Source of the DNA: Sulfobacillus thermotolerans
GTDB taxonomy: Bacteria > Bacillota > Sulfobacillia > Sulfobacillales > Sulfobacillaceae
Length of the DNA: 64,000 bases
Reading direction: 5' to 3'
Assembly: GCA_002951815.1 (NCBI GenBank)
Contig: CP019454.1
Span: 2,542,001 to 2,606,000, forward strand
The notes below the pieces were generated by a model. That model was given only the letters and a program-made list of their open reading frames with translations. It had not been told where the DNA came from and ran no database searches. The translations under genes and the position numbers were made by a program. Of the stretch, positions 1-64,000 are shown piece after piece. The stretch's first letter is position 1. Each line of letters opens with the position of its first letter.

Positions 1-791
1 TCGTGGCGATAACGCCTTACCATGGCATGATACAGTAGCCAATCGACCAACCCCGGCATCATAAGCCCTAATGCCACAAAGAAACGACTGGCCATAACTT
101 CACGCCGTTCGTGGCGAATGGCACGGCTGATCTGCAAGGCAACATGACGGGGGTCAGCTAAGCGTCGGCGGATTGGAGGAAGGGTGACACCCGGTGCATG
201 AAGTGTATGCTGAGCTAAATCCGTAGCGGTTTCGGGAGCCATATAGGTTAAGACATGAATCCCACGCGCTTTCAGTTCTAAACGCATGCCATCGGACACC
301 GCATTAAGAAAACTTTTGGTTCCCGCATAGAAAGACACATAGGGAAAGGCGCGCTTGGCCAGGGGAGAGGAAATATTGACAATCATGCCCCGAGACGTCT
401 CGAGATAGGGTACGGCTGCTTGGCTCGTGTAGAGTGCTCCGTAGATGTTGGTTGCCACCAGCCTGGCCATCTGTTGGGGGGCCATGGTCGATACACTACC
501 AAAGTAAGCTAGACCGGCATTATTCACCAAGATATCCAATCCCCCTAGGGCTTCCACGGTACGGTGCAGACCGTAGGTTACAGCATCTGCGTCCGTCACA
601 TCTAGGGAAATAGCTACGGCCTTATAGCCTGAGCGCTGCAACGCCTCCTGCAGCTCTTGAAGCCGCTCTAGTCGCCTTGCGGCCAGGGCCACATGAGCCC
701 CTTGTTCCGCTAAAACCCATGCCAAAGCTTGTCCGAGACCGCCAGAGGCTCCAGTGATAAGGACCCGCTGTCCTTTGAGAGAGCGCATCAT
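1..791 (-). CDS. SDR-family short-chain dehydrogenase, C-terminus cut by window edge
   Basis: NAD(P)-dependent short-chain dehydrogenase/reductase. Translating the minus strand from a double ATG gives a Rossmann start with the TGxxxGxG glycine motif near residue 13, the NNAG motif near residue 90, a serine in NISSP and the catalytic YxxxK as YAGTK. The reading frame is open to base 1, so the last residues are missing. An AAAGGA ribosome-binding site precedes the start. It lies 66 bases downstream of aconitase on the same strand and could be co-transcribed with it. The substrate cannot be read from the sequence. Confidence 0.85.
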   Translation of the reverse strand, partial: MMRSLKGQRVLITGASGGLGQALAWVLAEQGAHVALAARRLERLQELQEALQRSGYKAVAISLDVTDADAVTYGLHRTVEALGGLDILVNNAGLAYFGSVSTMAPQQMARLVATNIYGALYTSQAAVPYLETSRGMIVNISSPLAKRAFPYVSFYAGTKSFLNAVSDGMRLELKARGIHVLTYMAPETATDLAQHTLHAPGVTLPPIRRRLADPRHVALQISRAIRHERREVMASRFFVALGLMMPGLVDWLLYHAMVRRYRH

Positions 792-857
792 TGTCCTTTC
801 TGCTTTTTTCTACGCGCATGGGCACCATGGCCGGATAAGCCATGATGCCCCGCCGTT

Positions 858-3560
858 TTATTGAATTTGATTGAGTACGGTCTGCAAAATTCCGTTGTTA
901 TAGTAGTATTCCACGTCGACTGGGGTGTCGAGGCGAGCCGTTGTCGTGAACGTCTTCACCGTCCCATCAGGGCTTGTCAGTTGAACCGTCACGGCAGCTC
1001 CCGGAGCAAGGTCGTGGGGCAGAGTAATGGTGACCTGTTCGTCTCCCTTAATGCCTAAAGACTGCCATGATTCGCCCGGAGCAAATTGCAACGGCAAGAC
1101 GCCCATGCCGACCAGGTTACTGCGGTGGATACGCTCAAAACTTTGCGCAATAACCGCTTTGACGCCGAGCAGTTTCGTGCCTTTAGCGGCCCAGTCCCGG
1201 GAACTTCCTGTTCCATATTCCTTACCGGCAAAGACCACGAGGGGCGTTTGGGCCTCTTGATACCGCATAGCCGCATCATAAATGGGCAAGACGTCGCCGG
1301 TCGGAATAAACTGCGTAAAGCCGCCTTCCGTACCCGGAACCATGGCATTGCGAATACGAATGTTGGCAAACGTCCCCCGCATCATCACTTCATGATTGCC
1401 ACGCCGTGACCCATAGGAATTAAAGTCCTTGGGCTCTACCCCGTGTTCTTGTAAGTAGCGGCCCGCCGGACTGTTAAGGGCAATGTTGCCCGCAGGAGAA
1501 ATGTGGTCGGTTGTCACGGAATCTCCAAAAAGGGCCAGAATTCGGGCGTTTTCAATCACAGATCCGGGCGATTCCATGTTCTCAAAGAACGGCGGTTTTT
1601 GAATATACGTCGACGCCGCATCCCATTGGTAAATGTCACCTTGCATTTCCGGTAATTGGTTCCACAAGGGGTTGGCTTGGTAAATTTGTGCGTACTGTTG
1701 CGAGAATAACTCCGGTTTGAGAGCTTGCGCCAGCGCCTCGTGAATTTCAGTATTAGAAGGCCAAATGTCCTTCAAAAAGACGTCACGACCTTCCCGATCT
1801 TGGCCAAGGGGATCCCGGCTCCAGTCGATTCGCATCGTACCCGCGAGGGCGTAGGCCACAACCAGCGGGGGAGAGGCGAGATAGTTGGCCTTGACGAGAG
1901 GATGAACCCGACCTTCGAAATTACGGTTGCCGCTAAGAACAGCCGCCACGGTCATATCGTTAGAGGAAATCGCTTGCGCTACGGGATTAGGCAAGGGCCC
2001 ACTATTTCCAATACACGTAGTGCAACCATAGCCAACCACTTCAAATCCCAACGATGACAAATAGGACAAGAGCCCAGCTGCCCGTAAGTATTCAGTCACA
2101 ACGCGTGATCCCGGCGCCAAACTAGTCTTGACGTACCGCGGCACCTTGAGCCCACGCTGGACAGCCTTTTTGGCGAGCAAACCCGCTCCGATCATAACGT
2201 GGGGATTGGACGTATTGGTACAACTGGTAATAGCAGCAATCACCACGGCACCTTGGCTAAGTATTTCTTGGGATCCATCTTCCCACTGTACGGGGACTTG
2301 TTTTTGCCTGTCGGCTGCGGATAGGCCAAACCCTCGTTGAGCGGTATCAGCGGCTAATGCGTCTTCAAAAGCTTTGGGCATCGCGCTGAGGTTCACGCGG
2401 TCTTGAGGGCGTTTCGGTCCGGCTAAGCTGGCGTCGACAGTGCTTAAGTCGAGTTCAATCACTTCAGAGTATTCGGGGTCAGCGCTTTGCGCCGTGCGGA
2501 ATAATCCTTGTTCTTTCAAATACCACTCGACTAGCCGGACATGCTGGGGATCGCGGCCTGTTTGCTTTAAGTAGAGCAGCGTCTCCTCATCAACCGGGAA
2601 ATAGCCCATGGTCGCTCCATACTCCGGTGCCATATTGGCCACGGTGGCACGGTCAGCTAGTCCCATTTGGGCAACACCAGGACCAAAAAACTCCACAAAT
2701 TTCCCCACGACTCCGTGGGCGCGAAGTATATTGGTCACCGTCAGCGCGAGGTCTGTGGCGGTGACGCCCTCTTTCAGAGTTCCCGTCATCTTGAATCCGA
2801 CCACTGCCGGCGTAACGAAGTAGAGGGGTTGTCCTAGCATGTTGGCTTCCGCTTCAATTCCGCCGACACCCCAACCCAAAACCCCTAATCCATTAATCAT
2901 CGTGGTGTGGGAATCCGTACCGACTACGGAGTCCGGAAATAGCACACGCCCGTCGGATCCCTCCACTGAAGCCACCACAGACGCTAAATATTCCAAATTG
3001 ACTTGGTGCACAATGCCGGTATCAGGTGGGATAGCACGGAAGTTGCGGAAAGCGCCTTGAGCCCATTTCAACAAACGATAACGCTCATTGTTGCGCTCAA
3101 ACTCCTTGTCAATATTGACGGTCATGGCGGACGGGGTGCCAAAGGCATCCACTTGCACCGAATGGTCAATCACTAAATCAACCGGAATTAGGGGATTAAT
3201 CTGGCTCGGGTCATGACCCGCTTGAGCCACGTAATCCCGCATGGTGGCCAAGTCTACCACAGCGGGAACCCCGGTAAAGTCTTGAAGCACCACCCGCGCC
3301 GGCTTAAAGGGGATCTCGCCAAGGGATTCTGGATTCTGCGGATTCCAGTTAGCTAACCGGCCCACATCGTCGACCGTGATTTGGTGGCCATCGACCTGCC
3401 GTAAAACCGACTCGAGTAAAATTTTGATCGCATAAGGTAAGCGGTCTAGGGGAGACGAACGCAATCCCTGGAGAGCACTCAATCGATAATAGACGACACG
3501 TTGTCCTTCGAACGTCGTCACGACACGCGCATTAAATGGATCATATGCTGTATGTTCCAA
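858..3560 (-). CDS. acnA: Aconitate hydratase A
   Basis: Interconverts citrate and isocitrate in the TCA cycle through a 4Fe-4S cluster. The protein is about 900 residues, normal for the AcnA/IRP1 family. Cluster cysteines are visible in the SCTNTSNP motif near residue 450 and the GCTTCIG motif near 515. The C-terminal swivel domain carries the [10 protein letters not shown] substrate loop. The start is a TTG at 3560: a GAGGTGG ribosome-binding site sits six bases before it. A TTG 15 bases upstream keeps the frame open but overlaps that site. An extra 12-bp perfect palindrome lies just upstream, a possible operator. Confidence 0.95.
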
Positions 3561-3581
3561 TGTCTGCCACCTCAACTTTGA

Positions 3582-3593
3582 CTGTCTAGACAG
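3582..3593. promoter_or_regulatory. Perfect 12-bp palindrome in the acnA leader
   Basis: The sequence CTGTCTAGACAG reads the same on both strands and lies 22 bases upstream of the acnA TTG start, between a TACAAT -10-like element (minus strand, near 3609-3614) and the ribosome-binding site. A second imperfect dyad (CGTCG-TG-CGACG) lies at 3626-3637. Either could bind a repressor of acnA; this is inference from position and symmetry alone. Confidence 0.35.
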
Positions 3594-3656
3594 AATTGAC
3601 CACGACTATTGTAAACCACTTTGCGCGTCGTGCGACGTGTAGCTTTTTCTGCACAA

Positions 3657-3665
3657 TGATATAAT
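3657..3665 (+). promoter_or_regulatory. Extended -10 promoter of prfC
   Basis: TGATATAAT matches the extended -10 consensus TGnTATAAT exactly. It lies 35 bases upstream of the prfC GTG start. No good -35 hexamer is visible at 17 bp, which is usual for extended -10 promoters. Confidence 0.6.
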
Positions 3666-3699
3666 TTAAGGGGTTAGGCCAATTGAAGGGGCGGGTTGC

Positions 3700-5277
3700 G
3701 TGACGAGTCTGGAACAAAAAATTAAACAAGGACGGACGTTTGCCATCATTTCCCATCCCGATGCGGGAAAAACGACGTTAACCGAAAAATTATTGCTGTT
3801 TGGAGGAGCCATTCGCGAAGCAGGGGCCGTCAAGGCGCGCCGGCAACAAGCCCATGCACGGTCCGACTGGATGGCGATTGAACAGCAACGCGGGATTTCG
3901 GTAACATCCACGGTCCTACAATTCTTCTATAATGGCTACCGTGTCAACTTATTGGACACACCTGGCCACCAAGATTTTAGCGAAGATACTTACCGCACCT
4001 TATTGGCCGCCGATAGTGCGGTTATGGTTATTGACGCCGCAAAAGGGGTAGAACCTCAAACCATCAAGCTCTTTGAGGTGGCCGCCAAGCGACATATCCC
4101 GGTCTTCACGTTTATCAACAAACTAGACCGGGAGGGAAAAGATCCATGGGACCTTCTTCAAGAAATTGAGCGGGTTCTTGGCATTCAGACGTTTCCGATG
4201 AACTGGCCGGTCGGGATGGGCTTAGACTTTCGGGGCATTTACGATGTACGCCAAGGATATTTTGAGTACTTTGATCGAGAACACCAAGCGTATGAGCGCA
4301 TGGATTTCAACGCATTGGGTGACAAGGTACCTGAAGACCAAAGGCAGGAGCTCCGTGACGCCTTGGAATTGATGGCAGAGGCCGGCGAAACCTTTGCGGC
4401 CGAACGGGTTAATGAGGGTCAACTAAGTCCGGTGTTTTTTGGTAGCGCCATTGCCAATTTTGGAGTTCAAAACTTTTTGGATACCTTCTTGGAACTGGCG
4501 CCGCCGCCCACACCCCGGATGAGCCAACAAGGACCAGTGCCTCCGAAATCTCCTCATTTCAGCGGATTTGTATTCAAAATTCAGGCCAATATGAATCCGC
4601 AGCACCGAGATCGGATTGCCTTTGTGCGGATTGCTTCGGGACGCTTTGAACGCGGCATGGCCGTGACGCATGTGCGCACGCAACGCGTGATTCGCCTGAA
4701 TCAACCGCAGCAATTTCTGGCCCAGGACCGTTTTATTGTCGAGGAAGCCTATGCGGGCGACGTAATTGGTTTGCACGATGCAGGTCTCTTTCATATAGGC
4801 GATACGTTGACCGAAGGGTCCGCATTTGAATTCACGGGGTTCCCCCGTTTTAGTCCGGAGCATTTTGCTGAAGTCGAATTGAAATATGCGCTGAAACATA
4901 AGCAGTACCAACGTGGTCTGAAAGAATTGACGGAAGAGGGGTTAATTCAGGTTTTTCACCCTACAGATAACGGCCCCCAAGTGTTTTTAGGCGTGGTCGG
5001 ACCGTTACAGTTTGAAGTCTTGGAGTACCGTATGAAAAATGAATACGGGGTCGACGTGAATATTCGGCCTTTACCTTATACCATGGCACGGTGGATTGAC
5101 GGGCCGTGGCCAGAACTTGGACGCTTTGACAGAGCCACAATCTTGTTAGATACGGAAAATCGTCCGGTGCTGTTAGTCGAAGATCCCTATACGTTAGCGC
5201 GCCTTCAAGAGAAAGTACCGTCGATGCATTTATACGAATCGTCGGACCACATTCCCGAAGCGATTCACACCCCTTAA
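3700..5277 (+). CDS. prfC: Peptide chain release factor 3
   Basis: Translational GTPase that recycles RF1/RF2 from the ribosome after termination. The 525-residue length fits RF3. The P-loop HPDAGKTT lies at residues 19-26, the switch II DTPGH near 88, and the NKLD guanine-specificity motif near 142. The C-terminal part keeps the RF3 layout rather than the longer EF-G one. Start is GTG at 3700 with AAGGGG eight bases upstream. It has its own promoter and is separated by 26 bases from the downstream aldo/keto reductase, so the two may share a transcript. Confidence 0.95.
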   Translation: MTSLEQKIKQGRTFAIISHPDAGKTTLTEKLLLFGGAIREAGAVKARRQQAHARSDWMAIEQQRGISVTSTVLQFFYNGYRVNLLDTPGHQDFSEDTYRTLLAADSAVMVIDAAKGVEPQTIKLFEVAAKRHIPVFTFINKLDREGKDPWDLLQEIERVLGIQTFPMNWPVGMGLDFRGIYDVRQGYFEYFDREHQAYERMDFNALGDKVPEDQRQELRDALELMAEAGETFAAERVNEGQLSPVFFGSAIANFGVQNFLDTFLELAPPPTPRMSQQGPVPPKSPHFSGFVFKIQANMNPQHRDRIAFVRIASGRFERGMAVTHVRTQRVIRLNQPQQFLAQDRFIVEEAYAGDVIGLHDAGLFHIGDTLTEGSAFEFTGFPRFSPEHFAEVELKYALKHKQYQRGLKELTEEGLIQVFHPTDNGPQVFLGVVGPLQFEVLEYRMKNEYGVDVNIRPLPYTMARWIDGPWPELGRFDRATILLDTENRPVLLVEDPYTLARLQEKVPSMHLYESSDHIPEAIHTP

Positions 5278-5303
5278 CTGTCCACAACATAGGAGGATTT
5301 ATC

Positions 5304-6257
5304 ATGAACTATCGTCGTCTAGGCAAAGCAGGAATCAAGGTGTCAGAGATTGCCCTGGGAAGTTGGTTGACCTATGGGACCGTGACCGAACAAAAAACTG
5401 CGGAAGCATGCATCCATCACGCTTATGACCTAGGGATTAACCATTTTGATTGCGCCAATGTCTACGGGAGCGCTCCTCATGAAGCCGAAAGGTTTCTTGC
5501 CCAAGCCTTAGCACCATATGCGCGGGATTCCTATGTGTTAACCACCAAAGCCTTTTGGCCGGTGGGACCAGGCGTGAATGATCGAGGATTGAGCCGCAAG
5601 CACTTAATCGCGCAGCTAGACCAAAGTCTTACGGCATTAGGGACGGATTACGTCGATATCTTTTATTGCCACCGGTATGACCCGGATACCGAAATGGAAG
5701 AAATTCTCTCGACGATTGACGATCAAGTCAGGGCTGGCAAAATTCGCTACGGGGGAATCAGCGAGTGGCCCGCTGAGCGTATTGCCGAAGCAGTCAGTGT
5801 ACAAAATGCGATGGGTCTGCATCCCCTTCGCGCTAGCCAGCCGGTCTACAATATGTTTTCGCGGTATATTGAACAAGCCGTCTTACCGATATGTGAGCAA
5901 AACGGCATGGGAGTTGTCGTCTTCTCGCCGTTAGCGCAAGGGTTATTGACCGGGAAATATCGGTTGGGCCAAGCGACACCGGAAGGTTCTCGGGCCGCCA
6001 CGAAAGAAGTTAGCCATTTTATTACGCGCTACCTGACCGAAGAGCATTTAACCAAGATCGAAGCGTTGATGGGCGTAGCCCAAGAACTAGGGTTGACGTT
6101 AAGCCAGTTGGCTCTCGCGTGGGTATTACGACAGCCCGGCATTTCCAGTGCCCTCATTGGGGCTTCGCGCCCCGAACAAATCACGGAAAATGTTAAGGCC
6201 GTCGGGGTGCAATTGGCTCCAGAGACTTTGGACCGTATTGAGCAAATTCTGCAGTAA
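5304..6257 (+). CDS. Aldo/keto reductase, potassium-channel beta-like subgroup
   Basis: NADPH-dependent carbonyl reductase with a TIM-barrel fold. The catalytic tetrad is complete: Asp49, Tyr54 (in NVYGS), Lys82 (TTKAFWP) and His123 (YCHRYD). The C-terminal LIGASRPEQITENV segment is the usual cofactor-binding region of the Kv-beta/YghZ-like subgroup. Length 317 is typical. An AGGAGG site eight bases before the ATG supports the start. A strong terminator follows immediately, so this closes the prfC-side transcript. The physiological substrate is unknown. Confidence 0.9.
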   Translation: MNYRRLGKAGIKVSEIALGSWLTYGTVTEQKTAEACIHHAYDLGINHFDCANVYGSAPHEAERFLAQALAPYARDSYVLTTKAFWPVGPGVNDRGLSRKHLIAQLDQSLTALGTDYVDIFYCHRYDPDTEMEEILSTIDDQVRAGKIRYGGISEWPAERIAEAVSVQNAMGLHPLRASQPVYNMFSRYIEQAVLPICEQNGMGVVVFSPLAQGLLTGKYRLGQATPEGSRAATKEVSHFITRYLTEEHLTKIEALMGVAQELGLTLSQLALAWVLRQPGISSALIGASRPEQITENVKAVGVQLAPETLDRIEQILQ

Positions 6258-6277
6258 GCCTTCTCATCTCACCAAAT

Positions 6278-6304
6278 GGGGCTCCTAACAGGGAGCTCCT
6301 TTTT
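6278..6304 (+). terminator. Rho-independent terminator after the aldo/keto reductase
   Basis: An 8-bp stem (GGGGCTCC with GGAGCTCC, one G-T pair) closes a six-base loop and is followed by TTTTT. It lies 20 bases after the aldo/keto reductase stop. Confidence 0.85.
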
Positions 6305-6354
6305 CGTTGGCATAACAACGACGCGGATTGCTTATGCATGTACGGGGTGACGTT

Positions 6355-7152
6355 ATGAAAAAACCACAACCACGGAGGAACTATTGGCCCGGCGTATTTG
6401 GGCCGCCACCTCCTGGATTTCAGACGCTTGTCGGAGCTTTGCCCTTATGGCGGTTATTTCTCGCGACGGCTTTGGGGTCAATAGCGGTGTTAGTTTTGTC
6501 ACACTGGTCCAAAAGCAGCCTTGCCGGCTATAGTTATGGCTTTTTGCTATTTACGTTGATCAGTTGGCCCTTTGTTCCGCAGATCGTCAAAACAGCGCGA
6601 TGGCGAGACGCGACGGTGGCAGAAAGTCTCTTATTATTGGTTGCCAGCATGGCCTTGGGCGCGTTCGCTCAAAAAATATTGGGTTTCAACCCCCAACAAC
6701 CGGGTCTCAGTCGTATGAATTGGCAGACGGCAGTGCGAATGCTCTGGCAGTTTCCGTTAGTGTTGCCGGTCGAAAATGCTTTATTAATTGGTGCCATGGC
6801 CACGGTGTGGAAGTTTCTCCGGCCAACCACCGCATGGCAACGCGGGGGCGTTGCCATGCTGACGGCGGCCTTATTTGGACTGTGGCATGTACCCTTTTGG
6901 GGGCCTTGGACGATGTGGACCATAGGCCTTAGTGTTTTGCCTTGGGTCTTGTTTATGATGGCCACAGGAGACGTTGTTGTGCCGCTCCTAGCTCATATCC
7001 TTATGGATACAATGGCGATGGTGTTGACCTTTGGCCCTTCCCGAAGCTTTGCCGTTCATGACTTTTGGCTAGTCGGAATGACCATGCTCATTGTGCTGGG
7101 CTTGACGGCATCGGTGATTCGTGATTGGCGGATGCGGTCTGCGAAAACCTAG
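6355..7152 (+). CDS. CPBP-family intramembrane protease-like membrane protein
   Basis: Predicted type II CAAX-prenyl-protease/bacteriocin-immunity-like (Abi/CPBP) membrane protein of 265 residues with about seven hydrophobic segments. Motif 2 is visible as FGLWHVP and motif 3 as HILMD, but motif 1, normally EExxxR, is reduced to a single Glu in PVENALL, so activity is uncertain. The start is the ATG at 6355, with GGGGTGA five bases upstream; an in-frame ATG at 6334 lacks such a site. Its 3' end overlaps the convergent hydratase gene by 65 bases. Confidence 0.7.
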   Translation: MKKPQPRRNYWPGVFGPPPPGFQTLVGALPLWRLFLATALGSIAVLVLSHWSKSSLAGYSYGFLLFTLISWPFVPQIVKTARWRDATVAESLLLLVASMALGAFAQKILGFNPQQPGLSRMNWQTAVRMLWQFPLVLPVENALLIGAMATVWKFLRPTTAWQRGGVAMLTAALFGLWHVPFWGPWTMWTIGLSVLPWVLFMMATGDVVVPLLAHILMDTMAMVLTFGPSRSFAVHDFWLVGMTMLIVLGLTASVIRDWRMRSAKT

Positions 7153-7516
7153 CCTCACCGGTCACCGCGGGCTTGTCCTGGCCGTGTGCGGTTGCCGTCA
7201 GCTTGACGCGCACCCCTTGGTCCGCTGATTCAATCACTCCATACAAGATGATGGTCTGAGACGGTTGCAGTACCTGCCGAAACCGTGCTTGTAAGGCCGT
7301 GAGCTGGTAGCCTTGGGTATAGAGGGGGACGAAAAGTGCATCCCATACGCCCATTGTCAGCATGCCATGGACGATCACACCGGGCAGTCCAAAGGATTGT
7401 GCCACTTGCGTGTCGTAATGGATGGCATTGAAGTCTTGCGATGCGGCCGCATACTGCACCAGCTGGGCACGCGTCACGTCCACCTCGATGGGACCAAGCG
7501 ATTTGGGGAGCGACAT
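7088..7516 (-). CDS. MaoC-like hydratase, catalytic subunit (HadB-type)
   Basis: Hot-dog-fold (R)-specific enoyl hydratase of 142 residues. The catalytic Asp and His appear in the hydratase-2 motif DFNAIHYD near residues 29-36, followed by the VVHGML segment near 49. It follows the MaoC-N-terminal-like gene with a TAATG one-base overlap, so the two are translationally coupled. By analogy with mycobacterial HadAB, the upstream subunit would hold the acyl chain and this one the active site. The substrate is unknown. Confidence 0.8.
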   Translation of the reverse strand: MSLPKSLGPIEVDVTRAQLVQYAAASQDFNAIHYDTQVAQSFGLPGVIVHGMLTMGVWDALFVPLYTQGYQLTALQARFRQVLQPSQTIILYGVIESADQGVRVKLTATAHGQDKPAVTGEARFSQTASANHESPMPSSPAQ

Positions 7517-7953
7517 TAACCCACCTCCTGGCTAGACACCGTAATAATAAAGAGACTTTCGGCCGTAAAGGCCATCTCGCCTTGTTGGTTAATCCCTTGG
7601 GTCCGGATGGTGAGAAACACCATGTTGGCCCGCCGTTTAATGCCTTGAACCATGCTGGTGACGGTAATGTCATCGCCTGCGGTTATAGGTGCGCCATATG
7701 CAAACTGTTGCTCGCCATGAATGATACCGTTTGGTGGTAAATCCAATCCTTCAATGGGAGCAGCTGTTAAAGTAAAAGGAAACGTGGGGGGAGCAATGAC
7801 ATCAGAATATCCCATCTGACGGGCCGCTTCGGGGTCAAAGTAAGGCGCATACGTTAGACGTAAGGCGCGTGCAAATTGTTGAATAGTGCACCGATCGATG
7901 TGATGGTGTGTTTGTGGTGATTGGCGTCCGATGAGATCATCGGTCCAGGGCAT
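7516..7953 (-). CDS. MaoC N-terminal-like dehydratase subunit (HadA-type)
   Basis: About 145-residue protein of the MaoC dehydratase N-terminal family, partner of the next gene. It has the AARQMGYSDVIAPPTF segment typical of the non-catalytic hot-dog half and GEQQFAY later on. The start is the second of two closely spaced ATGs (7953): the GAGGG site lies six bases before it but abuts the first ATG at 7959. Together with the downstream gene it forms a two-gene operon for reversible hydration of an acyl-CoA or acyl-ACP. Confidence 0.75.
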   Translation of the reverse strand: MPWTDDLIGRQSPQTHHHIDRCTIQQFARALRLTYAPYFDPEAARQMGYSDVIAPPTFPFTLTAAPIEGLDLPPNGIIHGEQQFAYGAPITAGDDITVTSMVQGIKRRANMVFLTIRTQGINQQGEMAFTAESLFIITVSSQEVG

Positions 7954-8024
7954 CTTCATCCCTCATTCGCATCATGACTTGGTGTTGCCGGTCCGTTAAA
8001 AGCCGCATTAGGCCAGGGGCATTG

Positions 8025-8030
8025 TATAAT
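8025..8030 (+). promoter_or_regulatory. Probable -10 element for the amidase operon
   Basis: A consensus TATAAT preceded by TTG lies 35 bases before the small AtzG-like gene. No convincing -35 is visible. Confidence 0.4.
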
Positions 8031-8064
8031 ACATCCAGAAAGCAGACAAGAGAGGGGATTTTTT

Positions 8065-8247
8065 ATGGATAATGGGCCTAATGCGTCTGCGATGATCTCT
8101 CAAATCCTTGGCGTGCAAACAGACGCGCAGGACTTGTGGACACAAGCAGGCATGTCCTTCATTGTGAAAACCTTAACACCGCAGGCCATGAATTACTATG
8201 AACCGGTGTCGCCTTTGCCCAAAGCAGCGTGGGAGGGTACGCGATGA
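8065..8247 (+). CDS. Small amidase partner, AtzG/GatC-like (DUF4089-like)
   Basis: A 60-residue protein with an AGAGGGG site upstream of its ATG and an ATGA overlap with the amidase start, so it is clearly translated as part of that operon. The layout, a short helical N-terminus with an LGV turn followed by a Pro-rich tail (EPVSPLP), resembles the small AtzG/DUF4089 and GatC subunits that wrap around amidase-signature enzymes. The family match is by eye and not certain; it might be a lineage-specific chaperone-like subunit. Confidence 0.5.
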   Translation: MDNGPNASAMISQILGVQTDAQDLWTQAGMSFIVKTLTPQAMNYYEPVSPLPKAAWEGTR

Positions 8248-9611
8248 GTAGTCAGATTTTGGCGTTGCACCGGAACTTCTTGGAAGGCCGCGATGATCCG
8301 GTTTCCTTAGTTGAGCGCATTCAAGAAAAACAGCCGCTTGTCCAAGCCCAAACAAATGCCTTTATCTCGGTAGACTTTGAGCGTGCGCGTAACACAGCCC
8401 ATGCTGCGTGGAAAAGGTTTCGCCAAGGCCAGCCATTGGGCCCTCTGGACGGGATCCCCGTTGGACTCAAAGATTTATTTGAAACCCAAGGCGTGTTGAC
8501 CACAGCCGGATCGCGCATCTTGCGTGATTACCGTCCCCAACGCGATGCGGCCGTGGTCGAGCGCTTACGGGCAGCCGGTGCCAATGTGGATATTGGCAAA
8601 TTAAATCTCCACGAATTTGCGTTTGGCCCGACCAGTACCAGTTCATATTTTGGCCCCGTACGGCATTTTGCTAAGCCTGATCGCATGGCCGGGGGATCGA
8701 GCGGGGGATCTGCTGTTGTTGTAGGGGCTGAATTATTGCCGGCAGCCTTGGGCACGGATACCGGGGGCTCGATTAGGATTCCTGCCGCGTTGTGTGGCAT
8801 TGCGGGCTTTAAACCCACCTACGACGTCGTTAGCCGAGAAGGGGTGATCCCCTTAGCATGGACACTCGACCATGTCGGTCCTTTAGCCCGGTCTGTTGAG
8901 GACATCGTCCTGGTCCTAGAGGCCATAAGTCATCCTCGAACAGGGAATATCGATCAAATGCGGGCAAAATCGCTGATTCCTCCAAGACGCATCTTTTGGC
9001 CACAAGGGCCCCATTGGGAAGCGCTGGATGGCGATCTTAACCGGCGCTTTGAAGAATCCGTCGAGCAGTGGATACGTCTTCAGCCCGGCATGGAGGTAGT
9101 GCGGGGGCCCTTACCGGATGTGGACCGCATTCGGGCGGCTCAGCTGGTTATTATTGGGGCAGAAGCCGCCAATTACCACTGGCGTTGGCTAAAGGAGCGG
9201 CCGTGGGATTATCAACCGGATGTGCGCGAGCGTCTGGTCTCACGGTCCACGTATCTCGCTGTCCAGTATATTGAAGCTTTGCGCACCCGCACAGAATTGA
9301 TGCAGACCTACCATGCGTGGTTTCAAAAAGGGGAATATGACGCCATCATTTTGCCCACCGTCCCCGTCTATGCTCCGGAGCTCACGGTTCAGACGCTGGA
9401 AGGTTACGACCACGAACCGGCAGATATCCGCAATGTGTTGGTATGGTTTACTTCATTATTCAATTTGCTGGGATTACCTGCGGTGACGATTCCGACCGCG
9501 CTTAATGCCGAAGGACTTGCGGTCAATGTCCAAATGGTCGGCGACTACGGCCAAGACCTTGCCATCTTAGCCCTAGCTCACCGGTGGCAGCATCTAGTCG
9601 AAGAGGGATAG
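8244..9611 (+). CDS. Amidase-signature hydrolase (AtzE/GatA-like)
   Basis: Hydrolyses an amide bond with a Ser-cisSer-Lys triad. All three residues are present: Lys76 (VGLKDLF), Ser153 (GGSSGGS) and nucleophile Ser177 (DTGGSIR), with the usual 24-residue spacing between the serines. Length 455 is typical. The start is ATG 8244 with GGGAGGG upstream; a GTG at 8229 overlaps that site. A small AtzG-like gene precedes it with a 4-base overlap, suggesting a two-subunit amidase rather than the tRNA amidotransferase, since no gatB is adjacent. Confidence 0.85.
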   Translation: MSSQILALHRNFLEGRDDPVSLVERIQEKQPLVQAQTNAFISVDFERARNTAHAAWKRFRQGQPLGPLDGIPVGLKDLFETQGVLTTAGSRILRDYRPQRDAAVVERLRAAGANVDIGKLNLHEFAFGPTSTSSYFGPVRHFAKPDRMAGGSSGGSAVVVGAELLPAALGTDTGGSIRIPAALCGIAGFKPTYDVVSREGVIPLAWTLDHVGPLARSVEDIVLVLEAISHPRTGNIDQMRAKSLIPPRRIFWPQGPHWEALDGDLNRRFEESVEQWIRLQPGMEVVRGPLPDVDRIRAAQLVIIGAEAANYHWRWLKERPWDYQPDVRERLVSRSTYLAVQYIEALRTRTELMQTYHAWFQKGEYDAIILPTVPVYAPELTVQTLEGYDHEPADIRNVLVWFTSLFNLLGLPAVTIPTALNAEGLAVNVQMVGDYGQDLAILALAHRWQHLVEEG

Positions 9612-9640
9612 CGGACGCGGCAGCGTATCATGCTACGCTC

Positions 9641-10774
9641 ATGATACCGATACAGTGGCGCACGATCCGCGCAATTCTTGAACAAGGCACTAATTCCCAA
9701 GTCTTCAAAACCGGGCTTGCGGCAGGCATGTCATGGTTTGTGGCTCAAAGCGTTTTTGGCACGCCGCGCCCTTATTTTGCCCCTTTAGCCGCAATCCTGT
9801 CCTTACAAGTGACCGTCGCAGAATCCATCGCGCGCGGTGTGCAGCGGGTGGTTGGGGTAGCCGCCGGTATTTTGGTCGCTGTGGGCGCCGGATATTTCTT
9901 TCACTTGACGGCATGGTCGGTCGGACTGGTTGTCTACGGTGCCGTCTTTTTGGCCAGCCGTCTGCACATGGGTGCACAAGGGATTCCGCAAGTCGCTATC
10001 ACAGCATTATTAGTGATGACCGTGGGGCGAATGGCACCACAATATGCGTGGATTCGTGCGCTTGATACCGCTGTCGGCGTTATCGTAGCCATCGCTATTA
10101 ATGCCCTGATTTGGCCCCCTGATGCGACACCGGCCGCTGAACACGCTCTAACGGTCTTAAACCAGGACGTGTGTGATGTGCTGTCGGCGATTCGCCAAGA
10201 CCTTATTTCTGGGCTAGACTCAACCGATGCCCGCCATCATTTAAGCCACGCTCGCAAGGTGGATCAAGCACTCGAGGATGTCAAACAAGCGATCCGGCAA
10301 GCAGAGAAAAGTTTGAAGTGGAATGTCATGGCCAAACGCCGTAGGCAACGTCTGAAAACCTTGCGTCAGGCGGCAACCGTATTGGAGCACGCGTTGACGC
10401 AAGTGCGAGGCATTGCCCGCAGCTTGTTTGTCACCGTCGAGCGTAACGTTGACCATCCTTACGCCTCCTTACCGAAACCCATCGCGACAGGATTAGGAGA
10501 CCTCTTAGCACTAATGAGTCAGGCCCTTAAAACCTATTCCCGCATCATAATTAGGCGGGATCCACACGCGGCATGGCAGATGGAGCGGACATTAAAACAG
10601 GCGTCGCATCTGCGACACCTGTTGGCACAAAAAGTACAACATGCTGAGGTCGACTGGTTAGACCTAGCCGCCGTGTTAGCGGATGTGGAGAAAATGACGC
10701 AAGATCTGCTTGTTTCGTCACGCCTATTAATTCCGTTGGTGATTCCCGCTGAGCAAGAACTCGAACGCCCTTAA
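9641..10774 (+). CDS. FUSC/aromatic-acid-exporter-like membrane protein
   Basis: Predicted integral membrane protein of about 377 residues. The first half has roughly five to six hydrophobic helices with the GTPRPYFAPLAA and RGVQRVVGVAAG segments typical of the FUSC/ArAE family; the second half is a charged, helical cytoplasmic domain. The ATG at 9641 is preferred on protein grounds. A GTG at 9584 overlapping the amidase would add 19 poorly hydrophobic residues, and neither start has a clear ribosome-binding site. Its stop overlaps the convergent ppa gene by four bases. The exported substrate is unknown. Confidence 0.7.
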   Translation: MIPIQWRTIRAILEQGTNSQVFKTGLAAGMSWFVAQSVFGTPRPYFAPLAAILSLQVTVAESIARGVQRVVGVAAGILVAVGAGYFFHLTAWSVGLVVYGAVFLASRLHMGAQGIPQVAITALLVMTVGRMAPQYAWIRALDTAVGVIVAIAINALIWPPDATPAAEHALTVLNQDVCDVLSAIRQDLISGLDSTDARHHLSHARKVDQALEDVKQAIRQAEKSLKWNVMAKRRRQRLKTLRQAATVLEHALTQVRGIARSLFVTVERNVDHPYASLPKPIATGLGDLLALMSQALKTYSRIIIRRDPHAAWQMERTLKQASHLRHLLAQKVQHAEVDWLDLAAVLADVEKMTQDLLVSSRLLIPLVIPAEQELERP

Positions 10775-11256
10775 TGTTGGCCTTTGGCAAAACGCTCTTG
10801 GCTTTCTTTGAGAATGCGCTCCGCGCTCTCGTGATCCTGCCACCCGCCCACATGCGACTCTTTGCCCTCTAACTCTTTATATGTCGCGAAAAAGTGAGCA
10901 ATTTCTTTGAGCGTATGTTGAGAAACATCATGAATGGTCTCAATGCCATTCATCCGTGGGTCATCGACGGCGACTGCTAAAATTTTATTGTCTACGCCGT
11001 TTTCATCACTCATCTCTAATACCCCGACTAGACGGCTGCGTACAATGCAGCCCGGAAAGGTCGGCTGCGACATGAGTACCATCACATCGATGGGGTCACC
11101 ATCTTCGCCTAAGGTGTTTTCCACAAAGCCGTACTCGGTCGGATAGTGAAAGGGCGAAAAGAGCACCCGGTCGAGCCTAATCCGTCCCGTTTCATGATCC
11201 ACTTCATATTTGTTTTGACTTCCACGGGGGATTTCCACCACGACATCAATGACCAC
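10771..11256 (-). CDS. ppa: Inorganic pyrophosphatase, family I
   Basis: Hydrolyses pyrophosphate to phosphate with Mg2+. Active-site residues align with E. coli Ppa: Glu8, Lys16, Glu18, Arg30, Tyr42 and the Asp52/Asp54/Asp57 cluster in DGDPID. The start is GTG at 11256, because an AGGAGG site lies nine bases upstream; the nearby ATG at 11274 contains that very site in its codons. This gives 161 residues, a normal length. Confidence 0.92.
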   Translation of the reverse strand: MVIDVVVEIPRGSQNKYEVDHETGRIRLDRVLFSPFHYPTEYGFVENTLGEDGDPIDVMVLMSQPTFPGCIVRSRLVGVLEMSDENGVDNKILAVAVDDPRMNGIETIHDVSQHTLKEIAHFFATYKELEGKESHVGGWQDHESAERILKESQERFAKGQH

Positions 11257-11457
11257 TAAAAAATTCCTCCTCATCGCGAATGGCAGACAAATGACGCTCT
11301 GACACTCGCTAATTACCCATCTACTTTGTATTGTGCGAGATGTTCTAACAAAAATCAATGTCCCACGATGGGCCTTAGGCGTATGATAGCGGTAATGACG
11401 GCCCAGCCCTTTGCGGAATCTCGGGAGTTGGGTAAGATAGCAGGTGGAGGGAATGCT

Positions 11458-12672
11458 GTGCAACGACGTTGGGCCAACATGACTTTAGGGATTGCGCTGG
11501 TGCTGTTTTTAACAGCGCTAGTTTTCCATCGACACGTGTGGGCCCCTTATCTCGAATCGATGGCGTTAGCGGGACTAGCAGGAGGGGTGGCGGACTGGTA
11601 TGCGGTAACTGCCTTGTTTCGTCATCCTTTAGGCATTAAATGGCTACCGCACACATCGATTATCTCCGCCAATCGCGACCGCATCATTGATGCCTTGGCA
11701 ACGTTGGTAGAAACAGAATTGCTGTCGGTTGGCTTCATAGAATCCAACATCGAGAAATTGCAGATCAGCCAGCAATTAGTACACCTCTTACAATCCTCTC
11801 CCTCGCCTGAAATTCAGCGGGTTTTAACGGATGCGGCCAATCAACTGCTTGACCTCATTCCCGAAGAAAAAATTGCATCGTCGTTAGAACACTTTACGAC
11901 GGAACGAGCCCACACCGTCAATCTTTCCGACTACATTGTCAGCCTCGTCAAATGGCTCATCCAATCGGAGAATGATCGCGCCTTTTTCAAGTTCCTCGCG
12001 CATCACGTGGTTCAGGTGCTCAATAGCGTGGAATTTACTGAAGACATGGAAAATCGCTTGAAGGACATGCTGGAAAAATACACGAAAACCACCACCCAAA
12101 AGCTTGTCCTAGGGCTCTTGGAATCCTTGGGTACAGTGGATTATAAAGATCTCAGTGTCACGGTCAAAACCCAACTGATTGACTGGTTGCAATCGGATAA
12201 AGCGTTTGAGCAATTTGAATTGGCTTTAGTGCGCATTATGATGACAGTTCGGGATGATACGGGCTTAAGGGACCGCATTGAGGCAGCAAAAGATGATTTA
12301 GTGAGCCATATCCCTTGGGAGCGGGCGGTGGCGCGTGTCATGGTCGAACTGCGTACCCAGCTGAACCGTGAAAGCCTTTGGGGTGGGATAAGCGATGTCA
12401 TGACAGATATGGCGGACAGCTTGCGCACCCATCCTGAGCAACAAGAGATGCTGGAGGGATTGATTAAGCGGACCACCGTGTCCTTGCTGCGCCGATATCA
12501 TCCGGTTATCGGTCGGCTTGTCCGTGATAATTTACGCCACATGGACGAACATGAATGGATTGATAAATTGGAATGGTATGTGGGGCGGGATTTGCAGTGG
12601 ATTCGGGTGAATGGCGCGTTAGTCGGCGGACTTGTAGGGCTCTTGTTGGCAGTCGTGATTCACTTTTTATGA
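11458..12672 (+). CDS. DUF445 membrane protein
   Basis: About 404 residues. A hydrophobic N-terminal segment is followed by GLAGGVADWYAVTALFRHPLG, the hallmark of DUF445 proteins, then a long charged helical region, and a final hydrophobic helix at the C-terminus. The start is GTG at 11458, with GGAGGG six bases upstream; several in-frame ATGs upstream lack a site. A possible promoter (TTGCGG, 16 bp, TAAGAT at 11433-11438) would give a short leader. Function of the family is unknown. The 3' end overlaps the convergent YihY gene by 13 bases. Confidence 0.8.
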   Translation: MQRRWANMTLGIALVLFLTALVFHRHVWAPYLESMALAGLAGGVADWYAVTALFRHPLGIKWLPHTSIISANRDRIIDALATLVETELLSVGFIESNIEKLQISQQLVHLLQSSPSPEIQRVLTDAANQLLDLIPEEKIASSLEHFTTERAHTVNLSDYIVSLVKWLIQSENDRAFFKFLAHHVVQVLNSVEFTEDMENRLKDMLEKYTKTTTQKLVLGLLESLGTVDYKDLSVTVKTQLIDWLQSDKAFEQFELALVRIMMTVRDDTGLRDRIEAAKDDLVSHIPWERAVARVMVELRTQLNRESLWGGISDVMTDMADSLRTHPEQQEMLEGLIKRTTVSLLRRYHPVIGRLVRDNLRHMDEHEWIDKLEWYVGRDLQWIRVNGALVGGLVGLLLAVVIHFL

Positions 12673-13502
12673 GGTTTATGCAGATGATGGCCGGTCATCG
12701 CGTTAAGTTCTGCCCCTAATAAGATCGCAAGCGCAAAAAAATAGAGATAGAGGAGTAGCAAAATCACCGTACCCAAACTCCCATACATCTTGTTGTAGGT
12801 ATTAAAATGGCTGGTATACAAAGAAAACAACGAGGACATGACCAAAAACACCACGGTGGCCAACACCGTGCCAGGTCTAAGGATCATAAAGCGTAATCCC
12901 ACGTCCGGCAAAACTGTATAAAGAATGTCTAAACTAAGCACGAGAAGGACCAGAAGGAGGACCCAGTGAATCGCTATGGAAACCTGTTGGTCCACTGGCC
13001 AATGCAACAGATGTGCAAGCGTCCAACGAGTCGCCTCGGATCCGCCCGTACCAACGACTAATACTGCAATAAACAGCATCCCTACGATGACTCCTGTGCC
13101 TATGGCTACGCTATAGCGATGCCATAGAGATCGATGATAGGGGTAGGGCAGTTCATAGGCATGATTAAACGCATCCATCAAGCCTAAAAACGCGCCTGAC
13201 ATGCCCCACAAAAAGCCCACAATGCCTAGCGACAACACGGTAGGATTTTCGTGATGCACTGCTTCTACAATGCTACGTTGCAACAAGTGCAATACTGCCT
13301 TGGGAATGACGGCATCGAGTGGACGCACGACCTTTGTCATACCCCCGGCTATGTGCAAAAAGCCGAGGAGTGCTGTAAGAAACAGCACTAAAGGAAATAA
13401 GGCGAATAAGAATTTGTACGCCAAAGCTGCTGCATAAGCGGGCATATCATCACGTGCGAGACGGCGTAACAATTCCTTACCAAACCGGATCCATTGTTTC
13501 AA
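12660..13502 (-). CDS. YihY/BrkB-family membrane protein
   Basis: Predicted six-helix membrane protein of about 280 residues. Family features include the AAALAYKFLFALFPLVLFL first helix and, near the C-terminus, YKMYGSLGTVI followed by LGAELNA. The chosen start is the TTG at 13502, eight bases after a TAGGAG site; ATG 13526 and a GTG farther up keep the frame but lack one. Function is unproven for the family, although some members were once called RNase BN. Confidence 0.8.
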   Translation of the reverse strand: MKQWIRFGKELLRRLARDDMPAYAAALAYKFLFALFPLVLFLTALLGFLHIAGGMTKVVRPLDAVIPKAVLHLLQRSIVEAVHHENPTVLSLGIVGFLWGMSGAFLGLMDAFNHAYELPYPYHRSLWHRYSVAIGTGVIVGMLFIAVLVVGTGGSEATRWTLAHLLHWPVDQQVSIAIHWVLLLVLLVLSLDILYTVLPDVGLRFMILRPGTVLATVVFLVMSSLFSLYTSHFNTYNKMYGSLGTVILLLLYLYFFALAILLGAELNAMTGHHLHKPHKK

Positions 13503-13592
13503 CCGCACCGCTCCTATCATGTCCATACATAGTGTCACAGCATCCTACGCATCCTAGTCGTACGCATTATACGATCCTGAGGAGGATTGCCC

Positions 13593-14429
13593 ATGTTCTC
13601 TAGTCTTTGGGTCTCAACCGTCCTCGTGGTCGTTTCGGCTACGGGACTGGGCTTTCTGGTCGCAACGGTTGGCGGCGGAACACTAGCGATGTCAGTCCTT
13701 GTTATGCGCTACCTCCTTAGGCTGCGCAATGTGGGCCATCTGTTTGCGACATCGACAGCGGTAACGACAGCTATGGCCTTTACCCTGTTGTTTGTGCGCC
13801 GGCAGCCTTTCCGCCCGCTGTGGAGACCCGCCTTATGGTTTACTATGCCTGGCATTCTCGCAATGGCAGCCGGCCACGCGTTGCACCATGGTTTATCCGG
13901 CCACCTCCGACTGGCGTTATTAGGCCTTCTCATGTTGCTCAATGTGCTTTTCACAATGATTTTACCAAAAGCGCTTCGCCCCACCAAAAGGTTAACCCTA
14001 CGCACGACGGCAGCGGGAACAATTGTGGGCCTTATTGCCGGGCTATTTGGTGGGGGAGGTGGCTTTTTGACCTTTCCGGCATTGCTCTGGTCGGGGCTGC
14101 CCGCGGCCTCGGCCACAGGGAGTAGCTTGTTGTCTGTCACGGTGTTCTCTGGGGTAGCTACAATTCATAACTTGGGTCGTTGTGCTATCGACTGGCACAT
14201 CATTCCGCTCTATCTCATCAGTGCCCTTGCTGGGATGAGTAGCGGAATATGGTTCGGCAAACGCCAACAGGCTCGCCGCTCCCGGCTGTCCATGCAATGG
14301 ATTGCAAGCGGCTTAATGCTTCTGGGTGGGCTTTATTTACTGCAGCATAATTGGTCCAGTCTTTACAGACCCTCTCTAGCCCTTTATGATGGGCTAAAAG
14401 GAGGTTTTGACTATGAGTTTACAAATTGA
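13593..14429 (+). CDS. TauE/SafE-family (TSUP) transporter
   Basis: Predicted eight-helix permease of 278 residues of the sulfite/organosulfonate exporter superfamily. Two repeats each begin with a glycine-rich helix: GFLVATVGGGTLA near residue 20 and AGLFGGGGGFLTFP near 150. An AGGAGG site lies seven bases before the ATG. Its last codons overlap the downstream HesB-like gene by 17 bases, so both are co-translated. An export role for sulfite or another sulfur anion is possible and would suit a sulfur-oxidising lifestyle, but this is inference. Confidence 0.8.
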   Translation: MFSSLWVSTVLVVVSATGLGFLVATVGGGTLAMSVLVMRYLLRLRNVGHLFATSTAVTTAMAFTLLFVRRQPFRPLWRPALWFTMPGILAMAAGHALHHGLSGHLRLALLGLLMLLNVLFTMILPKALRPTKRLTLRTTAAGTIVGLIAGLFGGGGGFLTFPALLWSGLPAASATGSSLLSVTVFSGVATIHNLGRCAIDWHIIPLYLISALAGMSSGIWFGKRQQARRSRLSMQWIASGLMLLGGLYLLQHNWSSLYRPSLALYDGLKGGFDYEFTN

Positions 14430-14733
14430 AGTCACCCCTCAGGCTATTGCCAAGCTGGCGGAATTAGGCACCGAGAAACAAGCCGACTACGTGCGGGTGA
14501 GTGCCGAACAAGCCTGTGGCTGTGGACGCATTGGATACCGTATGTTCTGGGAAAACGAACTTACATCCGAAGATGAGCAAATCAACGCGGCAGGGCTTAC
14601 GTTAGTCGTTAATGCTGCAAGCCGGCCCTATGTCGAAGGCGGCACTTTAGACTACAAAATTGACCCAATGCAAGAAGGCTTTATTCTCACGAATCCCCAT
14701 GCACAGTCTGGCTGCAGTTGCGGTAGCCATTAA
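14413..14733 (+). CDS. HesB/IscA-type (A-type) iron-sulfur carrier-like protein
   Basis: A 106-residue protein. The C-terminal CSCGSH matches the CxC ending of A-type Fe-S carriers, and an earlier cysteine cluster (ACGCGRIGY near residue 36) sits where the third ligand cysteine is found. AAAGGAGG lies about eight bases before the ATG at 14413. It overlaps the end of the TSUP gene in another frame. The sequence is divergent from canonical IscA/SufA, so an exact role in cluster delivery is not established. Confidence 0.7.
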   Translation: MSLQIEVTPQAIAKLAELGTEKQADYVRVSAEQACGCGRIGYRMFWENELTSEDEQINAAGLTLVVNAASRPYVEGGTLDYKIDPMQEGFILTNPHAQSGCSCGSH

Positions 14734-14758
14734 GATTTTTCCTTTCGCACAGGAGATC

Positions 14759-14789
14759 GGCTTAAAGCGCGTACACCGCGCTTTAAGCC
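14759..14789. terminator. Perfect 13-bp hairpin between convergent genes
   Basis: GGCTTAAAGCGCG pairs perfectly with CGCGCTTTAAGCC around a five-base loop. It lies between the HesB-like gene and the convergent PIG-V-like gene, and contains the latter's stop codon. There is no T-run on either side, so it is a terminator-like or RNA-stabilising hairpin rather than a classical intrinsic terminator. Confidence 0.55.
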
Positions 14790-16006
14790 ACCCAATGCGC
14801 GGTGGCGTATAAGGCCACAAACAAAATGGATAGCGGCATCGCCAGCACAAAATACCAGACTTTATACAAGGGTTTACGCAATAACAATCCCAACGTAATA
14901 AACGTTGGGAACGCTTCTAAGACCAGCCGTGGTAATGACATTAAGGGATTGCCGGAAGCGGGATAGGAAAACGGTACGAGCAGGGCTAACACCTCGTACA
15001 TCCACAAATACGGAGGCAGCCACCTAATCGATAGCACAAGAATCCCCAACAAAAACAAGGCAAATATCCAATTGTAAAAGTTGCTAGCGCTTAATTGAGG
15101 CATTCCTGTCGCAAATAAGGTATGGAGATTGAAGGCTTGTCCCGCGACATTCCATGCTTTTACCGTAGCAGCCCATAACGTGCCACCGGCCCACTCAAAA
15201 TGTCGCCCCCAGTTGCTCTGCGCATGCTCAAATACTAATGGATCTCCAAAGCGCGCCAACAGAAACCCCATGTAGAGAGCGAGCCCGGCAGGCGCCCATA
15301 AACTGTGGAATAAAGGGCGAATACGGTGCCCTTCTTGCGTCCACGTGAGATAGAGCAGGGGAAGGGCTAGGAGAAGACCATACATGCTTACGAGGGTAGC
15401 GGCTAAGGCTAAAGGACCCGCCACGAAGTACCGCCTCGTGCGGGCAAAATACAAAGAACCAATGGCGACCGCCATAAATAACGATTCGGAGTATAGGGCA
15501 TTGGCGTAAAACGAGGTAGGAAAAAAGGAGAGCGCCAACACAGCGTTCCACGCGACTTGGTCCCCAAATTCATATTGCGTCAAACGAAAGAGAAACCATA
15601 ACGTCACCGCAAACGCCACAAGGCTAAAGAGAACGCCGGCTACCACGCCACCTCCCAGTATATGAATGACCCATGGATAGAGAGGAAAGAAGGCTGTGGC
15701 TGTAGGGCGATTGGCATAGCCCATATTGGCGATAGAAAGGTACCACAAACCGTCCCAATGCGCCCACAAACCAAATGTCACGTGATAGAGAAGGCGTCCC
15801 GATGGGGGCAACGTATTCGGTGGAGACTCGACCCAAGCATGGGGCAAATAGATGTAAGCCAGCCCCCCCAATTCCATAAAGAAAGCCCGGGAAATTACAA
15901 AGAGCCATAGTAAGGTCTTGACCGTTGGCCATTTGACCTGAGGTGACGGCGCTGTCGTCTGAACAGGAAAGAGAACCGGCGTGTCGGTTGTCAGATCTTT
16001 AGCCAT
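14783..16006 (-). CDS. PIG-V-like mannosyltransferase family membrane protein
   Basis: Predicted GT-C-type glycosyltransferase of 407 residues with about ten hydrophobic helices. The WDGLWYLSIA segment near residue 83 and AFFPLYP near 106 match the conserved luminal motif of PIG-V/mannosyltransferase proteins. AAGGAGG stands five bases before the ATG. It overlaps the upstream LCP-like gene by eight bases, so they form an operon, which suggests work on cell-envelope polymers. The donor sugar-lipid is unknown. Confidence 0.75.
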   Translation of the reverse strand: MAKDLTTDTPVLFPVQTTAPSPQVKWPTVKTLLWLFVISRAFFMELGGLAYIYLPHAWVESPPNTLPPSGRLLYHVTFGLWAHWDGLWYLSIANMGYANRPTATAFFPLYPWVIHILGGGVVAGVLFSLVAFAVTLWFLFRLTQYEFGDQVAWNAVLALSFFPTSFYANALYSESLFMAVAIGSLYFARTRRYFVAGPLALAATLVSMYGLLLALPLLYLTWTQEGHRIRPLFHSLWAPAGLALYMGFLLARFGDPLVFEHAQSNWGRHFEWAGGTLWAATVKAWNVAGQAFNLHTLFATGMPQLSASNFYNWIFALFLLGILVLSIRWLPPYLWMYEVLALLVPFSYPASGNPLMSLPRLVLEAFPTFITLGLLLRKPLYKVWYFVLAMPLSILFVALYATAHWVA

Positions 16007-16742
16007 GCGACCTCCTTATAGGACGCAGCTGACGAAGAGAGCCCAGTTTCAATGCGTCGCCGCGAATATAGTTCGCTAGGGCAAATACTTGGTACGCGGT
16101 TAAATTGGTTGTCGAATTCTTCGTCATCCCTAATAATTCCCCTGCGGCGATGGGCGTGACTTCGGGAAGCATTTGAACGATTTTGCCGAGCAACTGCACT
16201 TGTCCTGCCGGATTCGCCGCCCCATCCGGATAGCCTAGGGTCGCCAACATCGCGGTAGGCGTTTCCGTTTGCGGCCACAAATGATTGGTATGATAGTACA
16301 ACGCATTCATCACCATAAGCAGGTCCTTTGTTGTGAAGTAGAAATAATGGGTGATGGGCACGCCCATGGCCTGCGAGACGGATTTTGTGGCAGCCACCGG
16401 TGTCTCACCCGCAATGACTTCATACAGCGGCTGCTCGGTGCCATTGACAGCAGAGACAGGAGTAGTGCCGTTGACAGGAATCACGGTGAGGACTTGACTA
16501 TTGGGCCGTACGACCGCTAAAAAGCCGATAAAGGCCGGGGCTTGGCTTGTCCCTCGAATGCCTACCAGTACATTAACCGGCTGCTTTTCATTGATAGCAA
16601 TCGTACTAATGCGGCTATGAATGCGCGCATGGAGCATCACCGAGATCCCAACAAAGATAGCGCCGAGACCGGCGATAAGACCGCTGACCCACCGCTGTCG
16701 TGTGGTAAAGCCTATGCCTGGCAGGTCTTGTTTATTATTCAT
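15999..16742 (-). CDS. LytR-CpsA-Psr-like envelope protein, degenerate
   Basis: A single N-terminal membrane helix (about residues 20-40) is followed by an extracellular domain with the LCP rhythm: VNVLVGIRG, FLAVVRPNSQVLTVIPV, then SVSQAMGVPITHYFYF. LCP enzymes attach wall polymers to peptidoglycan. The usual R-x-D after the first strand and the PRDT motif are not present, so catalysis is doubtful. The start is uncertain; ATG 16742 with GAGAG upstream is used, and the frame stays open to a GTG at 16811. It is coupled to the PIG-V-like gene. Confidence 0.55.
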   Translation of the reverse strand: MNNKQDLPGIGFTTRQRWVSGLIAGLGAIFVGISVMLHARIHSRISTIAINEKQPVNVLVGIRGTSQAPAFIGFLAVVRPNSQVLTVIPVNGTTPVSAVNGTEQPLYEVIAGETPVAATKSVSQAMGVPITHYFYFTTKDLLMVMNALYYHTNHLWPQTETPTAMLATLGYPDGAANPAGQVQLLGKIVQMLPEVTPIAAGELLGMTKNSTTNLTAYQVFALANYIRGDALKLGSLRQLRPIRRSHG

Positions 16743-16899
16743 CCGTTCTCTCAATCCTTTGTCAGCCATATCGGCAGGGTGTTCATCGTCTGCTCCGCAC
16801 ATCAAAGACACTATATTGTATCATGTTCCTTCAAAAAATCGGCTGGAAAAACACAACAACCGCGAAGCATCCTCTGTCAGTATACCCATTTACGACCCG

Positions 16900-17745
16900 T
16901 TAACGGTTTTGGTACCAGGCGACATTGTCGTTCCACTGGGCGGCCGCTACGCGAGCGGCAGGCGGGCATTTAGCCCGGTATAAAAAGAGCGCAGGACGCG
17001 GCAACAACCTATGCGATAAGGATTCGAGATTGGCAATGCCTTTAATAATAAATCCGTCATATTCCTTAGCCCACATGTCCAACATATCGTCACGCATCGC
17101 CCAAAGGGTAAAATGATCGCCTAAATCAAGAATTTTATTGGCGACCTGGCTCAGTCCGACTTGATGTACATCGTCTCGTGTCACATCATTCAAAAAAGCA
17201 TGGTGCCGCACCAAGACGCTGAGGTGGTAGCCATGATAGCGTAATGAACGCATCAACTCGCGGTCAAAGACCACTTCTCCCGCGTTGTCTGTAATATATA
17301 AAAGACGGGCTTTGTTTGGAAGACGAGACCAAAAGATGGGGGAATGGTCGACCCCTAACCCTTGCTCAATAGCACCTTCTAACTGCGTGAATAAATACTC
17401 GGGGTTCGCATCCAATCCTGCATCAATAATGTTTGCCGCACACGCATAAACCAAACGCTGCGACAAATTTTCGACAGGCACCGCATGATCTGCCCAAAAA
17501 TGTTCTGCCAATTCGTTGGCACGCTTCTTTTCTGCCGTATAAGCATCCGTTTGATGAGTCGCGCGATTGGCAACACGATACATTTCATCAATCGCGATAG
17601 CGGGCGTCTCGTACCGGTCCCAATTCGTTCCCAGGGCCAACATGACGTCGCGTTGAATCGGAAGATAATCCGTGACACCGCGATGTTCAAGAGTCCTCGT
17701 TAATTGAAGATATACACAAGGCGCGCATTCTGGTGCAATCTGCAT
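16900..17745 (-). CDS. DUF89 / ARMT1-like damage-control phosphatase
   Basis: About 281 residues. The N-terminus ECAPC is the CxxC typical of the archaeal-bacterial DUF89 subgroup. The metal site segment TDNAGEVVFD lies near residue 155, and FIIKGIANLESL near 230 replaces the usual K-GxGNFE motif. DUF89 proteins are metal-dependent phosphatases proposed to remove damaged sugar phosphates. The frame is open to 17877, but ATG 17745 puts the cysteine motif at the N-terminus as in relatives. No good ribosome-binding site is visible. Confidence 0.7.
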   Translation of the reverse strand: MQIAPECAPCVYLQLTRTLEHRGVTDYLPIQRDVMLALGTNWDRYETPAIAIDEMYRVANRATHQTDAYTAEKKRANELAEHFWADHAVPVENLSQRLVYACAANIIDAGLDANPEYLFTQLEGAIEQGLGVDHSPIFWSRLPNKARLLYITDNAGEVVFDRELMRSLRYHGYHLSVLVRHHAFLNDVTRDDVHQVGLSQVANKILDLGDHFTLWAMRDDMLDMWAKEYDGFIIKGIANLESLSHRLLPRPALFLYRAKCPPAARVAAAQWNDNVAWYQNR

Positions 17746-17901
17746 AGCGTTTGATTCGGTAAGCTTCCGTGTTCTCCCGGACATGGATAGCGTCGAGGTT
17801 CTATCCGAGCTCCCGTTCCTCCTCTCAGTAGGTGCTGACCAGGCGAGATGGTGTGACGTCTCGCCGAATTTTGGCATCCTCTAGGCCTTTGTTGAAGATG
17901 G

Positions 17902-17970
17902 TTGACCTGTACGCATTTAACGGACACTATATTTTTAGTGTACCACGGCACAACCTGCCGTGTGATACAC
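17902..17970 (+). promoter_or_regulatory. Promoter and dyad upstream of the SRAP gene
   Basis: TTGACC at 17902-17907 is followed by CACTAT at 17925-17930 (17-bp spacer) or TATATT at 17928. Just downstream, an inverted repeat CACGGCA-CAACC-TGCCGTG (17944-17962) is flanked by outer arms GTGTA and TACAC. Its location between -10 and ribosome-binding site suggests an operator, perhaps DNA-damage related, or a 5' mRNA hairpin. Confidence 0.4.
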
Positions 17971-17989
17971 ACGAAGGAGGAGTCATTCA

Positions 17990-18613
17990 ATGTGCGGACG
18001 TTATTCTCTTGGCTTATCATGGGAACAACTGGTAGAGTCGTGGCATTTGGCGTCATGGCCCGTGGAACCGCATTGGACACCGCGCTGGAATATTGCTCCG
18101 GGACAGGACATTCTTGCGTTAGGCCCGTCAAAAGAAGGCGAAACAAAGGCTGCATGGGTAAGGTGGGGATATCCTTTAGGAAATCGCCTCTTGATTAACG
18201 CCCGCTGCGAAAGTTTGACCACTAAGCCGCTATTTCATGAGGCTATGAAATCTCAACGTACGGTCATTCCGGCGGACGGATTCTATGAGTGGGCCCCAGA
18301 TAGGCGCGCATTTCGCTTTACGGCACAAGTCCCCTTGAGTATTGCTGGTCTTCTGCTTCGCTCGCGCCAAGAGCCGATTTGGCGGGTCGTGTTGATTACG
18401 TGCCCCGCCAATCGCTGGGTAGGCGATATCCACGACCGGATGCCTTGGCTCTTAACGCCCGAACAAGTCCCGTTGTGGCTCGACCGCCACTCCACTCAAT
18501 ATCGTACCCTTTCAGCAACTGAGCTGCCCTTAACTCGGTATGCGGTTTCGTCCCGTCTAAACAGTGCTCAAGAAGACACACCGGACCTAGTTCTTCCTAT
18601 GCCCGAATCCTAA
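17990..18613 (+). CDS. SRAP-domain abasic-site protein (YedK/HMCES)
   Basis: Forms a protective covalent thiazolidine link to abasic sites in single-stranded DNA. The essential residues are in place: Cys2 exposed after Met removal, Asn34 in WNIAPGQ, Asn70/Glu74 in NARCES, Glu100 in GFYEW and His148 in HDRMP. Length 207 is usual. AAGGAGG precedes the ATG. It lies alone between a DUF89 gene and a cyclophilin on the opposite strand. A dyad upstream could regulate it. Confidence 0.92.
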   Translation: MCGRYSLGLSWEQLVESWHLASWPVEPHWTPRWNIAPGQDILALGPSKEGETKAAWVRWGYPLGNRLLINARCESLTTKPLFHEAMKSQRTVIPADGFYEWAPDRRAFRFTAQVPLSIAGLLLRSRQEPIWRVVLITCPANRWVGDIHDRMPWLLTPEQVPLWLDRHSTQYRTLSATELPLTRYAVSSRLNSAQEDTPDLVLPMPES

Positions 18614-18617
18614 GATT

Positions 18618-19283
18618 TTAAGACGGCGTGGTGGAAATCGTTACCGACTGAATGTAATAAGGATGGACCGGTAAAGAGTCTTCTTGCATCGCAGGATTGT
18701 ACTTGACCTTGCCCGAGGCAATTTTCTCGACGACACTCATCCCCTTGGTGACGCGTCCTAGCTCCGTGTATATAGGATTCTCATTCAAAGAGGTGCTTTC
18801 GGCTCCGGTGCATACAAAAAATTGGCTACCATTTGTGGTGGGACTACCTGAATTGGCCATGGCCACAATTCCGGGTTCATAGGGAACCGTCGCATCTTTG
18901 CCCGTCCACTGGTATCCTGGCCCTCCTGTGCCATTGTTTAGCGGATCCCCTGTTTGGAACATAAAAGGCTTAATAACGCGAAAAATTTCATCGCCATTGA
19001 AAAAACGGTGCTTTGCCAAAAACACAAAATTGTTGACGGCATGGGGATCTTGTTGCGCAAACAACGTGATATTGAAGCTTCCGGCGGTGGTGTCGACAGT
19101 CGCGACGTAAGTGTCTTTGGGATTAATGGTCATGGGTGGTGCCGTTTTCCACCGCAAATTACGCCCGCTTGCGAGTTTCGGGGTAGACTTATGGCTTGGC
19201 GCTGCTTGCTGCCCACAACCGGCCAACATGCCTGCGGCCACGAGGAAGAGGGCGGGAATCGTCAGTGTGTGGCGCAATGTCAT
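18618..19283 (-). CDS. Cyclophilin-type peptidyl-prolyl isomerase, lipoprotein
   Basis: A 221-residue exported protein. The signal peptide ends in the lipobox LAGC, so it is predicted to be anchored outside the membrane. The cyclophilin domain follows (residues about 55-220) with FHRVI-like FRVIKPFMFQTGDP and the SQFFVCTG active-site strand. It would help fold secreted proteins. GGAG lies 11 bases before the ATG at 19283; a GTG at 19295 sits on top of that site and is rejected. Confidence 0.88.
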   Translation of the reverse strand: MTLRHTLTIPALFLVAAGMLAGCGQQAAPSHKSTPKLASGRNLRWKTAPPMTINPKDTYVATVDTTAGSFNITLFAQQDPHAVNNFVFLAKHRFFNGDEIFRVIKPFMFQTGDPLNNGTGGPGYQWTGKDATVPYEPGIVAMANSGSPTTNGSQFFVCTGAESTSLNENPIYTELGRVTKGMSVVEKIASGKVKYNPAMQEDSLPVHPYYIQSVTISTTPS

Positions 19284-19345
19284 CGCAATAATCACTCCGT
19301 TGTCACATTTTTTCGCGCCTCATTGTACCATGAATCGTTACCCGT

Positions 19346-20524
19346 TCACAAAGAACGCCCCATGATGGGGTGGCGCACTAGACTCACGATGTGAACGATG
19401 GCCGCTGCCACAGTCATACCCAGACCCGCTACCGTGACGCCGGTCCAGCCAGCGATGCCCCATGCCCAACTAGCCACCCCCGACCCCAAAGAGCCCCCCA
19501 GGAAGTAAGTCACCATATAGACCGTGTTGACACGAGCACGGGCATTAGGACGTAACGCATAAATTCTGGACTGATTGGAAATTTGCCCCGATTGTACTCC
19601 GAGGTCTAAAACAATAATGCCCACAATTAAGGCCCACAAATGACCGGACAGTGGTCCCATCCATAAATAGGCTAATGCGACCAGACCAATGGACGCGGTG
19701 ACCGTAATTCTGGGGTCGCGTTTGTCGGCCAAACGTCCAGCCACAGGTGCTGCACTGGCCCCTGCAATGCCCAAGAGACCAAAGAGACCAATGATGGATG
19801 CTGAGTAATGGTATGGCGCCAGCCCGAGCCGAAAGGTCAACGTTGTCCAAAAGGCGCTAAAGGCGCCAAATAAGGCAGCTCCCGTTAAAGACGCTCGAAC
19901 TAATTCGGGTTCTTGACGAATGAGAGGACCTAAAGAGCGGAGAAGTCCCGCGTATCGTAACCCATGATGGTGCGGTTCAGATCGCGGAAAAATCCGTGCG
20001 GTGGCTCCCGCGAAAATCAGCATAAGAAGGCCAGCCAATTCATAAACGCGACGCCATCCTAACCAATCGCCCACGAAGCCGCTTACCGTTCGCGCTCCCA
20101 AAATACCAATTAATAACCCGCTCATGACTACCCCCACCACTCTGCCACGCGAAGAATCTGGTGCGAGATCAGCGGCTACAGGAACAATGACTTGTGGCAC
20201 GACCGTCGCTAAACCGAGTGCAAAATTCATGGCGAGAAAGGGAATAAAAGCGGGAATGACCGCCACCAGTTCCAATGCCATTGCCGTTAAGAGAAACAAA
20301 CCGATGATCAACCGCTTGCGTTCCCAGAGATCGGCCAATGGGACAAAGAGCAAAAGTCCTGCGGCGTACCCGATTTGGGTTAACATGGTCACCGCCCCCA
20401 CGGCGGCGGACCCCACATGAAACGAATGCGCCATTAATGTCAGTAGCGGTTGATTGTAGTACAAGTTAGCTACGCTGGCACCCGTTGCAATAGCCATAAA
20501 GATAACGAGCCACGAAAAGGTCAT
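19346..20524 (-). CDS. MFS transporter, YnfM/drug-efflux-like
   Basis: 392 residues with twelve predicted hydrophobic helices. The MFS loop 2-3 motif appears as PLADLWERKR, and a matching loop GRLADKRDPR begins the second half. The N-terminal SVANLYYNQPLL segment is typical of the YnfM/YfcJ-like arabinose-efflux subgroup. TTAGGAGGG precedes the ATG. Divergent from the quinone oxidoreductase gene, with a shared intergenic region of 140 bases. The substrate is unknown. Confidence 0.85.
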   Translation of the reverse strand: MTFSWLVIFMAIATGASVANLYYNQPLLTLMAHSFHVGSAAVGAVTMLTQIGYAAGLLLFVPLADLWERKRLIIGLFLLTAMALELVAVIPAFIPFLAMNFALGLATVVPQVIVPVAADLAPDSSRGRVVGVVMSGLLIGILGARTVSGFVGDWLGWRRVYELAGLLMLIFAGATARIFPRSEPHHHGLRYAGLLRSLGPLIRQEPELVRASLTGAALFGAFSAFWTTLTFRLGLAPYHYSASIIGLFGLLGIAGASAAPVAGRLADKRDPRITVTASIGLVALAYLWMGPLSGHLWALIVGIIVLDLGVQSGQISNQSRIYALRPNARARVNTVYMVTYFLGGSLGSGVASWAWGIAGWTGVTVAGLGMTVAAAIVHIVSLVRHPIMGRSL

Positions 20525-20585
20525 GAGTCCCTCCTAAGAATTTGCTGAGGCCCTAGTGTAAAGATTTCGCTTCGCTCTAGGATAC

Positions 20586-20613
20586 TTGCCTTGCCTACGA
20601 AGAAGTTTACAAT
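20586..20613 (+). promoter_or_regulatory. Candidate promoter of the quinone oxidoreductase gene
   Basis: TTGCCT (20586-20591), a 16-bp spacer and TACAAT (20608-20613) precede the gene by about 50 bases. Confidence 0.4.
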
Positions 20614-20664
20614 AGTTTCAGTGTCCGACTTCGCCCTAAGTTGCGACTGATTAGGAGGGTTTGC

Positions 20665-21651
20665 ATGGAAGCAATTGTTCTCAAGGAATTTGGAGGCCCT
20701 GAAGTCCTCCGCATTTTTGAAGTGCCTCTCCCAGAATGCGGGCCCGATGATATTGTCATTCGAGTTCGCGCTGCAGGGGTGAACCGGGCCGATCTGCTAG
20801 AACGCCAAGGGCTTTATCCGCCGCCGCCACCGCGCCCAGAATATCAAATTCCAGGCCTCGAATGTGCCGGCGAGGTGGTGAAGACGGGAAGCCGGGTCGT
20901 GCGCTTCCGAGAAGGGGACCGCGTCATGGCGCTTGTCTCAGGTGGGGGATATGCCCAATATGTTGCCTGTCCTGAAGATTTTGCCATGCCCATTCCCCCT
21001 GGGCTCTCCGATATTGAAGCCGCCGCCATCCCTGAAGCCTTTTTGACGGCCTATGATGCGTTGTTTGACAAGGCACAATTAGCTATGGGTCAGTCCGTTT
21101 TGATTCATGCGGGAGCTGGCGGGGTCGGATCAGCGGCGATTCAATTGGCTCACGTCGCTGGTCTGCATGTGGTGACAACGGTGGGCACGGAGGAAAAGCG
21201 GCAACGGGTATTGGCGCTTGGCGCAGAAGTTGCCGTAAATTACCACGACGAAGTATTTGAAGACGTGGTGCGTTCTTGGTCGAACGGCCAAGGCGTGGAT
21301 GCAATTTTGGATTTCGTCGGTCAACAGTATTTGACAGCTAATATGGCCAGTCTCAAGACAACAGGAACCATCGTCGTGATCGGAACGCTCAGCGGTACAG
21401 ATGCCAGTATCCACTTAGGTCAACTTTTGGGCCGGCGACTGACAGTTCGCGGCACCGCTTTGCGTTCGCGGCCGAAATACGAAAAAATGCGTTTAATTCA
21501 AACCTTTCAAGAGCGCACCCACGCGTTTTTTGCGTCGGGACGGCTGGGAGCCATCATTGACCGGACGTTTCCTTTAGCCCAAGCAGCTGAAGCGCATCGC
21601 TATCTAGTGACAAACCAGACCATTGGCAAAGTCATTTTAACCGTCGACTAG
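20665..21651 (+). CDS. NAD(P)H:quinone oxidoreductase, QOR/PIG3-like
   Basis: Zinc-independent medium-chain dehydrogenase of 328 residues. The N-terminal catalytic domain has GVNRADLLERQGLYPPPP, which is diagnostic of the PIG3/QOR group, and the Rossmann motif is HAGAGGVGSAAIQLA near residue 150. No structural-zinc cysteine cluster is present. TTAGGAGGG lies six bases before the ATG. It ends convergently with the DHH phosphoesterase, overlapping by four bases. It probably reduces quinones or related electrophiles with NADPH. Confidence 0.88.
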   Translation: MEAIVLKEFGGPEVLRIFEVPLPECGPDDIVIRVRAAGVNRADLLERQGLYPPPPPRPEYQIPGLECAGEVVKTGSRVVRFREGDRVMALVSGGGYAQYVACPEDFAMPIPPGLSDIEAAAIPEAFLTAYDALFDKAQLAMGQSVLIHAGAGGVGSAAIQLAHVAGLHVVTTVGTEEKRQRVLALGAEVAVNYHDEVFEDVVRSWSNGQGVDAILDFVGQQYLTANMASLKTTGTIVVIGTLSGTDASIHLGQLLGRRLTVRGTALRSRPKYEKMRLIQTFQERTHAFFASGRLGAIIDRTFPLAQAAEAHRYLVTNQTIGKVILTVD

Positions 21652-22517
21652 TGCGACAGCACATAGTCACCTATTTGTTCCAATACAGCACGCGCGTCGG
21701 CCGGTGTATATGGCCCTGGCTTCTCGAGTCGTCCACCCGCGGCACGCGCGTGTCCACCTCCGTGAAATCTGTCTTCCATAAGGGCAGCGACATCCACGCG
21801 TGGGTCGCTTCGAGCCGATAGGCGTCCATCTGCTTTAATAAATACCACCAAAGCAGCCCCTGATTCCAACAAACGGTGCGCTATTTCGTTGACGGGCCCC
21901 TCATCACTTAACGGAATGGCGACCATGGGTAAAGGGGTGTTGGTTCGCACCGCTCTTTGGAGCTGAGCGTGAATAAACGTGGTTTCTTGGGCAATTAACT
22001 CGGCAAGCCGATCTTGATCAGCTCTATTATACGGTGTCCATCCGTCATGGAAATGCTCATAAAACCATGCATAACCGCCATCATGAAATAACCGGTTAAG
22101 ATTCTGCCCTGCTCCATGACATGGCTGCCATAAATCATAGCGTTCCACTGCGCGAATCAGACGGCTCCATTGCGGGGAGGGCGCGAGCATTCCATGTCCG
22201 ACCATGTAGTCGTACAGCAAATGCGATCCGGATTTACTAAGGTCAATTGTTACCTTAGGCCAAGTCTTTAATGGCAACGCCGTCTGGTGATGGTCCAGTA
22301 ACCAGTGAATGCGAGCGCCTAAGACCTCATATTGTTCAGGCTTTAGCGACACATCAGCCAAATACAGGGGTTTATCATCCGTAATGAGGGCAAAAGCCGA
22401 AGCCACTTGATCGGGTTCCACAAAAACCGGGGTCAGCCCGCATTTTTGGCCCACGACCGCGGCAGCGGCTCCATCCAAACAATTTTTATGGGTAATGAGC
22501 CATCCCGTTGTTTCCAT
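21648..22517 (-). CDS. DHH/DHHA1-family phosphoesterase
   Basis: About 289 residues. The N-terminal DHH domain shows Asp in THKNCLDG (near 15), LADVS and LLDHH (near 74), metal ligands of the family, and the C-terminus has the DHHA1 signature FHGGGHARAAGG. Proteins of this layout hydrolyse short oligonucleotides or other phosphodiesters. GAGGAGG sits before the ATG. The exact substrate cannot be assigned; it is shorter than RecJ and lacks its extra domains. Confidence 0.82.
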   Translation of the reverse strand: METTGWLITHKNCLDGAAAAVVGQKCGLTPVFVEPDQVASAFALITDDKPLYLADVSLKPEQYEVLGARIHWLLDHHQTALPLKTWPKVTIDLSKSGSHLLYDYMVGHGMLAPSPQWSRLIRAVERYDLWQPCHGAGQNLNRLFHDGGYAWFYEHFHDGWTPYNRADQDRLAELIAQETTFIHAQLQRAVRTNTPLPMVAIPLSDEGPVNEIAHRLLESGAALVVFIKADGRLSARSDPRVDVAALMEDRFHGGGHARAAGGRLEKPGPYTPADARAVLEQIGDYVLSH

Positions 22518-22592
22518 ACGTTCCTCCTCTTCATGGGTACATGCCTCGAAGCATAGCATGACGCCGCAAGATAGGAAATATGTCCTTAGGGA

Positions 22593-22868
22593 TTACACGA
22601 TGTCAATGTAGCTTGCGCGAATCGTCCGCCCTTTGAGTGTGCCGGCCAATCGCACCGTGGTTCCCGCTTTTAATGGGCCCACATTTTTTAGGGTTGTGGT
22701 GTCCAGAACTTCCACCGTATATAGACTGGGTTGACTTTGGGCATTATAGACGAGAAATCGCTGAAAAGGACGGGATTTCCCTTGAACCAGAGCGTGCGCG
22801 GAGGTCAATAGCGTGGCCGTCAGCATGAAAAGCACGAGGGGTCGTGAATTGGTTTTTTTAGCAGGCAT
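22593..22868 (-). CDS. Small exported protein with OB-like C-terminal strand pattern
   Basis: 91 residues. A basic N-terminus and hydrophobic segment (residues about 10-28) look like an uncleaved signal or anchor. The rest is a beta-rich domain ending in AGTTVRLAGTLKGRTIRASY, reminiscent of a small OB fold. AAGGAG precedes the ATG at 22868. I do not recognise the family. It may be co-transcribed with the DHH gene downstream. Confidence 0.6.
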   Translation of the reverse strand: MPAKKTNSRPLVLFMLTATLLTSAHALVQGKSRPFQRFLVYNAQSQPSLYTVEVLDTTTLKNVGPLKAGTTVRLAGTLKGRTIRASYIDIV

Positions 22869-22995
22869 TAAAGACACTCCTTCCGCCCATATTCCCATGG
22901 GAACAATAATTCGCGATGCGTGCGCAAATCCCTTCCTGAAAACCTGAAGATTGGTTGAATGTGGTCCGGACACAAAACACCATAGGAGGCAGGGC

Positions 22996-23148
22996 ATGTC
23001 TTTAAAGTTTTGTATAATTGATCCGTATCTGTACAAGATTCTCACCGTGCTCGAGAAGGGAGCCCAAAATGTCAGTGTCGGATCACATATTACCCAACGT
23101 CCTGTATGCGGTAGGGCATACACCGCTTATTGCGTTGCAGCGTATTAG
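22996..23148 (+). CDS. Possible upstream ORF overlapping the CysK/CBS-like start
   Basis: A 50-codon frame begins at an ATG with an excellent AGGAGG site (six-base gap) and overlaps the first 80 bases of the next gene in another frame. It contains three cysteines. A translated leader that senses cysteine, or a chance frame, are both possible. A TATAAT at 23013-23018 lies inside it, so a transcript starting there would omit it. Confidence 0.3.
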   Translation: MSLKFCIIDPYLYKILTVLEKGAQNVSVGSHITQRPVCGRAYTAYCVAAY

Positions 23149-24004
23149 ACCAGACAATGGTGTACACATTGCTATCAAATTAGAAAGCGTAAATCCCGGA
23201 GGAAGTATTAAAGACCGCATTGCAACAGCATTGATTGAAAGCGCTGAACAAGACGGACGTTTGCAAGCGGGAGGGACCATTGTTGAAGCTACCGCGGGTA
23301 ATACTGGTATTGCTTTAGCGATGGCAGCGGCGGTTAAGGGGTACCACGCTCTTTTTGTGGTACCTGATAAAATGAGCCCCGACAAGATTGCCATTTTGAA
23401 AGCCTATGGGGCCTCAGTACGCGTCGTACCGGAAGCGCCGCGCAACGATGAGGCCAACTATCAAAATATTGCTAGACGCTTGGCGGAAGAGATTCCTGGC
23501 GGCTGTTATATGGGACAATTTGAACAAGAGGCCAATTGGTTGGCCCATTTTCATTCGACTGGCCCAGAGATTTGGAAGGACTCCAATGGAAAAGTTGCCG
23601 CCGTGGTTGCGGGAGCTGGCACTGGAGGGACTATTACCGGAGTCGGACGTTACCTTAAGAAACAAAATCCCCAGGTTTTAGTTATCGGTGCGGATCCGGT
23701 CGGTTCTATTTTCACAGGACCCGTGGCCCCGTTCAAAATCGAAGGGATGGGAGAAGATTATTACCCTGATACCTTAGACATGGGCGTTGTTGATCAATGG
23801 ATAGCTGTCAGCGACGCGGATGCTTTTGCTATGTGTCGACGACTCGCTCATGAAGAAGGGTTATTAGTGGGCGGATCATCTGGCGCCATCGTTCATGTGG
23901 CGCTTAAGGTGGCACGTTCATTACCGCCCAATGCTCTGGTCGTGGCACTTGCTCCAGATACCGGACGCAATTACCTCAGTAATATCTTTAGTGAGGGATA
24001 TTGA
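23069..24004 (+). CDS. PLP-dependent cysteine synthase / cystathionine beta-synthase-like enzyme
   Basis: 311 residues of the fold-type II PLP family. The PLP lysine is Lys48 in GSIKDR, the substrate loop is ATAGNTG near 75, and the phosphate-binding GTGGT and GGSSGA loops follow. The IEGMGEDYYP segment near 230 is typical of CBS-like and OASS-like enzymes of the reverse transsulfuration type rather than classical CysK. AAGGGAG precedes the ATG. The gene stands alone; no mccB is adjacent. Either cysteine or cystathionine synthesis is possible. Confidence 0.82.
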   Translation: MSVSDHILPNVLYAVGHTPLIALQRIRPDNGVHIAIKLESVNPGGSIKDRIATALIESAEQDGRLQAGGTIVEATAGNTGIALAMAAAVKGYHALFVVPDKMSPDKIAILKAYGASVRVVPEAPRNDEANYQNIARRLAEEIPGGCYMGQFEQEANWLAHFHSTGPEIWKDSNGKVAAVVAGAGTGGTITGVGRYLKKQNPQVLVIGADPVGSIFTGPVAPFKIEGMGEDYYPDTLDMGVVDQWIAVSDADAFAMCRRLAHEEGLLVGGSSGAIVHVALKVARSLPPNALVVALAPDTGRNYLSNIFSEGY

Positions 24005-24349
24005 GGAGCGCAACCGTCGTGCCTCACTGCGCCTAATTAAGAAGAGATGGCATGATTTGGTGTTGTTCTTCGTCGACGCTTGGCGAATATGCTGTTGGGA
24101 TATCACGCAACTGAATGGGTTTCGCTCGTGAGAAATCCTCTAATCCTTTATGGGCCTTTTTAAAATAGCCACACGTCGTGGGGAAGAGCAACGCCGTATC
24201 GGTTTTTACGCGTGTCGGCAGCTATCACAACAGATTATAGGCCAATCCTCACGGCCCCAATGGCTCCATCTTTCTCATGGCAGCGGTCCGTGTTAAAATT
24301 TTAGTAGGCATAAAGATGGAACACGCAAGAATGCGGGTGGAGGATAGCG
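24005..24349. other. Intergenic stretch with an extended -10
   Basis: No convincing gene in these 345 bases. Near the end, TGTTAAAAT (24291-24299) matches an extended -10 element and would start the rhodanese transcript, giving a leader of about 45 bases. Confidence 0.5.
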
Positions 24350-24706
24350 ATGCTTGAGTGGTTGATAGGAAAGCGGCGTACCAACACAACAACAGAACAG
24401 AAGGTCCCGGTTCATATAACGCCTTCCGAAGTCTTGGAATTACTGGCCCAGGGTGAAAAGATCGTCATTTTGGACGTGCGGATGCAACATGAATATCGCC
24501 AGGGACATATCAAGGGGGCGCAACTGATTCCGCTCTCTGAGCTCCCTAAGCGCACTCATGAATTGCGTAATAACGCCACGATTGTTACCGTGTGCCATAC
24601 CGGCCGGCGGAGCGCTCAGGCAGCGAGGCTCTTAAGAGCCCAAGGCTTTGTAGCACGCAATATGGTAGGCGGCATGACGAAGTGGACCGGACGGGTTGTT
24701 AAGTAA
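24350..24706 (+). CDS. Single-domain rhodanese
   Basis: 118-residue sulfurtransferase domain. The active-site loop CHTGRRS places the persulfide cysteine at residue 82, and the domain starts with ILDVRMQHEYRQGHI. GGAGG lies seven bases before the ATG. It is followed by a small two-helix membrane protein and an EamA permease on the same strand with short gaps, so the three may be an operon. A role in sulfane-sulfur handling is likely in a sulfur-metabolising organism. Confidence 0.88.
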   Translation: MLEWLIGKRRTNTTTEQKVPVHITPSEVLELLAQGEKIVILDVRMQHEYRQGHIKGAQLIPLSELPKRTHELRNNATIVTVCHTGRRSAQAARLLRAQGFVARNMVGGMTKWTGRVVK

Positions 24707-24754
24707 TGAGATTCGTTGCGCCTTTCGTCGGAGAACGGAAGGAGAGATCTGAGT

Positions 24755-25045
24755 ATGTTTGTCGATAAGATTCTTGTTCGTGGCGCTGCGATTGCCGCAC
24801 TGATTGGTGGGGCGATTTTTGGCTTCTATGGCATTTCCGCGGTGATGTATTATTTGATCGCCGCGGGGCTTATCTTGTTAATCTTCTCAATAGGGTGGAC
24901 TCAGCGGTACCAGCGGGTTTATGACCATGCGCCTCCAGAGTATGCCCCCACAGGAGAGGTGTATGCCAACCCTGGAGGCCCCCCCGTAGAAGTATGGCAC
25001 CGAGGGATTCGGCGCATCTACGTCCAACATCAGAAGGTCCGATAA
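24755..25045 (+). CDS. Small two-helix membrane protein
   Basis: 96 residues with two adjacent hydrophobic helices (about 10-30 and 33-55) and a polar, Pro-rich C-terminal tail. GGAAGGAG precedes the ATG at 24755. It is one base from the next gene. Family not recognised. Confidence 0.65.
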   Translation: MFVDKILVRGAAIAALIGGAIFGFYGISAVMYYLIAAGLILLIFSIGWTQRYQRVYDHAPPEYAPTGEVYANPGGPPVEVWHRGIRRIYVQHQKVR

Positions 25046-25046
25046 A

Positions 25047-25952
25047 ATGCGTTTTAAATACATCTTGTTGTTAGTCCTAGCGAATATGCTATGGGCCGGG
25101 AATTTTTTGGCGGGACGCATTCTTCGTGTAAGCATGGGCCCTTTTACCCTCAACGGCATTCGCTGGGTCGTGTCGGCGGCGATTTTACTTGTGATAGTCC
25201 ACCAACGTCGTGAACGCATTCCCTTTCGTTACGAATGGAAGGCATTTTTGCTCTTAGGCTTTATGGGCATGTTCCTTTTTTCGAGTTTGACATACTGGGG
25301 CTTGACCATGGTGCCCGCGGGTGAGGCGGGCTTGCTATCCGGATTTACGCCCTTAGCCGTTTTGGTGGCAGGATTTTTCATTGCAGGGGATAAGGTGCGC
25401 ATAGGGCAATGGGCCATGGTCGCGCTATCCATCGTGGGCGAGATTTTGTTGCTTGGCGGTGGTGCCTCGGCATCCGGCAGTCTTTGGGGGGCTAGCTTAC
25501 TCATTGTCGCGGCCTTGGCCTGGGGCATTTATACGGCCTTGGGACGGCGTTATCGCCATCGTTTCTCTCCTTTAGTTTTGACTGCCGGAGCCGCAGTGGG
25601 CGGAGCGATTCCCTCAGTTCTTTTGGGACTGTGGAACCTCACGACGCATCCAATTCATCTAACGGTGGAAAGTGGATTAGCCCTCGCCTATGTCAGTACC
25701 CTGGCCTCTGTGGTGGCGTTTATGATGTGGAGTACTGGGGTAAACCGGTTAGGAAGCGGAACAGCGGCCCCGTTTTTGAACTTGCTGCCGGTGTTTACCG
25801 CGGTTCTCGCGATGCTTCTGCTGCACGAGTCATTGTCCACAATTCAAATCGAGGGGGGCTTGATTGTGATTGCCGGGGCGGCTGGATCGGGATTCATGCG
25901 CTCTCCCGCTACGCTTAGTGATCAGGCCCCGGTTGAGTCGATGCTTGAATAA
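25047..25952 (+). CDS. EamA/DMT-family permease
   Basis: 301 residues with ten predicted helices in two EamA repeats. Helix one has LLVLANMLWAGNF and the second repeat begins at AALAWGIYTALGRRY, both typical of the drug/metabolite transporter superfamily. The ATG begins one base after the preceding stop. Its end overlaps the convergent thioredoxin-fold gene by 38 bases. The substrate is unknown. Confidence 0.85.
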   Translation: MRFKYILLLVLANMLWAGNFLAGRILRVSMGPFTLNGIRWVVSAAILLVIVHQRRERIPFRYEWKAFLLLGFMGMFLFSSLTYWGLTMVPAGEAGLLSGFTPLAVLVAGFFIAGDKVRIGQWAMVALSIVGEILLLGGGASASGSLWGASLLIVAALAWGIYTALGRRYRHRFSPLVLTAGAAVGGAIPSVLLGLWNLTTHPIHLTVESGLALAYVSTLASVVAFMMWSTGVNRLGSGTAAPFLNLLPVFTAVLAMLLLHESLSTIQIEGGLIVIAGAAGSGFMRSPATLSDQAPVESMLE

Positions 25953-26553
25953 GATAGGCGGCAAAATATTCAGGCGCGGTCATTCCTGTTAATTTATAAG
26001 GACCAGGCCGACACCAAATGGTGGGAACACCCATGACTTGGTGCGCCTGGCTGATATCGGGAAATTGTTCGGCTTGAATGATGTTAACCGCAATCATTGG
26101 TTGTATGCGTGCAAAGTGAATCCCTTGATCTACGACCTGAGGACAACGGGTACACGTCGTGGAAACAAAAATATCGGCCGTCACCGGATGCGCAATCTGT
26201 TGAAGCCACTCTGCCCACGGGGGTTGTTGGTGGGGCAATGGATTTCCGTAGGTCATCAAGGCCTGAATAAACGTTGTGTATTCCGTTCCACTGGGCGTGC
26301 CGATAAAGCGGACGCCAAATGCTCCGTGAGAACTCACGATGAGGGTCGTAGGATCAAGCATATCCGCACCTAGGGGCACCGCCTCTCGATTTAACTTTTG
26401 CGGAGCCAGGCTCACCGTATAATCAACAAGGTCAAGAGTCGCCTTGGTTAAGGTCGAGTCTGGTTGGTTGGAATGGACTCTTAAGGTTAGCGCATCGGTC
26501 AAGCCTTGAAGTGCCTGACCGATGCGCCGTTCATCGGCGTCATTGAGTATCAT
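25915..26553 (-). CDS. Tandem thioredoxin-fold protein, AhpF N-terminal-domain-like
   Basis: 212 residues. The second half is a thioredoxin fold with redox pair Cys134-Cys137 (TTCTRCPQ) and cis-Pro177 in MGVPT; the first half looks like a second, cysteine-free thioredoxin fold. This layout matches the N-terminal domain of AhpF and archaeal protein disulfide oxidoreductases. AAGGAG precedes the ATG. The gene overlaps the upstream regulator by 14 bases, so the pair forms a redox operon. It may reduce a peroxiredoxin encoded elsewhere. Confidence 0.72.
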   Translation of the reverse strand: MILNDADERRIGQALQGLTDALTLRVHSNQPDSTLTKATLDLVDYTVSLAPQKLNREAVPLGADMLDPTTLIVSSHGAFGVRFIGTPSGTEYTTFIQALMTYGNPLPHQQPPWAEWLQQIAHPVTADIFVSTTCTRCPQVVDQGIHFARIQPMIAVNIIQAEQFPDISQAHQVMGVPTIWCRPGPYKLTGMTAPEYFAAYLIQASTQPGPDH

Positions 26554-27364
26554 GAGGCGTCTCCTTTTCTATGTTCTCAGCATTTGTTATCGTCTTCCAG
26601 CACCACCGCTCCGTGTAATCATCCAACGGATAGTAATGGATAATCATCAGGTCCGGTCGATTGGGGATTGGGACTTGATTGGACCGAAATCGTAATTTGC
26701 GAATGCCATGGTCAGCGCTCACCGATAAAATTTCTGATGTTGAAGGAATGGGCGTCAGAGCCGGACAATGCTGGTGAACCAATTCATCCCACGGAATTCC
26801 AATGCGTTCGCTCAGCGCGCTCTTTAAGGAAGACACCCATGGTTCTGTCACATAGGGTTGCCATTCGACTAACAGCCGGTTCAACATATGCGCGAGCAAT
26901 TCAGGAGACCACCACCCCGCTAAAGGAGAGTCGTGCGCGTATAACAAGACCGCCAAATTTTGATCGAGACCTTTAAGGGAACCAAAGGGAATTTGAAAGA
27001 GGCGCTCGATCGTCTGATTCCAAAACCGTAAATACCATCCGATGTCCAATAAAATGGCGGGAAAGGGGTTGAACCGCACAATCCACTGAACGTATTCGTC
27101 CGGCAGTTCCAATTGAGGCGCCACATACGGACGGTATCCACATTTATACAGCCATTGGTTGACCTCGCCGCTTAACACCGGTTCTCTGAGCGCTTGGGCA
27201 ATCGTAATCAGCAGGTCTCGAGATATCTCCAAAACCTGAGACTGTTCTATGCGCGACAATTGTTTCTGTGATAAAGCGACTTTGCGCGCCAGTTGAGCTT
27301 GCGACCAATGTTGAGACAAGCGATGGGAGCGAATCGCCAGCCCAATCGATTCATCAATAATCAT
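26540..27364 (-). CDS. XRE-family regulator with MmyB-like ligand-binding domain
   Basis: 274 residues. A helix-turn-helix of the XRE type lies at about residues 8-62, with WSQAQLARKVALSQKQLSRIE. The remainder has the MmyB-like layout including YVQWIVRFNPFPAILLDIGWYLRFWN, a PAS-like pocket. Members often control adjacent oxidoreductases. It overlaps the thioredoxin-fold gene, so it probably autoregulates and regulates that gene. Ligand unknown. Confidence 0.78.
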   Translation of the reverse strand: MIIDESIGLAIRSHRLSQHWSQAQLARKVALSQKQLSRIEQSQVLEISRDLLITIAQALREPVLSGEVNQWLYKCGYRPYVAPQLELPDEYVQWIVRFNPFPAILLDIGWYLRFWNQTIERLFQIPFGSLKGLDQNLAVLLYAHDSPLAGWWSPELLAHMLNRLLVEWQPYVTEPWVSSLKSALSERIGIPWDELVHQHCPALTPIPSTSEILSVSADHGIRKLRFRSNQVPIPNRPDLMIIHYYPLDDYTERWCWKTITNAENIEKETPHDTQ

Positions 27365-27494
27365 AGCGTTAGGGGGGCCGCCTTTTTTCAGGATACCATG
27401 AGTGTACCATCGCTAACCCAGGTCATGCCACTTGGATGCATAGAGCGTGTTCAAAAAGACATGCTAAAACCAAACAATCCGCAAGGAGGTCGCT

Positions 27495-27722
27495 ATGAAG
27501 ATTAAAGATTTCCGGTTTGTCGGCAAATTTCCCAACTATGAAGTGCATACCATTTTGGACGATGGCCAAGAAAAAACCCACGAGATTGACATCGGCAACT
27601 TAGAATATGTCGGCACTCTTGATGAAAAGCAATTGAAGTCACTGATCAAAGAAACGGTCAAGGCCCACCAAGAGCCCAAACGTACGGAAGCCATGAATCA
27701 ATTGATAGGCAAGTCGTTGTAA
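27495..27722 (+). CDS. Small conserved-looking cytoplasmic protein
   Basis: 75 residues, charged and soluble, with no membrane segment. CAAGGAGG lies five bases before the ATG. The first half looks beta-stranded and the second half helical. Family not recognised; it stands alone between an XRE regulator and a dehydrogenase. Confidence 0.65.
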   Translation: MKIKDFRFVGKFPNYEVHTILDDGQEKTHEIDIGNLEYVGTLDEKQLKSLIKETVKAHQEPKRTEAMNQLIGKSL

Positions 27723-27755
27723 GGACAGTATTGTGCAAGATACCTGGGCAAATCA

Positions 27756-27764
27756 TGGTACAAT
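27756..27764 (+). promoter_or_regulatory. Extended -10 promoter of the 2-hydroxyacid dehydrogenase
   Basis: TGGTACAAT matches TGnTAnAAT. It lies 37 bases before the ATG. Confidence 0.5.
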
Positions 27765-27800
27765 CGACCCACCAAAATAGATAAGGGCGGTGGTAACAAA

Positions 27801-28856
27801 ATGCCCAGCAGCACAAGGCCTTTAGTCGTTTCTTATGCACAACAGCCGCTGATGCGACAAATCGCCGCGACATTTCCCGCTTTGGACGTGCGCTTCGTCG
27901 ATGACATTGCCGCACCAACACGGATCAGTATCTTTAATCAGGCACGCGCTATGATTGTTGCAGGCAATCCCGTCAATGCCCATACTCTTGAGCCGTGGAC
28001 CACTCTGGAATTTGTCCAAACTTTGGGATCGGGCTATAACAATGTCGACCTATCAGCTCTGCAGGACCGTCATATTGCAGCGGCCCACAACCCCGGTCAA
28101 AACGCGTACGCCGTCGCGGAACACGCCCTAATGTCAGCCATCTACCTTATGCGGCACATGGGTGCGGCTCATACCATGGTCTTAAATGGGCAATTTTCGC
28201 AGCGGCAACAGTTGGCGGGAACGATCAGAGATATGCGTGGCCTGACTTTGGCTCTCTACGGAATGGGACAAATTGGGCAACAGTTAGTCCGGCTCGCCAC
28301 GCCCTTTGGCATGAACCTGATCTATTACCAGCGACACCGTCACCCCCAGGTGGAGCATGAGTACGCTGTTCGTTATGTGGCACCTGACGAGCTCTGGAAG
28401 CTCGCAGATATTGTGGTTTTAACCGTACCGCTCACGGATGCAACGTTTCACTTGGTGGGAAAAGACCAATTGGCATGCATGAAACCTGGTAGCGTATTGA
28501 TTAATGTTGGCCGAGGACCCGTCGTGGATGAACAAGCTTTAGCCCAAGCTCTTATCGAAGAACGGCTATACGGTGCAGCTCTTGACGTCTTTGAGACCGA
28601 GCCACTGTCTGAGAGTAGTCCCTTACGGAGCTTGCCGCCGCCCGTCCAAGAACGCACGTTATTTTCTCCACATATTTCCGGGGTCACACAGCAAGCCCTA
28701 ACGGCCATGGCAACCCATGCCTTAGAAAACGTGCAATGTTTTTTCGCCCAGCAATCAGTGCATCATGTTCTAGTCCCACGGCCGGGCGTCAATCTTTGGC
28801 AATGGCAAAACGACGGACGCCAAAAATCATTTGCCACCCATCCGAATGAGGGATGA
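27801..28856 (+). CDS. D-isomer 2-hydroxyacid dehydrogenase
   Basis: 351 residues. NAD-binding motif YGMGQIGQQ near residue 153, the catalytic Arg in NVGRGPVVDE near 235, Glu in DVFETEPL near 265 and His in FSPHISG near 296 complete the family triad. Substrate may be glyoxylate, hydroxypyruvate or a 2-ketoacid; the sequence does not decide. A GGCGGTGG site precedes the ATG. Its 3' end overlaps the convergent M50-like gene by 68 bases. Confidence 0.85.
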   Translation: MPSSTRPLVVSYAQQPLMRQIAATFPALDVRFVDDIAAPTRISIFNQARAMIVAGNPVNAHTLEPWTTLEFVQTLGSGYNNVDLSALQDRHIAAAHNPGQNAYAVAEHALMSAIYLMRHMGAAHTMVLNGQFSQRQQLAGTIRDMRGLTLALYGMGQIGQQLVRLATPFGMNLIYYQRHRHPQVEHEYAVRYVAPDELWKLADIVVLTVPLTDATFHLVGKDQLACMKPGSVLINVGRGPVVDEQALAQALIEERLYGAALDVFETEPLSESSPLRSLPPPVQERTLFSPHISGVTQQALTAMATHALENVQCFFAQQSVHHVLVPRPGVNLWQWQNDGRQKSFATHPNEG

Positions 28857-29181
28857 AAGGACAGCCATTCACCAGTAAGCTGGCGAGGCCCCAAATCAAA
28901 GGGCCCTCTAACCAAAGGCACGTGCACCGCATCAGCATCACGTATAGTAACGCGAGAACGGATAACAGACCGTCCACGGCGAGGCCTGCCGCGGCAACCC
29001 AACGATAAGCCTTTCGGGATAGGCCTGTCATATCGATAACAGTGGTTAACCGACCCTTATGCCACCGCATGCCGTGCCACCGTGCCCCGTAATGGCGGGC
29101 GACTACGATATGGGCAGCTTCGTGCCCAATCGTTCCGACTAAAGCGGCCAGACTGACGGATGCCCAGAGTACAGCGTTCAC
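28789..29181 (-). CDS. Small site-2-protease-like (M50) membrane protein
   Basis: 130 residues. The zinc motif HExxH is present as HEAAH at residues 20-24 within the first helix, and a later SDGW near the C-terminus could give the third metal ligand as in M50 proteases. About three to four hydrophobic helices are visible. The start is GTG at 29181, seven bases after AGGAGG. It is much shorter than typical RseP/SpoIVFB proteins, and activity is unproven. Confidence 0.65.
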   Translation of the reverse strand: MNAVLWASVSLAALVGTIGHEAAHIVVARHYGARWHGMRWHKGRLTTVIDMTGLSRKAYRWVAAAGLAVDGLLSVLALLYVMLMRCTCLWLEGPLIWGLASLLVNGCPFIPHSDGWQMIFGVRRFAIAKD

Positions 29182-29350
29182 GGAATGACCTCCTGTCAGA
29201 TGCAAAATTTTGACGGACTGCTGGTGCTACATGCACTACTCTTGGTATTATTCCCATAGTTCGTTCAGACAGAGTCGGAAGTCATAGACTGTGTCTTTCG
29301 CACAGCATAAGGAGCGACATACGACACCAACAGTACCGGAGGAGACCAAT

Positions 29351-30991
29351 ATGCCCCAGGCAACTCTGCACCCCATCGGAGACATCGCACAACAACTAGA
29401 CCTGACGAAATCCGATATTATTCCGTTTAGCAATGACAAAGCCAAGATTCCTTTAGATATCATTTACCAACGGCCGAGGCGGGCCAAACTTGTCTTGATG
29501 ACCTCGATCAATCCCACGCCCCCAGGAGAAGGCAAAACGACCATGTCGATTGGTCTATCCCAAGCGATGCGTCGACTGGGGATCCAAGCTACGGCCGTCT
29601 TGCGAGAACCGTCCATGGGGCCCACATTTGGCATGAAAGGAGGCGCAACCGGAGGAGGCGCTTCACAAGCTGAACCCTCGACCGCGATTAATCTTCACTT
29701 CACCGGAGATTTTCACGCCATCACGGCAGCTCACAACTTGCTGGCCGCGCTAATTGATAATGAGCTGTTCCACGGCAGTCGTCTGGACGTCGATCCCCAG
29801 CGTGTGTTGTGGAAGCGAGTCTTAGATGTCAACGACCGAGCCCTGCGCCATGTTGTCATAGGCCTAGGTGGACCCTCTCAAGGTATCCCTCGCGAAACCG
29901 GATTTGATATCACGGCGGCATCGGAAGTGATGGCGGTTCTCACGCTATCTCAGGACATGAAAGATTTAAAACAGCGTTTGGCGCGCATGGTTATCGCAAG
30001 TCAGGGTAACCAAATGGTTACCGCAGGAGACATTGGCGCAGAAGAAGCGATGGCGGCTATTCTACGCGACGCCATGATGCCTAACTTAGTGCAAACTTCA
30101 GAGCATACGCCCGTGATTATGCATGGCGGCCCGTTTGCCAATATTGCTCATGGCTGTAACAGCATTGTGGCCACAGAAGCAGGACTGCGCATGTCCGATG
30201 TGGTTGTGACAGAAGCGGGCTTTGGCGCCGATTTGGGAGCAGAAAAATTCCTAGATATCAAAGCACCAATAGCGCATTTACAGCCTTCTCTAGCCGTTGT
30301 GGTGGTCACTTTGCGGGCCCTTCGCTACCACGGCGGACAACCTTTAAGTGAGATGGCACAACCGAATTTAGTGGCGTTGCAACGCGGCATGGCCAATCTT
30401 CTGAAACATATTGAAAATCTCCAGTCTTATGGATTACCAGTCGTGGTTGCGATTAACCAGTTTGGTACCGATACCCAAGAGGAACTTCAGTGGCTTATTT
30501 CTGCGCTAGCCCAACGTGGCATTGCCGCAGCCGCCGCGGATGTCTTTGGCCAAGGCGGGGCTGGTGGCGAAGAATTAGCCGCATTAGTGGCCAAAGAGCT
30601 AGAAACATCAAGGGGAGCCTTTCAGCCGTTATATGATGAGAGCGTGCCACTACGAGAAAAGATTGAACGCATCGTAACAAAAATTTATGGAGGCGACCGT
30701 GTGGAGTATAGCGCCAGCGCCGAACGCACCCTGAAGAAATTGGAGGCATGGGGAGAGGACCATTTAAAGGTCTGTATCGCTAAGACCCAATATTCTCTGA
30801 GTGACAATCCCAAGCGTCTAGGACGACCAGAGGGATTTTCGGTATCCATTCGCGATATCGATATTGCTCGGGGTGCTGGCTATATTGTTCCTTTAGCGGG
30901 CGACATGATTCGGATGCCCGGGCTGCCTAAAGATCCCGCCGCCTACCGGGTTCGTGTTAATGACTCCGGACAGATTGAGGGGATTCATTGA
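29351..30991 (+). CDS. fhs: Formate-tetrahydrofolate ligase
   Basis: ATP-dependent synthesis of 10-formyl-tetrahydrofolate from formate. 546 residues, family-typical. The ATP loop PTPPGEGKTT lies near residue 55, followed by REPSMGPTFGMKGGATGGG, a hallmark of FTHFS. GGAGGAG precedes the ATG at 29351. It overlaps the HAD hydrolase gene by one base. The pathway partner folate cyclodeaminase lies at 52 kb in this window. The upstream 60-codon frame extension has no ribosome-binding site. Confidence 0.95.
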   Translation: MPQATLHPIGDIAQQLDLTKSDIIPFSNDKAKIPLDIIYQRPRRAKLVLMTSINPTPPGEGKTTMSIGLSQAMRRLGIQATAVLREPSMGPTFGMKGGATGGGASQAEPSTAINLHFTGDFHAITAAHNLLAALIDNELFHGSRLDVDPQRVLWKRVLDVNDRALRHVVIGLGGPSQGIPRETGFDITAASEVMAVLTLSQDMKDLKQRLARMVIASQGNQMVTAGDIGAEEAMAAILRDAMMPNLVQTSEHTPVIMHGGPFANIAHGCNSIVATEAGLRMSDVVVTEAGFGADLGAEKFLDIKAPIAHLQPSLAVVVVTLRALRYHGGQPLSEMAQPNLVALQRGMANLLKHIENLQSYGLPVVVAINQFGTDTQEELQWLISALAQRGIAAAAADVFGQGGAGGEELAALVAKELETSRGAFQPLYDESVPLREKIERIVTKIYGGDRVEYSASAERTLKKLEAWGEDHLKVCIAKTQYSLSDNPKRLGRPEGFSVSIRDIDIARGAGYIVPLAGDMIRMPGLPKDPAAYRVRVNDSGQIEGIH

Positions 30992-31752
30992 TGCCGCAAT
31001 CACTCAAAGCATTGATATTTGACGTGGATGGCACATTGGCCGACACCGAAGGTTTGGGACATCTTTGGGCCTTCAATCAAGCCTTTCAAGAGGCAGGACT
31101 GCCATTTGTCTGGGACACTGACACCTACCGTGTATTGTTAGCCGTAACCGGAGGAGAACGGCGCATCCACCACTTTCTGAGTACCCGTCCTGATTTGCCC
31201 TCTCTTAGTCGGGAACGTGTCGCACAACTACATCAACGCAAAACCGTTCTATTTGGAGAACGGGTGCAAAGTGGACATGTCTTGTGGCGACCCGGCACTA
31301 AGCGTCTTATCCGCGAGGCTAAACACAAGGGGCTAAAAGTGGGAATCGCCACAACAACTCATGAAGCCAATGTCCACGCGTTGCTGCAATCGGCATTCGG
31401 TAACGAATGGCCTAGCTGGATCGACTTGATAGGGGCGGCGCAGCATGTAGAGAATAAAAAACCTGACCCGGCGATTTACCATTGGGTCTTGCAACAGTGG
31501 GGATATGGGCCAGGTGATGTGATAGCCTTTGAGGATTCCTCGCCCGGTCTTCTAGCAGCACGTCAAGCCCAAATTCCAACCGTGATCACCATGAATGAGT
31601 GGACATATGATCACGATTTTACGGGCGCTTTGGCTGTTCTAGACAATTTGGGGGAGCCTGGAGCACCCGCACGCGTGCTTATTCCAAAAGGACAAGACAA
31701 TGTGGTCGTAGACTGCAATGTGCTACAGCAATGGTTAGAAGCGGAACGATGA
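30991..31752 (+). CDS. HAD-family phosphatase, CbbY-like
   Basis: 253 residues. Motif I DVDGTLADTEG with the nucleophile Asp near residue 10 and a C1 cap domain; motif III Lys in KKPDPAIY near 161; motif IV EDSSPGLLAA near 181. CbbY/phosphoglycolate-phosphatase-like. Its ATG overlaps the fhs stop (TGATG), so the two are coupled. A terminator overlaps its stop codon. Confidence 0.85.
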   Translation: MPQSLKALIFDVDGTLADTEGLGHLWAFNQAFQEAGLPFVWDTDTYRVLLAVTGGERRIHHFLSTRPDLPSLSRERVAQLHQRKTVLFGERVQSGHVLWRPGTKRLIREAKHKGLKVGIATTTHEANVHALLQSAFGNEWPSWIDLIGAAQHVENKKPDPAIYHWVLQQWGYGPGDVIAFEDSSPGLLAARQAQIPTVITMNEWTYDHDFTGALAVLDNLGEPGAPARVLIPKGQDNVVVDCNVLQQWLEAER

Positions 31753-31770
31753 CGTTCCGCTTTTATTTTT
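31741..31770 (+). terminator. Rho-independent terminator after fhs-HAD operon
   Basis: GCGGAACG and CGTTCCGC form a perfect 8-bp stem around a four-base loop that holds most of the HAD stop codon, followed by TTTTATTTTT. Confidence 0.9.
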
Positions 31771-31777
31771 CTTATAA

Positions 31778-31807
31778 TTGATAATGGCTCTCATTATCAT
31801 TTATAAT
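31778..31807 (+). promoter_or_regulatory. Fur-type box embedded in a near-consensus promoter
   Basis: TGATAATG-GCTCT-CATTATCA (31779-31799) is a perfect 8-bp inverted repeat matching the outer parts of the Fur box. It overlaps a -35 TTGATA (31778-31783) and lies directly before a consensus -10 TATAAT (31802-31807), spacer 18. A bound Fur-family repressor would block RNA polymerase. Controls the MFS gene 33 bases downstream. Confidence 0.75.
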
Positions 31808-31839
31808 CCTTGTAAAGACGCGCATGCAGGAGGGGTATT

Positions 31840-33075
31840 GTGAGGAAACCACAGGTGATAATGGCAGTCGGGGCAGGGATTTTCATAGGGACCTACGACA
31901 TGGGAGCGCTGTCGGTGGTTCTGCCGGACATCGTCAAACAATGGCACATTGCCACCGCGGCCATCACCATGTTAGGGACCTCAACCTTTATCGGCATGAT
32001 TATCGGCAGCCTTATCTCGGGACTCCTCGCAGACAAATGGGGGCGGCGCATTATCCTTCTTTTGGACTTTGTAGCGTACGGGATAGCGGCAATGATGAGC
32101 GCATTCAGCCCCAACTTTTTATGGTTAGCAGCAATGCGCGTGGTGGTGGGGATAGGGGTCGGAGCGGATTTTGCGGTGGCATTTCCTTACTTGGTCGAAT
32201 ATGCGGGACAGCTGAGGGGGCGTGTCATGGCATGGGCTATGTGGGCCGCAAACTTTGGCATGCTGATCGCGTATGGAGTAGGTGCTCTGGCGTTGCGCTA
32301 TCCAGGCGGGTGGCGTGTCCCGCTTTTTGTCGGTGCGTTGTTGGTTGTTCCTGTGCTATGGGTCAGGCATAAGATTCCCGAATCGGCAGCGTGGAGAGCC
32401 CATCATGCCGCCTCCTGGTCGGATATCAAAAACATCGTGCACCATGCGCAGTATCGTAAAAGCGTGTTGCTCTCTTCCGTTACGTGGCTCAGTTATCAAG
32501 TGAGCGACCAAGGCCTTACGTTATTTCTTCCCTTAATGCTCGTCACAGTTTTTGGCACAACCGCTTCGGGTGCCGCGTGGCACAGCGTCTTGGTCAAGGC
32601 TATTACCATTCCCGCCGCGCTTGTGACAGTGGCCTTGATTGATCGCTGGGGACGGCGTCCATTACAAATTTGGGGTTTTTTAGGGCGCGCATTGGGGTTA
32701 ATAGGGTTAGGAACTTTGCTGATATGTGAGCCTGGACCACTTAGGCAATACCCTTTGTGGCAATACAGCGCATGGCTGCTCTTAGTTATCGCCTATGGCT
32801 TTGGCGCTTTGGGTCCAGATAAAACGACGGTCATTACCGCAGCAGAACAAATCCCGACCCAGTGGCGTGCTACGGCGCAAGCTATAGCCGAAGCCAGCGG
32901 CCGCATCGGTGGCATTATTGGTATTGTCGGCTATAGTCTTCTCACTCCTTGGTGGGGTCCGGGATCCGGGCTTCTCTTTTTTGGAGCCATGGCGTTGGTT
33001 GGCACTATCATTAGTCAACGAACTCTCCCCGAAACCAAAAATCTGGTGCTCGCTTCTGCAAGCGAATCGTCATAA
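31840..33075 (+). CDS. MFS transporter under a Fur-like box
   Basis: 411 residues with twelve predicted helices. The sugar/acid-porter type motif GLLADKWGRR lies near residue 68, repeated as ALIDRWGRRP in the second half, and the C-terminus has RTLPETKN, as in the metabolite:H+ symporter family. Start is GTG with GCAGGAGGGG upstream. The promoter carries a Fur-type operator, so expression probably rises when metal is scarce. It might carry a metal chelate such as citrate, but the substrate is not shown. Confidence 0.82.
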   Translation: MRKPQVIMAVGAGIFIGTYDMGALSVVLPDIVKQWHIATAAITMLGTSTFIGMIIGSLISGLLADKWGRRIILLLDFVAYGIAAMMSAFSPNFLWLAAMRVVVGIGVGADFAVAFPYLVEYAGQLRGRVMAWAMWAANFGMLIAYGVGALALRYPGGWRVPLFVGALLVVPVLWVRHKIPESAAWRAHHAASWSDIKNIVHHAQYRKSVLLSSVTWLSYQVSDQGLTLFLPLMLVTVFGTTASGAAWHSVLVKAITIPAALVTVALIDRWGRRPLQIWGFLGRALGLIGLGTLLICEPGPLRQYPLWQYSAWLLLVIAYGFGALGPDKTTVITAAEQIPTQWRATAQAIAEASGRIGGIIGIVGYSLLTPWWGPGSGLLFFGAMALVGTIISQRTLPETKNLVLASASESS

Positions 33076-33083
33076 AAACCTGC

Positions 33084-34511
33084 TTATTTCAGCTTATTTT
33101 TGGGTCGTGGTAAGCCTAATTGATGCGTATGCGCTACAGGCACTTTCCGTGAGACCCGAGAGACATACCATACCACAGGAACTAGCACGATCAACCATAT
33201 GACGCCGGAAAGGCTTAAGGGATACGCAATGGGCCAAACCGACTCATATAAGACCCACCAAAATAAGACAATGGCTAAAATCGGGAGGATGATGTGTTGC
33301 ACAAAATGCGACCGCTTATGCTCCTCACGGAAGAGTTTCATCAACGAGATATTCATTAGCGTGTGGGCTGATACTAACCCAAAGAGGACAGCGGTGGTCA
33401 TGACGTTAAAAGCCTGAGCAGGTCCTAATAGGGAGCCAATTAAAACGCCAACAATGACCGCTAATCCTGCGAGCACGCTGACACTTCGCGCAGGGGCGCG
33501 TCGCCCATTGACCTGGGCAAATCCAGTATTAATGAGTTCGTCGCGGCCAATCGCATAGAGCACGCGTGATGAGCTAGTCAGCAAGGCAATGCTGTCAGCC
33601 ATGGCGCTGTTTAACGCTAAAATGACTAAAGCCGCCGCACCCACAGGGCCTAAGTAGCGTAAAAATACGGTAACGCCCGGTGCATTAGCCCCCGAGAACG
33701 TGCCCATACGAAACATACCCCAGCCGACGGTAAGCGCATACGCTGACAGGGTTAAGGCCGCGCCCGTTAAAGTCAAAGACACTAACGCCGCTTTCCCGAT
33801 CAAGCGTCCGCGTTGTGTTTGCACCCCACCTTTTGCTTCTTCTCCCAACGAAGCATGACTGCCAATGCCGATGAAACTCGTGATGGCAAAGACCATTCCT
33901 AAAGAAACGCCTTTAATGCCCACACGGCCCACTTCGAAGGGTATCAAAGGATGCCCGGGGTGGACTTTTATCATGATGATGATCGAGGCCACAATTAAAA
34001 ATGAAATCTCAATTAAACTCGTGGTAGCCAGCACTTTAATGCTCGGACGAATTCCCATGACGGATAGTAGCCACGGCACGCCAATAAAGAAAAGCACAGC
34101 AAAAATCCAAAATAGCGGAGGTAGGGTCATATGTAGACGCGCGGCTAATCCTGGCAAAAACACACCGCCAATGTATACAGGAATAGCTGCGACGCTGAGA
34201 GTTTGGTAAAAAATTACCATAAATCCCGTGATTAGCGATGCCTTTGTCCCAAGGCCTGCCGAGACATAACTGTAATATCCGCCCGCCGACGCGCGATCTT
34301 TCGATAAATGGTAAAGCGTATTCACTTCAATAAACATCAGGCCAAAAGCCAACAAATAAGACAACGGCAACGCAACAAGCGCAAACGCGGCGCCCGCTGT
34401 CATGAAGGCGACAACATCACAGCTTGGCGCCATTCCCGCTAAACTCTGACTGACAAGGCCCCAAAAACCTACGACATTGGTGTGCAGTTCACTGTTCTCT
34501 TGAGCCACCAT
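33084..34511 (-). CDS. APC-family amino-acid permease
   Basis: 475 residues and about twelve helices. Helix 1 carries the GLVSQSLAGMAPS stretch of the APC fold, and SAGGYYSYVSAGLG near residue 77 matches the conserved APC motif. TTAGGAGG precedes the ATG. It converges with the MFS gene, eight bases apart. The amino-acid substrate cannot be told from sequence. Confidence 0.85.
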   Translation of the reverse strand: MVAQENSELHTNVVGFWGLVSQSLAGMAPSCDVVAFMTAGAAFALVALPLSYLLAFGLMFIEVNTLYHLSKDRASAGGYYSYVSAGLGTKASLITGFMVIFYQTLSVAAIPVYIGGVFLPGLAARLHMTLPPLFWIFAVLFFIGVPWLLSVMGIRPSIKVLATTSLIEISFLIVASIIIMIKVHPGHPLIPFEVGRVGIKGVSLGMVFAITSFIGIGSHASLGEEAKGGVQTQRGRLIGKAALVSLTLTGAALTLSAYALTVGWGMFRMGTFSGANAPGVTVFLRYLGPVGAAALVILALNSAMADSIALLTSSSRVLYAIGRDELINTGFAQVNGRRAPARSVSVLAGLAVIVGVLIGSLLGPAQAFNVMTTAVLFGLVSAHTLMNISLMKLFREEHKRSHFVQHIILPILAIVLFWWVLYESVWPIAYPLSLSGVIWLIVLVPVVWYVSRVSRKVPVAHTHQLGLPRPKNKLK

Positions 34512-34951
34512 AAGTCCTCCTAACCGAATGCAACAAACTTGCTAATGCTATCTTACAACATATCTTCGCAAGAAACAGAGTTGTCGTCCCATTTAGGCTG
34601 TGGTTTTACGGCACTAGTTATCCATCGTGAGACCGGTACCATAGGATGTAGATTTTTATATCGCTGTGTCGTGCGCGCAGCAAGCGAGTGAAGACGCGTA
34701 TGGAGCATCAAAGCAGATCGTCTCCTTAGCTTACATGCATTACGCGATTAGAAGAACGCGAAGTGTCTTGCCTATTAGGTGAACGTTTCTGAAAAGACTG
34801 GGCTCAACGGTTAATTGGGATATGGCATGAGCGTCTCGCGACCGTGAACGAGACACGGTAACATCCTCAATGCAAATCCAAAAGAACACACTTGACAGAT
34901 CATAATAACGGACCGTGATTTCGACTGCCCAGCACACGACAACGCCAATGG
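34512..34951. other. Intergenic stretch, no gene
   Basis: No supported gene in 440 bases. A short inverted repeat GTCTCG...CGAGAC (near 34832-34854) lies downstream of the minus-strand pair that follows and might help terminate it. Confidence 0.4.
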
Positions 34952-35344
34952 CTATGGCGTCACAGCATGAAAATCCCAAGCCACGGGAATCACGTGGCCG
35001 TTAGCCGTAACCAGAGCCGGGGATCCGACCAACCGAGTCAAAATGTGCTGATCGGCTACGGAACGCGGCCAGCGCAGGATGAGAGGAATATTACCATTAG
35101 GACCAGAAGGACGCGGCGTAAAGTACAAAATATCATCGCTGGGAGAGAAACGAATGGGCGGCTGCCCAGACTGCACCCACAGACGTTGGTCTTCCGGTGA
35201 TGCATACCGCATAATAAACTGTTCACGGGCCACTAAGGAGGCAAGTGAAACCTTGGAACGCGGTTGCTGCTCTGAGTGGGGAACGGGCCATAGCCACCAT
35301 ACCGCGCCGATAACCACAAACGGGACCCACCATAATCGCCGCAT
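34952..35344 (-). CDS. Small membrane-anchored protein
   Basis: 130 residues. One hydrophobic helix (about 4-18, Trp-rich) is followed by an extracytoplasmic domain rich in Pro and beta-prone segments. GGAGGG lies eight bases before the ATG, which begins one base after the stop of the upstream Ser-rich gene, so the pair is coupled. Family unknown. The downstream region has no partner gene. Confidence 0.6.
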   Translation of the reverse strand: MRRLWWVPFVVIGAVWWLWPVPHSEQQPRSKVSLASLVAREQFIMRYASPEDQRLWVQSGQPPIRFSPSDDILYFTPRPSGPNGNIPLILRWPRSVADQHILTRLVGSPALVTANGHVIPVAWDFHAVTP

Positions 35345-35345
35345 G

Positions 35346-36032
35346 CTATTGGCCCTCCGAAGCAAGAGCGGATGAAGACAATTGGACCGAATTGAGAATA
35401 TACGAAAGCTCAGATCCATTGGGGCCAACCGTCCATACCGTCACCGCCCCGCTAACCGCGGGGTTGGTGTCCACAAAACCTTGAAAGCCTGAACACGTAA
35501 AGGGATACACAGCACCTTCGTTTGCGCTAATGGAGCACCCTGACTGAGGTAAGGCCAAGGCCGGATCAAATGCGTTACCGCCGTTCAGGACATTATGATT
35601 AGAGCCATATGCGGAAGAAACCTGCACATTAAGCGAATTAGCCCCGGACGGCGAAGACCAAACGAGCGTCGCGCCGGACCCTCCGCCATCGATCACTCGC
35701 GGTGTTGCGTTCCATGAGGAGGGCAACGAGGCCGACCCGAACGCAGTGCCATCCAGCATTAACGGGACATTCACCCACTGGACGCCCGAAGCGGTCACAG
35801 ACGACGAAACAGAAGGAGCAACGGACGAGCTAGGAGATTGCGACGCAGAAGGTGGACTGGAAGACGAAGGAAATGTCGGCAAGGACGGCATCGGCGAAGA
35901 AAACCGGCCATGGATAGGACGAGAAGCGGCCGACGCACCAGGCCGTGAGGCCGGATGCAAACTAGAAAGCGTCCAAGCCCCTATGAGCCCAACACCCACG
36001 CCACCAAGAATAAGCCCTAGGGTGCGCACCAA
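35346..36032 (-). CDS. Exported Ser/Pro-rich protein
   Basis: About 228 residues. One N-terminal hydrophobic helix, then a low-complexity Ser/Pro-rich stalk (about residues 40-85), then a globular domain with two cysteines (SGCSIS and PFTCSG) about 28 residues apart that could form a disulfide. The start is the TTG at 36032, eight bases after GGGAGG; the adjacent GTG at 36029 is possible. The stalk-plus-domain layout resembles the lipoproteins at 37.9 and 42.5 kb but without a lipobox. Confidence 0.55.
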   Translation of the reverse strand: MVRTLGLILGGVGVGLIGAWTLSSLHPASRPGASAASRPIHGRFSSPMPSLPTFPSSSSPPSASQSPSSSVAPSVSSSVTASGVQWVNVPLMLDGTAFGSASLPSSWNATPRVIDGGGSGATLVWSSPSGANSLNVQVSSAYGSNHNVLNGGNAFDPALALPQSGCSISANEGAVYPFTCSGFQGFVDTNPAVSGAVTVWTVGPNGSELSYILNSVQLSSSALASEGQ

Positions 36033-36343
36033 GCCATCAACCTCCCAACGACCCAATTTCAAAATTATGGTACACAGTTGGAAGATCAAACACAAATAAC
36101 AAAAAGGAATAATAACCATTCAAAATGTGACCGTATCGAATCCGGAATATGGCTCAAAAGTAACGGAATATTTTTTGAAGAAGCGTGTCCGATAAGAGAT
36201 ATTATGTTAACTAGCGGTAGGAAGGTGTTGATCTCCGCCGAAATCACATTTCATACAGGACGCTTTCCGGGTTGAGGCATCCCTTATTTCTCCATAAAAT
36301 AGCAAATTCCTGCCGTTCAGCAAAAGTGCGGAAGAGCCATTTT
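36033..36343. other. AT-rich spacer before the remnant island
   Basis: No gene, repeat or clear promoter seen. It marks the passage from intact genes to the decayed region. Confidence 0.4.
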
Positions 36344-36559
36344 CTATTTCGCCATATACGCCCGTTGCGGACGCGGCGGAATATAGCTGGCCTTCAACGC
36401 GCCAATCTTGAGCAACCCGGCAATCCTCCGCGAGTCCTGCACGTCGGTCTTCCGCCCGGGCATGCCCTCAATGTGCTGGGGATTGACGACCATCACGGCC
36501 TCAAAGGGATACGCCTCCAAAGTCGGGGCATAGGCGTCTCCTTTAGAAGATCTTACCAA
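36344..36559 (-). mobile_element. IS110-family transposase fragment
   Basis: A 71-codon frame contains VVNPQHIEGMPGRKTDVQDS and later SYIPPRPQR, characteristic of the N-terminal DEDD domain of IS110 transposases, including the Asp-rich KTDVQDS motif. The N-terminal beginning and the whole C-terminal part, with the second catalytic domain, are absent. It is a relic, not an active element. Confidence 0.75.
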
Positions 36560-36570
36560 AAAGACGGTTT

Positions 36571-36789
36571 TTGTTAATCCGGCAACGTTTTGTCGACGCG
36601 ATTGACCTCGTTAATTTGTGCCTTTTGGGACAGCTCCGGCTCAGTTCCGATGCCGTGGAATGTGGCGTGGCACTCATGCAACACGCGATAGAACAGGCTC
36701 CTTCCCTAAAAAGCAAACAGATGACACCGCACGTACTCAGGCATACGGCCGCAATGACGCTCCTCAAGGCTGCCGTAGCGTCAAAATGA
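36571..36789 (+). pseudogene. Tyrosine recombinase (phage-type integrase) fragment
   Basis: Within this frame the segment TPHVLRHTAAMTLLKAAV carries the HxLRH box of tyrosine recombinases, preceded by a KSKQ stretch as in XerD-like integrases. The earlier Arg and the later catalytic Tyr are absent. It is a short relic next to an IS110 relic and overlaps the end of the methyltransferase pseudogene. Confidence 0.6.
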
Positions 36790-37281
36790 ATGGAGCTCCC
36801 GGACGAAGAAGGTGCCGCAAAGCATTAAATCCAGAAATAATATCGGTGACGTCCATATGCTCGACCGCTGAAATACAATATGCAGCATCTAAAGGCTCAC
36901 AGATCCAACGTGCAAGGTCAGCAAAGTTGGCCACTATAGGGATAATTGTAGGTTGAGTACTAAGCAACGGCACTATAGGTTCATCCAGGTCTACTGCATA
37001 AACCTTTGTACTCTTTGTACTTTTTGTTCCCAGAAAATACACGGACGGAATGTACCCACCCCAATTTCCGATACCGTTAAATTCGGCCTTATAAACTCCG
37101 CTGCAAAACAATATTCGTATTTTCTATTCCAAACATGCGCCGCTACCCATCCATACTTCCCTTCAAATCCCGGCGGGCCAGAAGTGAAATGTCTATCATC
37201 TTTTCTGATATAACGACTATCTAGCAACAATCCCTTAGCTTCGGCGGTAGAATTACCGTCGGAGCCAATATCGATATTCAT
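36764..37281 (-). pseudogene. SAM-dependent methyltransferase, frameshifted
   Basis: Two overlapping frames read as one class I methyltransferase. The first begins at ATG 37281 with a GAAGGGG site and runs to a glycine-motif-like VSEIG; near 37075 the frame shifts and continues through GNWGGYIPS, KVYAVDLD (the acidic strand-2 residue) and YCISAVEHMDV to LRPGAPFILTL. One indel therefore breaks it. It lies 40 bases after a decayed ACP-like gene on the same strand, suggesting a former biosynthetic operon. Confidence 0.6.
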
Positions 37282-37321
37282 GGACGCCCCCCCTTCACAA
37301 AACTCCTGCGTGACGAGCCGT

Positions 37322-37581
37322 TTAACGGTTCTTGAAGGCCAACTTCGATTCCACCACAAGGCTCGCAACGAGTTGAACCGTGTCAAAGTTCTCTAAAACC
37401 AACTCTTCATCGCCGATAAATATGTCGAAATTCTCTTCCAACCGCACGACAAGGTTTATGAAATTCAACGAATCAAAAAATGCCGATAAAGAATCTTCAT
37501 TATCACCGACCCATCTCTAGACGGTCCGATCAACGATCCCCGCCGACGTCGACGCATCCGCTCGGCCTCGACGGTCGGCAT
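37322..37581 (-). pseudogene. Acyl-carrier-protein-like gene, decayed
   Basis: The minus strand encodes DSLNFINLVVRLEENFDI and then ENFDTVQLVASLVVESK, the pattern of a small acyl carrier protein with the phosphopantetheine serine in DSL. The frame ends at a stop at 37322. Upstream it is broken by a TAG and a frame change before a likely ATG at 37581, which has a GAGGAAGAG site. The methyltransferase pseudogene follows. Recognised by eye. Confidence 0.55.
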
Positions 37582-37640
37582 TACTCTTCCTCAACAGTAT
37601 CGGCTTAAATCCTCAACGGCCTCTTTGCTAAATCGTTTCT

Positions 37641-37745
37641 ATGTTGTTAAATGGATCCCGTATTGCGTTCACGATTTCTTCGGGACCGCCGATCAAACCG
37701 AACGGCATAGGCGAGCCGTTTCGTGAGGGTTGCATGGCACGTGAC
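37641..37745 (+). pseudogene. Remnant of a RelE/ParE toxin gene
   Basis: The segment GPPIKPNGIGEPFREG closely matches GPLIKPNGVGEPLRGE of the intact toxin at 41453-41836, and the DNA is also alike. Only this central portion remains. It points to a former second copy of that toxin-antitoxin module, 4 kb from the intact one. Confidence 0.55.
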
Positions 37746-37900
37746 CCGGATGCAATAGTCCCCAGTGCAAACGAACACCCGTACAGAACGGCAAGTGGCC
37801 TCCATGTTGTTCCCAACTGCCAATCGGTAACCGGCACAGGCCGCGGGTGCGTTATTCTAGGGTAAGGCCTCGTTTTTCCGGACTAAGGAGGATTAATGAC

Positions 37901-38497
37901 ATGATCACACGACTCCACGGAATCATCAGCGCAGCCATTGTGTCGGGCAGTATGGTCCTCACCGGCTGTGGTACGACCGCGCACCCTGTTGCCAGTGCTC
38001 TCCCCCTGCATTCACACACAGTGAATCCATCGCCTGCCACATCCCCTGTGCCATCATTGACATCGCTGTCATCCAGTCCTGTATCCTTGTCACCTTCCCC
38101 AACATCGTCGAGCTCCGAAAGTTCTCATACGAGTCCCACCACATCCGTGAACCAATCCTCGCCTCCAACTACGTCCTCATCCATAACGCTTGAAAACATC
38201 CAAGTCACGCGTTGGGCCGTTATTCTCACTACAACACACGGTACGATGCAAACGGCCTATCAAGATCCTCACATCATTTCTGGATCTCCCAGTGTTTTTG
38301 AAATGACGCTAGTGAATACATTAGCGGGACGTTTGCCCGTTAATCATGCTCAAACAATTACATCTAATTGGGGAATCACTGAAGAAATTATCCCTCAAGG
38401 TCATAATCTCTTGCTAACATTTAATCTAAAGCCCCTCATCCATCAGTTTCAAGTCGAGATCGGAGGAGGAGATATAATTCAGATAAGTTTTAAATAG
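37901..38497 (+). CDS. Lipoprotein with Ser/Pro-rich stalk, copy 1 of a shared leader
   Basis: 198 residues. Signal peptide with lipobox LTGC (Cys near residue 23), then a long Ser/Thr/Pro-rich linker to about residue 88 and a small C-terminal domain. TAAGGAGG lies before the ATG. The first 130 bases of the gene, plus its promoter-proximal region, are nearly identical to the gene at 42544, with a 65-bp exact match, but the C-terminal domains are unrelated. Function unknown. Confidence 0.7.
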   Translation: MITRLHGIISAAIVSGSMVLTGCGTTAHPVASALPLHSHTVNPSPATSPVPSLTSLSSSPVSLSPSPTSSSSESSHTSPTTSVNQSSPPTTSSSITLENIQVTRWAVILTTTHGTMQTAYQDPHIISGSPSVFEMTLVNTLAGRLPVNHAQTITSNWGITEEIIPQGHNLLLTFNLKPLIHQFQVEIGGGDIIQISFK

Positions 38498-38752
38498 GAA
38501 GGAGATGTCCCAAACGGGCAATATTTAGTACGACCTCCTGATGTTCCGAAAGGCGGGTTTTGGGTTGGGGGACAAACAGGGCTATGAGTGATGACGGAAT
38601 TGCCGGAGCCCCGGACGTATCGATCGTCCGCGGAGTTCAGGCCAGTTTCGGCCATCTCGGTAAAATCAATTATTTTTTTCGCTCTCCGGCACTTATGCTG
38701 ATGCATACGCGCATGCCGAGTGGCATCCTTTTCCTAGGCCATTTATGGCCCA

Positions 38753-39208
38753 CTATTCAAGGCGCTGAACAAGGCGAATCATGTCGCGACACTCGATGCC
38801 ATTCTCAATAATCGGTTCATCGTACATATGGCTAAAAAAGTCCAAATCTACCCCCGTGATACGAAAGCCACATTTTTGATACAGTGCCAGCTGTCCTATA
38901 CTAGAGTTGCCTGTCCCGATCTCCATCATTTTGTATCCTTGTTTGCGAGCTGTGTCTATGGCGTGCGCGACCATCCGCTTCCCTAATCCTCTCCCCTGGT
39001 AACGTGGTTCGACTGCTATGTTCACGAGTTCTACCGTCCTTGCCCTTGTTGGAAGTAGAACGTAAGCGGAGACTATCTGATCTTTTACCTCGCCCACATA
39101 ACATTCTCCTCGTTGCAAGTAGTCTTGCACTATTTCTATCGACGGGTCTGCGAGAAAGAACAAACTCATCGGATAGAGCTCACCACTACCGAGTTTACGA
39201 ATTAACAA
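38753..39208 (-). CDS. GNAT-family N-acetyltransferase
   Basis: About 151 residues. Acetyl-CoA binding motif A is YQGRGLGKRMV near residue 75, and motif B includes ALYQKCGFR near 115. The start is taken as TTG 39208, eight bases after AGGAGG; an ATG at 39214 lies directly against that site. It overlaps the end of an MFS relic. Substrate unknown. Confidence 0.8.
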   Translation of the reverse strand: MLIRKLGSGELYPMSLFFLADPSIEIVQDYLQRGECYVGEVKDQIVSAYVLLPTRARTVELVNIAVEPRYQGRGLGKRMVAHAIDTARKQGYKMMEIGTGNSSIGQLALYQKCGFRITGVDLDFFSHMYDEPIIENGIECRDMIRLVQRLE

Positions 39209-39494
39209 TGTCATCTCCTCCTAGACCTATGTTCGTGAGTTTAGTCTGACGAATCATTTTGACCAATACAAGTAGAGGTATCGCACATACGGCGATGACG
39301 CCCCCGAGAAAGAGAAACATCTTGCTTCCCCCCACGCTGGTCATCACTGTGGCTCCCAGCACGGGACCGATGATTTCGCCCACGACCCATCGTAGCTTGA
39401 ATATCGATGCATATAGTCCTCGCTTGTTTCTCCCGGGTTCCCTTCTCTGCAAGGCTTGGACTTTAGGCTGTGACTGGGTGTTCCTGATTTCCAT
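39195..39494 (-). pseudogene. C-terminal fragment of an MFS transporter
   Basis: The frame encodes RGLYASIFKLRWVVGEIIGP followed by two hydrophobic helices, which matches the helix 5 region and helix 6, or an equivalent pair, of drug-efflux MFS proteins. The remainder is missing. With the TetR fragment behind it on the same strand it forms a decayed efflux/regulator pair. Confidence 0.55.
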
Positions 39495-39544
39495 GCCTCT
39501 TTATAACCGCAGAATTTAAATTATTTTAACAGTAGGGGAGTGAT

Positions 39545-39811
39545 TCAGGGAAGCCCATTTTGAAGACGATTAATAGCCACATCAAATAACCTTATCCAAT
39601 CCTCGCCGGGGTGATTCACCCATTGACGGGTCACTGCGAGCCCCACGCTTAAAATGATAGATGCATAAAGATGCACATCAAAATCATCCTGATTACGTCC
39701 CAAACGAAGAGATACCGCCTCTTCCAACGAGTGCGACGCGCCCATTGTATGTTGCCAAAATCCCACTTCTTGGACCATCAAGATGGAACAACTCCCCGAC
39801 GAATCGGCCAT
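39545..39811 (-). pseudogene. C-terminal fragment of a TetR/AcrR regulator
   Basis: 88 codons with ASIILSVGLAVTRQWVNHPGED near the end, matching the last helices of TetR-family regulators. The DNA-binding helix-turn-helix is missing. No start signal. It lies directly upstream of the MFS fragment. Confidence 0.5.
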
Positions 39812-39997
39812 TACTTCCCGATAGATGCGATTGGTTTTTCATAGAATGGGAGTACAATATCGATCCTAACCACGGTCTTCTTCCTGTCTTCGTTTCTTCG
39901 TTACTACATAGGATCCGCTCGTTGGCGCCTTAATTCCCCCCCCAATAAAGACGTTTCCACCGGTCTTAGGTATACTGAAAGACAGGAAGGAGTGCGA

Positions 39998-40789
39998 ATG
40001 GCTATGGCTCATGATGTAAACGCATTGCTTGCATCCTTAGATGACCGGATGAACCGTCTGAATCACCACGAACCCTTACCGGTTGAAACCCGTCGATCGC
40101 TGGAAGAGGCTTTGCGAACGCGCGTGACCTATGCCTCCAACGCCATGGAAGGCAACCACCTGACCTTGGCGGAAACCCAAGTCGTGTTATCCGGTATCAC
40201 TGTGGGCGGTAAATCCTTGCGCGACCATCTGGAAGCAATTGACCATGCGGAAGCCTGGGATGCCATGCTTCAATGGACGCATTCCTCTGAGCCGATTAGC
40301 GCGTGGATGTTACGGTCCTTGCACCACCTCGTATTACGGCGATCGCAGCCAGAGTCTGCCGGTCAGTATCGTCACGTGTCCGTCGCCATCGCCGGCAGTC
40401 CCCTGGTCCCTCCAGATCCCCTCATCGTTCCCAGCGCCGTTGATGAGGTTCTAGCCACATCGCAACAGATGGACGCTCACGCTGTCATGGTCGGGGTCAT
40501 CATGCATGCCCGATTGATGAAGATTCACCCGTTTGTCGATGGGAACGGACGTACGGGGCGGTTACTCCTCAATCTCTGGCTCATGCGTCATCGGTATGTC
40601 CCGACCATTTTAGAACCGGGTGATCGTCCAGCCTACTATGCCGCCTTGCAGGCCGCCGACGGTGACGTCTTTGATCCGATTGTCACCGTGGTCGCTCAAG
40701 GCATTTCACGCACCCTCCGTGTGTATGAAGAGGTGCTAGGACTCGAACCGGAGCCACCGACTCCGAACCCACCCGGCGGACATTTGTAG
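39998..40789 (+). CDS. Fic-domain protein, class II (self-inhibited)
   Basis: Predicted AMP-transferase (or other NMP-transferase) of 263 residues. The Fic motif HPFVDGNGRTGR lies at 177-188 with the catalytic His177. The inhibitory motif S/TxxxEG appears N-terminally as SNAMEG (47-52), which makes it class II. AAGGAG lies five bases before ATG 39998. A TATACT at 39971-39976 may be the -10. Target proteins are unknown. It stands alone among relics, a typical accessory gene. Confidence 0.85.
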   Translation: MAMAHDVNALLASLDDRMNRLNHHEPLPVETRRSLEEALRTRVTYASNAMEGNHLTLAETQVVLSGITVGGKSLRDHLEAIDHAEAWDAMLQWTHSSEPISAWMLRSLHHLVLRRSQPESAGQYRHVSVAIAGSPLVPPDPLIVPSAVDEVLATSQQMDAHAVMVGVIMHARLMKIHPFVDGNGRTGRLLLNLWLMRHRYVPTILEPGDRPAYYAALQAADGDVFDPIVTVVAQGISRTLRVYEEVLGLEPEPPTPNPPGGHL

Positions 40790-40918
40790 CTGTCGCCCGA
40801 AGACGGCCCTTCTCCTACCTTATCGTTCAAAGCAGCCAACACTCCTGATCAGGCCCCACCGTTAGCGAACACCTACATTTCGATATTATGTGAGGCAACA
40901 AGCTGTGACCGAACGGCG

Positions 40919-40940
40919 TTGAGTCCCCTCGCGGACTCAA
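40919..40940 (+). other. 8-bp hairpin without T-tail
   Basis: TTGAGTCC and GGACTCAA pair perfectly around a six-base loop, between the Fic gene and the toxin-antitoxin promoter. It might end the Fic transcript or be regulatory. Confidence 0.4.
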
Positions 40941-40986
40941 AGCTCGTTGACGGTAGCATATGCGTTCGAATTTCGTGTAACTCAAT

Positions 40987-41019
40987 TGTGTTGTTAACAC
41001 ACATTTTTTATGTGATAAT
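40987..41019 (+). promoter_or_regulatory. Promoter and palindromic operator of the toxin-antitoxin operon
   Basis: -35 TTGTTA (40991-40996), a 17-bp spacer and -10 GATAAT (41014-41019, with TG before it) form a good promoter. A palindrome TGTGTT-GTT-AACACA (40987-41001) covers the -35. Antitoxin binding there would give the usual autoregulation. Confidence 0.65.
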
Positions 41020-41084
41020 TTGTATTAGAAAACCCATGTCGACTCATGCTATCAAAGACAACGATACAAAGTGAGGTGCCCAGC

Positions 41085-41453
41085 ATGACGACCGCTCGTT
41101 CAGACGTCTTAAAATTCGTAAAAGATCATGTCCTAAATATTTCAGACCTAACTCGTACGAGTAAACTAGCCGAAATTCTGGAAATGTACGCAAACGAACC
41201 TAGTGACGAGGTGTTTATTGTTCAAAATACGCGTAATAAACATGGACGCGCTGTGATCGCCAACCTGGAATTCTTTGAGGAATTGTTGATGTACAAAGAA
41301 GCTATCGACACGGTAATTGACCAGATGATGGATCAGATTGCTTTAGAACGCAAAGAGGAGCCGGTACCAATTCCCTTGGCCCAGGTAATTTCTGAACTGG
41401 CTTTGGACGTTAATCGTATCGCCGCGTTAAGCGAAACCGTTGAGGAAGAGTAA
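41085..41453 (+). CDS. Antitoxin-like protein of a type II toxin-antitoxin pair
   Basis: 122 residues. The N-terminal half is compatible with a Phd/RelB-like fold, with a DLTRTSKLAEILEMY helix followed by a short beta pair (EVFIVQNTRNKHGRAVIA) and a helix with EFFEELLMYKEA. The C-terminal tail is acidic and would wrap the toxin. GAGGTG precedes the ATG. Its TAA overlaps the toxin ATG by one base. The start is favoured over a TTG/ATG farther upstream because of the ribosome-binding site. Confidence 0.7.
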   Translation: MTTARSDVLKFVKDHVLNISDLTRTSKLAEILEMYANEPSDEVFIVQNTRNKHGRAVIANLEFFEELLMYKEAIDTVIDQMMDQIALERKEEPVPIPLAQVISELALDVNRIAALSETVEEE

Positions 41454-41836
41454 TGGCGACCGTTGACGAAATCTTGAACAAAATATTAAAGCCGTATAAC
41501 GTAGAGATTCGCTTTAGCCAAAAGGCGGTTAACGCTTTACGCGGATACAATAAGGAACAACAGGAAATCATTTTAGCTTTGATTGTAGCTCGGGCGAAAA
41601 AAGGACCGTTGATTAAACCGAACGGCGTTGGCGAGCCGTTACGCGGGGAGTTGCATGGCTTTACGAAAATTAAACCTAAACGCTTAGGGCTTCGGATAAT
41701 CTATAGGCCCATTCAGACCAATCGGATCATTATGGAGATTACTGCAATTGGCCCAAGGGACCAGGATAAAGTCTATACTGTGGCTACCAAACGATTAAAG
41801 GACTTTCTCCTTGAAATGTCAGACCGTAAAAACTAA
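41453..41836 (+). CDS. RelE/ParE-superfamily toxin
   Basis: 127 residues. The RelE-type core is seen as FSQKAVNALRGY (helix 1), GEPLRGELHGFTKIKPKRLGLRIIYR (central strands) and IMEITAIGPRDQDKVY near the end. A short N-terminal extension precedes the core. Toxins of this type cleave mRNA on the ribosome or poison gyrase. Coupled to the antitoxin by a one-base overlap. Parts of a second copy lie at 37.7 kb. Confidence 0.75.
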   Translation: MATVDEILNKILKPYNVEIRFSQKAVNALRGYNKEQQEIILALIVARAKKGPLIKPNGVGEPLRGELHGFTKIKPKRLGLRIIYRPIQTNRIIMEITAIGPRDQDKVYTVATKRLKDFLLEMSDRKN

Positions 41837-42133
41837 AAGGGAACTGGGACAATCAACCCCAGTGCGTTATCCCGTCAATTTCACCGCGTTCTCTCACCGA
41901 AACTTGCGCGGACGCGTAGCATTCGTGAATGGCTGTCGGCGGATGAAGACATCGTTCTGACCTCTAACGGGAAGCCGATTGCAATCTTGTCGCCGAATGC
42001 CGCTGTACGGGTTCTGCTGAAGAATCTCAAGATGGAGGTTGGGGCAAAAGGATTAGGAACCAAGTGTCTTGTGCATAAGGGAGATGCTTTTTTCAATTTC
42101 AATAAGGATCGTTTAACGTCCGGGAAACGTTAG
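41837..42133 (+). pseudogene. Start-less Phd/YefM-like antitoxin remnant, in frame after the toxin stop
   Basis: Directly after the toxin TAA, the same frame stays open for 98 codons to a TAG at 42131. It reads INPSALSRQFHRVLSPKL, then DEDIVLTSNGKPIAILSP, which is the Phd/YefM antitoxin pattern. No ATG, GTG or TTG with a ribosome-binding site opens it. It is either a remnant or a product of stop-codon readthrough. Confidence 0.5.
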
Positions 42134-42405
42134 TCTGCGGCACGCGCTAAATACACTTTGGCCCATTCCTGTACGTGTTGCGCCTTAACGACCACCTGCA
42201 TAGCCTCATCGGCAGTGATCTCCCAACATCTGGGATACCGAGATGACCCTGCGTCTTCGAGTAACACAAGCGTCGCTTCTCGGATATCCGCCACATTCTT
42301 CGTGAACGACGGGATAAGGCCAAGGATGAAATCCTTGTGCGCTAACGGCAAATCTTCAACGCCCTCGTAGGCCCCTATAACCCGTGGACGTTCTTCCCCG
42401 TGAAG
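42130..42405 (-). pseudogene. HEPN-domain protein remnant
   Basis: The frame has no good start but reads LPLAHKDFILGL, then SSRYPRCWEITADEA and VQEWAKVYL, close to the C-terminal half of HEPN-domain proteins, whose RYP and EEA...W helices are well known. HEPN proteins pair with minimal nucleotidyltransferases or act as RNases; neither the partner nor the catalytic RxxxxH is visible. A probable relic. Confidence 0.45.
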
Positions 42406-42543
42406 TCAAATCCTTCGATGACACGTCAGGGGCATGCCTTCCTCTGGTACGGCCCCTGTCAAGAATTTCTGGTAACCGGCGTAGGCCGGGGAGCGTTATT
42501 TTAGTGTAGGAATCGTTTTCCCGGACTCAGGAGGCTTGGTGAC

Positions 42544-43254
42544 ATGTTTACACGACACGATGGAATCATCAGCGCAGCCATTTTTTTGAGCAGTATAGTC
42601 CTCACCGGCTGTGGTACGACCGCGCACCCTGTTGCCAGTGCTCTCCCCCTGCATTCACACACGGTGAAAACATCTCCAATGACGCATCCTTCTCCGTCAA
42701 CACCCTCTCAGACCCTTACCCAGTCGGCGATATCCCCACCTTCATCAACCCCGTCGAGTATCTCCAAGGGCCAACGCGTGGGAGACGGGTTGGCCAGCAC
42801 TGCTGGGCCTTCGTCGTCTGATAGATCGCATATGGAACGATGGGTTTACATAACTTATACAAACAAGGGGCCAGCGGGTTCGTTTACGCTGCGTGTGCCT
42901 CAGCAGTTTGCGGCGCAACCGGCACCCACCGATCACGATGGTCGTATATGGGTCGATGGATTAGCGACGATAACCGCATATAGTGAAATCAATGCTTTTC
43001 ACGCAACATTATCCACGTATCAATTGGTAAACTCGGAGAATACGAACATAACGTACCGAGCCCATGGCCTTAATTGGCGTGTAGCGTCCGGAGTTCAGGG
43101 TGACATGATCGTATATAGTAAGGTCTTTTGGTGTGCCCCCGATATCTTCCAATTAACCTTACGATATCCTCAATCCGATCAACGGGCATTTCAGCCAATG
43201 GTCACAGAAGTTGCCAATTCGTTTCACCCCAAGGGGTGTCTCGTGCATGAATAA
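42544..43254 (+). CDS. Lipoprotein with Ser/Pro-rich stalk, copy 2 of a shared leader
   Basis: 236 residues. Lipobox LTGC, then a Ser/Pro-rich linker to about residue 95 and a C-terminal domain of about 135 residues with two cysteines (FWCAPD and PKGCLV). CAGGAGG precedes the ATG. Its upstream region and leader almost equal those of the gene at 37901, whereas its body differs. Function unknown. Confidence 0.7.
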   Translation: MFTRHDGIISAAIFLSSIVLTGCGTTAHPVASALPLHSHTVKTSPMTHPSPSTPSQTLTQSAISPPSSTPSSISKGQRVGDGLASTAGPSSSDRSHMERWVYITYTNKGPAGSFTLRVPQQFAAQPAPTDHDGRIWVDGLATITAYSEINAFHATLSTYQLVNSENTNITYRAHGLNWRVASGVQGDMIVYSKVFWCAPDIFQLTLRYPQSDQRAFQPMVTEVANSFHPKGCLVHE

Positions 43255-43272
43255 AACATACGGATTATCGGC

Positions 43273-43688
43273 ATGAAAAGCCTCTGGGAGACACCGAGGA
43301 TCCGGACTCTACTTTAGATGATTGGGACTGCGATGTTGCTGGCTGTGTCTGTCGTTTATGCGGTTTATGTTCTGACGTATTTCGCACAGCTAGACATCAT
43401 GGAACGATCGACTTTACTTAGTATTATGTCGCTTTCTCCGTAGTTTGGCACCATTGGGATCCTGTTCATCACTTATATAGCACGATGTTTCAAGATCATT
43501 GGATGCAAATGCACCACTTTCGTTGCGATCCTCTGAATCTCTTTGTATATCCTCCTACAGTGGCGGCGTGGTTTTCGATCTTTGCAGTTTGGTCCTACCC
43601 GGTCGCACGGCATGTATGGAATTGGTTTACATTTTTGTGTTTTGTCGGTGCGGTCCTATGGACGGGATTTTTGGCTACGGCCCAATAA
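43273..43688 (+). pseudogene. Decayed membrane-protein gene
   Basis: Several short frames in different phases encode hydrophobic helices: AMLLAVSVVYAVYVLTYF after an ATG near 43318, interrupted by stops, and VAAWFSIFAVWSYPVARHVW with LCFVGAVLWTGFLA in 43485-43688. Together they look like a multi-pass protein broken by frameshifts. No family assigned. Confidence 0.4.
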
Positions 43689-43951
43689 CCGCATCGCTTA
43701 ATCCTATGGGCCATGGCATTGTATCTCTATCTGCTCTTTTAACAATTTTTACCGGAGTCAGATTAATACGGTCGTGCTGCTTTTGGTCGTCATTAGTCTG
43801 TGGTTTAAAGCCCAAGGTCAAGCGGTGTGGGCTATCGAATTTTCATCGCCTTAGCGAGTTTTATTAAAATTATGCCGCTATAATTATTTATATTTCCCCC
43901 TGTGGCGTCTTGGCCAACAAAGGAATCCTAAAGGAGCTCTGACCCATTATC

Positions 43952-44323
43952 ATGGAGAGAACATGGCGTGTCACGAAATTTCTCATGCCCTTAATTGTGC
44001 TCATCGGCGCAATCACTTATGGAATGTTCTCGCTATATGTCGCCCATTATCGATTGATCCTGACGCCACTAGAAGCCCAACACAAGGCGAAGTTTTATCT
44101 TCAGCCGCTTACCACAACATTTGGAGGAGCCAACGTCGCGATCGTCTGGACTGACATTGGAGGACAGTGGCACCGCGACTACGAAGTACAGTGGCTCGAT
44201 ATCCCGCACAGCGGTCCTATCGTGCATCTTTTCGATGTGTACGTAAATGGTCAAACAGGAACCGTGCAAAAGATTTTTATGCAAATCCCCTTTGTACCGA
44301 TTTCACGCATTCAAACTCCCTAA
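43952..44323 (+). CDS. Membrane-anchored PepSY-like protein
   Basis: 123 residues. One N-terminal membrane helix (about 10-32) and an outer domain with HYRLILTPLEAQHKA and FDVYVNGQTGTVQKI, the latter resembling the end of PepSY domains (V-x-VDxxTGxV). The nearest AGGAG is 18 bases upstream of the ATG, so translation may be weak or begin elsewhere. Uncertain assignment. Confidence 0.5.
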   Translation: MERTWRVTKFLMPLIVLIGAITYGMFSLYVAHYRLILTPLEAQHKAKFYLQPLTTTFGGANVAIVWTDIGGQWHRDYEVQWLDIPHSGPIVHLFDVYVNGQTGTVQKIFMQIPFVPISRIQTP

Positions 44324-44537
44324 TCGCTCTTCGGCCTTAAACTCTGGCCCATGCATTCTTCCTCCGCCCCGACGACATTCCGTAGCGCGAAAAGAATGTC
44401 GGGCTGAGTTCATTACAATCACCCATATGCCGCACCAAATTTGTGGCCATTAAGGAGTTCAATGGCCGGAATGGTTCGCAAAGGCGTTTGCGGAGAACCT
44501 TCCAATCGCGAATCGTACTGCTATGACTCGTAACATC
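44324..44537. other. Short spacer, no gene
   Basis: Nothing recognised apart from simple AT/GC mixed sequence between the PepSY-like gene and the restriction pseudogene. Confidence 0.35.
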
Positions 44538-45223
44538 TCAGAACCTGTCAGTCTGCCCGGTTGACCACCACCGATCTAGACATTGTGGGGGGCCGGACGT
44601 TACCAACGATGCTTTGTGCAGAGCATGTCCAATAATAGAGGACTTTTGGTTTCCTTGATACACGTTATCGGCATTAACATAGGCTTCCCCAGTCTCAATT
44701 CTAGGGCGAGACAAAAAGGCATCAAAATGACGGGCAACTTCCTCGGGGGGGGGGTTACTGCAAAACGTCGATCGTAAAAACTTCCGCTGTTCCCAACTGC
44801 CTTCATAGAGAGGCAAGTATAGCCACCGTACTTAACCGTTCGTGAGGGCAGCCATCTTTACCCCTTGTTAAAAGGCGTAACTCAGAAGTTGCTCTTGGTG
44901 TATGTTAAGGTTGTCTGAAGGCCGTTTGATTTCCAAGAACACTTTCAGGATCCCATTGACCCGTAGCGCATAGTCCACACGTTTGCCGCCAATAGCCAAC
45001 TCGGGTGTCACTTCGTCAATATTCAATGCCGCTCCCCCAGAAAATTGGGGGGCGTTAGTATGTTAACTTCAGAGGGGCATCTGGTGTTACGTTTCAGGTT
45101 TACACAGTGCCATGCGGCTTCCCGTTCGAGGATTCTGGACCGCAGATCGGTCACCATCTCAAGCTCCCTACTACAGCGGGTAAGGGCACAGTTAAAGTTC
45201 TCGTAAGTCCAGCTCGATGCCAT
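44538..45223 (-). pseudogene. Type I restriction R-subunit-like (HsdR N-terminal) gene with two in-frame stops
   Basis: One minus-strand frame reads GKRVDYALRVNG and VFLEIKRPSDNL (the PD-D/ExK nuclease core), then QEQLLSYAF, a TAA, QGVKMAALTNG, a second TAA, then LYLPLYEGSWEQRKF and PPPEEVARHFDAFLSR. This is the order of single-domain HsdR-N-like restriction proteins. Two nonsense codons in the same frame, and a probable frameshift near 45030 to the N-terminal part, inactivate it. A 10-G run lies at 44755-44764. Confidence 0.65.
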
Positions 45224-45383
45224 TCTTTATGGCGGCTGCCAAACCTTTCGGATTCTTCCACGCCATGGAATGATCCGCCTTGGGCACGACTTCAATGTGA
45301 ATGCCGTAGCCCTTTAAAACCTCCATGTAGGGGTCAGGCAACGAGTCTTCACCAAAGCCTATTCGTAAGACCTATCGGGGCGC
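45192..45383 (-). pseudogene. Alpha/beta-hydrolase C-terminal fragment
   Basis: A 64-codon frame ending in a TAA at 45192 reads GEDSLPDPYMEVLKGYGI and VVPKADHSMAW, which includes the catalytic-His region (ADHSMAW) of alpha/beta hydrolases. The nucleophile domain is absent. Confidence 0.55.
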
Positions 45384-45413
45384 AAAAGATGTGGGTAACG
45401 ATTAGCTCAAATG

Positions 45414-45934
45414 GCACAGGGACCAAAATCACCAAATTCCGGGGCAAATGGTTCAGGTACCTATAACGCACTCACCAACGAAACTGGAAATTACAATTCT
45501 ACCCAAAGCTGGGATACCTGATAGCACGTACAGTTACAACGGTTCATACTTAGAGACCGAATCGAAGCTAACATTGTCCGACGCTCATAAATCATGGCCA
45601 TGGCAACCTGACTATCTGACGGCCAACGGTGCTGTTTATGGATATTGGTGGGGAAGCTCACCTTATGATGCAACAATATAACACTTCAACCAACAACACT
45701 GTGACCTCAGTTAGCATTCCTGCCGGTGTGTCCGTGAGTTCATCGAGCAACACAATGTACTTGACTTGGCCAGCAGCGGCAAACCCCAATACGTGGGATG
45801 CCAGTTACACGTGGGGCCAGTGGGAAGTCCAATCGTCGGGCACCATTTCGAATGCACAAGCCAACGATATTGCAACATTCACGTTTGGCTCAAATTCTTA
45901 TGGGGTCCTAAACACGATAAACGTCAACTATTAA
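45414..45934 (+). pseudogene. Frameshifted exported-protein gene
   Basis: Three successive frames share a secreted-protein composition (Asn, Ser, Thr, Tyr, Trp rich): GTYNALTNETGNYNSTQSWD, then YSYNGSYLETESKLTLSDAH, then STNNTVTSVSIPAGVSVSSS ending at 45934. At least two frameshifts separate them. No signal peptide remains. Family unknown. Confidence 0.45.
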
Positions 45935-46013
45935 TGGGAAATGCAGGGATATGCATGAGGATGACTACCTATCGTCCGATGGGTAGTTATCCTCCCTTGC
46001 TGGGGGAACTTAA

Positions 46014-46391
46014 ATGAACCGTTCAATGGGAATAAAGCTAATCGCGAGTTCTGTCGCGTTAGTTTTGCTTACTATCATGGCTGGTGCTATGACAATACCC
46101 ACTCAGAGAAACCGTAATTGGAATATGGAAACCATCCACCTAATCCTAAATTCCCAAAATGTTGATGGTGGGTTTGGATTGTTAACCGATCAGCGGCCGG
46201 TGTCCTTATACGACACGTATTACAATTTATTGTTACTGCGAGCATTAAGAAAACGGATTCCCATGCGCAAACGGATGATATCCGCGTTGGCGAATCTGCA
46301 AAAACAGCCTGTACACCTTACGTCAAGGTCTCCCTTCTTAACTTATGATATCAAATCGGTTCAGATCGTCTTATTGGAGTCCCTTTCATAG
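46014..46391 (+). CDS. N-terminal part of an exported prenyltransferase-repeat-like protein
   Basis: 125 codons: a signal-anchor helix (about 8-28), then a repeat with NSQNVDGGFGLLTD, the DGGFG motif of prenyltransferase/squalene-cyclase alpha-alpha repeats. GGGGGAA precedes the ATG. The frame ends just where the next frame begins, so 46014-47694 most likely is one gene broken by a single indel near 46385. Confidence 0.55.
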   Translation: MNRSMGIKLIASSVALVLLTIMAGAMTIPTQRNRNWNMETIHLILNSQNVDGGFGLLTDQRPVSLYDTYYNLLLLRALRKRIPMRKRMISALANLQKQPVHLTSRSPFLTYDIKSVQIVLLESLS

Positions 46392-47694
46392 CGCTTTCCG
46401 CTCAAAGGTAGAGAAAGCCCTCAACTCTCTGCCGACAAGTCATGGATTGGTGGTGGACACGCAGGCTAAGGAACTGCCTGTATTTAGGGACCTTTTAATG
46501 ACTCAAGCATATGCAACCATCTCCCGAGATTTGTTATTACCTGTACGGCTAAATATTGACCAATCATGGCTATTGGGTATTTTGAGTCATCCGATGTATC
46601 AAAATGATCCATACCTGCCGTCGGCGTATGCATCGTTCGCAGCGATCGAGCCTGACTCGAAGGGGCCAGTGAACACAATGCTCCATCAAGTCGTGGTTCA
46701 ACAACACGTAACCAACACGTTTTCTAAATCCTTAGGTAGCGTTCCGCAGGTCTTAATCGCCATCTCATGGGCTACCCTCCTGCGAGACGAGTCGATACCT
46801 TTCCGCAAAACAACGGCGTTCACACGATCGTTGAAACACCTCGCCACTGAAACAGGGGGATATAACATATTCTCGAATGTCGTCATGGACCCTCAGATAA
46901 CGTATCAATTGCGAACTTTGTTCAATCTCCAATCAGGAATGCGTAAGGTACCCCAAGACATTATAAGATCTCAACTACCTGGAGGACTTTTCGGTTGGAA
47001 CGGTCCAGCTCCTTCCGATCCTATGGACAGTTACTGGGCTCTCCGAATTGTGCAGGCTCTAAACGATCCCATCCCTATTTCACTGCGCCGGTATTTTGAG
47101 GAATATAAGTTGCCTATTGATACCCAAGGGGCCATCACGGACGCCTTGTATTGGAATGACGCACGTAAATTGCTAAAATTATCATTGGCTCCTCAATCAC
47201 TAGCACGCGTTACTGGGTTGACGAATAAACTGATACGACTTCGCATATTCTCGCTAAGTTCCGCTACATATCAGATAGCGAGAAAAGATTTGAAGTCCTC
47301 CGTGGCCCTATTAGCAATGCCGAATCACCTGGCATTACAGAACATTTTCTTGATACTCAGGTCAGTTAACGCGTTACATTATCCTTTACCTACGACGCTA
47401 AAAATGCGAGTGGTGTCCTTTATCCAAGGCTTGCAAAAACCGGATGGAGGCTATGGTCCGCCGATGCTGAATACCGGAGACCTACAAGATACGTATTATT
47501 GTGCAGCAACTCTTAGAGATTTAGGTTCCAAACCCCGAAACACTAAAGGGTTGCTGTTATTTCTTCGCACTCAACAGAACCGCTATGGAGGATATGCAGC
47601 TTCGGGGGCCGGTAGCCCCAGTGAGTTGTCAAATACGTTCTATGGTGTTGAAACGCAGTTGATGTTGTCGCATCACAACAAAGGGGTACGATAA
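46345..47694 (+). CDS. C-terminal part of the exported prenyltransferase-repeat-like protein
   Basis: 449 codons, no ribosome-binding site of its own. Helical repeats run throughout, with a second clear motif QKPDGGYGPP near residue 370 and LQDTYYCAATLRDLG after it. Such alpha/alpha toroids occur in cyclases, prenyltransferases and carbohydrate enzymes, but no catalytic DxDD or zinc site is visible. It precedes a lipoprotein gene by two bases. Part of its 3' end is duplicated and decayed at 48.5 kb. Confidence 0.55.
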   Translation: MISNRFRSSYWSPFHSAFRSKVEKALNSLPTSHGLVVDTQAKELPVFRDLLMTQAYATISRDLLLPVRLNIDQSWLLGILSHPMYQNDPYLPSAYASFAAIEPDSKGPVNTMLHQVVVQQHVTNTFSKSLGSVPQVLIAISWATLLRDESIPFRKTTAFTRSLKHLATETGGYNIFSNVVMDPQITYQLRTLFNLQSGMRKVPQDIIRSQLPGGLFGWNGPAPSDPMDSYWALRIVQALNDPIPISLRRYFEEYKLPIDTQGAITDALYWNDARKLLKLSLAPQSLARVTGLTNKLIRLRIFSLSSATYQIARKDLKSSVALLAMPNHLALQNIFLILRSVNALHYPLPTTLKMRVVSFIQGLQKPDGGYGPPMLNTGDLQDTYYCAATLRDLGSKPRNTKGLLLFLRTQQNRYGGYAASGAGSPSELSNTFYGVETQLMLSHHNKGVR

Positions 47695-47696
47695 CC

Positions 47697-48140
47697 ATGA
47701 CATACTTTATACGCTTTTCACTACTTGGGCTTTTTTTCGCTGGACTAGTGGCAGGATGCGGAATGCAAGCCGCCGAGGTAGCTGCATCCCCGTCAAGTGT
47801 TATTGCGACACGGGTAGACCAGCAAGACATGAAATCGTGGCAAGTCCAACTCATTCCAACGCCTCTCATGTTTCAAGCTACGTATTTGGGCCGACAAGCC
47901 ATCAATCCGGCGATGACCATTTATACTAAAAAGACTCCCCAATCCAGCTGGCATTACGTACTATCTAGTTCATCGCATTCGAAACTTACTCACGATGGGC
48001 GGCCACTTGTCGTGAAGTGGCCGGAAAATACACCGCAGCTTTATGGCAGAATAAAAGTCGTTTTACGTTGGTACGTAGAGGGACAACAACACATTGGATA
48101 CGTGGTATATAACATAAAATCATCAACAAATCAATCCTAA
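47697..48140 (+). CDS. Small lipoprotein
   Basis: 147 residues. Signal peptide with lipobox VAGC (Cys near residue 21), then a beta-rich outer domain. AAAGGGG lies 12 bases before the ATG, and the ATG is two bases after the preceding stop, so it belongs with the repeat protein. Its 5' end was copied to 48.8 kb. No family recognised. Confidence 0.65.
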   Translation: MTYFIRFSLLGLFFAGLVAGCGMQAAEVAASPSSVIATRVDQQDMKSWQVQLIPTPLMFQATYLGRQAINPAMTIYTKKTPQSSWHYVLSSSSHSKLTHDGRPLVVKWPENTPQLYGRIKVVLRWYVEGQQHIGYVVYNIKSSTNQS

Positions 48141-48503
48141 ATACACCACCAAGGATTTGTCGGTTTGTGAGGTTGTGCAGCTTGCAAATTTAATCTATTG
48201 CCATTTTCGTTCCATTGCTACAGAAACCCCATATTCATGCGATGAGACCCATCCAGTAACGGGTGAGTGCGAGCCCTCAACATAGCGCTGCAAGATTTCT
48301 AGTTTTTCGGGTTCAGTGTAGAAAAGACGATAGATCAGGATTTTGAGAGCGTTGCATACTGATCTGCTAGCCAAACTCTTTCATATGACTGTTGGTAACA
48401 GGCCGTAGAACCCGCTGGGATATTTCCCCGTCTACACCTTAATAACTCTACTAATCACACGTTGTAACAGAACTTTTGTTGCTACTTAGGATAATAAACG
48501 CAG
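48141..48503 (-). other. Non-coding stretch with an unassigned coding-like fragment
   Basis: Within this stretch a minus-strand frame (about 48195-48377) reads ALKILIYRLFYTEPEKLE and then GWVSSHEYGVSVAMERKW before a TAG. It has no start. It looks like the tail of a lost gene of unknown family. Nothing else is supported. Confidence 0.35.
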
Positions 48504-48925
48504 CCTTTACCTACGACGCTAATTCTTTCTCCAAGGCTTGAAAAAAACTAAATGGAGGCTATCGTCCGCGAATGCTAGATACCGCAGACCTATAAGATGC
48601 GTATTATAGTGTTGTAAGACTTATAGATTTAGGATCCCAAGCCCGAAACACTAGAGGGTTGCTGTTATTTCTTCGCACGCACCAGAACCGCCATGAAGGT
48701 ATGCAGCTTTGGATGTCGTTAGGCCCAGTGATTGGTGGTCAAATACGGCCTATGGCGTTGAAACGCAGTTGAGTTTGTCGCATAACACCAAAGGAGCACG
48801 ATAACCGTGACAAACTTTATACGCTTTTCACTACTTGGGCTTTGTTTCGGTGGACTAGTAGCAGCATGCGTGCATGGATCCTCGTCAAGTGTTATTGCGA
48901 CACGGGTGAACCAGCAAGACATGGA
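48504..48925 (+). repeat. Decayed tandem duplicate of 47383-47834
   Basis: This block follows the end of the prenyltransferase-repeat gene and the beginning of the lipoprotein gene at 47383-47834 almost base for base in places (for example the GGGTTGCTGTTATTTCTTCG stretch), including the intergenic ribosome-binding region. Substitutions and small indels have introduced stops, so neither gene copy is functional. Confidence 0.75.
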
Positions 48926-48948
48926 TGGTGAAAATCATTAAAACGGCA

Positions 48949-49085
48949 CTACCGTCGGCTTTTAGTGCCTCGTGATGCCTGCTCAAGCACCAACCCGGGA
49001 TTATCGTTCTCCGACATAACGAGAGCCATTTGATTTTTACCTATGACCAGATCATCATACGCCGTTTGGAATTGTGAGTCTGCTG
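48949..49085 (-). pseudogene. Unassigned C-terminal gene fragment
   Basis: A minus-strand frame after a TGA reads QFQTAYDDLVIGKNQ and ENDNPGLVLEQASRGTKS before a TAG at 48949. The composition is coding-like, but no start and no recognised family. Confidence 0.3.
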
Positions 49086-49193
49086 ATCACAAAGGAGGTC
49101 GCCCACGAAGCATTCGAGCTTTAGGCGTAGCATGTGAGCGATAGGTAGTTTTATGTCGATCCAAATACCAATCGACCATCATATTGGCCTCTT

Positions 49194-49243
49194 AGAAAAG
49201 AGTATCTCAATTCGCTGGGATCATAATTAAGATACTCTTTTCT
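49194..49243. terminator. Perfect 14-bp inverted repeat with long loop
   Basis: AGAAAAGAGTATCT pairs with AGATACTCTTTTCT around a 22-base loop, just beyond the DUF488 stop. Read on the minus strand it ends in CTTTTCT and can terminate the DUF488 operon. It also marks the right edge of the relic-rich island. Confidence 0.55.
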
Positions 49244-49246
49244 TCA

Positions 49247-49621
49247 TCAGTCGACTCTCGATCTATCTCCCATGGTTTGAAGAAAGTCACGGAGAATGGG
49301 TGCCTGACTGTGGTCCACATCGCGGCTCGCCGTGACAAGGACAATGGGGTTCGTCTGCCACAGCGTCAGTAATGTCTCCCAGCCGGGAGATCCTATGAGT
49401 TCTGTCAGTTCTTTCCAATACTGTTCCCGAAAAGCCGCATAGCGCTCAGGATTGTGCCCGTACCCTTGTCGCAGGCGAGTACTCGGCGCAAGATCCTTGA
49501 GCCAGGTTTCCCAAAGGACATCGGTTTTGTGGATCCCCCGCGGCCACAACCGGTCTACTAAGATGCGGTGACCCTTACCGGCCTCGACTGTTCCAATCCT
49601 TGCCACACCTATCGAATTCAC
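49247..49621 (-). CDS. DUF488-family protein
   Basis: 124 residues. RLWPRGIHK near residue 25, LKDLAPSTRLRQGYGHNPERY near 41 and VLVTASRD near 95 are the conserved DUF488 features. The start is GTG at 49621 with AGGGGCG upstream. It follows the multi-pass membrane protein gene on the same strand and may belong to the Fnr-controlled operon. Biochemical function unknown. Confidence 0.82.
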   Translation of the reverse strand: MNSIGVARIGTVEAGKGHRILVDRLWPRGIHKTDVLWETWLKDLAPSTRLRQGYGHNPERYAAFREQYWKELTELIGSPGWETLLTLWQTNPIVLVTASRDVDHSQAPILRDFLQTMGDRSRVD

Positions 49622-49776
49622 ACACGCCCCTCCCTTATCCTCGTACCAGAAAGTTTACTAGCGTCGGGCCTCCTGAGCGAGAAAGACCTCCAAACCACAG
49701 CGTCCGACGGATGCGAATAACTGCCACGACCGGGACCAGGGAATCCGACTGAGACTGCTTCCCCTTCCTTTTCCCC

Positions 49777-51057
49777 TTATTGCGAACGTCGATGAGGGCC
49801 TGCTACCGCAAGGACACCAGCAACGATCCACCCGATCCAAGCCAGTGCCTCGGTCCATGAGCCCCAGTTAATCACGCGGCTTACTCCGAGCAAAGCGCCC
49901 AACACCACTCCGCCTACACCCAATGTCGCCATAATCCCCAGCGGATAAGCCCACCACGGTCGCCAAATATCATCGAGTCGAGGCATTTTGCCGCGATTGT
50001 GAACATGGGCGTAGCGATGGAGCCAGACGAGAAACGGGATGAGTTTCTGACTAAACATGATAAAGTTCAAGCCCACCCAGCCTAGACTGTATGCTAGTAA
50101 TGCCCCAATCCACCAAAAGTTGTTGCCCGTTATCACCGCGACCGTTCCCATACCTTCAAAAATCACGAGAAAGGCCGTAGCCGGAACTGCCGTGAATAGG
50201 ACGGGTTGCTTCACCAGTTTCCGATCAAAAAGCCCAGCACGCACGACATCAGCAATGTATCCGCCGACCGCACCGATCTGCACCACCCATCCGATTCCCA
50301 CCAGAACACGGTTGTTCACGAGATGCCCAAGAATCAAGCCAAAGATGGCCATATTACCACTAAGCCATGTTACCAGCCAATAGCGTGGTTCGCGATGTCG
50401 TGGGCCAAACATCGCCCACAACCGAAGACTTGCCCCGGCAACAATAAAACCAAACCATCCCCCCAAGGCCAAGGTCAGGTGCACAGGGATCTGGGCATCC
50501 ATATCCGGTCCCCCCACATACCCCCACACCAAAAGCGCCCCCCAAATAACCACCAGAGCTAAATAGACCTCTCCACTCGTCACATAGAGGGTGGTAATGT
50601 TCCATGTCGTCCGCCGGCGAAATCGTCCCGCCATGTTCGCCAGAAAAGCTCCAATACCGACGACCAATCCGACACCGCCTGCAACAATCCAGACAAAGTG
50701 ATTGCCCGCCATGCCCGTCACAAAACACGAAACCCCCGCCACATAGAAAGCCCATTGGACCCAAGCGCGCCAAGCGGGTACCGGGTCACAGTTCAACAAC
50801 ACCGACGTCAATTGGTACAGCGCCCCCATCATTACCATCGTAAAGCCAGCAAGCGTAAAGAGATGTACGACGGCAATAACGGAACCAGTCCCTACCTGAC
50901 CGTGAACAAGACGTCTGCTCTCTCGAGCCAAACGCCACAGGCCTACGAGAATTCCCAAGACTCCGGTTCCCCAGAACAGTAAAGGAACCCCTAAGGCGGT
51001 TGTCCTATCGGTATAGACACGGCCCACTGTCAGTCGTGCATGGTGAGTAAACATCAT
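49777..51057 (-). CDS. Multi-pass membrane protein with conserved histidines, NnrS/heme-copper-like (paralog A)
   Basis: 426 residues and about twelve helices. Conserved histidine positions include VHLFTLAGFTMVMMGALYQ (near 65), VHLTLALGGWFGF (near 197) and LVWLHRYAHVHNRGKMPR near 345, which align with the protein at 57046. Such histidines could bind heme or copper, and similar membrane proteins occur with DUF2249 in nitrogen-oxide stress loci; both points are inference. It is 11 bases after the DUF2249 gene, in the operon with an Fnr-type site upstream. Confidence 0.65.
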   Translation of the reverse strand: MMFTHHARLTVGRVYTDRTTALGVPLLFWGTGVLGILVGLWRLARESRRLVHGQVGTGSVIAVVHLFTLAGFTMVMMGALYQLTSVLLNCDPVPAWRAWVQWAFYVAGVSCFVTGMAGNHFVWIVAGGVGLVVGIGAFLANMAGRFRRRTTWNITTLYVTSGEVYLALVVIWGALLVWGYVGGPDMDAQIPVHLTLALGGWFGFIVAGASLRLWAMFGPRHREPRYWLVTWLSGNMAIFGLILGHLVNNRVLVGIGWVVQIGAVGGYIADVVRAGLFDRKLVKQPVLFTAVPATAFLVIFEGMGTVAVITGNNFWWIGALLAYSLGWVGLNFIMFSQKLIPFLVWLHRYAHVHNRGKMPRLDDIWRPWWAYPLGIMATLGVGGVVLGALLGVSRVINWGSWTEALAWIGWIVAGVLAVAGPHRRSQ

Positions 51058-51068
51058 CGAGCCCGCCT

Positions 51069-51572
51069 TTAGTGGGTCTTTAAAATACGCACAATGGCCG
51101 AGCCATCATCTAGAGCCTGGGTTTCATATGGGTACCCTTGATCATCCAGCTCCGACAGCAAAAACACAGGAACACGATCGTTGTGGATCACCAGCACCGA
51201 TCCGGCGGGCAACTCTTCTAGTTTTGCCAGTGTCCGCTGCATTGGCTCGGGCGGCACCAACTCCCGGTTATCAAGAAATGTCTCAGCACCTTGAATAACC
51301 ACAGGCTCGGATGAGGACCGACCTTCTTGGGATGGGTTCTGACCAACGTCTTGCCCGGCCGTAAATGTGGTCACTAGGATCCTTCCGATCTTCTCCTGAG
51401 TGACTGTATAGCCTCGTCGCCGCATCTGTGAAATGAGAGGACGGGGCTGAAAGGTTGATTTGACAATGAGCGTCTGCCCTGGTTTGAGTGCATTCACCGT
51501 CTGCATCATATGACTAAACAAGGATAAACCCTGTTTGAGGATGCTTTTCACTTCCACCACCACAGGTTCCAT
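51069..51572 (-). CDS. Tandem DUF2249 protein
   Basis: About 167 residues with two TusA-like domains. The C-terminal one (about 95-165) has DNRELVPPEPMQRTLAKLEE and DDGSAIVRILK, the DUF2249 pattern; the N-terminal one is a divergent copy. The second of two ATGs (51572) has better spacing to AAGGAGG. First gene of the operon below the Crp/Fnr-type site at 51645. DUF2249 proteins occur with nitrogen-oxide and anaerobic-respiration genes. Confidence 0.78.
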   Translation of the reverse strand: MEPVVVEVKSILKQGLSLFSHMMQTVNALKPGQTLIVKSTFQPRPLISQMRRRGYTVTQEKIGRILVTTFTAGQDVGQNPSQEGRSSSEPVVIQGAETFLDNRELVPPEPMQRTLAKLEELPAGSVLVIHNDRVPVFLLSELDDQGYPYETQALDDGSAIVRILKTH

Positions 51573-51618
51573 CATGGACCTCCTTGCTTATTATGACTTT
51601 CGCACTGCCATTAAGCCT

Positions 51619-51660
51619 AGTTTAGAGTTTTCCCTGCCTGTTATCGTGATATTGATCACA
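51619..51660 (-). promoter_or_regulatory. Crp/Fnr-type site and -10 for the DUF2249 operon
   Basis: GTGA-TATTGA-TCAC (51646-51659, centre 51652.5) is followed on the minus strand by TAAACT (51624-51619). The centre lies 28.5 bp before the first base of the -10, consistent with a class II activator position near -41. Confidence 0.65.
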
Positions 51661-51682
51661 GAGGGGATAACACTAAGGGCCC

Positions 51683-51892
51683 TCATTCACTGAAATACAC
51701 GAATATCTCCGGATAAGGTGATGACTGCGCAAAGCTCACTGCGCACGACGAGACCACATCCTGGCCCAACTCGCGGTAATCGATCTCAAATCTGTTGTAA
51801 GGGTTGCTTTTGACAACCCCTTGATTTCCCACCACCTTTACGCCTTCACATCTTGACATTTTTCGGGAATCACGATTGCATTTGTCCAGCAA
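51683..51892 (-). CDS. Doubtful small ORF between divergent operons
   Basis: A 69-codon frame, with a coding-like second half (SNPYNRFEIDYRELGQDVV). No ribosome-binding site before its TTG or the ATG at 51859. It lies in the region between two Fnr-type promoters. May not be a gene. Confidence 0.3.
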   Translation of the reverse strand: MLDKCNRDSRKMSRCEGVKVVGNQGVVKSNPYNRFEIDYRELGQDVVSSCAVSFAQSSPYPEIFVYFSE

Positions 51893-51941
51893 TGTATGGT
51901 GAGTCGATGCGCATTCCAGCTTAACGGCTTGTTATGCCGAG

Positions 51942-51984
51942 TGTGATAAGGCTCACATTGTCACGCACTGGTTCGTAGTACAAT
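51942..51984 (+). promoter_or_regulatory. Crp/Fnr-type site and -10 for the cyclodeaminase gene
   Basis: TGTGA-TAAGGC-TCACA (51942-51957) is a perfect consensus; TACAAT follows at 51979-51984, 29.5 bp from the centre. This is class II (-41.5) geometry. Confidence 0.8.
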
Positions 51985-52019
51985 AGCATTGTTAATCGGA
52001 AGGAGCCGAGGGGCCGGGA

Positions 52020-52181
52020 ATGGAGCCTCCCACCCACTGGCGTACATTATCACATTACCAACCTTTGAGGCGGGCGTTACTGCGAAAAAAGAAAAGACCG
52101 GATTTGAGTGTGGGGGGCCTAACTGGTGGCATTAAAAGATTGGACTGTCGAGGAATTCCTCCAGCGAACCGCATTTCCTAG
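52020..52181 (+). CDS. Possible small leader ORF before the cyclodeaminase
   Basis: 53 codons from an ATG with GAGGGG upstream, basic N-terminal half (LRRALLRKKKRPDL), overlapping the cyclodeaminase start in another frame. Located just inside the transcript of the Fnr-type promoter. Unknown family; may be chance. Confidence 0.3.
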   Translation: MEPPTHWRTLSHYQPLRRALLRKKKRPDLSVGGLTGGIKRLDCRGIPPANRIS

Positions 52182-52680
52182 CCCTGCATGGGCTGGTGGC
52201 AGTGCCGGAGCCGTGGCTGCTGCCGTGGCCACAGCTTTAACGAGCAAAATAGCGGCAATTTCACAGCTCGACTATCCCGATACACTGGATGACCCTGAAC
52301 AATTCCTGATTCTTGCTGAACGGGACATGCAAGGCTACCGCCAGTTGCAAAATGACCGTGCCAACCCGCAAGCCTTGCCAAAAAGTCTTAAGGCGTCCTT
52401 AGCGGTATCATCGGCCATTCTTACGCTGTGCATTGAAGGAGCTTATGTGGTCGGTGCTTTATTACCACGTGTGAAGCCTGTGATGCGGCCCGACTTATTG
52501 GTTGCGGCTCAACTCTATTACTCTGGGGCATTTAGCGCATGGATCAATATGCAATCTAATTTAGGTGCCGTGGGATCGGCTATCCCCGATATTGTAGCCC
52601 AACAACAAAATCAGCTAGAGCGGCTGCGTTGCTCTATTGATACATGGGTCCAACAATGCACCCTCCGTGAATCTATTTAG
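52126..52680 (+). CDS. Formiminotransferase-cyclodeaminase/methenyl-THF cyclohydrolase-like protein
   Basis: 184 residues. FLQRTAFPSPAWAGGSAGAVAAAVATALTS-type N-terminus is the signature of the FTCD C-terminal/FchA family, which handles 5,10-methenyl- or 5-formimino-tetrahydrofolate. Start is GTG 52126 with a G-rich stretch upstream. The promoter carries an Fnr-type site at about -41.5, so it is probably induced without oxygen or under nitrogen-oxide stress. It could work with the fhs product of this window in one-carbon folate flow. Confidence 0.75.
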   Translation: MALKDWTVEEFLQRTAFPSPAWAGGSAGAVAAAVATALTSKIAAISQLDYPDTLDDPEQFLILAERDMQGYRQLQNDRANPQALPKSLKASLAVSSAILTLCIEGAYVVGALLPRVKPVMRPDLLVAAQLYYSGAFSAWINMQSNLGAVGSAIPDIVAQQQNQLERLRCSIDTWVQQCTLRESI

Positions 52681-52904
52681 TTTCCCTGCTCGCGCGCTGA
52701 ATAACCACCGGTCTGACCCATTCCATTGCCGAGAGAAGCTTTCTCAAGTTTTGACGGCATTAGGAATATAAGGCGAGAACGGCGCGGTAGATGGCAGTCG
52801 TAAACGATCCATAGAGTCCGTCGAGCAAGACGTATGCGGTTTGTCGATCCATCCAGGAAAAACTACCATCTCACCGTTCTGATGGACTTATCCAAGTCTG
52901 ATCA
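52681..52904. other. Spacer, no gene
   Basis: No gene or repeat recognised in this stretch before the right end of the IS607 element. Confidence 0.35.
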
Positions 52905-53045
52905 TCGTTAATCAATTGATCAACCGGAGCCACCTTCCTGTGTCATCATGCCACCGCTTCTTAGGGCCATTGGCCGGTCGTCCACGGGCGGGCACTCCAC
53001 AGGCTGTCACCGAGCAGGTCTGCCGTCAGGCAGACACGGGTGAGG
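52905..53045 (-). ncRNA. Candidate omega (reRNA) region of the IS607 element
   Basis: TnpB nucleases use an RNA made from the 3' end of their gene and the right end of the element. Here the minus strand after the tnpB stop has a stable 7-bp hairpin (GTCTGCC-TGAC-GGCAGAC) and further GC-rich dyads before TTGATCAATTGATTAAC. Boundaries are guesses; the guide would be the sequence just outside. Confidence 0.4.
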
Positions 53046-54213
53046 AGCTCCTCACCGAACTCTCGGCCACGGTTCGCAAATTGATCGCCGCATTGATGTC
53101 GCGGTCGTGGTGTGTGTGACATTCTGGGCACGTCCACTCCCGCATAGCGAGCGGCATTTTCGGCATTTTGTATCCACACGCGGAACACGTTTTGCTGCTC
53201 GGATACCAACGGCTCACGATGACCACCGTTTTCCCGCATTGGGCCGCTTTGTATGCGAGTTGCCGACGGAATTCCCCAAAGCCCATATCAGCAATCGCCC
53301 GGGCGAGAGGATGATTTTTGAGCATCCCGGCGACGTTCAGGTCCTCGATGGCCATGACATCGAAGCGCTGCACAAGATCGGTGGTCAGTTGGTGTAACGC
53401 ATCCGCCCGGAGATTCGCAATCCGCGCATGGCGTCGGGCCATGCGCCGCTGCGTCTTTCGCATATTCTGGGACAAGGGCATGGGCATCCCTTTCGGGGTG
53501 GGCTGGCCGGGCTGAAGCCCGGCGCGGACTTTGGCGACTTCCATCTGGCGACTGAATTGTTTCGATAACCGACGAAGCTGTGCCAAGGCGTCCGCATAGG
53601 CTTTCGGTCCCACGATCTTCTCTCCGGTCGAGAGCGTCGCCAACGCCGACACGCCCAAATCCACGCCGACTACCGCTTGGCGTTCGCGGCGGACACTGGG
53701 GGGATCGGGAAGTTCGACGGTGACGCTCAAAAACCAGCGATCAGCGGTCCGCGACACGGTGCCTGCTACCACTGTGCCGAGAAATCGCAACGGTTCGTGC
53801 ATGCGCACCCAGCCTAATTTGGGAATATGCACTTTTTGCCCTTTGACCGTGAATGGGTCGTTGGTGAGCGTAAAGCTGTCGTGTCGGCCCTTTTTCTTAA
53901 ACGTGGGATACTCGGCGATCCCCGCAAAGAAATTCTTGAACGCTTGACCCAAGTGCATAATCGCCATCTGGGGGGCGTTCTTGGTAACCTCCAGCATCCA
54001 GGGGAAGGCGGCGCGCTTGAGTGCATTGAGTTGACGCCGCAGAGCGGCTTCGGTCGGCTTGGGCAACGTAGGATCGGCTTTCCATGCGTCGAACTGTTGT
54101 TGCCACTGATCCAAGGCCCCATTGTACGCGAAACGGGCCGTCCCGGCGGCCTTGCGGAAATACGTCTCTTGAACGTTATTCGGGTCGAGCGCAATCTTAT
54201 GGGCCAGAATCAT
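53026..54213 (-). CDS. tnpB: TnpB RNA-guided nuclease of an IS607-type element
   Basis: 395 residues, full length. RuvC-like catalytic residues are Asp185 (VGVDLGV), Glu290 (AIEDLNV) and Asp372 (DRDINAA). The zinc finger is Cys343/Cys346 and Cys362/Cys365. It overlaps tnpA by four bases. TnpB cuts DNA guided by an RNA from the element's end, helping the element persist. All key residues are intact, so it may be active. Confidence 0.93.
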   Translation of the reverse strand: MILAHKIALDPNNVQETYFRKAAGTARFAYNGALDQWQQQFDAWKADPTLPKPTEAALRRQLNALKRAAFPWMLEVTKNAPQMAIMHLGQAFKNFFAGIAEYPTFKKKGRHDSFTLTNDPFTVKGQKVHIPKLGWVRMHEPLRFLGTVVAGTVSRTADRWFLSVTVELPDPPSVRRERQAVVGVDLGVSALATLSTGEKIVGPKAYADALAQLRRLSKQFSRQMEVAKVRAGLQPGQPTPKGMPMPLSQNMRKTQRRMARRHARIANLRADALHQLTTDLVQRFDVMAIEDLNVAGMLKNHPLARAIADMGFGEFRRQLAYKAAQCGKTVVIVSRWYPSSKTCSACGYKMPKMPLAMREWTCPECHTHHDRDINAAINLRTVAESSVRSSSPVSA

Positions 54214-54839
54214 GATGACGCCTCCTCCACGGCGTGTCTCACGCCGTCGAGCAATTTTTGGTTCTTGCGGGAGCGGCTGTCGTAGAGCCGAGCCGAAAAC
54301 ACGGTGATTATTTCGAGGACGTCTTGAGCCAGCTCTTCCTCAAAGGTCGTGTCCTCGCCTTGATTGAGAATCACCACCTCCACCTGCTTGGCTTCGCAGA
54401 TCGCAAAGACGAGCTCCGCCCCAAAGCGCACGAGACGGTCCTTATGGGTCACAACCAGCCGACCGACCCGGTCGGCGAGGATGTCATTTAAGAGGCGCTT
54501 GAGACCCTTTTTGTGATAATTCATCCCGGATCCGAGATCCGCCACGACCTCAAAGGTCCACCCTTGACGGGCACAATAGATCTCCAGCACGTGCTTTTGC
54601 CGCTCCAGATCGTCTTTCTGGTCGTGGCTCGATACGCGGGCATAGGCAACGGTTTTGCGACGCGGGCTGCGTCGGTGAAACTGGTCAGGTCGCAACCGGG
54701 CCAAGTCGTAACGCCGATACCCACCCGCTGTGCGTTCATCGGGCAACAACGTTCCTTCGTGGTCCCATCGACGTAACGTCGATGGGGTCACACCTAAAAA
54801 TTCCGCCGCTTCACGAATGCCGACAAGTTTTCTATGCAT
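54210..54839 (-). CDS. tnpA: IS607-family serine recombinase transposase (TnpA)
   Basis: 209 residues. A MerR-like helix-turn-helix lies at 6-45 (GIREAAEFLGVTPSTLRRW), followed by the serine-recombinase domain with YARVSS near 66-71 (nucleophile Ser70) and RLVRFG later. Coupled to tnpB by an ATGA overlap. A TATAAT on the minus strand just upstream of the ATG may be its -10. Full length, so probably functional. Confidence 0.92.
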   Translation of the reverse strand: MHRKLVGIREAAEFLGVTPSTLRRWDHEGTLLPDERTAGGYRRYDLARLRPDQFHRRSPRRKTVAYARVSSHDQKDDLERQKHVLEIYCARQGWTFEVVADLGSGMNYHKKGLKRLLNDILADRVGRLVVTHKDRLVRFGAELVFAICEAKQVEVVILNQGEDTTFEEELAQDVLEIITVFSARLYDSRSRKNQKLLDGVRHAVEEASS

Positions 54840-54955
54840 ACCTAAATTATACAATAATGGGTAACCATAGGTAAACTTTTAGCAAACTGTTAAAACCCCG
54901 AATACCCCCCTTTTGACCAGAGAATTTAGTTGCTCAGCGAATATCTAATTCCTTC

Positions 54956-55138
54956 CTAATCTTCTAGTGGACCGAATTCAATTTCTTCGAGTTCTTCTTC
55001 AGTACCGGCGTCATCCCATTTAACGACCACGGCCCGCATGAGACAGGCCGGATTTCGACGAATGCGGATCACACGCCCATTGCGACGCCCGGTAGGTTGC
55101 CGAGGATCAGTGACGTGGTCTCCTACTTGGATTGCCAC
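54956..55138 (-). CDS. Small conserved-looking basic/acidic protein
   Basis: 60 residues, start GTG with AAAGGAG upstream. Beta-rich, with GDHVTDP and GRVIRIRR near the start like a KOW/SH3-type small barrel, and an acidic tail (EEELEEIEFG). No family assigned. Lies just outside the IS607 element. Confidence 0.6.
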   Translation of the reverse strand: MAIQVGDHVTDPRQPTGRRNGRVIRIRRNPACLMRAVVVKWDDAGTEEELEEIEFGPLED

Positions 55139-55534
55139 GGTGTCTACTCCTTTCCCATTGGTCTCTAGATGAACTTAACATATCGCTACGAATCCTGTTC
55201 GCAGACTCGGGACGTCGCCATGAAGTGCCTGATGTTTATGACGATGTGTTGAGTAGGGTGTCTTTAGTCTTCGGCCACTCTTTTTAAAGGACACAATACC
55301 ACAGTCCATGTCAATCTATTATACTTTCATCGTTTGGACCATTGATGCTTGGACGTATTTACGCCGTTGCAATGCTCGTTTAGTGTGGGAAGGTCCATAA
55401 GCACCAAACTTTCCGCATTATTACGAGGATTGTCGATCGATACGTCGACGAAAACTCGTGCCGCCTGCTTTTGCACCTTTTGTCAGGAGTGCACTATTGG
55501 GCAAAATGGGTGATTCCCCTTCACCGCACGCTAC
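55139..55534. other. Intergenic stretch, no gene
   Basis: About 400 bases without a supported gene; no strong repeat or promoter noticed. Confidence 0.35.
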
Positions 55535-55718
55535 CTATGACTGTTCGGCGGTGACCTGAACGACGAATTCCATAATGTGTTTATGGTAAAAACCTTTACT
55601 TGGTCCTAACGGGCCTGGTCGTGAACCGTACTGTAAAAAAATATACGTCAACCACATCAGGCACCACCATAACCACAGATAGGCAAAAACCAAGGGAACC
55701 TTCTCAGTCCATCACGGC
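55535..55718 (-). pseudogene. Possible heme-copper-oxidase subunit II-like remnant
   Basis: A start-less minus-strand frame reads VPLVFAYLWLWWCLMWLTY (membrane helix) then GSRPGPLGPSKGFY and EFVVQVTAEQ before a TAG. The helix plus a V-x-A-x-Q segment recalls the N-terminus of oxidase subunit II, where VxAxQW starts the cupredoxin domain. Truncated. Tentative. Confidence 0.35.
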
Positions 55719-55788
55719 AGCCATTAACGTCTTATTACTCTTGATACCACCAATTAATCATGATGACAGGGGCAAAGGCCAAAGGTCT

Positions 55789-56010
55789 TCAAGTTGTCGG
55801 CGTAAAGTCGATGGCCCAATTACCATCACTTATCTCCCTAGCTTGCCCCTCGTAACCCCTATGGGCGAGTACATTTAACAACGGGTTCGGTCGAAAAGTC
55901 GCCCAAAGCCGAAAGCCTTCGCCCGCCCGCAATTCTGCCACAAACGCCATAATGTCATCAAAAGGGTCAACACCGGCGTTCAGCATCGGCCGTACATCCA
56001 ATTCTTTCAT
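55789..56010 (-). CDS. DUF2249 protein, single domain
   Basis: 73 residues. LDVRPMLNAGVDPFDDIMAF and RGYEGQAREISDGNW are the DUF2249 pattern. GGAGG precedes the ATG at 56010. It lies downstream of the minus-strand Fnr-type promoter at 56475, with a plus-strand DUF2249 gene in between. Confidence 0.75.
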   Translation of the reverse strand: MKELDVRPMLNAGVDPFDDIMAFVAELRAGEGFRLWATFRPNPLLNVLAHRGYEGQAREISDGNWAIDFTPTT

Positions 56011-56123
56011 CTCACTTAGACCTCCTACAGTGTGAATAGTCAACGTCGTAACAAGCCACCCATTGTCCGAAATAAAAATGGTTGGACACGTTGCCACTAC
56101 ATTCCATTAAGGAGGCCCCTTCA

Positions 56124-56411
56124 ATTACGCGACAAGCCTGTATCGCCTCTGCAGGCCCTCCCTCACAAATCCGAGAAGCGCGCGGAGACAAAGATCCGCG
56201 TCGCATATGTAGACATCTAACAATTCTCGCAGCGTTCGATGCCCTGCCGCAAGGATTTTCCGCGTTGTTGATTAATGACCACGATCCCAAGCCACTGCTT
56301 TATCAGTTGGAAGCGGAGCAACCAGGAGCTTTCGAAGCGGATTATCAGGAATCAGGGCCAATACGGTTCTCGATTCTCTTAAAACGGGCGGCGGCAAAAG
56401 TGGTGCATTAA
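56124..56411 (+). CDS. DUF2249 protein with a possible ATT start
   Basis: About 95 residues. The DUF2249 signature is clear: RHLTILAAFDALPQG, then NDHDPKPLLYQLEAEQPGAF and ESGPIRFSILLKR. The best ribosome-binding site, AAGGAGG, is eight bases before an in-frame ATT (56124); no ATG, GTG or TTG is placed as well, the nearest being TTG 56082, upstream of the site. ATT starts are known but rare. The gene is opposite to, and overlapped by, an Fnr-type transcript. Confidence 0.65.
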   Translation: MTRQACIASAGPPSQIREARGDKDPRRICRHLTILAAFDALPQGFSALLINDHDPKPLLYQLEAEQPGAFEADYQESGPIRFSILLKRAAAKVVH

Positions 56412-56433
56412 TAATGATGACGGGTTCAAGCAT
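56272..56433 (-). CDS. Possible small ORF, antisense to the DUF2249 gene
   Basis: 53 codons from ATG 56433 with GGAGGG six bases upstream, first ORF of the transcript from the Fnr-type promoter at 56475. N-terminus LEPVIII, then Pro-rich. Lies antisense to the clear DUF2249 gene, so either a small protein or a decayed start of another DUF2249-like gene. Confidence 0.35.
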   Translation of the reverse strand: MLEPVIIINAPLLPPPVLRESRTVLALIPDNPLRKLLVAPLPTDKAVAWDRGH

Positions 56434-56474
56434 TATATTCCCTCCTACATAATGTTAATCTTGTATCATCAGAC

Positions 56475-56517
56475 ATTTTATTAGCCTTTGTGACGACTTG
56501 ATGTGATAACGGTCACA
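56475..56517 (-). promoter_or_regulatory. Crp/Fnr-type site and -10, minus strand
   Basis: TGTGA-TAACGG-TCACA (56502-56517) is a perfect consensus dyad. On the minus strand TAAAAT lies at 56480-56475, 29.5 bp from the centre. It drives transcription toward the DUF2249 gene at 56010. Confidence 0.8.
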
Positions 56518-56600
56518 GTCCGAGCCATTTTTACCAAGGTAACTTATCGATGAAACCCTGCTAGTAGATCTCTGCAGCCACAGCTTAATTTTCGAGGAAT

Positions 56601-56648
56601 GCACCAATGAGCACCCTTTTCCCAAATCTAAAGGGTGCTCATTGGTGC
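56601..56648. repeat. Perfect 19-bp inverted repeat
   Basis: GCACCAATGAGCACCCTTT and AAAGGGTGCTCATTGGTGC are exact complements around a 10-base loop. There is no T-run at either side, so it is not a simple terminator. It could be a transcript-processing hairpin, a recombination site or a relic of a small mobile unit. Confidence 0.6.
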
Positions 56649-57045
56649 AAATTGTTGCATGACCATCGCGTCTCGCCAATGCGATGAGTGAGCCCACACG
56701 GCGCGTCGGTGGGTTACACCTGTAAATCGCTGTAACGGTCCATCATATCGACGTCGCCAAAGATAGGCTCGGGCTACCAAATTCGAAGCTAGGTCTGCAT
56801 CTTGCTTGTGTAAAAGTTGGTGACCCTTCGGCTCGTGGGCCGCGTGCTTACGCCCTGATCTGACAACCAACGCCCCGCGATCGTCCAATCATCCCTATCT
56901 GCTTCATGGACCCGCGCATCTCCTTGTGACTCGTTGAGCTCTGTGATAATAAGCTCACTTATTTGATTTACTCGGCAGTCGCACCACGTAAGCCATCCAT
57001 TGCCCTCCTATGTCCCAATTATCAGCTCGACCGCAGAATTTATAG
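56649..57045 (-). pseudogene. Decayed minus-strand gene after the membrane protein
   Basis: Just after the end of the next gene, an ATAGGAGGG site and ATG (57000) open frames that soon stop, while a coding-like frame in another phase reads NQISELIITELNESQGDAR and WTIAGRWLSDQGV. This suggests a frameshifted small gene in the same operon. Family unknown. A TGTGA-N8-TCACT half-dyad (56942) lies here. Confidence 0.35.
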
Positions 57046-58374
57046 TCATCGCCGTTGTGGTATCGGACTTTGAGCGTCGTTTCCAGTTTCCATCTTGGGG
57101 TGGGCGGCATGATATAAGGCGCGAGCGATATCAAGAGATGCGAGACAAGTTATGGCGGCGACCACTCTAAACCCATTAAACCATCCAACTGCCAACCACA
57201 CACTGCCCAATAATACCGCCATAAAGTAAATGACATATCCATAGCGGTCACGCCGTTCATTAACTAAGTCCTGTACTCGAGGGACCCGTCCTTTCCCCAT
57301 GTGGGTTCCGTAATGATTGAGCCATGTTAGAAAAGGAATAATTTTATACAGTTGCGTGAGTGCTAGGCCCCCCAACCATCCATAAAGAGCCAAATACGTC
57401 AGCGCGATGTCAATACGCCTTAACGAGCCGCTGACCTGCACAACAGTAGCTGCAATGATTACGACACCTAAATAGGTCAACGCGATCGTGACATAACGAC
57501 TATTGAGTTCCAACTGGCGCCGCTTACGTTGTTGATACAGCACGCGCATATCCCAAAGATAAAATGAGAGTCCCATCAACATGACAATCCAAGCAACAGT
57601 AGGCCATTGATCGGCACCCATCCAGCGTCCCCACCATACCCCTAAAATGCCTAATGCTGTTGCGATATACCCGATCCAACCCGCCGCACCGCGGTGCTCG
57701 TTGGAAAGAGTGAACATAGATAGGAGTTTATAGGATACGCCCATTGCTGTAAGCGTAAGCCAACCTCCGACGCCGCCGATGACATGGGCCGCAAGGCCGC
57801 GTCCTCCCATAACCACTAGCCATGAAGGGGGAAATAACTTCGGATCCGCAAATGACACCGCAAACGTTAACCCCGCTAACACCGTAAGCAGAAGATACCC
57901 CAAGCCCGTTGCCACGAGCCATGCTGGCAGTGTCCACGGCCACGCCCGCTTTAGGGTGAGGCCTAAGTTCAAAAGAGCGACGATGACACCTAATACCACC
58001 AACGTGCCGCCACTCGGCAAGAGCCATGGAAGGTTCGGCAATACCCCTCCCGGTACTTGACCGGGTATCGCGAGAAATCCTGCCACCATCCCTACCAGTC
58101 CTAGTGTGAGAAACGCCAGTGTAATCCCAGCCCACGTCTGGCTCACTAGTTCGGTTTCCGTCAACACCGGCACAAATTGATGCAACGCGCCTATCATCAG
58201 AATGGTTAAAAATCCGATCGTCGTAAGGTGCACACTCACCAACACCCAAGCCGACCCGATATTTTGAAGAGGTTGGGCATCACCCGAAGCCCATACCCCT
58301 TGCGCCAAGATCAAACAGATCACAGCCACGGTAAAGTAAGTCATACTCCAACGAGATAATCGTACGCCACGCAC
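57046..58374 (-). CDS. Multi-pass membrane protein with conserved histidines, NnrS/heme-copper-like (paralog B)
   Basis: 442 residues, about twelve helices. Histidine motifs align with the 49777 protein: VHLTTIGFLTILMIGALHQ near 50, AAHVIGGVGGWL near 205 and PFLTWLNHYGTHMGKGRVPR near 355. Start is GTG 58374 with AAAGGAG upstream; a TTG at 58392 overlaps the site. Third gene of the operon cupin-ferredoxin-membrane protein below the Fnr-type site at 59193. Could bind heme and act in quinol or nitrogen-oxide chemistry; inferred. Confidence 0.68.
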   Translation of the reverse strand: MRGVRLSRWSMTYFTVAVICLILAQGVWASGDAQPLQNIGSAWVLVSVHLTTIGFLTILMIGALHQFVPVLTETELVSQTWAGITLAFLTLGLVGMVAGFLAIPGQVPGGVLPNLPWLLPSGGTLVVLGVIVALLNLGLTLKRAWPWTLPAWLVATGLGYLLLTVLAGLTFAVSFADPKLFPPSWLVVMGGRGLAAHVIGGVGGWLTLTAMGVSYKLLSMFTLSNEHRGAAGWIGYIATALGILGVWWGRWMGADQWPTVAWIVMLMGLSFYLWDMRVLYQQRKRRQLELNSRYVTIALTYLGVVIIAATVVQVSGSLRRIDIALTYLALYGWLGGLALTQLYKIIPFLTWLNHYGTHMGKGRVPRVQDLVNERRDRYGYVIYFMAVLLGSVWLAVGWFNGFRVVAAITCLASLDIARALYHAAHPKMETGNDAQSPIPQRR

Positions 58375-58438
58375 TGCCTTTCTCCTTTCCAATCACTCTA
58401 CGCTAAAGGGATACACGCTTCTCAAGTCCTCTGAGGCC

Positions 58439-58722
58439 TTATTTTGGCGTCCAAGTTAAGTAAAATTGCCGATTCGCCTCGATATCCTCTCGATACTCGT
58501 CTGGCATATCATCGAGATAAAATATTGCGTCCGCCGGTCATACGTCAGACGTAGGCCCCGTAGTCAATACACACCCGCGATCAATATAAAGCTGAGGTGC
58601 GGCGTCGTAGGCTTCTCGGCCATCCAACTCGGAACTCGGATGAATGCAATCCACCGGATACACTTCAACGCAACTTTGGTCTTTTACCGCAACACATCGG
58701 CGGGTAATGACACATGAGCCAT
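58439..58722 (-). pseudogene. Ferredoxin gene, decayed, with Cys-to-Tyr changes
   Basis: From ATG 58722 (GGAGAG upstream) the frames together read like a 7Fe/8Fe ferredoxin: CVAVKDQSCVEVYPVDCIHP, then QLYIDRG, CIDYGAYV, and PADAIFYLDDMP to a TAA at 58439. Expected ligands in VEVCPVDC and CIDCGAC are Tyr instead of Cys in three places, and at least two frameshifts occur. It lies between the cupin and membrane-protein genes of an Fnr-type operon. Confidence 0.65.
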
Positions 58723-58767
58723 GATCATCTCTCCTTAGAATGCTCCCCTTCATGCGGTTATCCGTGC

Positions 58768-59094
58768 CTAGACGTTTGCTAAGCTGTGATACCGTGGATG
58801 CGGAATCAAAACGAGTGGGACTAGCGACTCTTCCAATGCGGTTATAGCATGATGTTCATTCGGTGGGAGCTTCACCATCTGACCACGCGTCAATATTTGT
58901 TGGTTCGCCGCGTTTAGGTGAATACGTCCTCTCAACACTTGGATGATGGCAATACTGGTTGTGACATGGTCCTTTAGCATTTGGCCCTGCGTAAATCCAA
59001 ACCATACAATAGCTGCGTGGTCTTCATCATAGATATGCTTCACGACCACATGGCCCCTATCATATAGGTCGCGATCGTCAATGCTCCTGATCAT
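58768..59094 (-). CDS. Cupin-domain protein
   Basis: 108 residues. Beta-barrel pattern with the second cupin motif as RGQMVKLPPNEHHAI near 80 and metal-type histidines at DHV (near 45) and EHH. GGGAGG lies eight bases before ATG 59094; a longer frame upstream lacks a site. First gene of a minus-strand operon under an Fnr-type promoter. Such small cupins often accompany DUF2249 and nitrogen-oxide genes. Function unknown. Confidence 0.75.
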   Translation of the reverse strand: MIRSIDDRDLYDRGHVVVKHIYDEDHAAIVWFGFTQGQMLKDHVTTSIAIIQVLRGRIHLNAANQQILTRGQMVKLPPNEHHAITALEESLVPLVLIPHPRYHSLANV

Positions 59095-59165
59095 CAGTAC
59101 ACCTCCCCGACGGAAATGGCTACCACCCTGCCCGAATCCATCCAAACCCTATCACGTTCATGTCT

Positions 59166-59208
59166 AGCGTAGCTGATAGACCCACAGTCCAGTGTGACCA
59201 TCATCACA
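59166..59208 (-). promoter_or_regulatory. Crp/Fnr-type site and -10 for the cupin operon
   Basis: TGTGA-CCATCA-TCACA (59193-59208) followed on the minus strand by TACGCT (59171-59166), 29.5 bp from the centre. Confidence 0.78.
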
Positions 59209-59270
59209 GTTGGTTTCTATCGTGCAACTCCTTCTGTAACGCATTCCTAAAATGCCAACACGCGGTTAAG

Positions 59271-59313
59271 CGTGATCTAGATCACACTGAATCCGGTTGG
59301 GCTAAGAGATAAT
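59271..59313 (+). promoter_or_regulatory. Crp/Fnr-type site and -10 for the DUF59 gene
   Basis: GTGATCTAGATCAC (59272-59285) is a perfect palindrome with N6 spacing; GATAAT follows at 59308-59313, 29.5 bp from the centre. The site lies 78 bp from the divergent cupin-operon site. Confidence 0.8.
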
Positions 59314-59361
59314 AAACGTGGGCAAGGTTAAAAGAACAACACCGGAAGGAGTCTTTCGATT

Positions 59362-59667
59362 ATGCCAGAGTTAACGGAAGAAATGGTTACAGACGCTCTG
59401 AAAGATGTTATCGACCCTGAACTGGGGTACAATATTGTTGATTTAGGACTTATATACGGCATTACTATTCAAAATGGCCAAGTTGACGTGGTCATGACTA
59501 TGACGACTCCGGGATGCCCGGCCAGCAATTACATTCAGGAAGGCACACAGAATCGATTACTCGACATCGATGGAGTGAAGGATGCCCACGTAACGGTGGT
59601 TTGGTCTCCCGCATGGGATCCGGCTATGATGTCCGATGACGCCAAGCGGTACTTCGGCTTGGCTTAG
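59362..59667 (+). CDS. DUF59/MIP18-family Fe-S cluster assembly-like protein
   Basis: 101 residues. DVIDPELGYNIVDLGLIYG near residue 14 is the DUF59 hallmark, and TTPGCPASNYI near 49 holds the reactive cysteine as in SufT/PaaD proteins. CGGAAGGAG precedes the ATG. Controlled by an Fnr-type promoter divergent from the cupin operon. Might repair or insert Fe-S clusters in the anaerobic or nitrogen-oxide response. Confidence 0.85.
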   Translation: MPELTEEMVTDALKDVIDPELGYNIVDLGLIYGITIQNGQVDVVMTMTTPGCPASNYIQEGTQNRLLDIDGVKDAHVTVVWSPAWDPAMMSDDAKRYFGLA

Positions 59668-60461
59668 CATAAGGAGAAGAGATGACGGCCGTCACCCCAA
59701 CAGGAATGCTGAGCTCATTAAACATCCTCCGGTGCAACACCGGTTTATCCCACCAACACGGCCCGAAAGGCTTGTGCCACAGTGGTTGTCGTGCCCACAA
59801 AACGTCCCATCCGTAATGCTTTCCGAAAGCGTATATTCAGCTGGTGATATCAGCATCTTACCTACGGAAAAAATGCTAAAAGCCGCACCAACCTCGACCA
59901 CGATGTGCGCCATCTTGACCTCCAGCAAGGACAAAAAATATAGTAATTAACCAAATGGCAAAGAGACGCTGAAAGGCGCTAATGTGAATTGGCCACCCGC
60001 TGGTGTCCTCCATTACTCGGACAGAGGGAGCCCATAGGCCATTACGGTGACCGCGTACATCAGTTACAAGGGAATTTATTACGATAACGCCATCATTGAA
60101 TCTTGGCACATCATAGAGCCATCAGCTCTTCCTGTATGCAGTGCTATACGAAAGCGACACTGTCTAAAGCGCTGAAATCATGAGAACACGAACTCCACTG
60201 GCTAGCCCATAATCCGCATCAACGTTCTCGTTCATGTCGCTCAATAGCATTCTTAATGACCTTAGCGCACGCCTTACGGATGCGGCCATGTCATGGAATC
60301 CCTGATTGATCGACCACCTCAATATGGACAACCTGATTTTGCAAATCCTTAGTGCATAGGTCTTCAAATCTGGACTTTCTTCTAAATAGGTCCACTTGAG
60401 CGCAACTTGCATACGGTGTGGAGGAAAACATTGGTAAAAAAGGAAGGAGTCGGATGTTCAC
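59668..60461. other. Degenerate stretch after DUF59
   Basis: Immediately downstream an AAGGAG site and ATG (59682) open a 44-codon frame (to 59816), probably the start of a lost second gene of that operon; a neighbouring frame reads ELIKHPPVQHRFIPPTRPER. Several short coding-like frames follow on both strands, including one minus-strand frame with a hydrophobic helix (59876-60109). No family can be assigned. Confidence 0.35.
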
Positions 60462-61646
60462 ATGGCGCTTTCATCCCACCAAATTATTCTCTATGCCGCA
60501 GATGATAATGATTTTTCCATTGCCCTAGCGGCTGCCGCGGTGTCAGGTATTCCTGCGTGTCAAGTCACAGGAAATTTTTTTGACGCATGGATCTATACGT
60601 CAAGTGGAGAATACCTCGTAATTGCCGTGGGAGGGCCAGCCAATAACGCTCTCTATTATAATCCTTGCGGCTGGTCTAACCCTGATCAAGAACCCCAAGG
60701 CACTACGCCTTTTGACATTGCCCCAGCGCCACGCGACACGTTACCAGGTGCAAATTGGTACGTCAATGCCAGTGGTAACCAAGCGCATCAAACCTTGGAA
60801 TTGGCGACTTGCTTCACCTATTTCGCCGTGCATGCCAGCCTACCTTCAGGAATTACCCCGCCCCCCGCGATTAGTCCGATGTATATCTGCGGTGGATCCT
60901 CGAATATTTCTTGCGTCTGCTCCCTCATGACGCCGCTGCCGCCTACCGGACTTTATTATGGTGCCGACCTCGGGACCAATCAAATTCCCCCGATTAACGC
61001 GTGCGGCATGACGTTTTACATTGGGCAAATGGGGGGCGGACTGAACGCCGGAACATCAACAACGTGTGGGTACACCGTTTTCGGCAATTTCTCGACTCTA
61101 GCAGCTCAAGCAGCGTTGAACAATAAAGGCGCGGTGTATGGAGAGTGGTTTTTGTTGGGGCCGGCATTCTACAACGGCTGTGTAGGCGCCAGTTCGCAAG
61201 AGGAAGCCTACCAATGGGGCATGCAGCAAGCCAATGCTGCCGTGACTGCGCTAGCGCAGTTTCCAGAAATTAATCGTCGCACCATCTTTACCGATGTAGA
61301 ACCCGGCAGTTGGTCCACTAATACTAGCTTAAACCAAGCCGTGATTCTCGGTTTCTTAGCGCAAATTAAGCAACGTGGCCACGAGCCCGGAGTTTATTCT
61401 TCTCCGTGTTTTTGGCAAGAGATTACCGCATCAATGATGCTTCCATGTGGCACGGTGACCTGGACCGCCGAATTTTCCTACGCCGCGGCCCCCGCTTGTC
61501 CCTCGCACTTCATTCCGCAACCCTATGCGCCATGTCCCAGCCCCTATGTTGGTCCACAAGCATTTGGCGGAATTCTCCCTAATATATGGCAATATTATGA
61601 GTCTGATACGGTTGATTGGGATGTAGCCAACGCTCTACCAGACTAA
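60462..61646 (+). CDS. DUF1906/GH25-like glycoside-hydrolase-fold protein, Cys-rich
   Basis: 394 residues. The C-terminal half (about 165-394) has the TIM-barrel pattern of Rv2525c/DUF1906 proteins, with YYGADLG at the beginning, IFTDVEPGSW (acidic residues at the barrel centre), HEPGVYSS, and a final WQYYESDTVDWDV. The N-terminal half is a separate domain of unknown family. Around fourteen cysteines suggest disulfides outside the cell, yet no signal peptide is visible. AAGGAG stands about 13 bases upstream. Confidence 0.6.
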   Translation: MALSSHQIILYAADDNDFSIALAAAAVSGIPACQVTGNFFDAWIYTSSGEYLVIAVGGPANNALYYNPCGWSNPDQEPQGTTPFDIAPAPRDTLPGANWYVNASGNQAHQTLELATCFTYFAVHASLPSGITPPPAISPMYICGGSSNISCVCSLMTPLPPTGLYYGADLGTNQIPPINACGMTFYIGQMGGGLNAGTSTTCGYTVFGNFSTLAAQAALNNKGAVYGEWFLLGPAFYNGCVGASSQEEAYQWGMQQANAAVTALAQFPEINRRTIFTDVEPGSWSTNTSLNQAVILGFLAQIKQRGHEPGVYSSPCFWQEITASMMLPCGTVTWTAEFSYAAAPACPSHFIPQPYAPCPSPYVGPQAFGGILPNIWQYYESDTVDWDVANALPD

Positions 61647-62044
61647 GATCGGAGGGAATATCAATCGAGCAGGAGGGGGCGTCTCGCCCCCGACCTCTCA
61701 CACCACCCTCGGCGATCCGCGGTAAACGTTTGATTCAACACGTTCTCATGCACCGGCCACGGATGCCGCGAATATTAATGACGTGGCTGCGTGAATATTG
61801 TCGGAATTAAGCAGCGCTGTCCATGTCAACACCCGTGGGGCTTCGGCTCCTAGACAATACACAGTCCGACCCGAGTTGTAATCCCACGTCTAGCGAGGAT
61901 CTACCTGACCATAGGCATAGACGAAAGTCTGGCAGCCTCACCTGCTGTAAGTTCTACATACCGGGTTGTAATACCTTTTTTGGAACCGAATTTTTGGTAA
62001 ATAGCGGTAGATGTGCGGTAGGAACGGTACTTAGCGTCCGGTTG
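61647..62044. other. Non-coding stretch with a GC-rich hairpin, possible group II intron end
   Basis: A perfect hairpin GGGGGCG-TCT-CGCCCCC (61675-61691) lies after the DUF1906 gene. Read on the minus strand, the surrounding sequence (GGTGGTGTGAGAGGTCGGGG, hairpin, then CTCCTGCTCGAT) resembles the 3' end of some bacterial group II introns. No reverse transcriptase gene is nearby. Confidence 0.35.
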
Positions 62045-62374
62045 TTAAGGTTTATTTGTTCCCGAATAGGTTGCTTTAAGAAATTTGCCCGGACCAATCT
62101 CGACCGCGAACTCTTTAGACAGATTTTTCCCTCGAACCGTATATATTCTTGTGCCTGACGGTAAGCGGTTGGATGTCTCTGGAGCTGCGTGATTGGTTAT
62201 GTTGAGCACGCGGTATTCTCGACCAATATCTTTGGCCGGAACCGTTACATTTTCCACAATGAAATACGTTGTAGGGTGTCCTGCACCACTCCAAATCCCG
62301 ATCCACGTGGGCTTAGACCCACAGCCTGAGAGTATCGCGACGATCATTATTCCCACAATCCCGATCTTTTTCAT
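62045..62374 (-). CDS. Small lipoprotein
   Basis: 109 residues. Signal peptide with lipobox LSGC (Cys near 18), then a small beta-rich domain with VENVTVPAKDIGREYRVLN. GGGAG lies eight bases before the ATG at 62374. Family unknown; single gene. Confidence 0.68.
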   Translation of the reverse strand: MKKIGIVGIMIVAILSGCGSKPTWIGIWSGAGHPTTYFIVENVTVPAKDIGREYRVLNITNHAAPETSNRLPSGTRIYTVRGKNLSKEFAVEIGPGKFLKATYSGTNKP

Positions 62375-62427
62375 ATGCACCGCTCCCTAACGATCCTTTA
62401 ACTACGACGGTTCCCGTTTCAGATCCC

Positions 62428-62625
62428 GTGAATCCTGTCACCAAAGAGGGTGTCCGAGGGCTCATAGGCAACGTGTGGGAGATGACACGGAGTCGGTTTC
62501 CTGATGGCGAAGATGTCGTACCAATGTATCGTCATCTAGACTCTAACAGTATTATATGGGACTGGACGGCGCTTTCTGTTGCATCGCTCGCTAGACGTTG
62601 GATTCCGCTGCGTCGTGGAGTCTGA
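62428..62625 (+). pseudogene. Fragment of a formylglycine-generating/SUMF1-like domain
   Basis: A 65-codon frame without ribosome-binding site has GLIGNVWEMTRSRFPDG, matching the GNVWEWT core of sulfatase-modifying-factor domains, and later ARRWIPLRRG. Most of the domain is absent. Confidence 0.5.
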
Positions 62626-62671
62626 ATAAGTTTCGAGCTTATTAACCAATCCTGGCTAAGGAGAAGACATC

Positions 62672-63904
62672 GTGAATGCCTATCGGCGGCTGATCGCCAA
62701 TCGCGTCTTCGTTATCTATTGGGGTGGGTCGACCCTTGTGCAGTTGGCCTTACAGTTCGTCACCATTGCACTCGCCTGGTTTGTGCTCAAGACTACCGGG
62801 TCCTCCATTCGCGTCGCTTTCGTATTGGCGGTCATTTCCGTTGCGCGCATGGCTACCAGCCCGTTTATCGGTTACCTCATCGATCGCCTCCCACGCCGGG
62901 CATTAATGATCCTCGACAACACGGGCCAAATGATTCTCTATGCGTCCGTGCCCGTGATGACGTGGATGCATGTCCTAACCTTTCCGATGTTGCTCGCCGT
63001 GGTGGGGGCCGCCGCGGCGTTGTCACCGCTATCCATGATAGGACGTGGCGTCCTCTTACCGAACATTGTTCCCGATGAAGATTTAGAGCCTGCCAACGGA
63101 CTATCCCAATTACGCAGCAGCATGGTGTCCTTACGTGGGCCCGCACTGGGCGGGATATTGGTGGCGTTCCTCGGGGCACCAGGGACGTTGATGATCACTG
63201 CTGGTTGCTATGTAGCGTATGTCGGATCCTTGCTGGCGATTCCAGCGGGGAAATACCATGCGGTGCAGGATGACCGGTCTTCAGCTGATAGGTCTCCACG
63301 GATAAATCCCTGGCAGTTTCTTCGGAACAGCCAGGTGCTCTTGATCATTGGCGTGGTCACGCTGTTCTTTAACATCACCTACGGTCCCTTAGAGCCAGCA
63401 CTACCGGTGATGGTATTGCGGGTCTTTCATGCAGGAGCCTCTACGTTAGGTCTAATCTGGAGTAGCTTCGCGGTCGGGTCGTTGCTGGGGACGTTGGTGT
63501 GGGAGCGGCTTCGGCCACAGTGGAATCTGCGTTTTGTCATCACGGGGGTAATCGTCGGCTGGGGCCTTTTCAGCGGCATGGTGGGTCTGACAAATCATCC
63601 TTGGCAGGCGATGGCCATGATGTTTTGCGGGGGGATCACGTACGCGCCCTACAACATTGTGGCTGCGACGTGGCAACAGCGATTGATTCCCGATCATATG
63701 CGCGGTACGGTCTTTGGCACGATGCAGTCGGTGACCAGCGCGGGACTTCCGGTCGGACAACTCATTGGCGGACTGGTTGTCAGCGCGGCCGGTGCCGGAG
63801 CGACGATTGCAATGGGGAGAGCCGCCACGGTGCTCCTTGGACTGGTCGTGGTGTCGCTCCGTGCGCCATGGGCCCGTTTACCGACTGCAAACATGTCTCG
63901 GTAG
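62672..63904 (+). CDS. MFS exporter, macrolide-efflux-like
   Basis: 410 residues, twelve predicted helices. The N-terminal half has SPFIGYLIDRLPRR (loop 2-3) and ANGLSQLRSSMVSLRGPALGG near residue 145, and the second half SFAVGSLLGTLVWER, all of the MefA/enterobactin-exporter (MFS_3) type. Start is GTG with AAGGAG upstream. The substrate is unknown; such proteins export drugs or siderophores. Confidence 0.82.
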   Translation: MNAYRRLIANRVFVIYWGGSTLVQLALQFVTIALAWFVLKTTGSSIRVAFVLAVISVARMATSPFIGYLIDRLPRRALMILDNTGQMILYASVPVMTWMHVLTFPMLLAVVGAAAALSPLSMIGRGVLLPNIVPDEDLEPANGLSQLRSSMVSLRGPALGGILVAFLGAPGTLMITAGCYVAYVGSLLAIPAGKYHAVQDDRSSADRSPRINPWQFLRNSQVLLIIGVVTLFFNITYGPLEPALPVMVLRVFHAGASTLGLIWSSFAVGSLLGTLVWERLRPQWNLRFVITGVIVGWGLFSGMVGLTNHPWQAMAMMFCGGITYAPYNIVAATWQQRLIPDHMRGTVFGTMQSVTSAGLPVGQLIGGLVVSAAGAGATIAMGRAATVLLGLVVVSLRAPWARLPTANMSR

Positions 63905-64000
63905 TTACGGTGTCGATGGCCAGATCAACTGGCCGACGATTATCGTTTGCTCCCATATGCGACCAGCATCCAAGTTCCGGCAATGACTCGATCAACACAA

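Follow-up and report, generated by a model that had tools for sequence, protein, structure and literature searches.

The region studied belongs to a window of 64,000 nucleotides (positions 2542001-2606000) on the single chromosome, 3,317,203 bp in length, of Sulfobacillus thermotolerans, an acidophilic chemolithotroph (PMC6803676). It comprises a gene for an MFS transporter, together with a promoter and a predicted operator immediately upstream (Table 1). Because a terminator-like hairpin closes the preceding HAD-phosphatase gene, the MFS gene is taken to form its own transcription unit, and since the downstream gene is convergent, it appears to be a single-gene unit. This downstream gene encodes an amino-acid permease (window positions 33084-34511), and a 62%-identical permease adjoins the MFS ortholog of Sulfoacidibacillus thermotolerans (L098:3288-4703), where the other neighbours differ from those of the host.

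Table 1. Features of the MFS transporter locus, in window positions.
Feature	Position	Strand	Basis
Intrinsic-terminator-like hairpin and T-rich tail of the upstream HAD-phosphatase gene	31736..31775	+	
-35 hexamer TTGATA, overlapped by the operator	31778..31783	+	sequence
Predicted Fur-type operator TGATAATGGCTCTCATTATCA, 8-5-8 inverted repeat	31779..31799	.	sequence, genome-wide pattern search, conservation
-10 hexamer TATAAT, beginning 2 bp past the operator	31802..31807	+	sequence
Ribosome-binding site AGGAGGGG	31828..31835	+	sequence
MFS transporter of 411 aa with a GTG start; predicted importer, induced by metal starvation	31840..33075	+	profiles, alignment, tree, AlphaFold model
Codons Y219-G225 (YQVSDQG)	32494..32514	+	alignment
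Codons G325-I332 (GPDKTTVI)	32812..32835	+	alignment

The operator consists of the arms TGATAATG (31779-31786) and CATTATCA (31792-31799), which form a perfect inverted repeat around the centre GCTCT. It occupies the 18-bp spacer of a promoter that matches the consensus at 11 of 12 positions and overlaps the -35 hexamer; the palindrome stands 41 bp upstream of the MFS gene, shortly 3' of the terminator. An earlier note on this DNA had described such an 8-bp repeat inside the promoter, abutting TATAAT; the repeat is confirmed, with the refinement that 2 bp separate the two elements. The E. coli 19-bp Fur box is GATAATG(ATAAT)CATTATC. The match to the Fur box that the earlier note had claimed is exact for the outer arms, TGATAAT/ATTATCA, which agree at all 14 positions with the correct spacing, and the centre GCTCT differs. 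The full internal 7-1-7 motif TGATAATNATTATCA was not found (the best 7-1-7 alignment has 3 mismatches in 14 positions), and this degeneracy of the centre, relative to the E. coli consensus, counts against the Fur reading. Other marks of a Fur operator seen here are the overlap with the promoter, conservation at orthologs and the presence of the box before other metal-uptake genes.

Perfect 8-5-8 inverted repeats are unremarkable by themselves: the window holds six, which is the ground for regarding the operator as a chance palindrome. This explanation has a negligible probability, because the sequence is rare genome-wide and the site is kept at six orthologs, which excludes it. From base composition, the 16-base arm pair is expected in ~0.0006 copies per genome. 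Genome searches were run by pattern, and exact TGATAAT-N7-ATTATCA occurs at two sites in the whole genome, both before transporter genes. The second site, TGATAATGATTAACATTATCA at 3062817, ends ~40 bp upstream of the likely start of an NRAMP gene. The layout of promoter and operator is kept, to ~58% protein identity, at six orthologs of the Sulfobacillus group, counting the window protein itself and the five nearest to it (G001, G003, G004, G017 and G026; 58-71% identity). In all of them, 61-79 bp separate the operator from the start of the aligned protein, and TATAAT lies 1-2 bp behind the operator. The same-genus genomes G002, G005 and G006 and the incomplete G007 have neither the box nor a close MFS ortholog. 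Boxes with at most one mismatch were also found before NRAMP genes in G001, G024 and G057, and a one-mismatch box precedes the gene for an FTR1/EfeU iron permease in G041, a genome of the same order as the host. The sites at MFS and NRAMP genes differ little in their arms and vary in the 5-bp centre, which indicates a Fur-type operator whose centre is not constrained.

The genome contains four Fur-family genes and one MntR gene, whose product scores above the NF003025 cut-off. One protein, L001, is a clear Fur, with 178 bits to NF051892 (below the model's own cut-off of 220) versus 74 bits for the next paralog, and its nearest solved protein is a Fur. Conservation, sharing of the box with NRAMP and FTR1 (one mismatch) and a clear Fur in the genome support the prediction that the box is a Fur operator, bound by Fur. 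The Bacillus Zur and MntR boxes differ from the operator sequence; PerR and Zur boxes start with TTATAAT and TCGTAAT, and TGATAAT is of the Fur type. Thus, where the earlier note had left repression to Fur, MntR or Zur, the Fur part is supported, whereas MntR and Zur are less likely readers of the operator. The box could instead be read by another Fur-family protein (L002, L003 or L004), given that these three are unassigned and that the recognition helices are broadly similar; however, we regard this as very unlikely, since L001 matches Fur far better than they do and the half-site is of the Fur type.

A genome-wide search for 7-1-7 Fur boxes with up to 2 mismatches gave matches that, among those with inspected surroundings, are mostly intragenic, and it revealed no classical iron regulon. 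The FeoB and FecCD loci carry no recognisable Fur box, which counts against the Fur reading; it follows that such a regulon is not seen in this genome and that the MFS and NRAMP genes bear its two strongest Fur-type sites. In E. coli and B. subtilis, Fur boxes are alike in the outer arms, the promoter overlap and targets of the NRAMP/FTR1 type, but they complete overlapping 7-1-7 motifs, whereas here the centre varies freely among targets. A similar case is mntH under Fur in E. coli and in Acidithiobacillus (PMC2631029), where a Fur box likewise overlaps the promoter of an NRAMP gene and, in the latter, the host is an acidophile. Unlike that system, an MFS gene here has the box of the NRAMP gene, and the pairing recurs under DtxR-type operators.

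We used the MFS alignment to scan the genomes of ~85,000 species. Close relatives were found in Sulfobacillus-like Bacillota and in Sulfoacidibacillus, as well as in Thermoplasmata and Actinobacteria (including Acidimicrobiaceae); as far as their names are informative, the host lineages are those of acid environments. All six orthologs from Actinobacteria (four) and Thermoplasmata (two) have upstream the sequence TNAGG-N4-CCTNA, the core of the DtxR/IdeR box, which appears in 0.1-0.4% of shuffles of the six upstream sequences. The documented DtxR/IdeR consensus is TTAGGTTAGSCTAACCTAA (PMC10317159), and the site upstream of L093 matches this 19-mer at 16 of 19 positions. A whole-genome search for TWAGGNNNNCCTWA in the four actinobacterial genomes yielded 1, 1, 2 and 1 copies, one of them at the MFS gene of each genome; the extra copy, in G158, is identical in its 14 bases and lies upstream of an NRAMP gene. 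In each of the two Thermoplasmata genomes, TGTNAGG-N4-CCTTACA has two exact sites, one at the MFS gene and the other between an NRAMP gene and a gene for a DtxR-family repressor; TGTAAGGATATCCTTACA is a putative site for this archaeal DtxR-family protein. A third type of operator, TTAGC-N4-GCTAA, was found in G014 and G022, which are of the same family as the host: two tandem copies precede the MFS gene and another precedes the NRAMP gene, while the remaining matches look incidental. Finally, the MFS ortholog of G025 has two adjacent boxes (L202:1501-1540), TGATAATCATTATCC, a Fur box with one mismatch to the canonical sequence, and GTTAGCGTAGGCTAAC, of the DtxR-/TTAGC-type; this double box is possibly an intermediate in a change of regulator.

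The same site at both the MFS and NRAMP genes was thus observed in one of four actinobacteria, two of two archaea and two of two TTAGC genomes. That the shared site was seen in part of the genomes with an MFS operator counts against a common regulon. By a hand estimate that sets a few hundred bp upstream of the NRAMP gene against genomes of 1.7-3.5 Mb, the probability of each coincidence is near 10^-4 to 10^-3; taken together, the coincidences are hard to explain by chance. The persistence of the MFS-NRAMP pairing as the repressor changes is strong genetic evidence of a shared metal job. Judged from these sequences, the MFS gene would be a member of a recurrent MFS and NRAMP metal-starvation regulon under unrelated regulators. 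It should be noted that two orthologs count against this explanation: G016/L089, an ingroup member, has no recognisable metal box, and the palindrome of L098, TTAGTATATACTAA, fits no recognised consensus. The genes neighbouring the MFS gene, mostly without a relation to metals, also count against it. More distant MFS relatives (L101-L107; 36-43% identity) were treated as an outgroup because they have neither a metal box nor D223. The 17 sequences taken as the ingroup form one group in the tree, with support of 90/95, and the operator type tracks the subgroup.

The NRAMP partner has the PF01566 domain and the alpha-6 A-x-x-M motif, and both the Ala and the Met are present in all NRAMPs of alignment A2 that cover the region (L188 is partial). 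The nearest solved structure for the Sulfobacillus protein is EleNRMT, a magnesium transporter, and the two are also alike in having Trp at the position of the first alpha-6b His. NRMTs have Thr and Ala where transition-metal NRAMPs have Ala and Met (PMC8806188). The partner differs from EleNRMT in this respect, as it keeps the transition-metal residues with no Thr/Ala replacement, which favours Fe(II)/Mn(II) as its predicted substrates. Among the NRAMP proteins (L006, L044, L042, L201 and L203), only L006 was compared with EleNRMT, and it possibly represents an intermediate NRAMP branch without H+ coupling.

The window protein itself clearly belongs to the MFS superfamily (PF07690, 134 bits; PF00083, 138 bits). 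Its AlphaFold model (pLDDT 84.7, pTM 0.86) has Z scores of ~40 to MFS structures, with XylE, SV2A and PiPT as the nearest folds; the structural search therefore indicates only the general MFS fold, and nothing narrower. The best scores were obtained with aromatic-acid, sugar and phosphate porters, in accordance with the organic-acid or sugar porter features described in the earlier note, and each is far below its cut-off: 109.7 versus 418.55 bits for the AAHS aromatic acid:H+ symporters (TIGR00895), 97.5 versus 237.8 for the sugar porters (TIGR00879) and 78.6 versus 610.3 for the phosphate:H+ symporters (TIGR00887). Among the matches listed, the transporter is far below every curated cut-off and fits no characterised subfamily, and no siderophore-carrier model is present, as the earlier note had anticipated. 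The 25 best families for the window protein, which extend down to 27.5 bits, do not include the FslD rhizoferrin importer model (NF041041), and the L091 ortholog reaches 24.6 bits with that model versus a cut-off of 500.

Among solved structures, PiPT, a phosphate:H+ symporter (PDB 7sp5, 8fvz), and XylE are nearest in fold and sequence, at a distance of ~22% identity. The GAN(TTT) motif of PiPT corresponds to GPD(KTT) here, and the TM7 aspartate of PiPT aligns with Q220, one turn ahead of D223. All 17 members of the clade have Y219, D223 and N138, none of which occurs at the same position in the 14 outgroup MFS proteins compared; D327-K328 are also invariant in the clade and are common to the nearest sister sequences as well. 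The extra acidic residues, placed in the pocket by alignment, would fit a substrate that is a cation or a metal complex. The similarity to AAHS, sugar and phosphate porters could also mean that the protein carries a non-metal nutrient (an organic acid, a sugar or phosphate) needed in iron starvation. We consider this rather unlikely, because all listed scores are far below the curated cut-offs, no link to catabolic genes was recognised in the loci read and repeated pairing with NRAMP under unrelated regulators would not be expected. Likewise, the resemblance to organic-acid porters would be compatible with an exporter of a chelator (a citrate-like acid or metallophore) made in metal starvation, and Fur-regulated MFS exporters exist, e.g., FslB of Francisella, which exports rhizoferrin (PMC4905997). 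However, export is quite unlikely, as no chelator-synthesis gene was recognised beside the MFS gene in the loci read, and the best models are importer-type families, not drug or siderophore exporters. A siderophore link was dropped after the neighbouring loci were searched, no synthesis genes being recognised next to the orthologs.

Taken together, these data make it probable that the box is a Fur operator and that the MFS protein is a second importer, beside NRAMP, of Fe(II)/Mn(II), taken up either as such or in a simple complex. When intracellular Fe(II) is sufficient, Fur (G000:C1:507154) would be bound to the operator, covering the -35 hexamer and the spacer, and the MFS promoter would be blocked; when the metal drops, the MFS gene would be expressed along with the distant NRAMP gene that has the same operator. 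The transporter would then be driven by the H+ gradient, and its substrate may be the free ions or their complex with an organic acid or phosphate; import at low pH is the most likely function. The earlier note had suggested an unrecognised metal-chelate importer. Metal import, still a prediction, gains strong and independent backing from the IdeR/DtxR-type operators of the actinobacterial and archaeal orthologs and from the repeated co-regulation with NRAMP; a chelate would be one candidate substrate beside the free ion. The host genus inhabits iron-rich acid, where iron starvation seems rare, and this counts against the proposed role.

As to the metal, Fur and IdeR boxes and the FTR1 gene under the box point to iron, whereas other observations point to manganese. 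It is conceivable, as a minority possibility, that NRAMP and the MFS protein constitute a manganese regulon, in which both import Mn(II) to replace iron in enzymes and Fur provides the low-iron signal. The partner is always NRAMP; E. coli mntH, according to the passage of PMC2631029 that cites Patzer and Hantke, is repressed by both Fur and MntR; G025 combines a Fur box with a TTAGC-type box; the archaeal repressor scores best with the MntR model, though far below its cut-off; and the Sulfoacidibacillus MFS gene adjoins PerR-like and peroxiredoxin-like genes. Conversely, the box also precedes an iron permease gene (FTR1, one mismatch), the actinobacterial IdeR-type boxes are iron boxes (PMC10317159) and a true MntR is encoded separately in the window genome. 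The PerR-like regulator and peroxiredoxin-like genes follow the MFS ortholog at L098:6239-7451 and hint at oxidative stress or manganese.

Fur-controlled MFS siderophore carriers, FslD and LbtC, are already known (PMC4905997). They are alike in being MFS carriers induced by low iron, an induction that is predicted here; the present clade differs in having no adjacent siderophore locus, in falling outside the FslD family model and in occurring also in archaea. What is new is a different MFS clade, bacterial and archaeal, that is tied to NRAMP. In the accessible part of the open-access literature, we found no report of an MFS gene that is controlled by Fur or a DtxR-type regulator jointly with NRAMP. 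The text of the S. thermotolerans genome paper contains neither Fur nor NRAMP and names MFS proteins as metal-efflux candidates. To our knowledge, metal uptake in acidophiles is poorly understood, and the usual annotation of MFS genes in these organisms is as transporters of sugars or aromatic acids or as efflux proteins. A two-gene regulon of MFS and NRAMP that outlasts the change from Fur to DtxR-type repressors across bacteria and archaea gives an unassigned transporter clade a testable substrate, and would enlarge the small set of MFS proteins linked to metal ion uptake. A broader proposal, tentative and in our estimate somewhat short of an even chance, is that the clade is a new MFS family of secondary importers that use an acidic pocket (D20, D/E110, D223, D327) to take up free Fe(II) or Mn(II) together with H+ at very low pH. 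The family would be paired with NRAMP and would have been exchanged among the bacteria and archaea that live in acid waters, in each case coming under the host's own metal repressor.

Several other boxes were observed. The substrate-binding protein behind a box in G127 (L076) was at first read as FbpA-like; this reading was dropped, since by its model scores, which are below cut-off, it is closer to a phosphonate binder, and the protein was left out of the evidence for iron. In G045 and G060, the genes behind the boxes encode a flippase-like protein and a methyltransferase. Fur-type boxes at L043:1501-1521 and L035:1501-1521 lie before a methyltransferase gene and a flippase-like gene, respectively, in two other members of the class, and the L043 methyltransferase has weak similarity to CntL, the staphylopine enzyme. 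In the host genome, three identical TGATAATATGTTATAATATAA sites (L009, L010 and L011; G000:C1:1365529, 1376376 and 1800161) are probably part of a repeated element.
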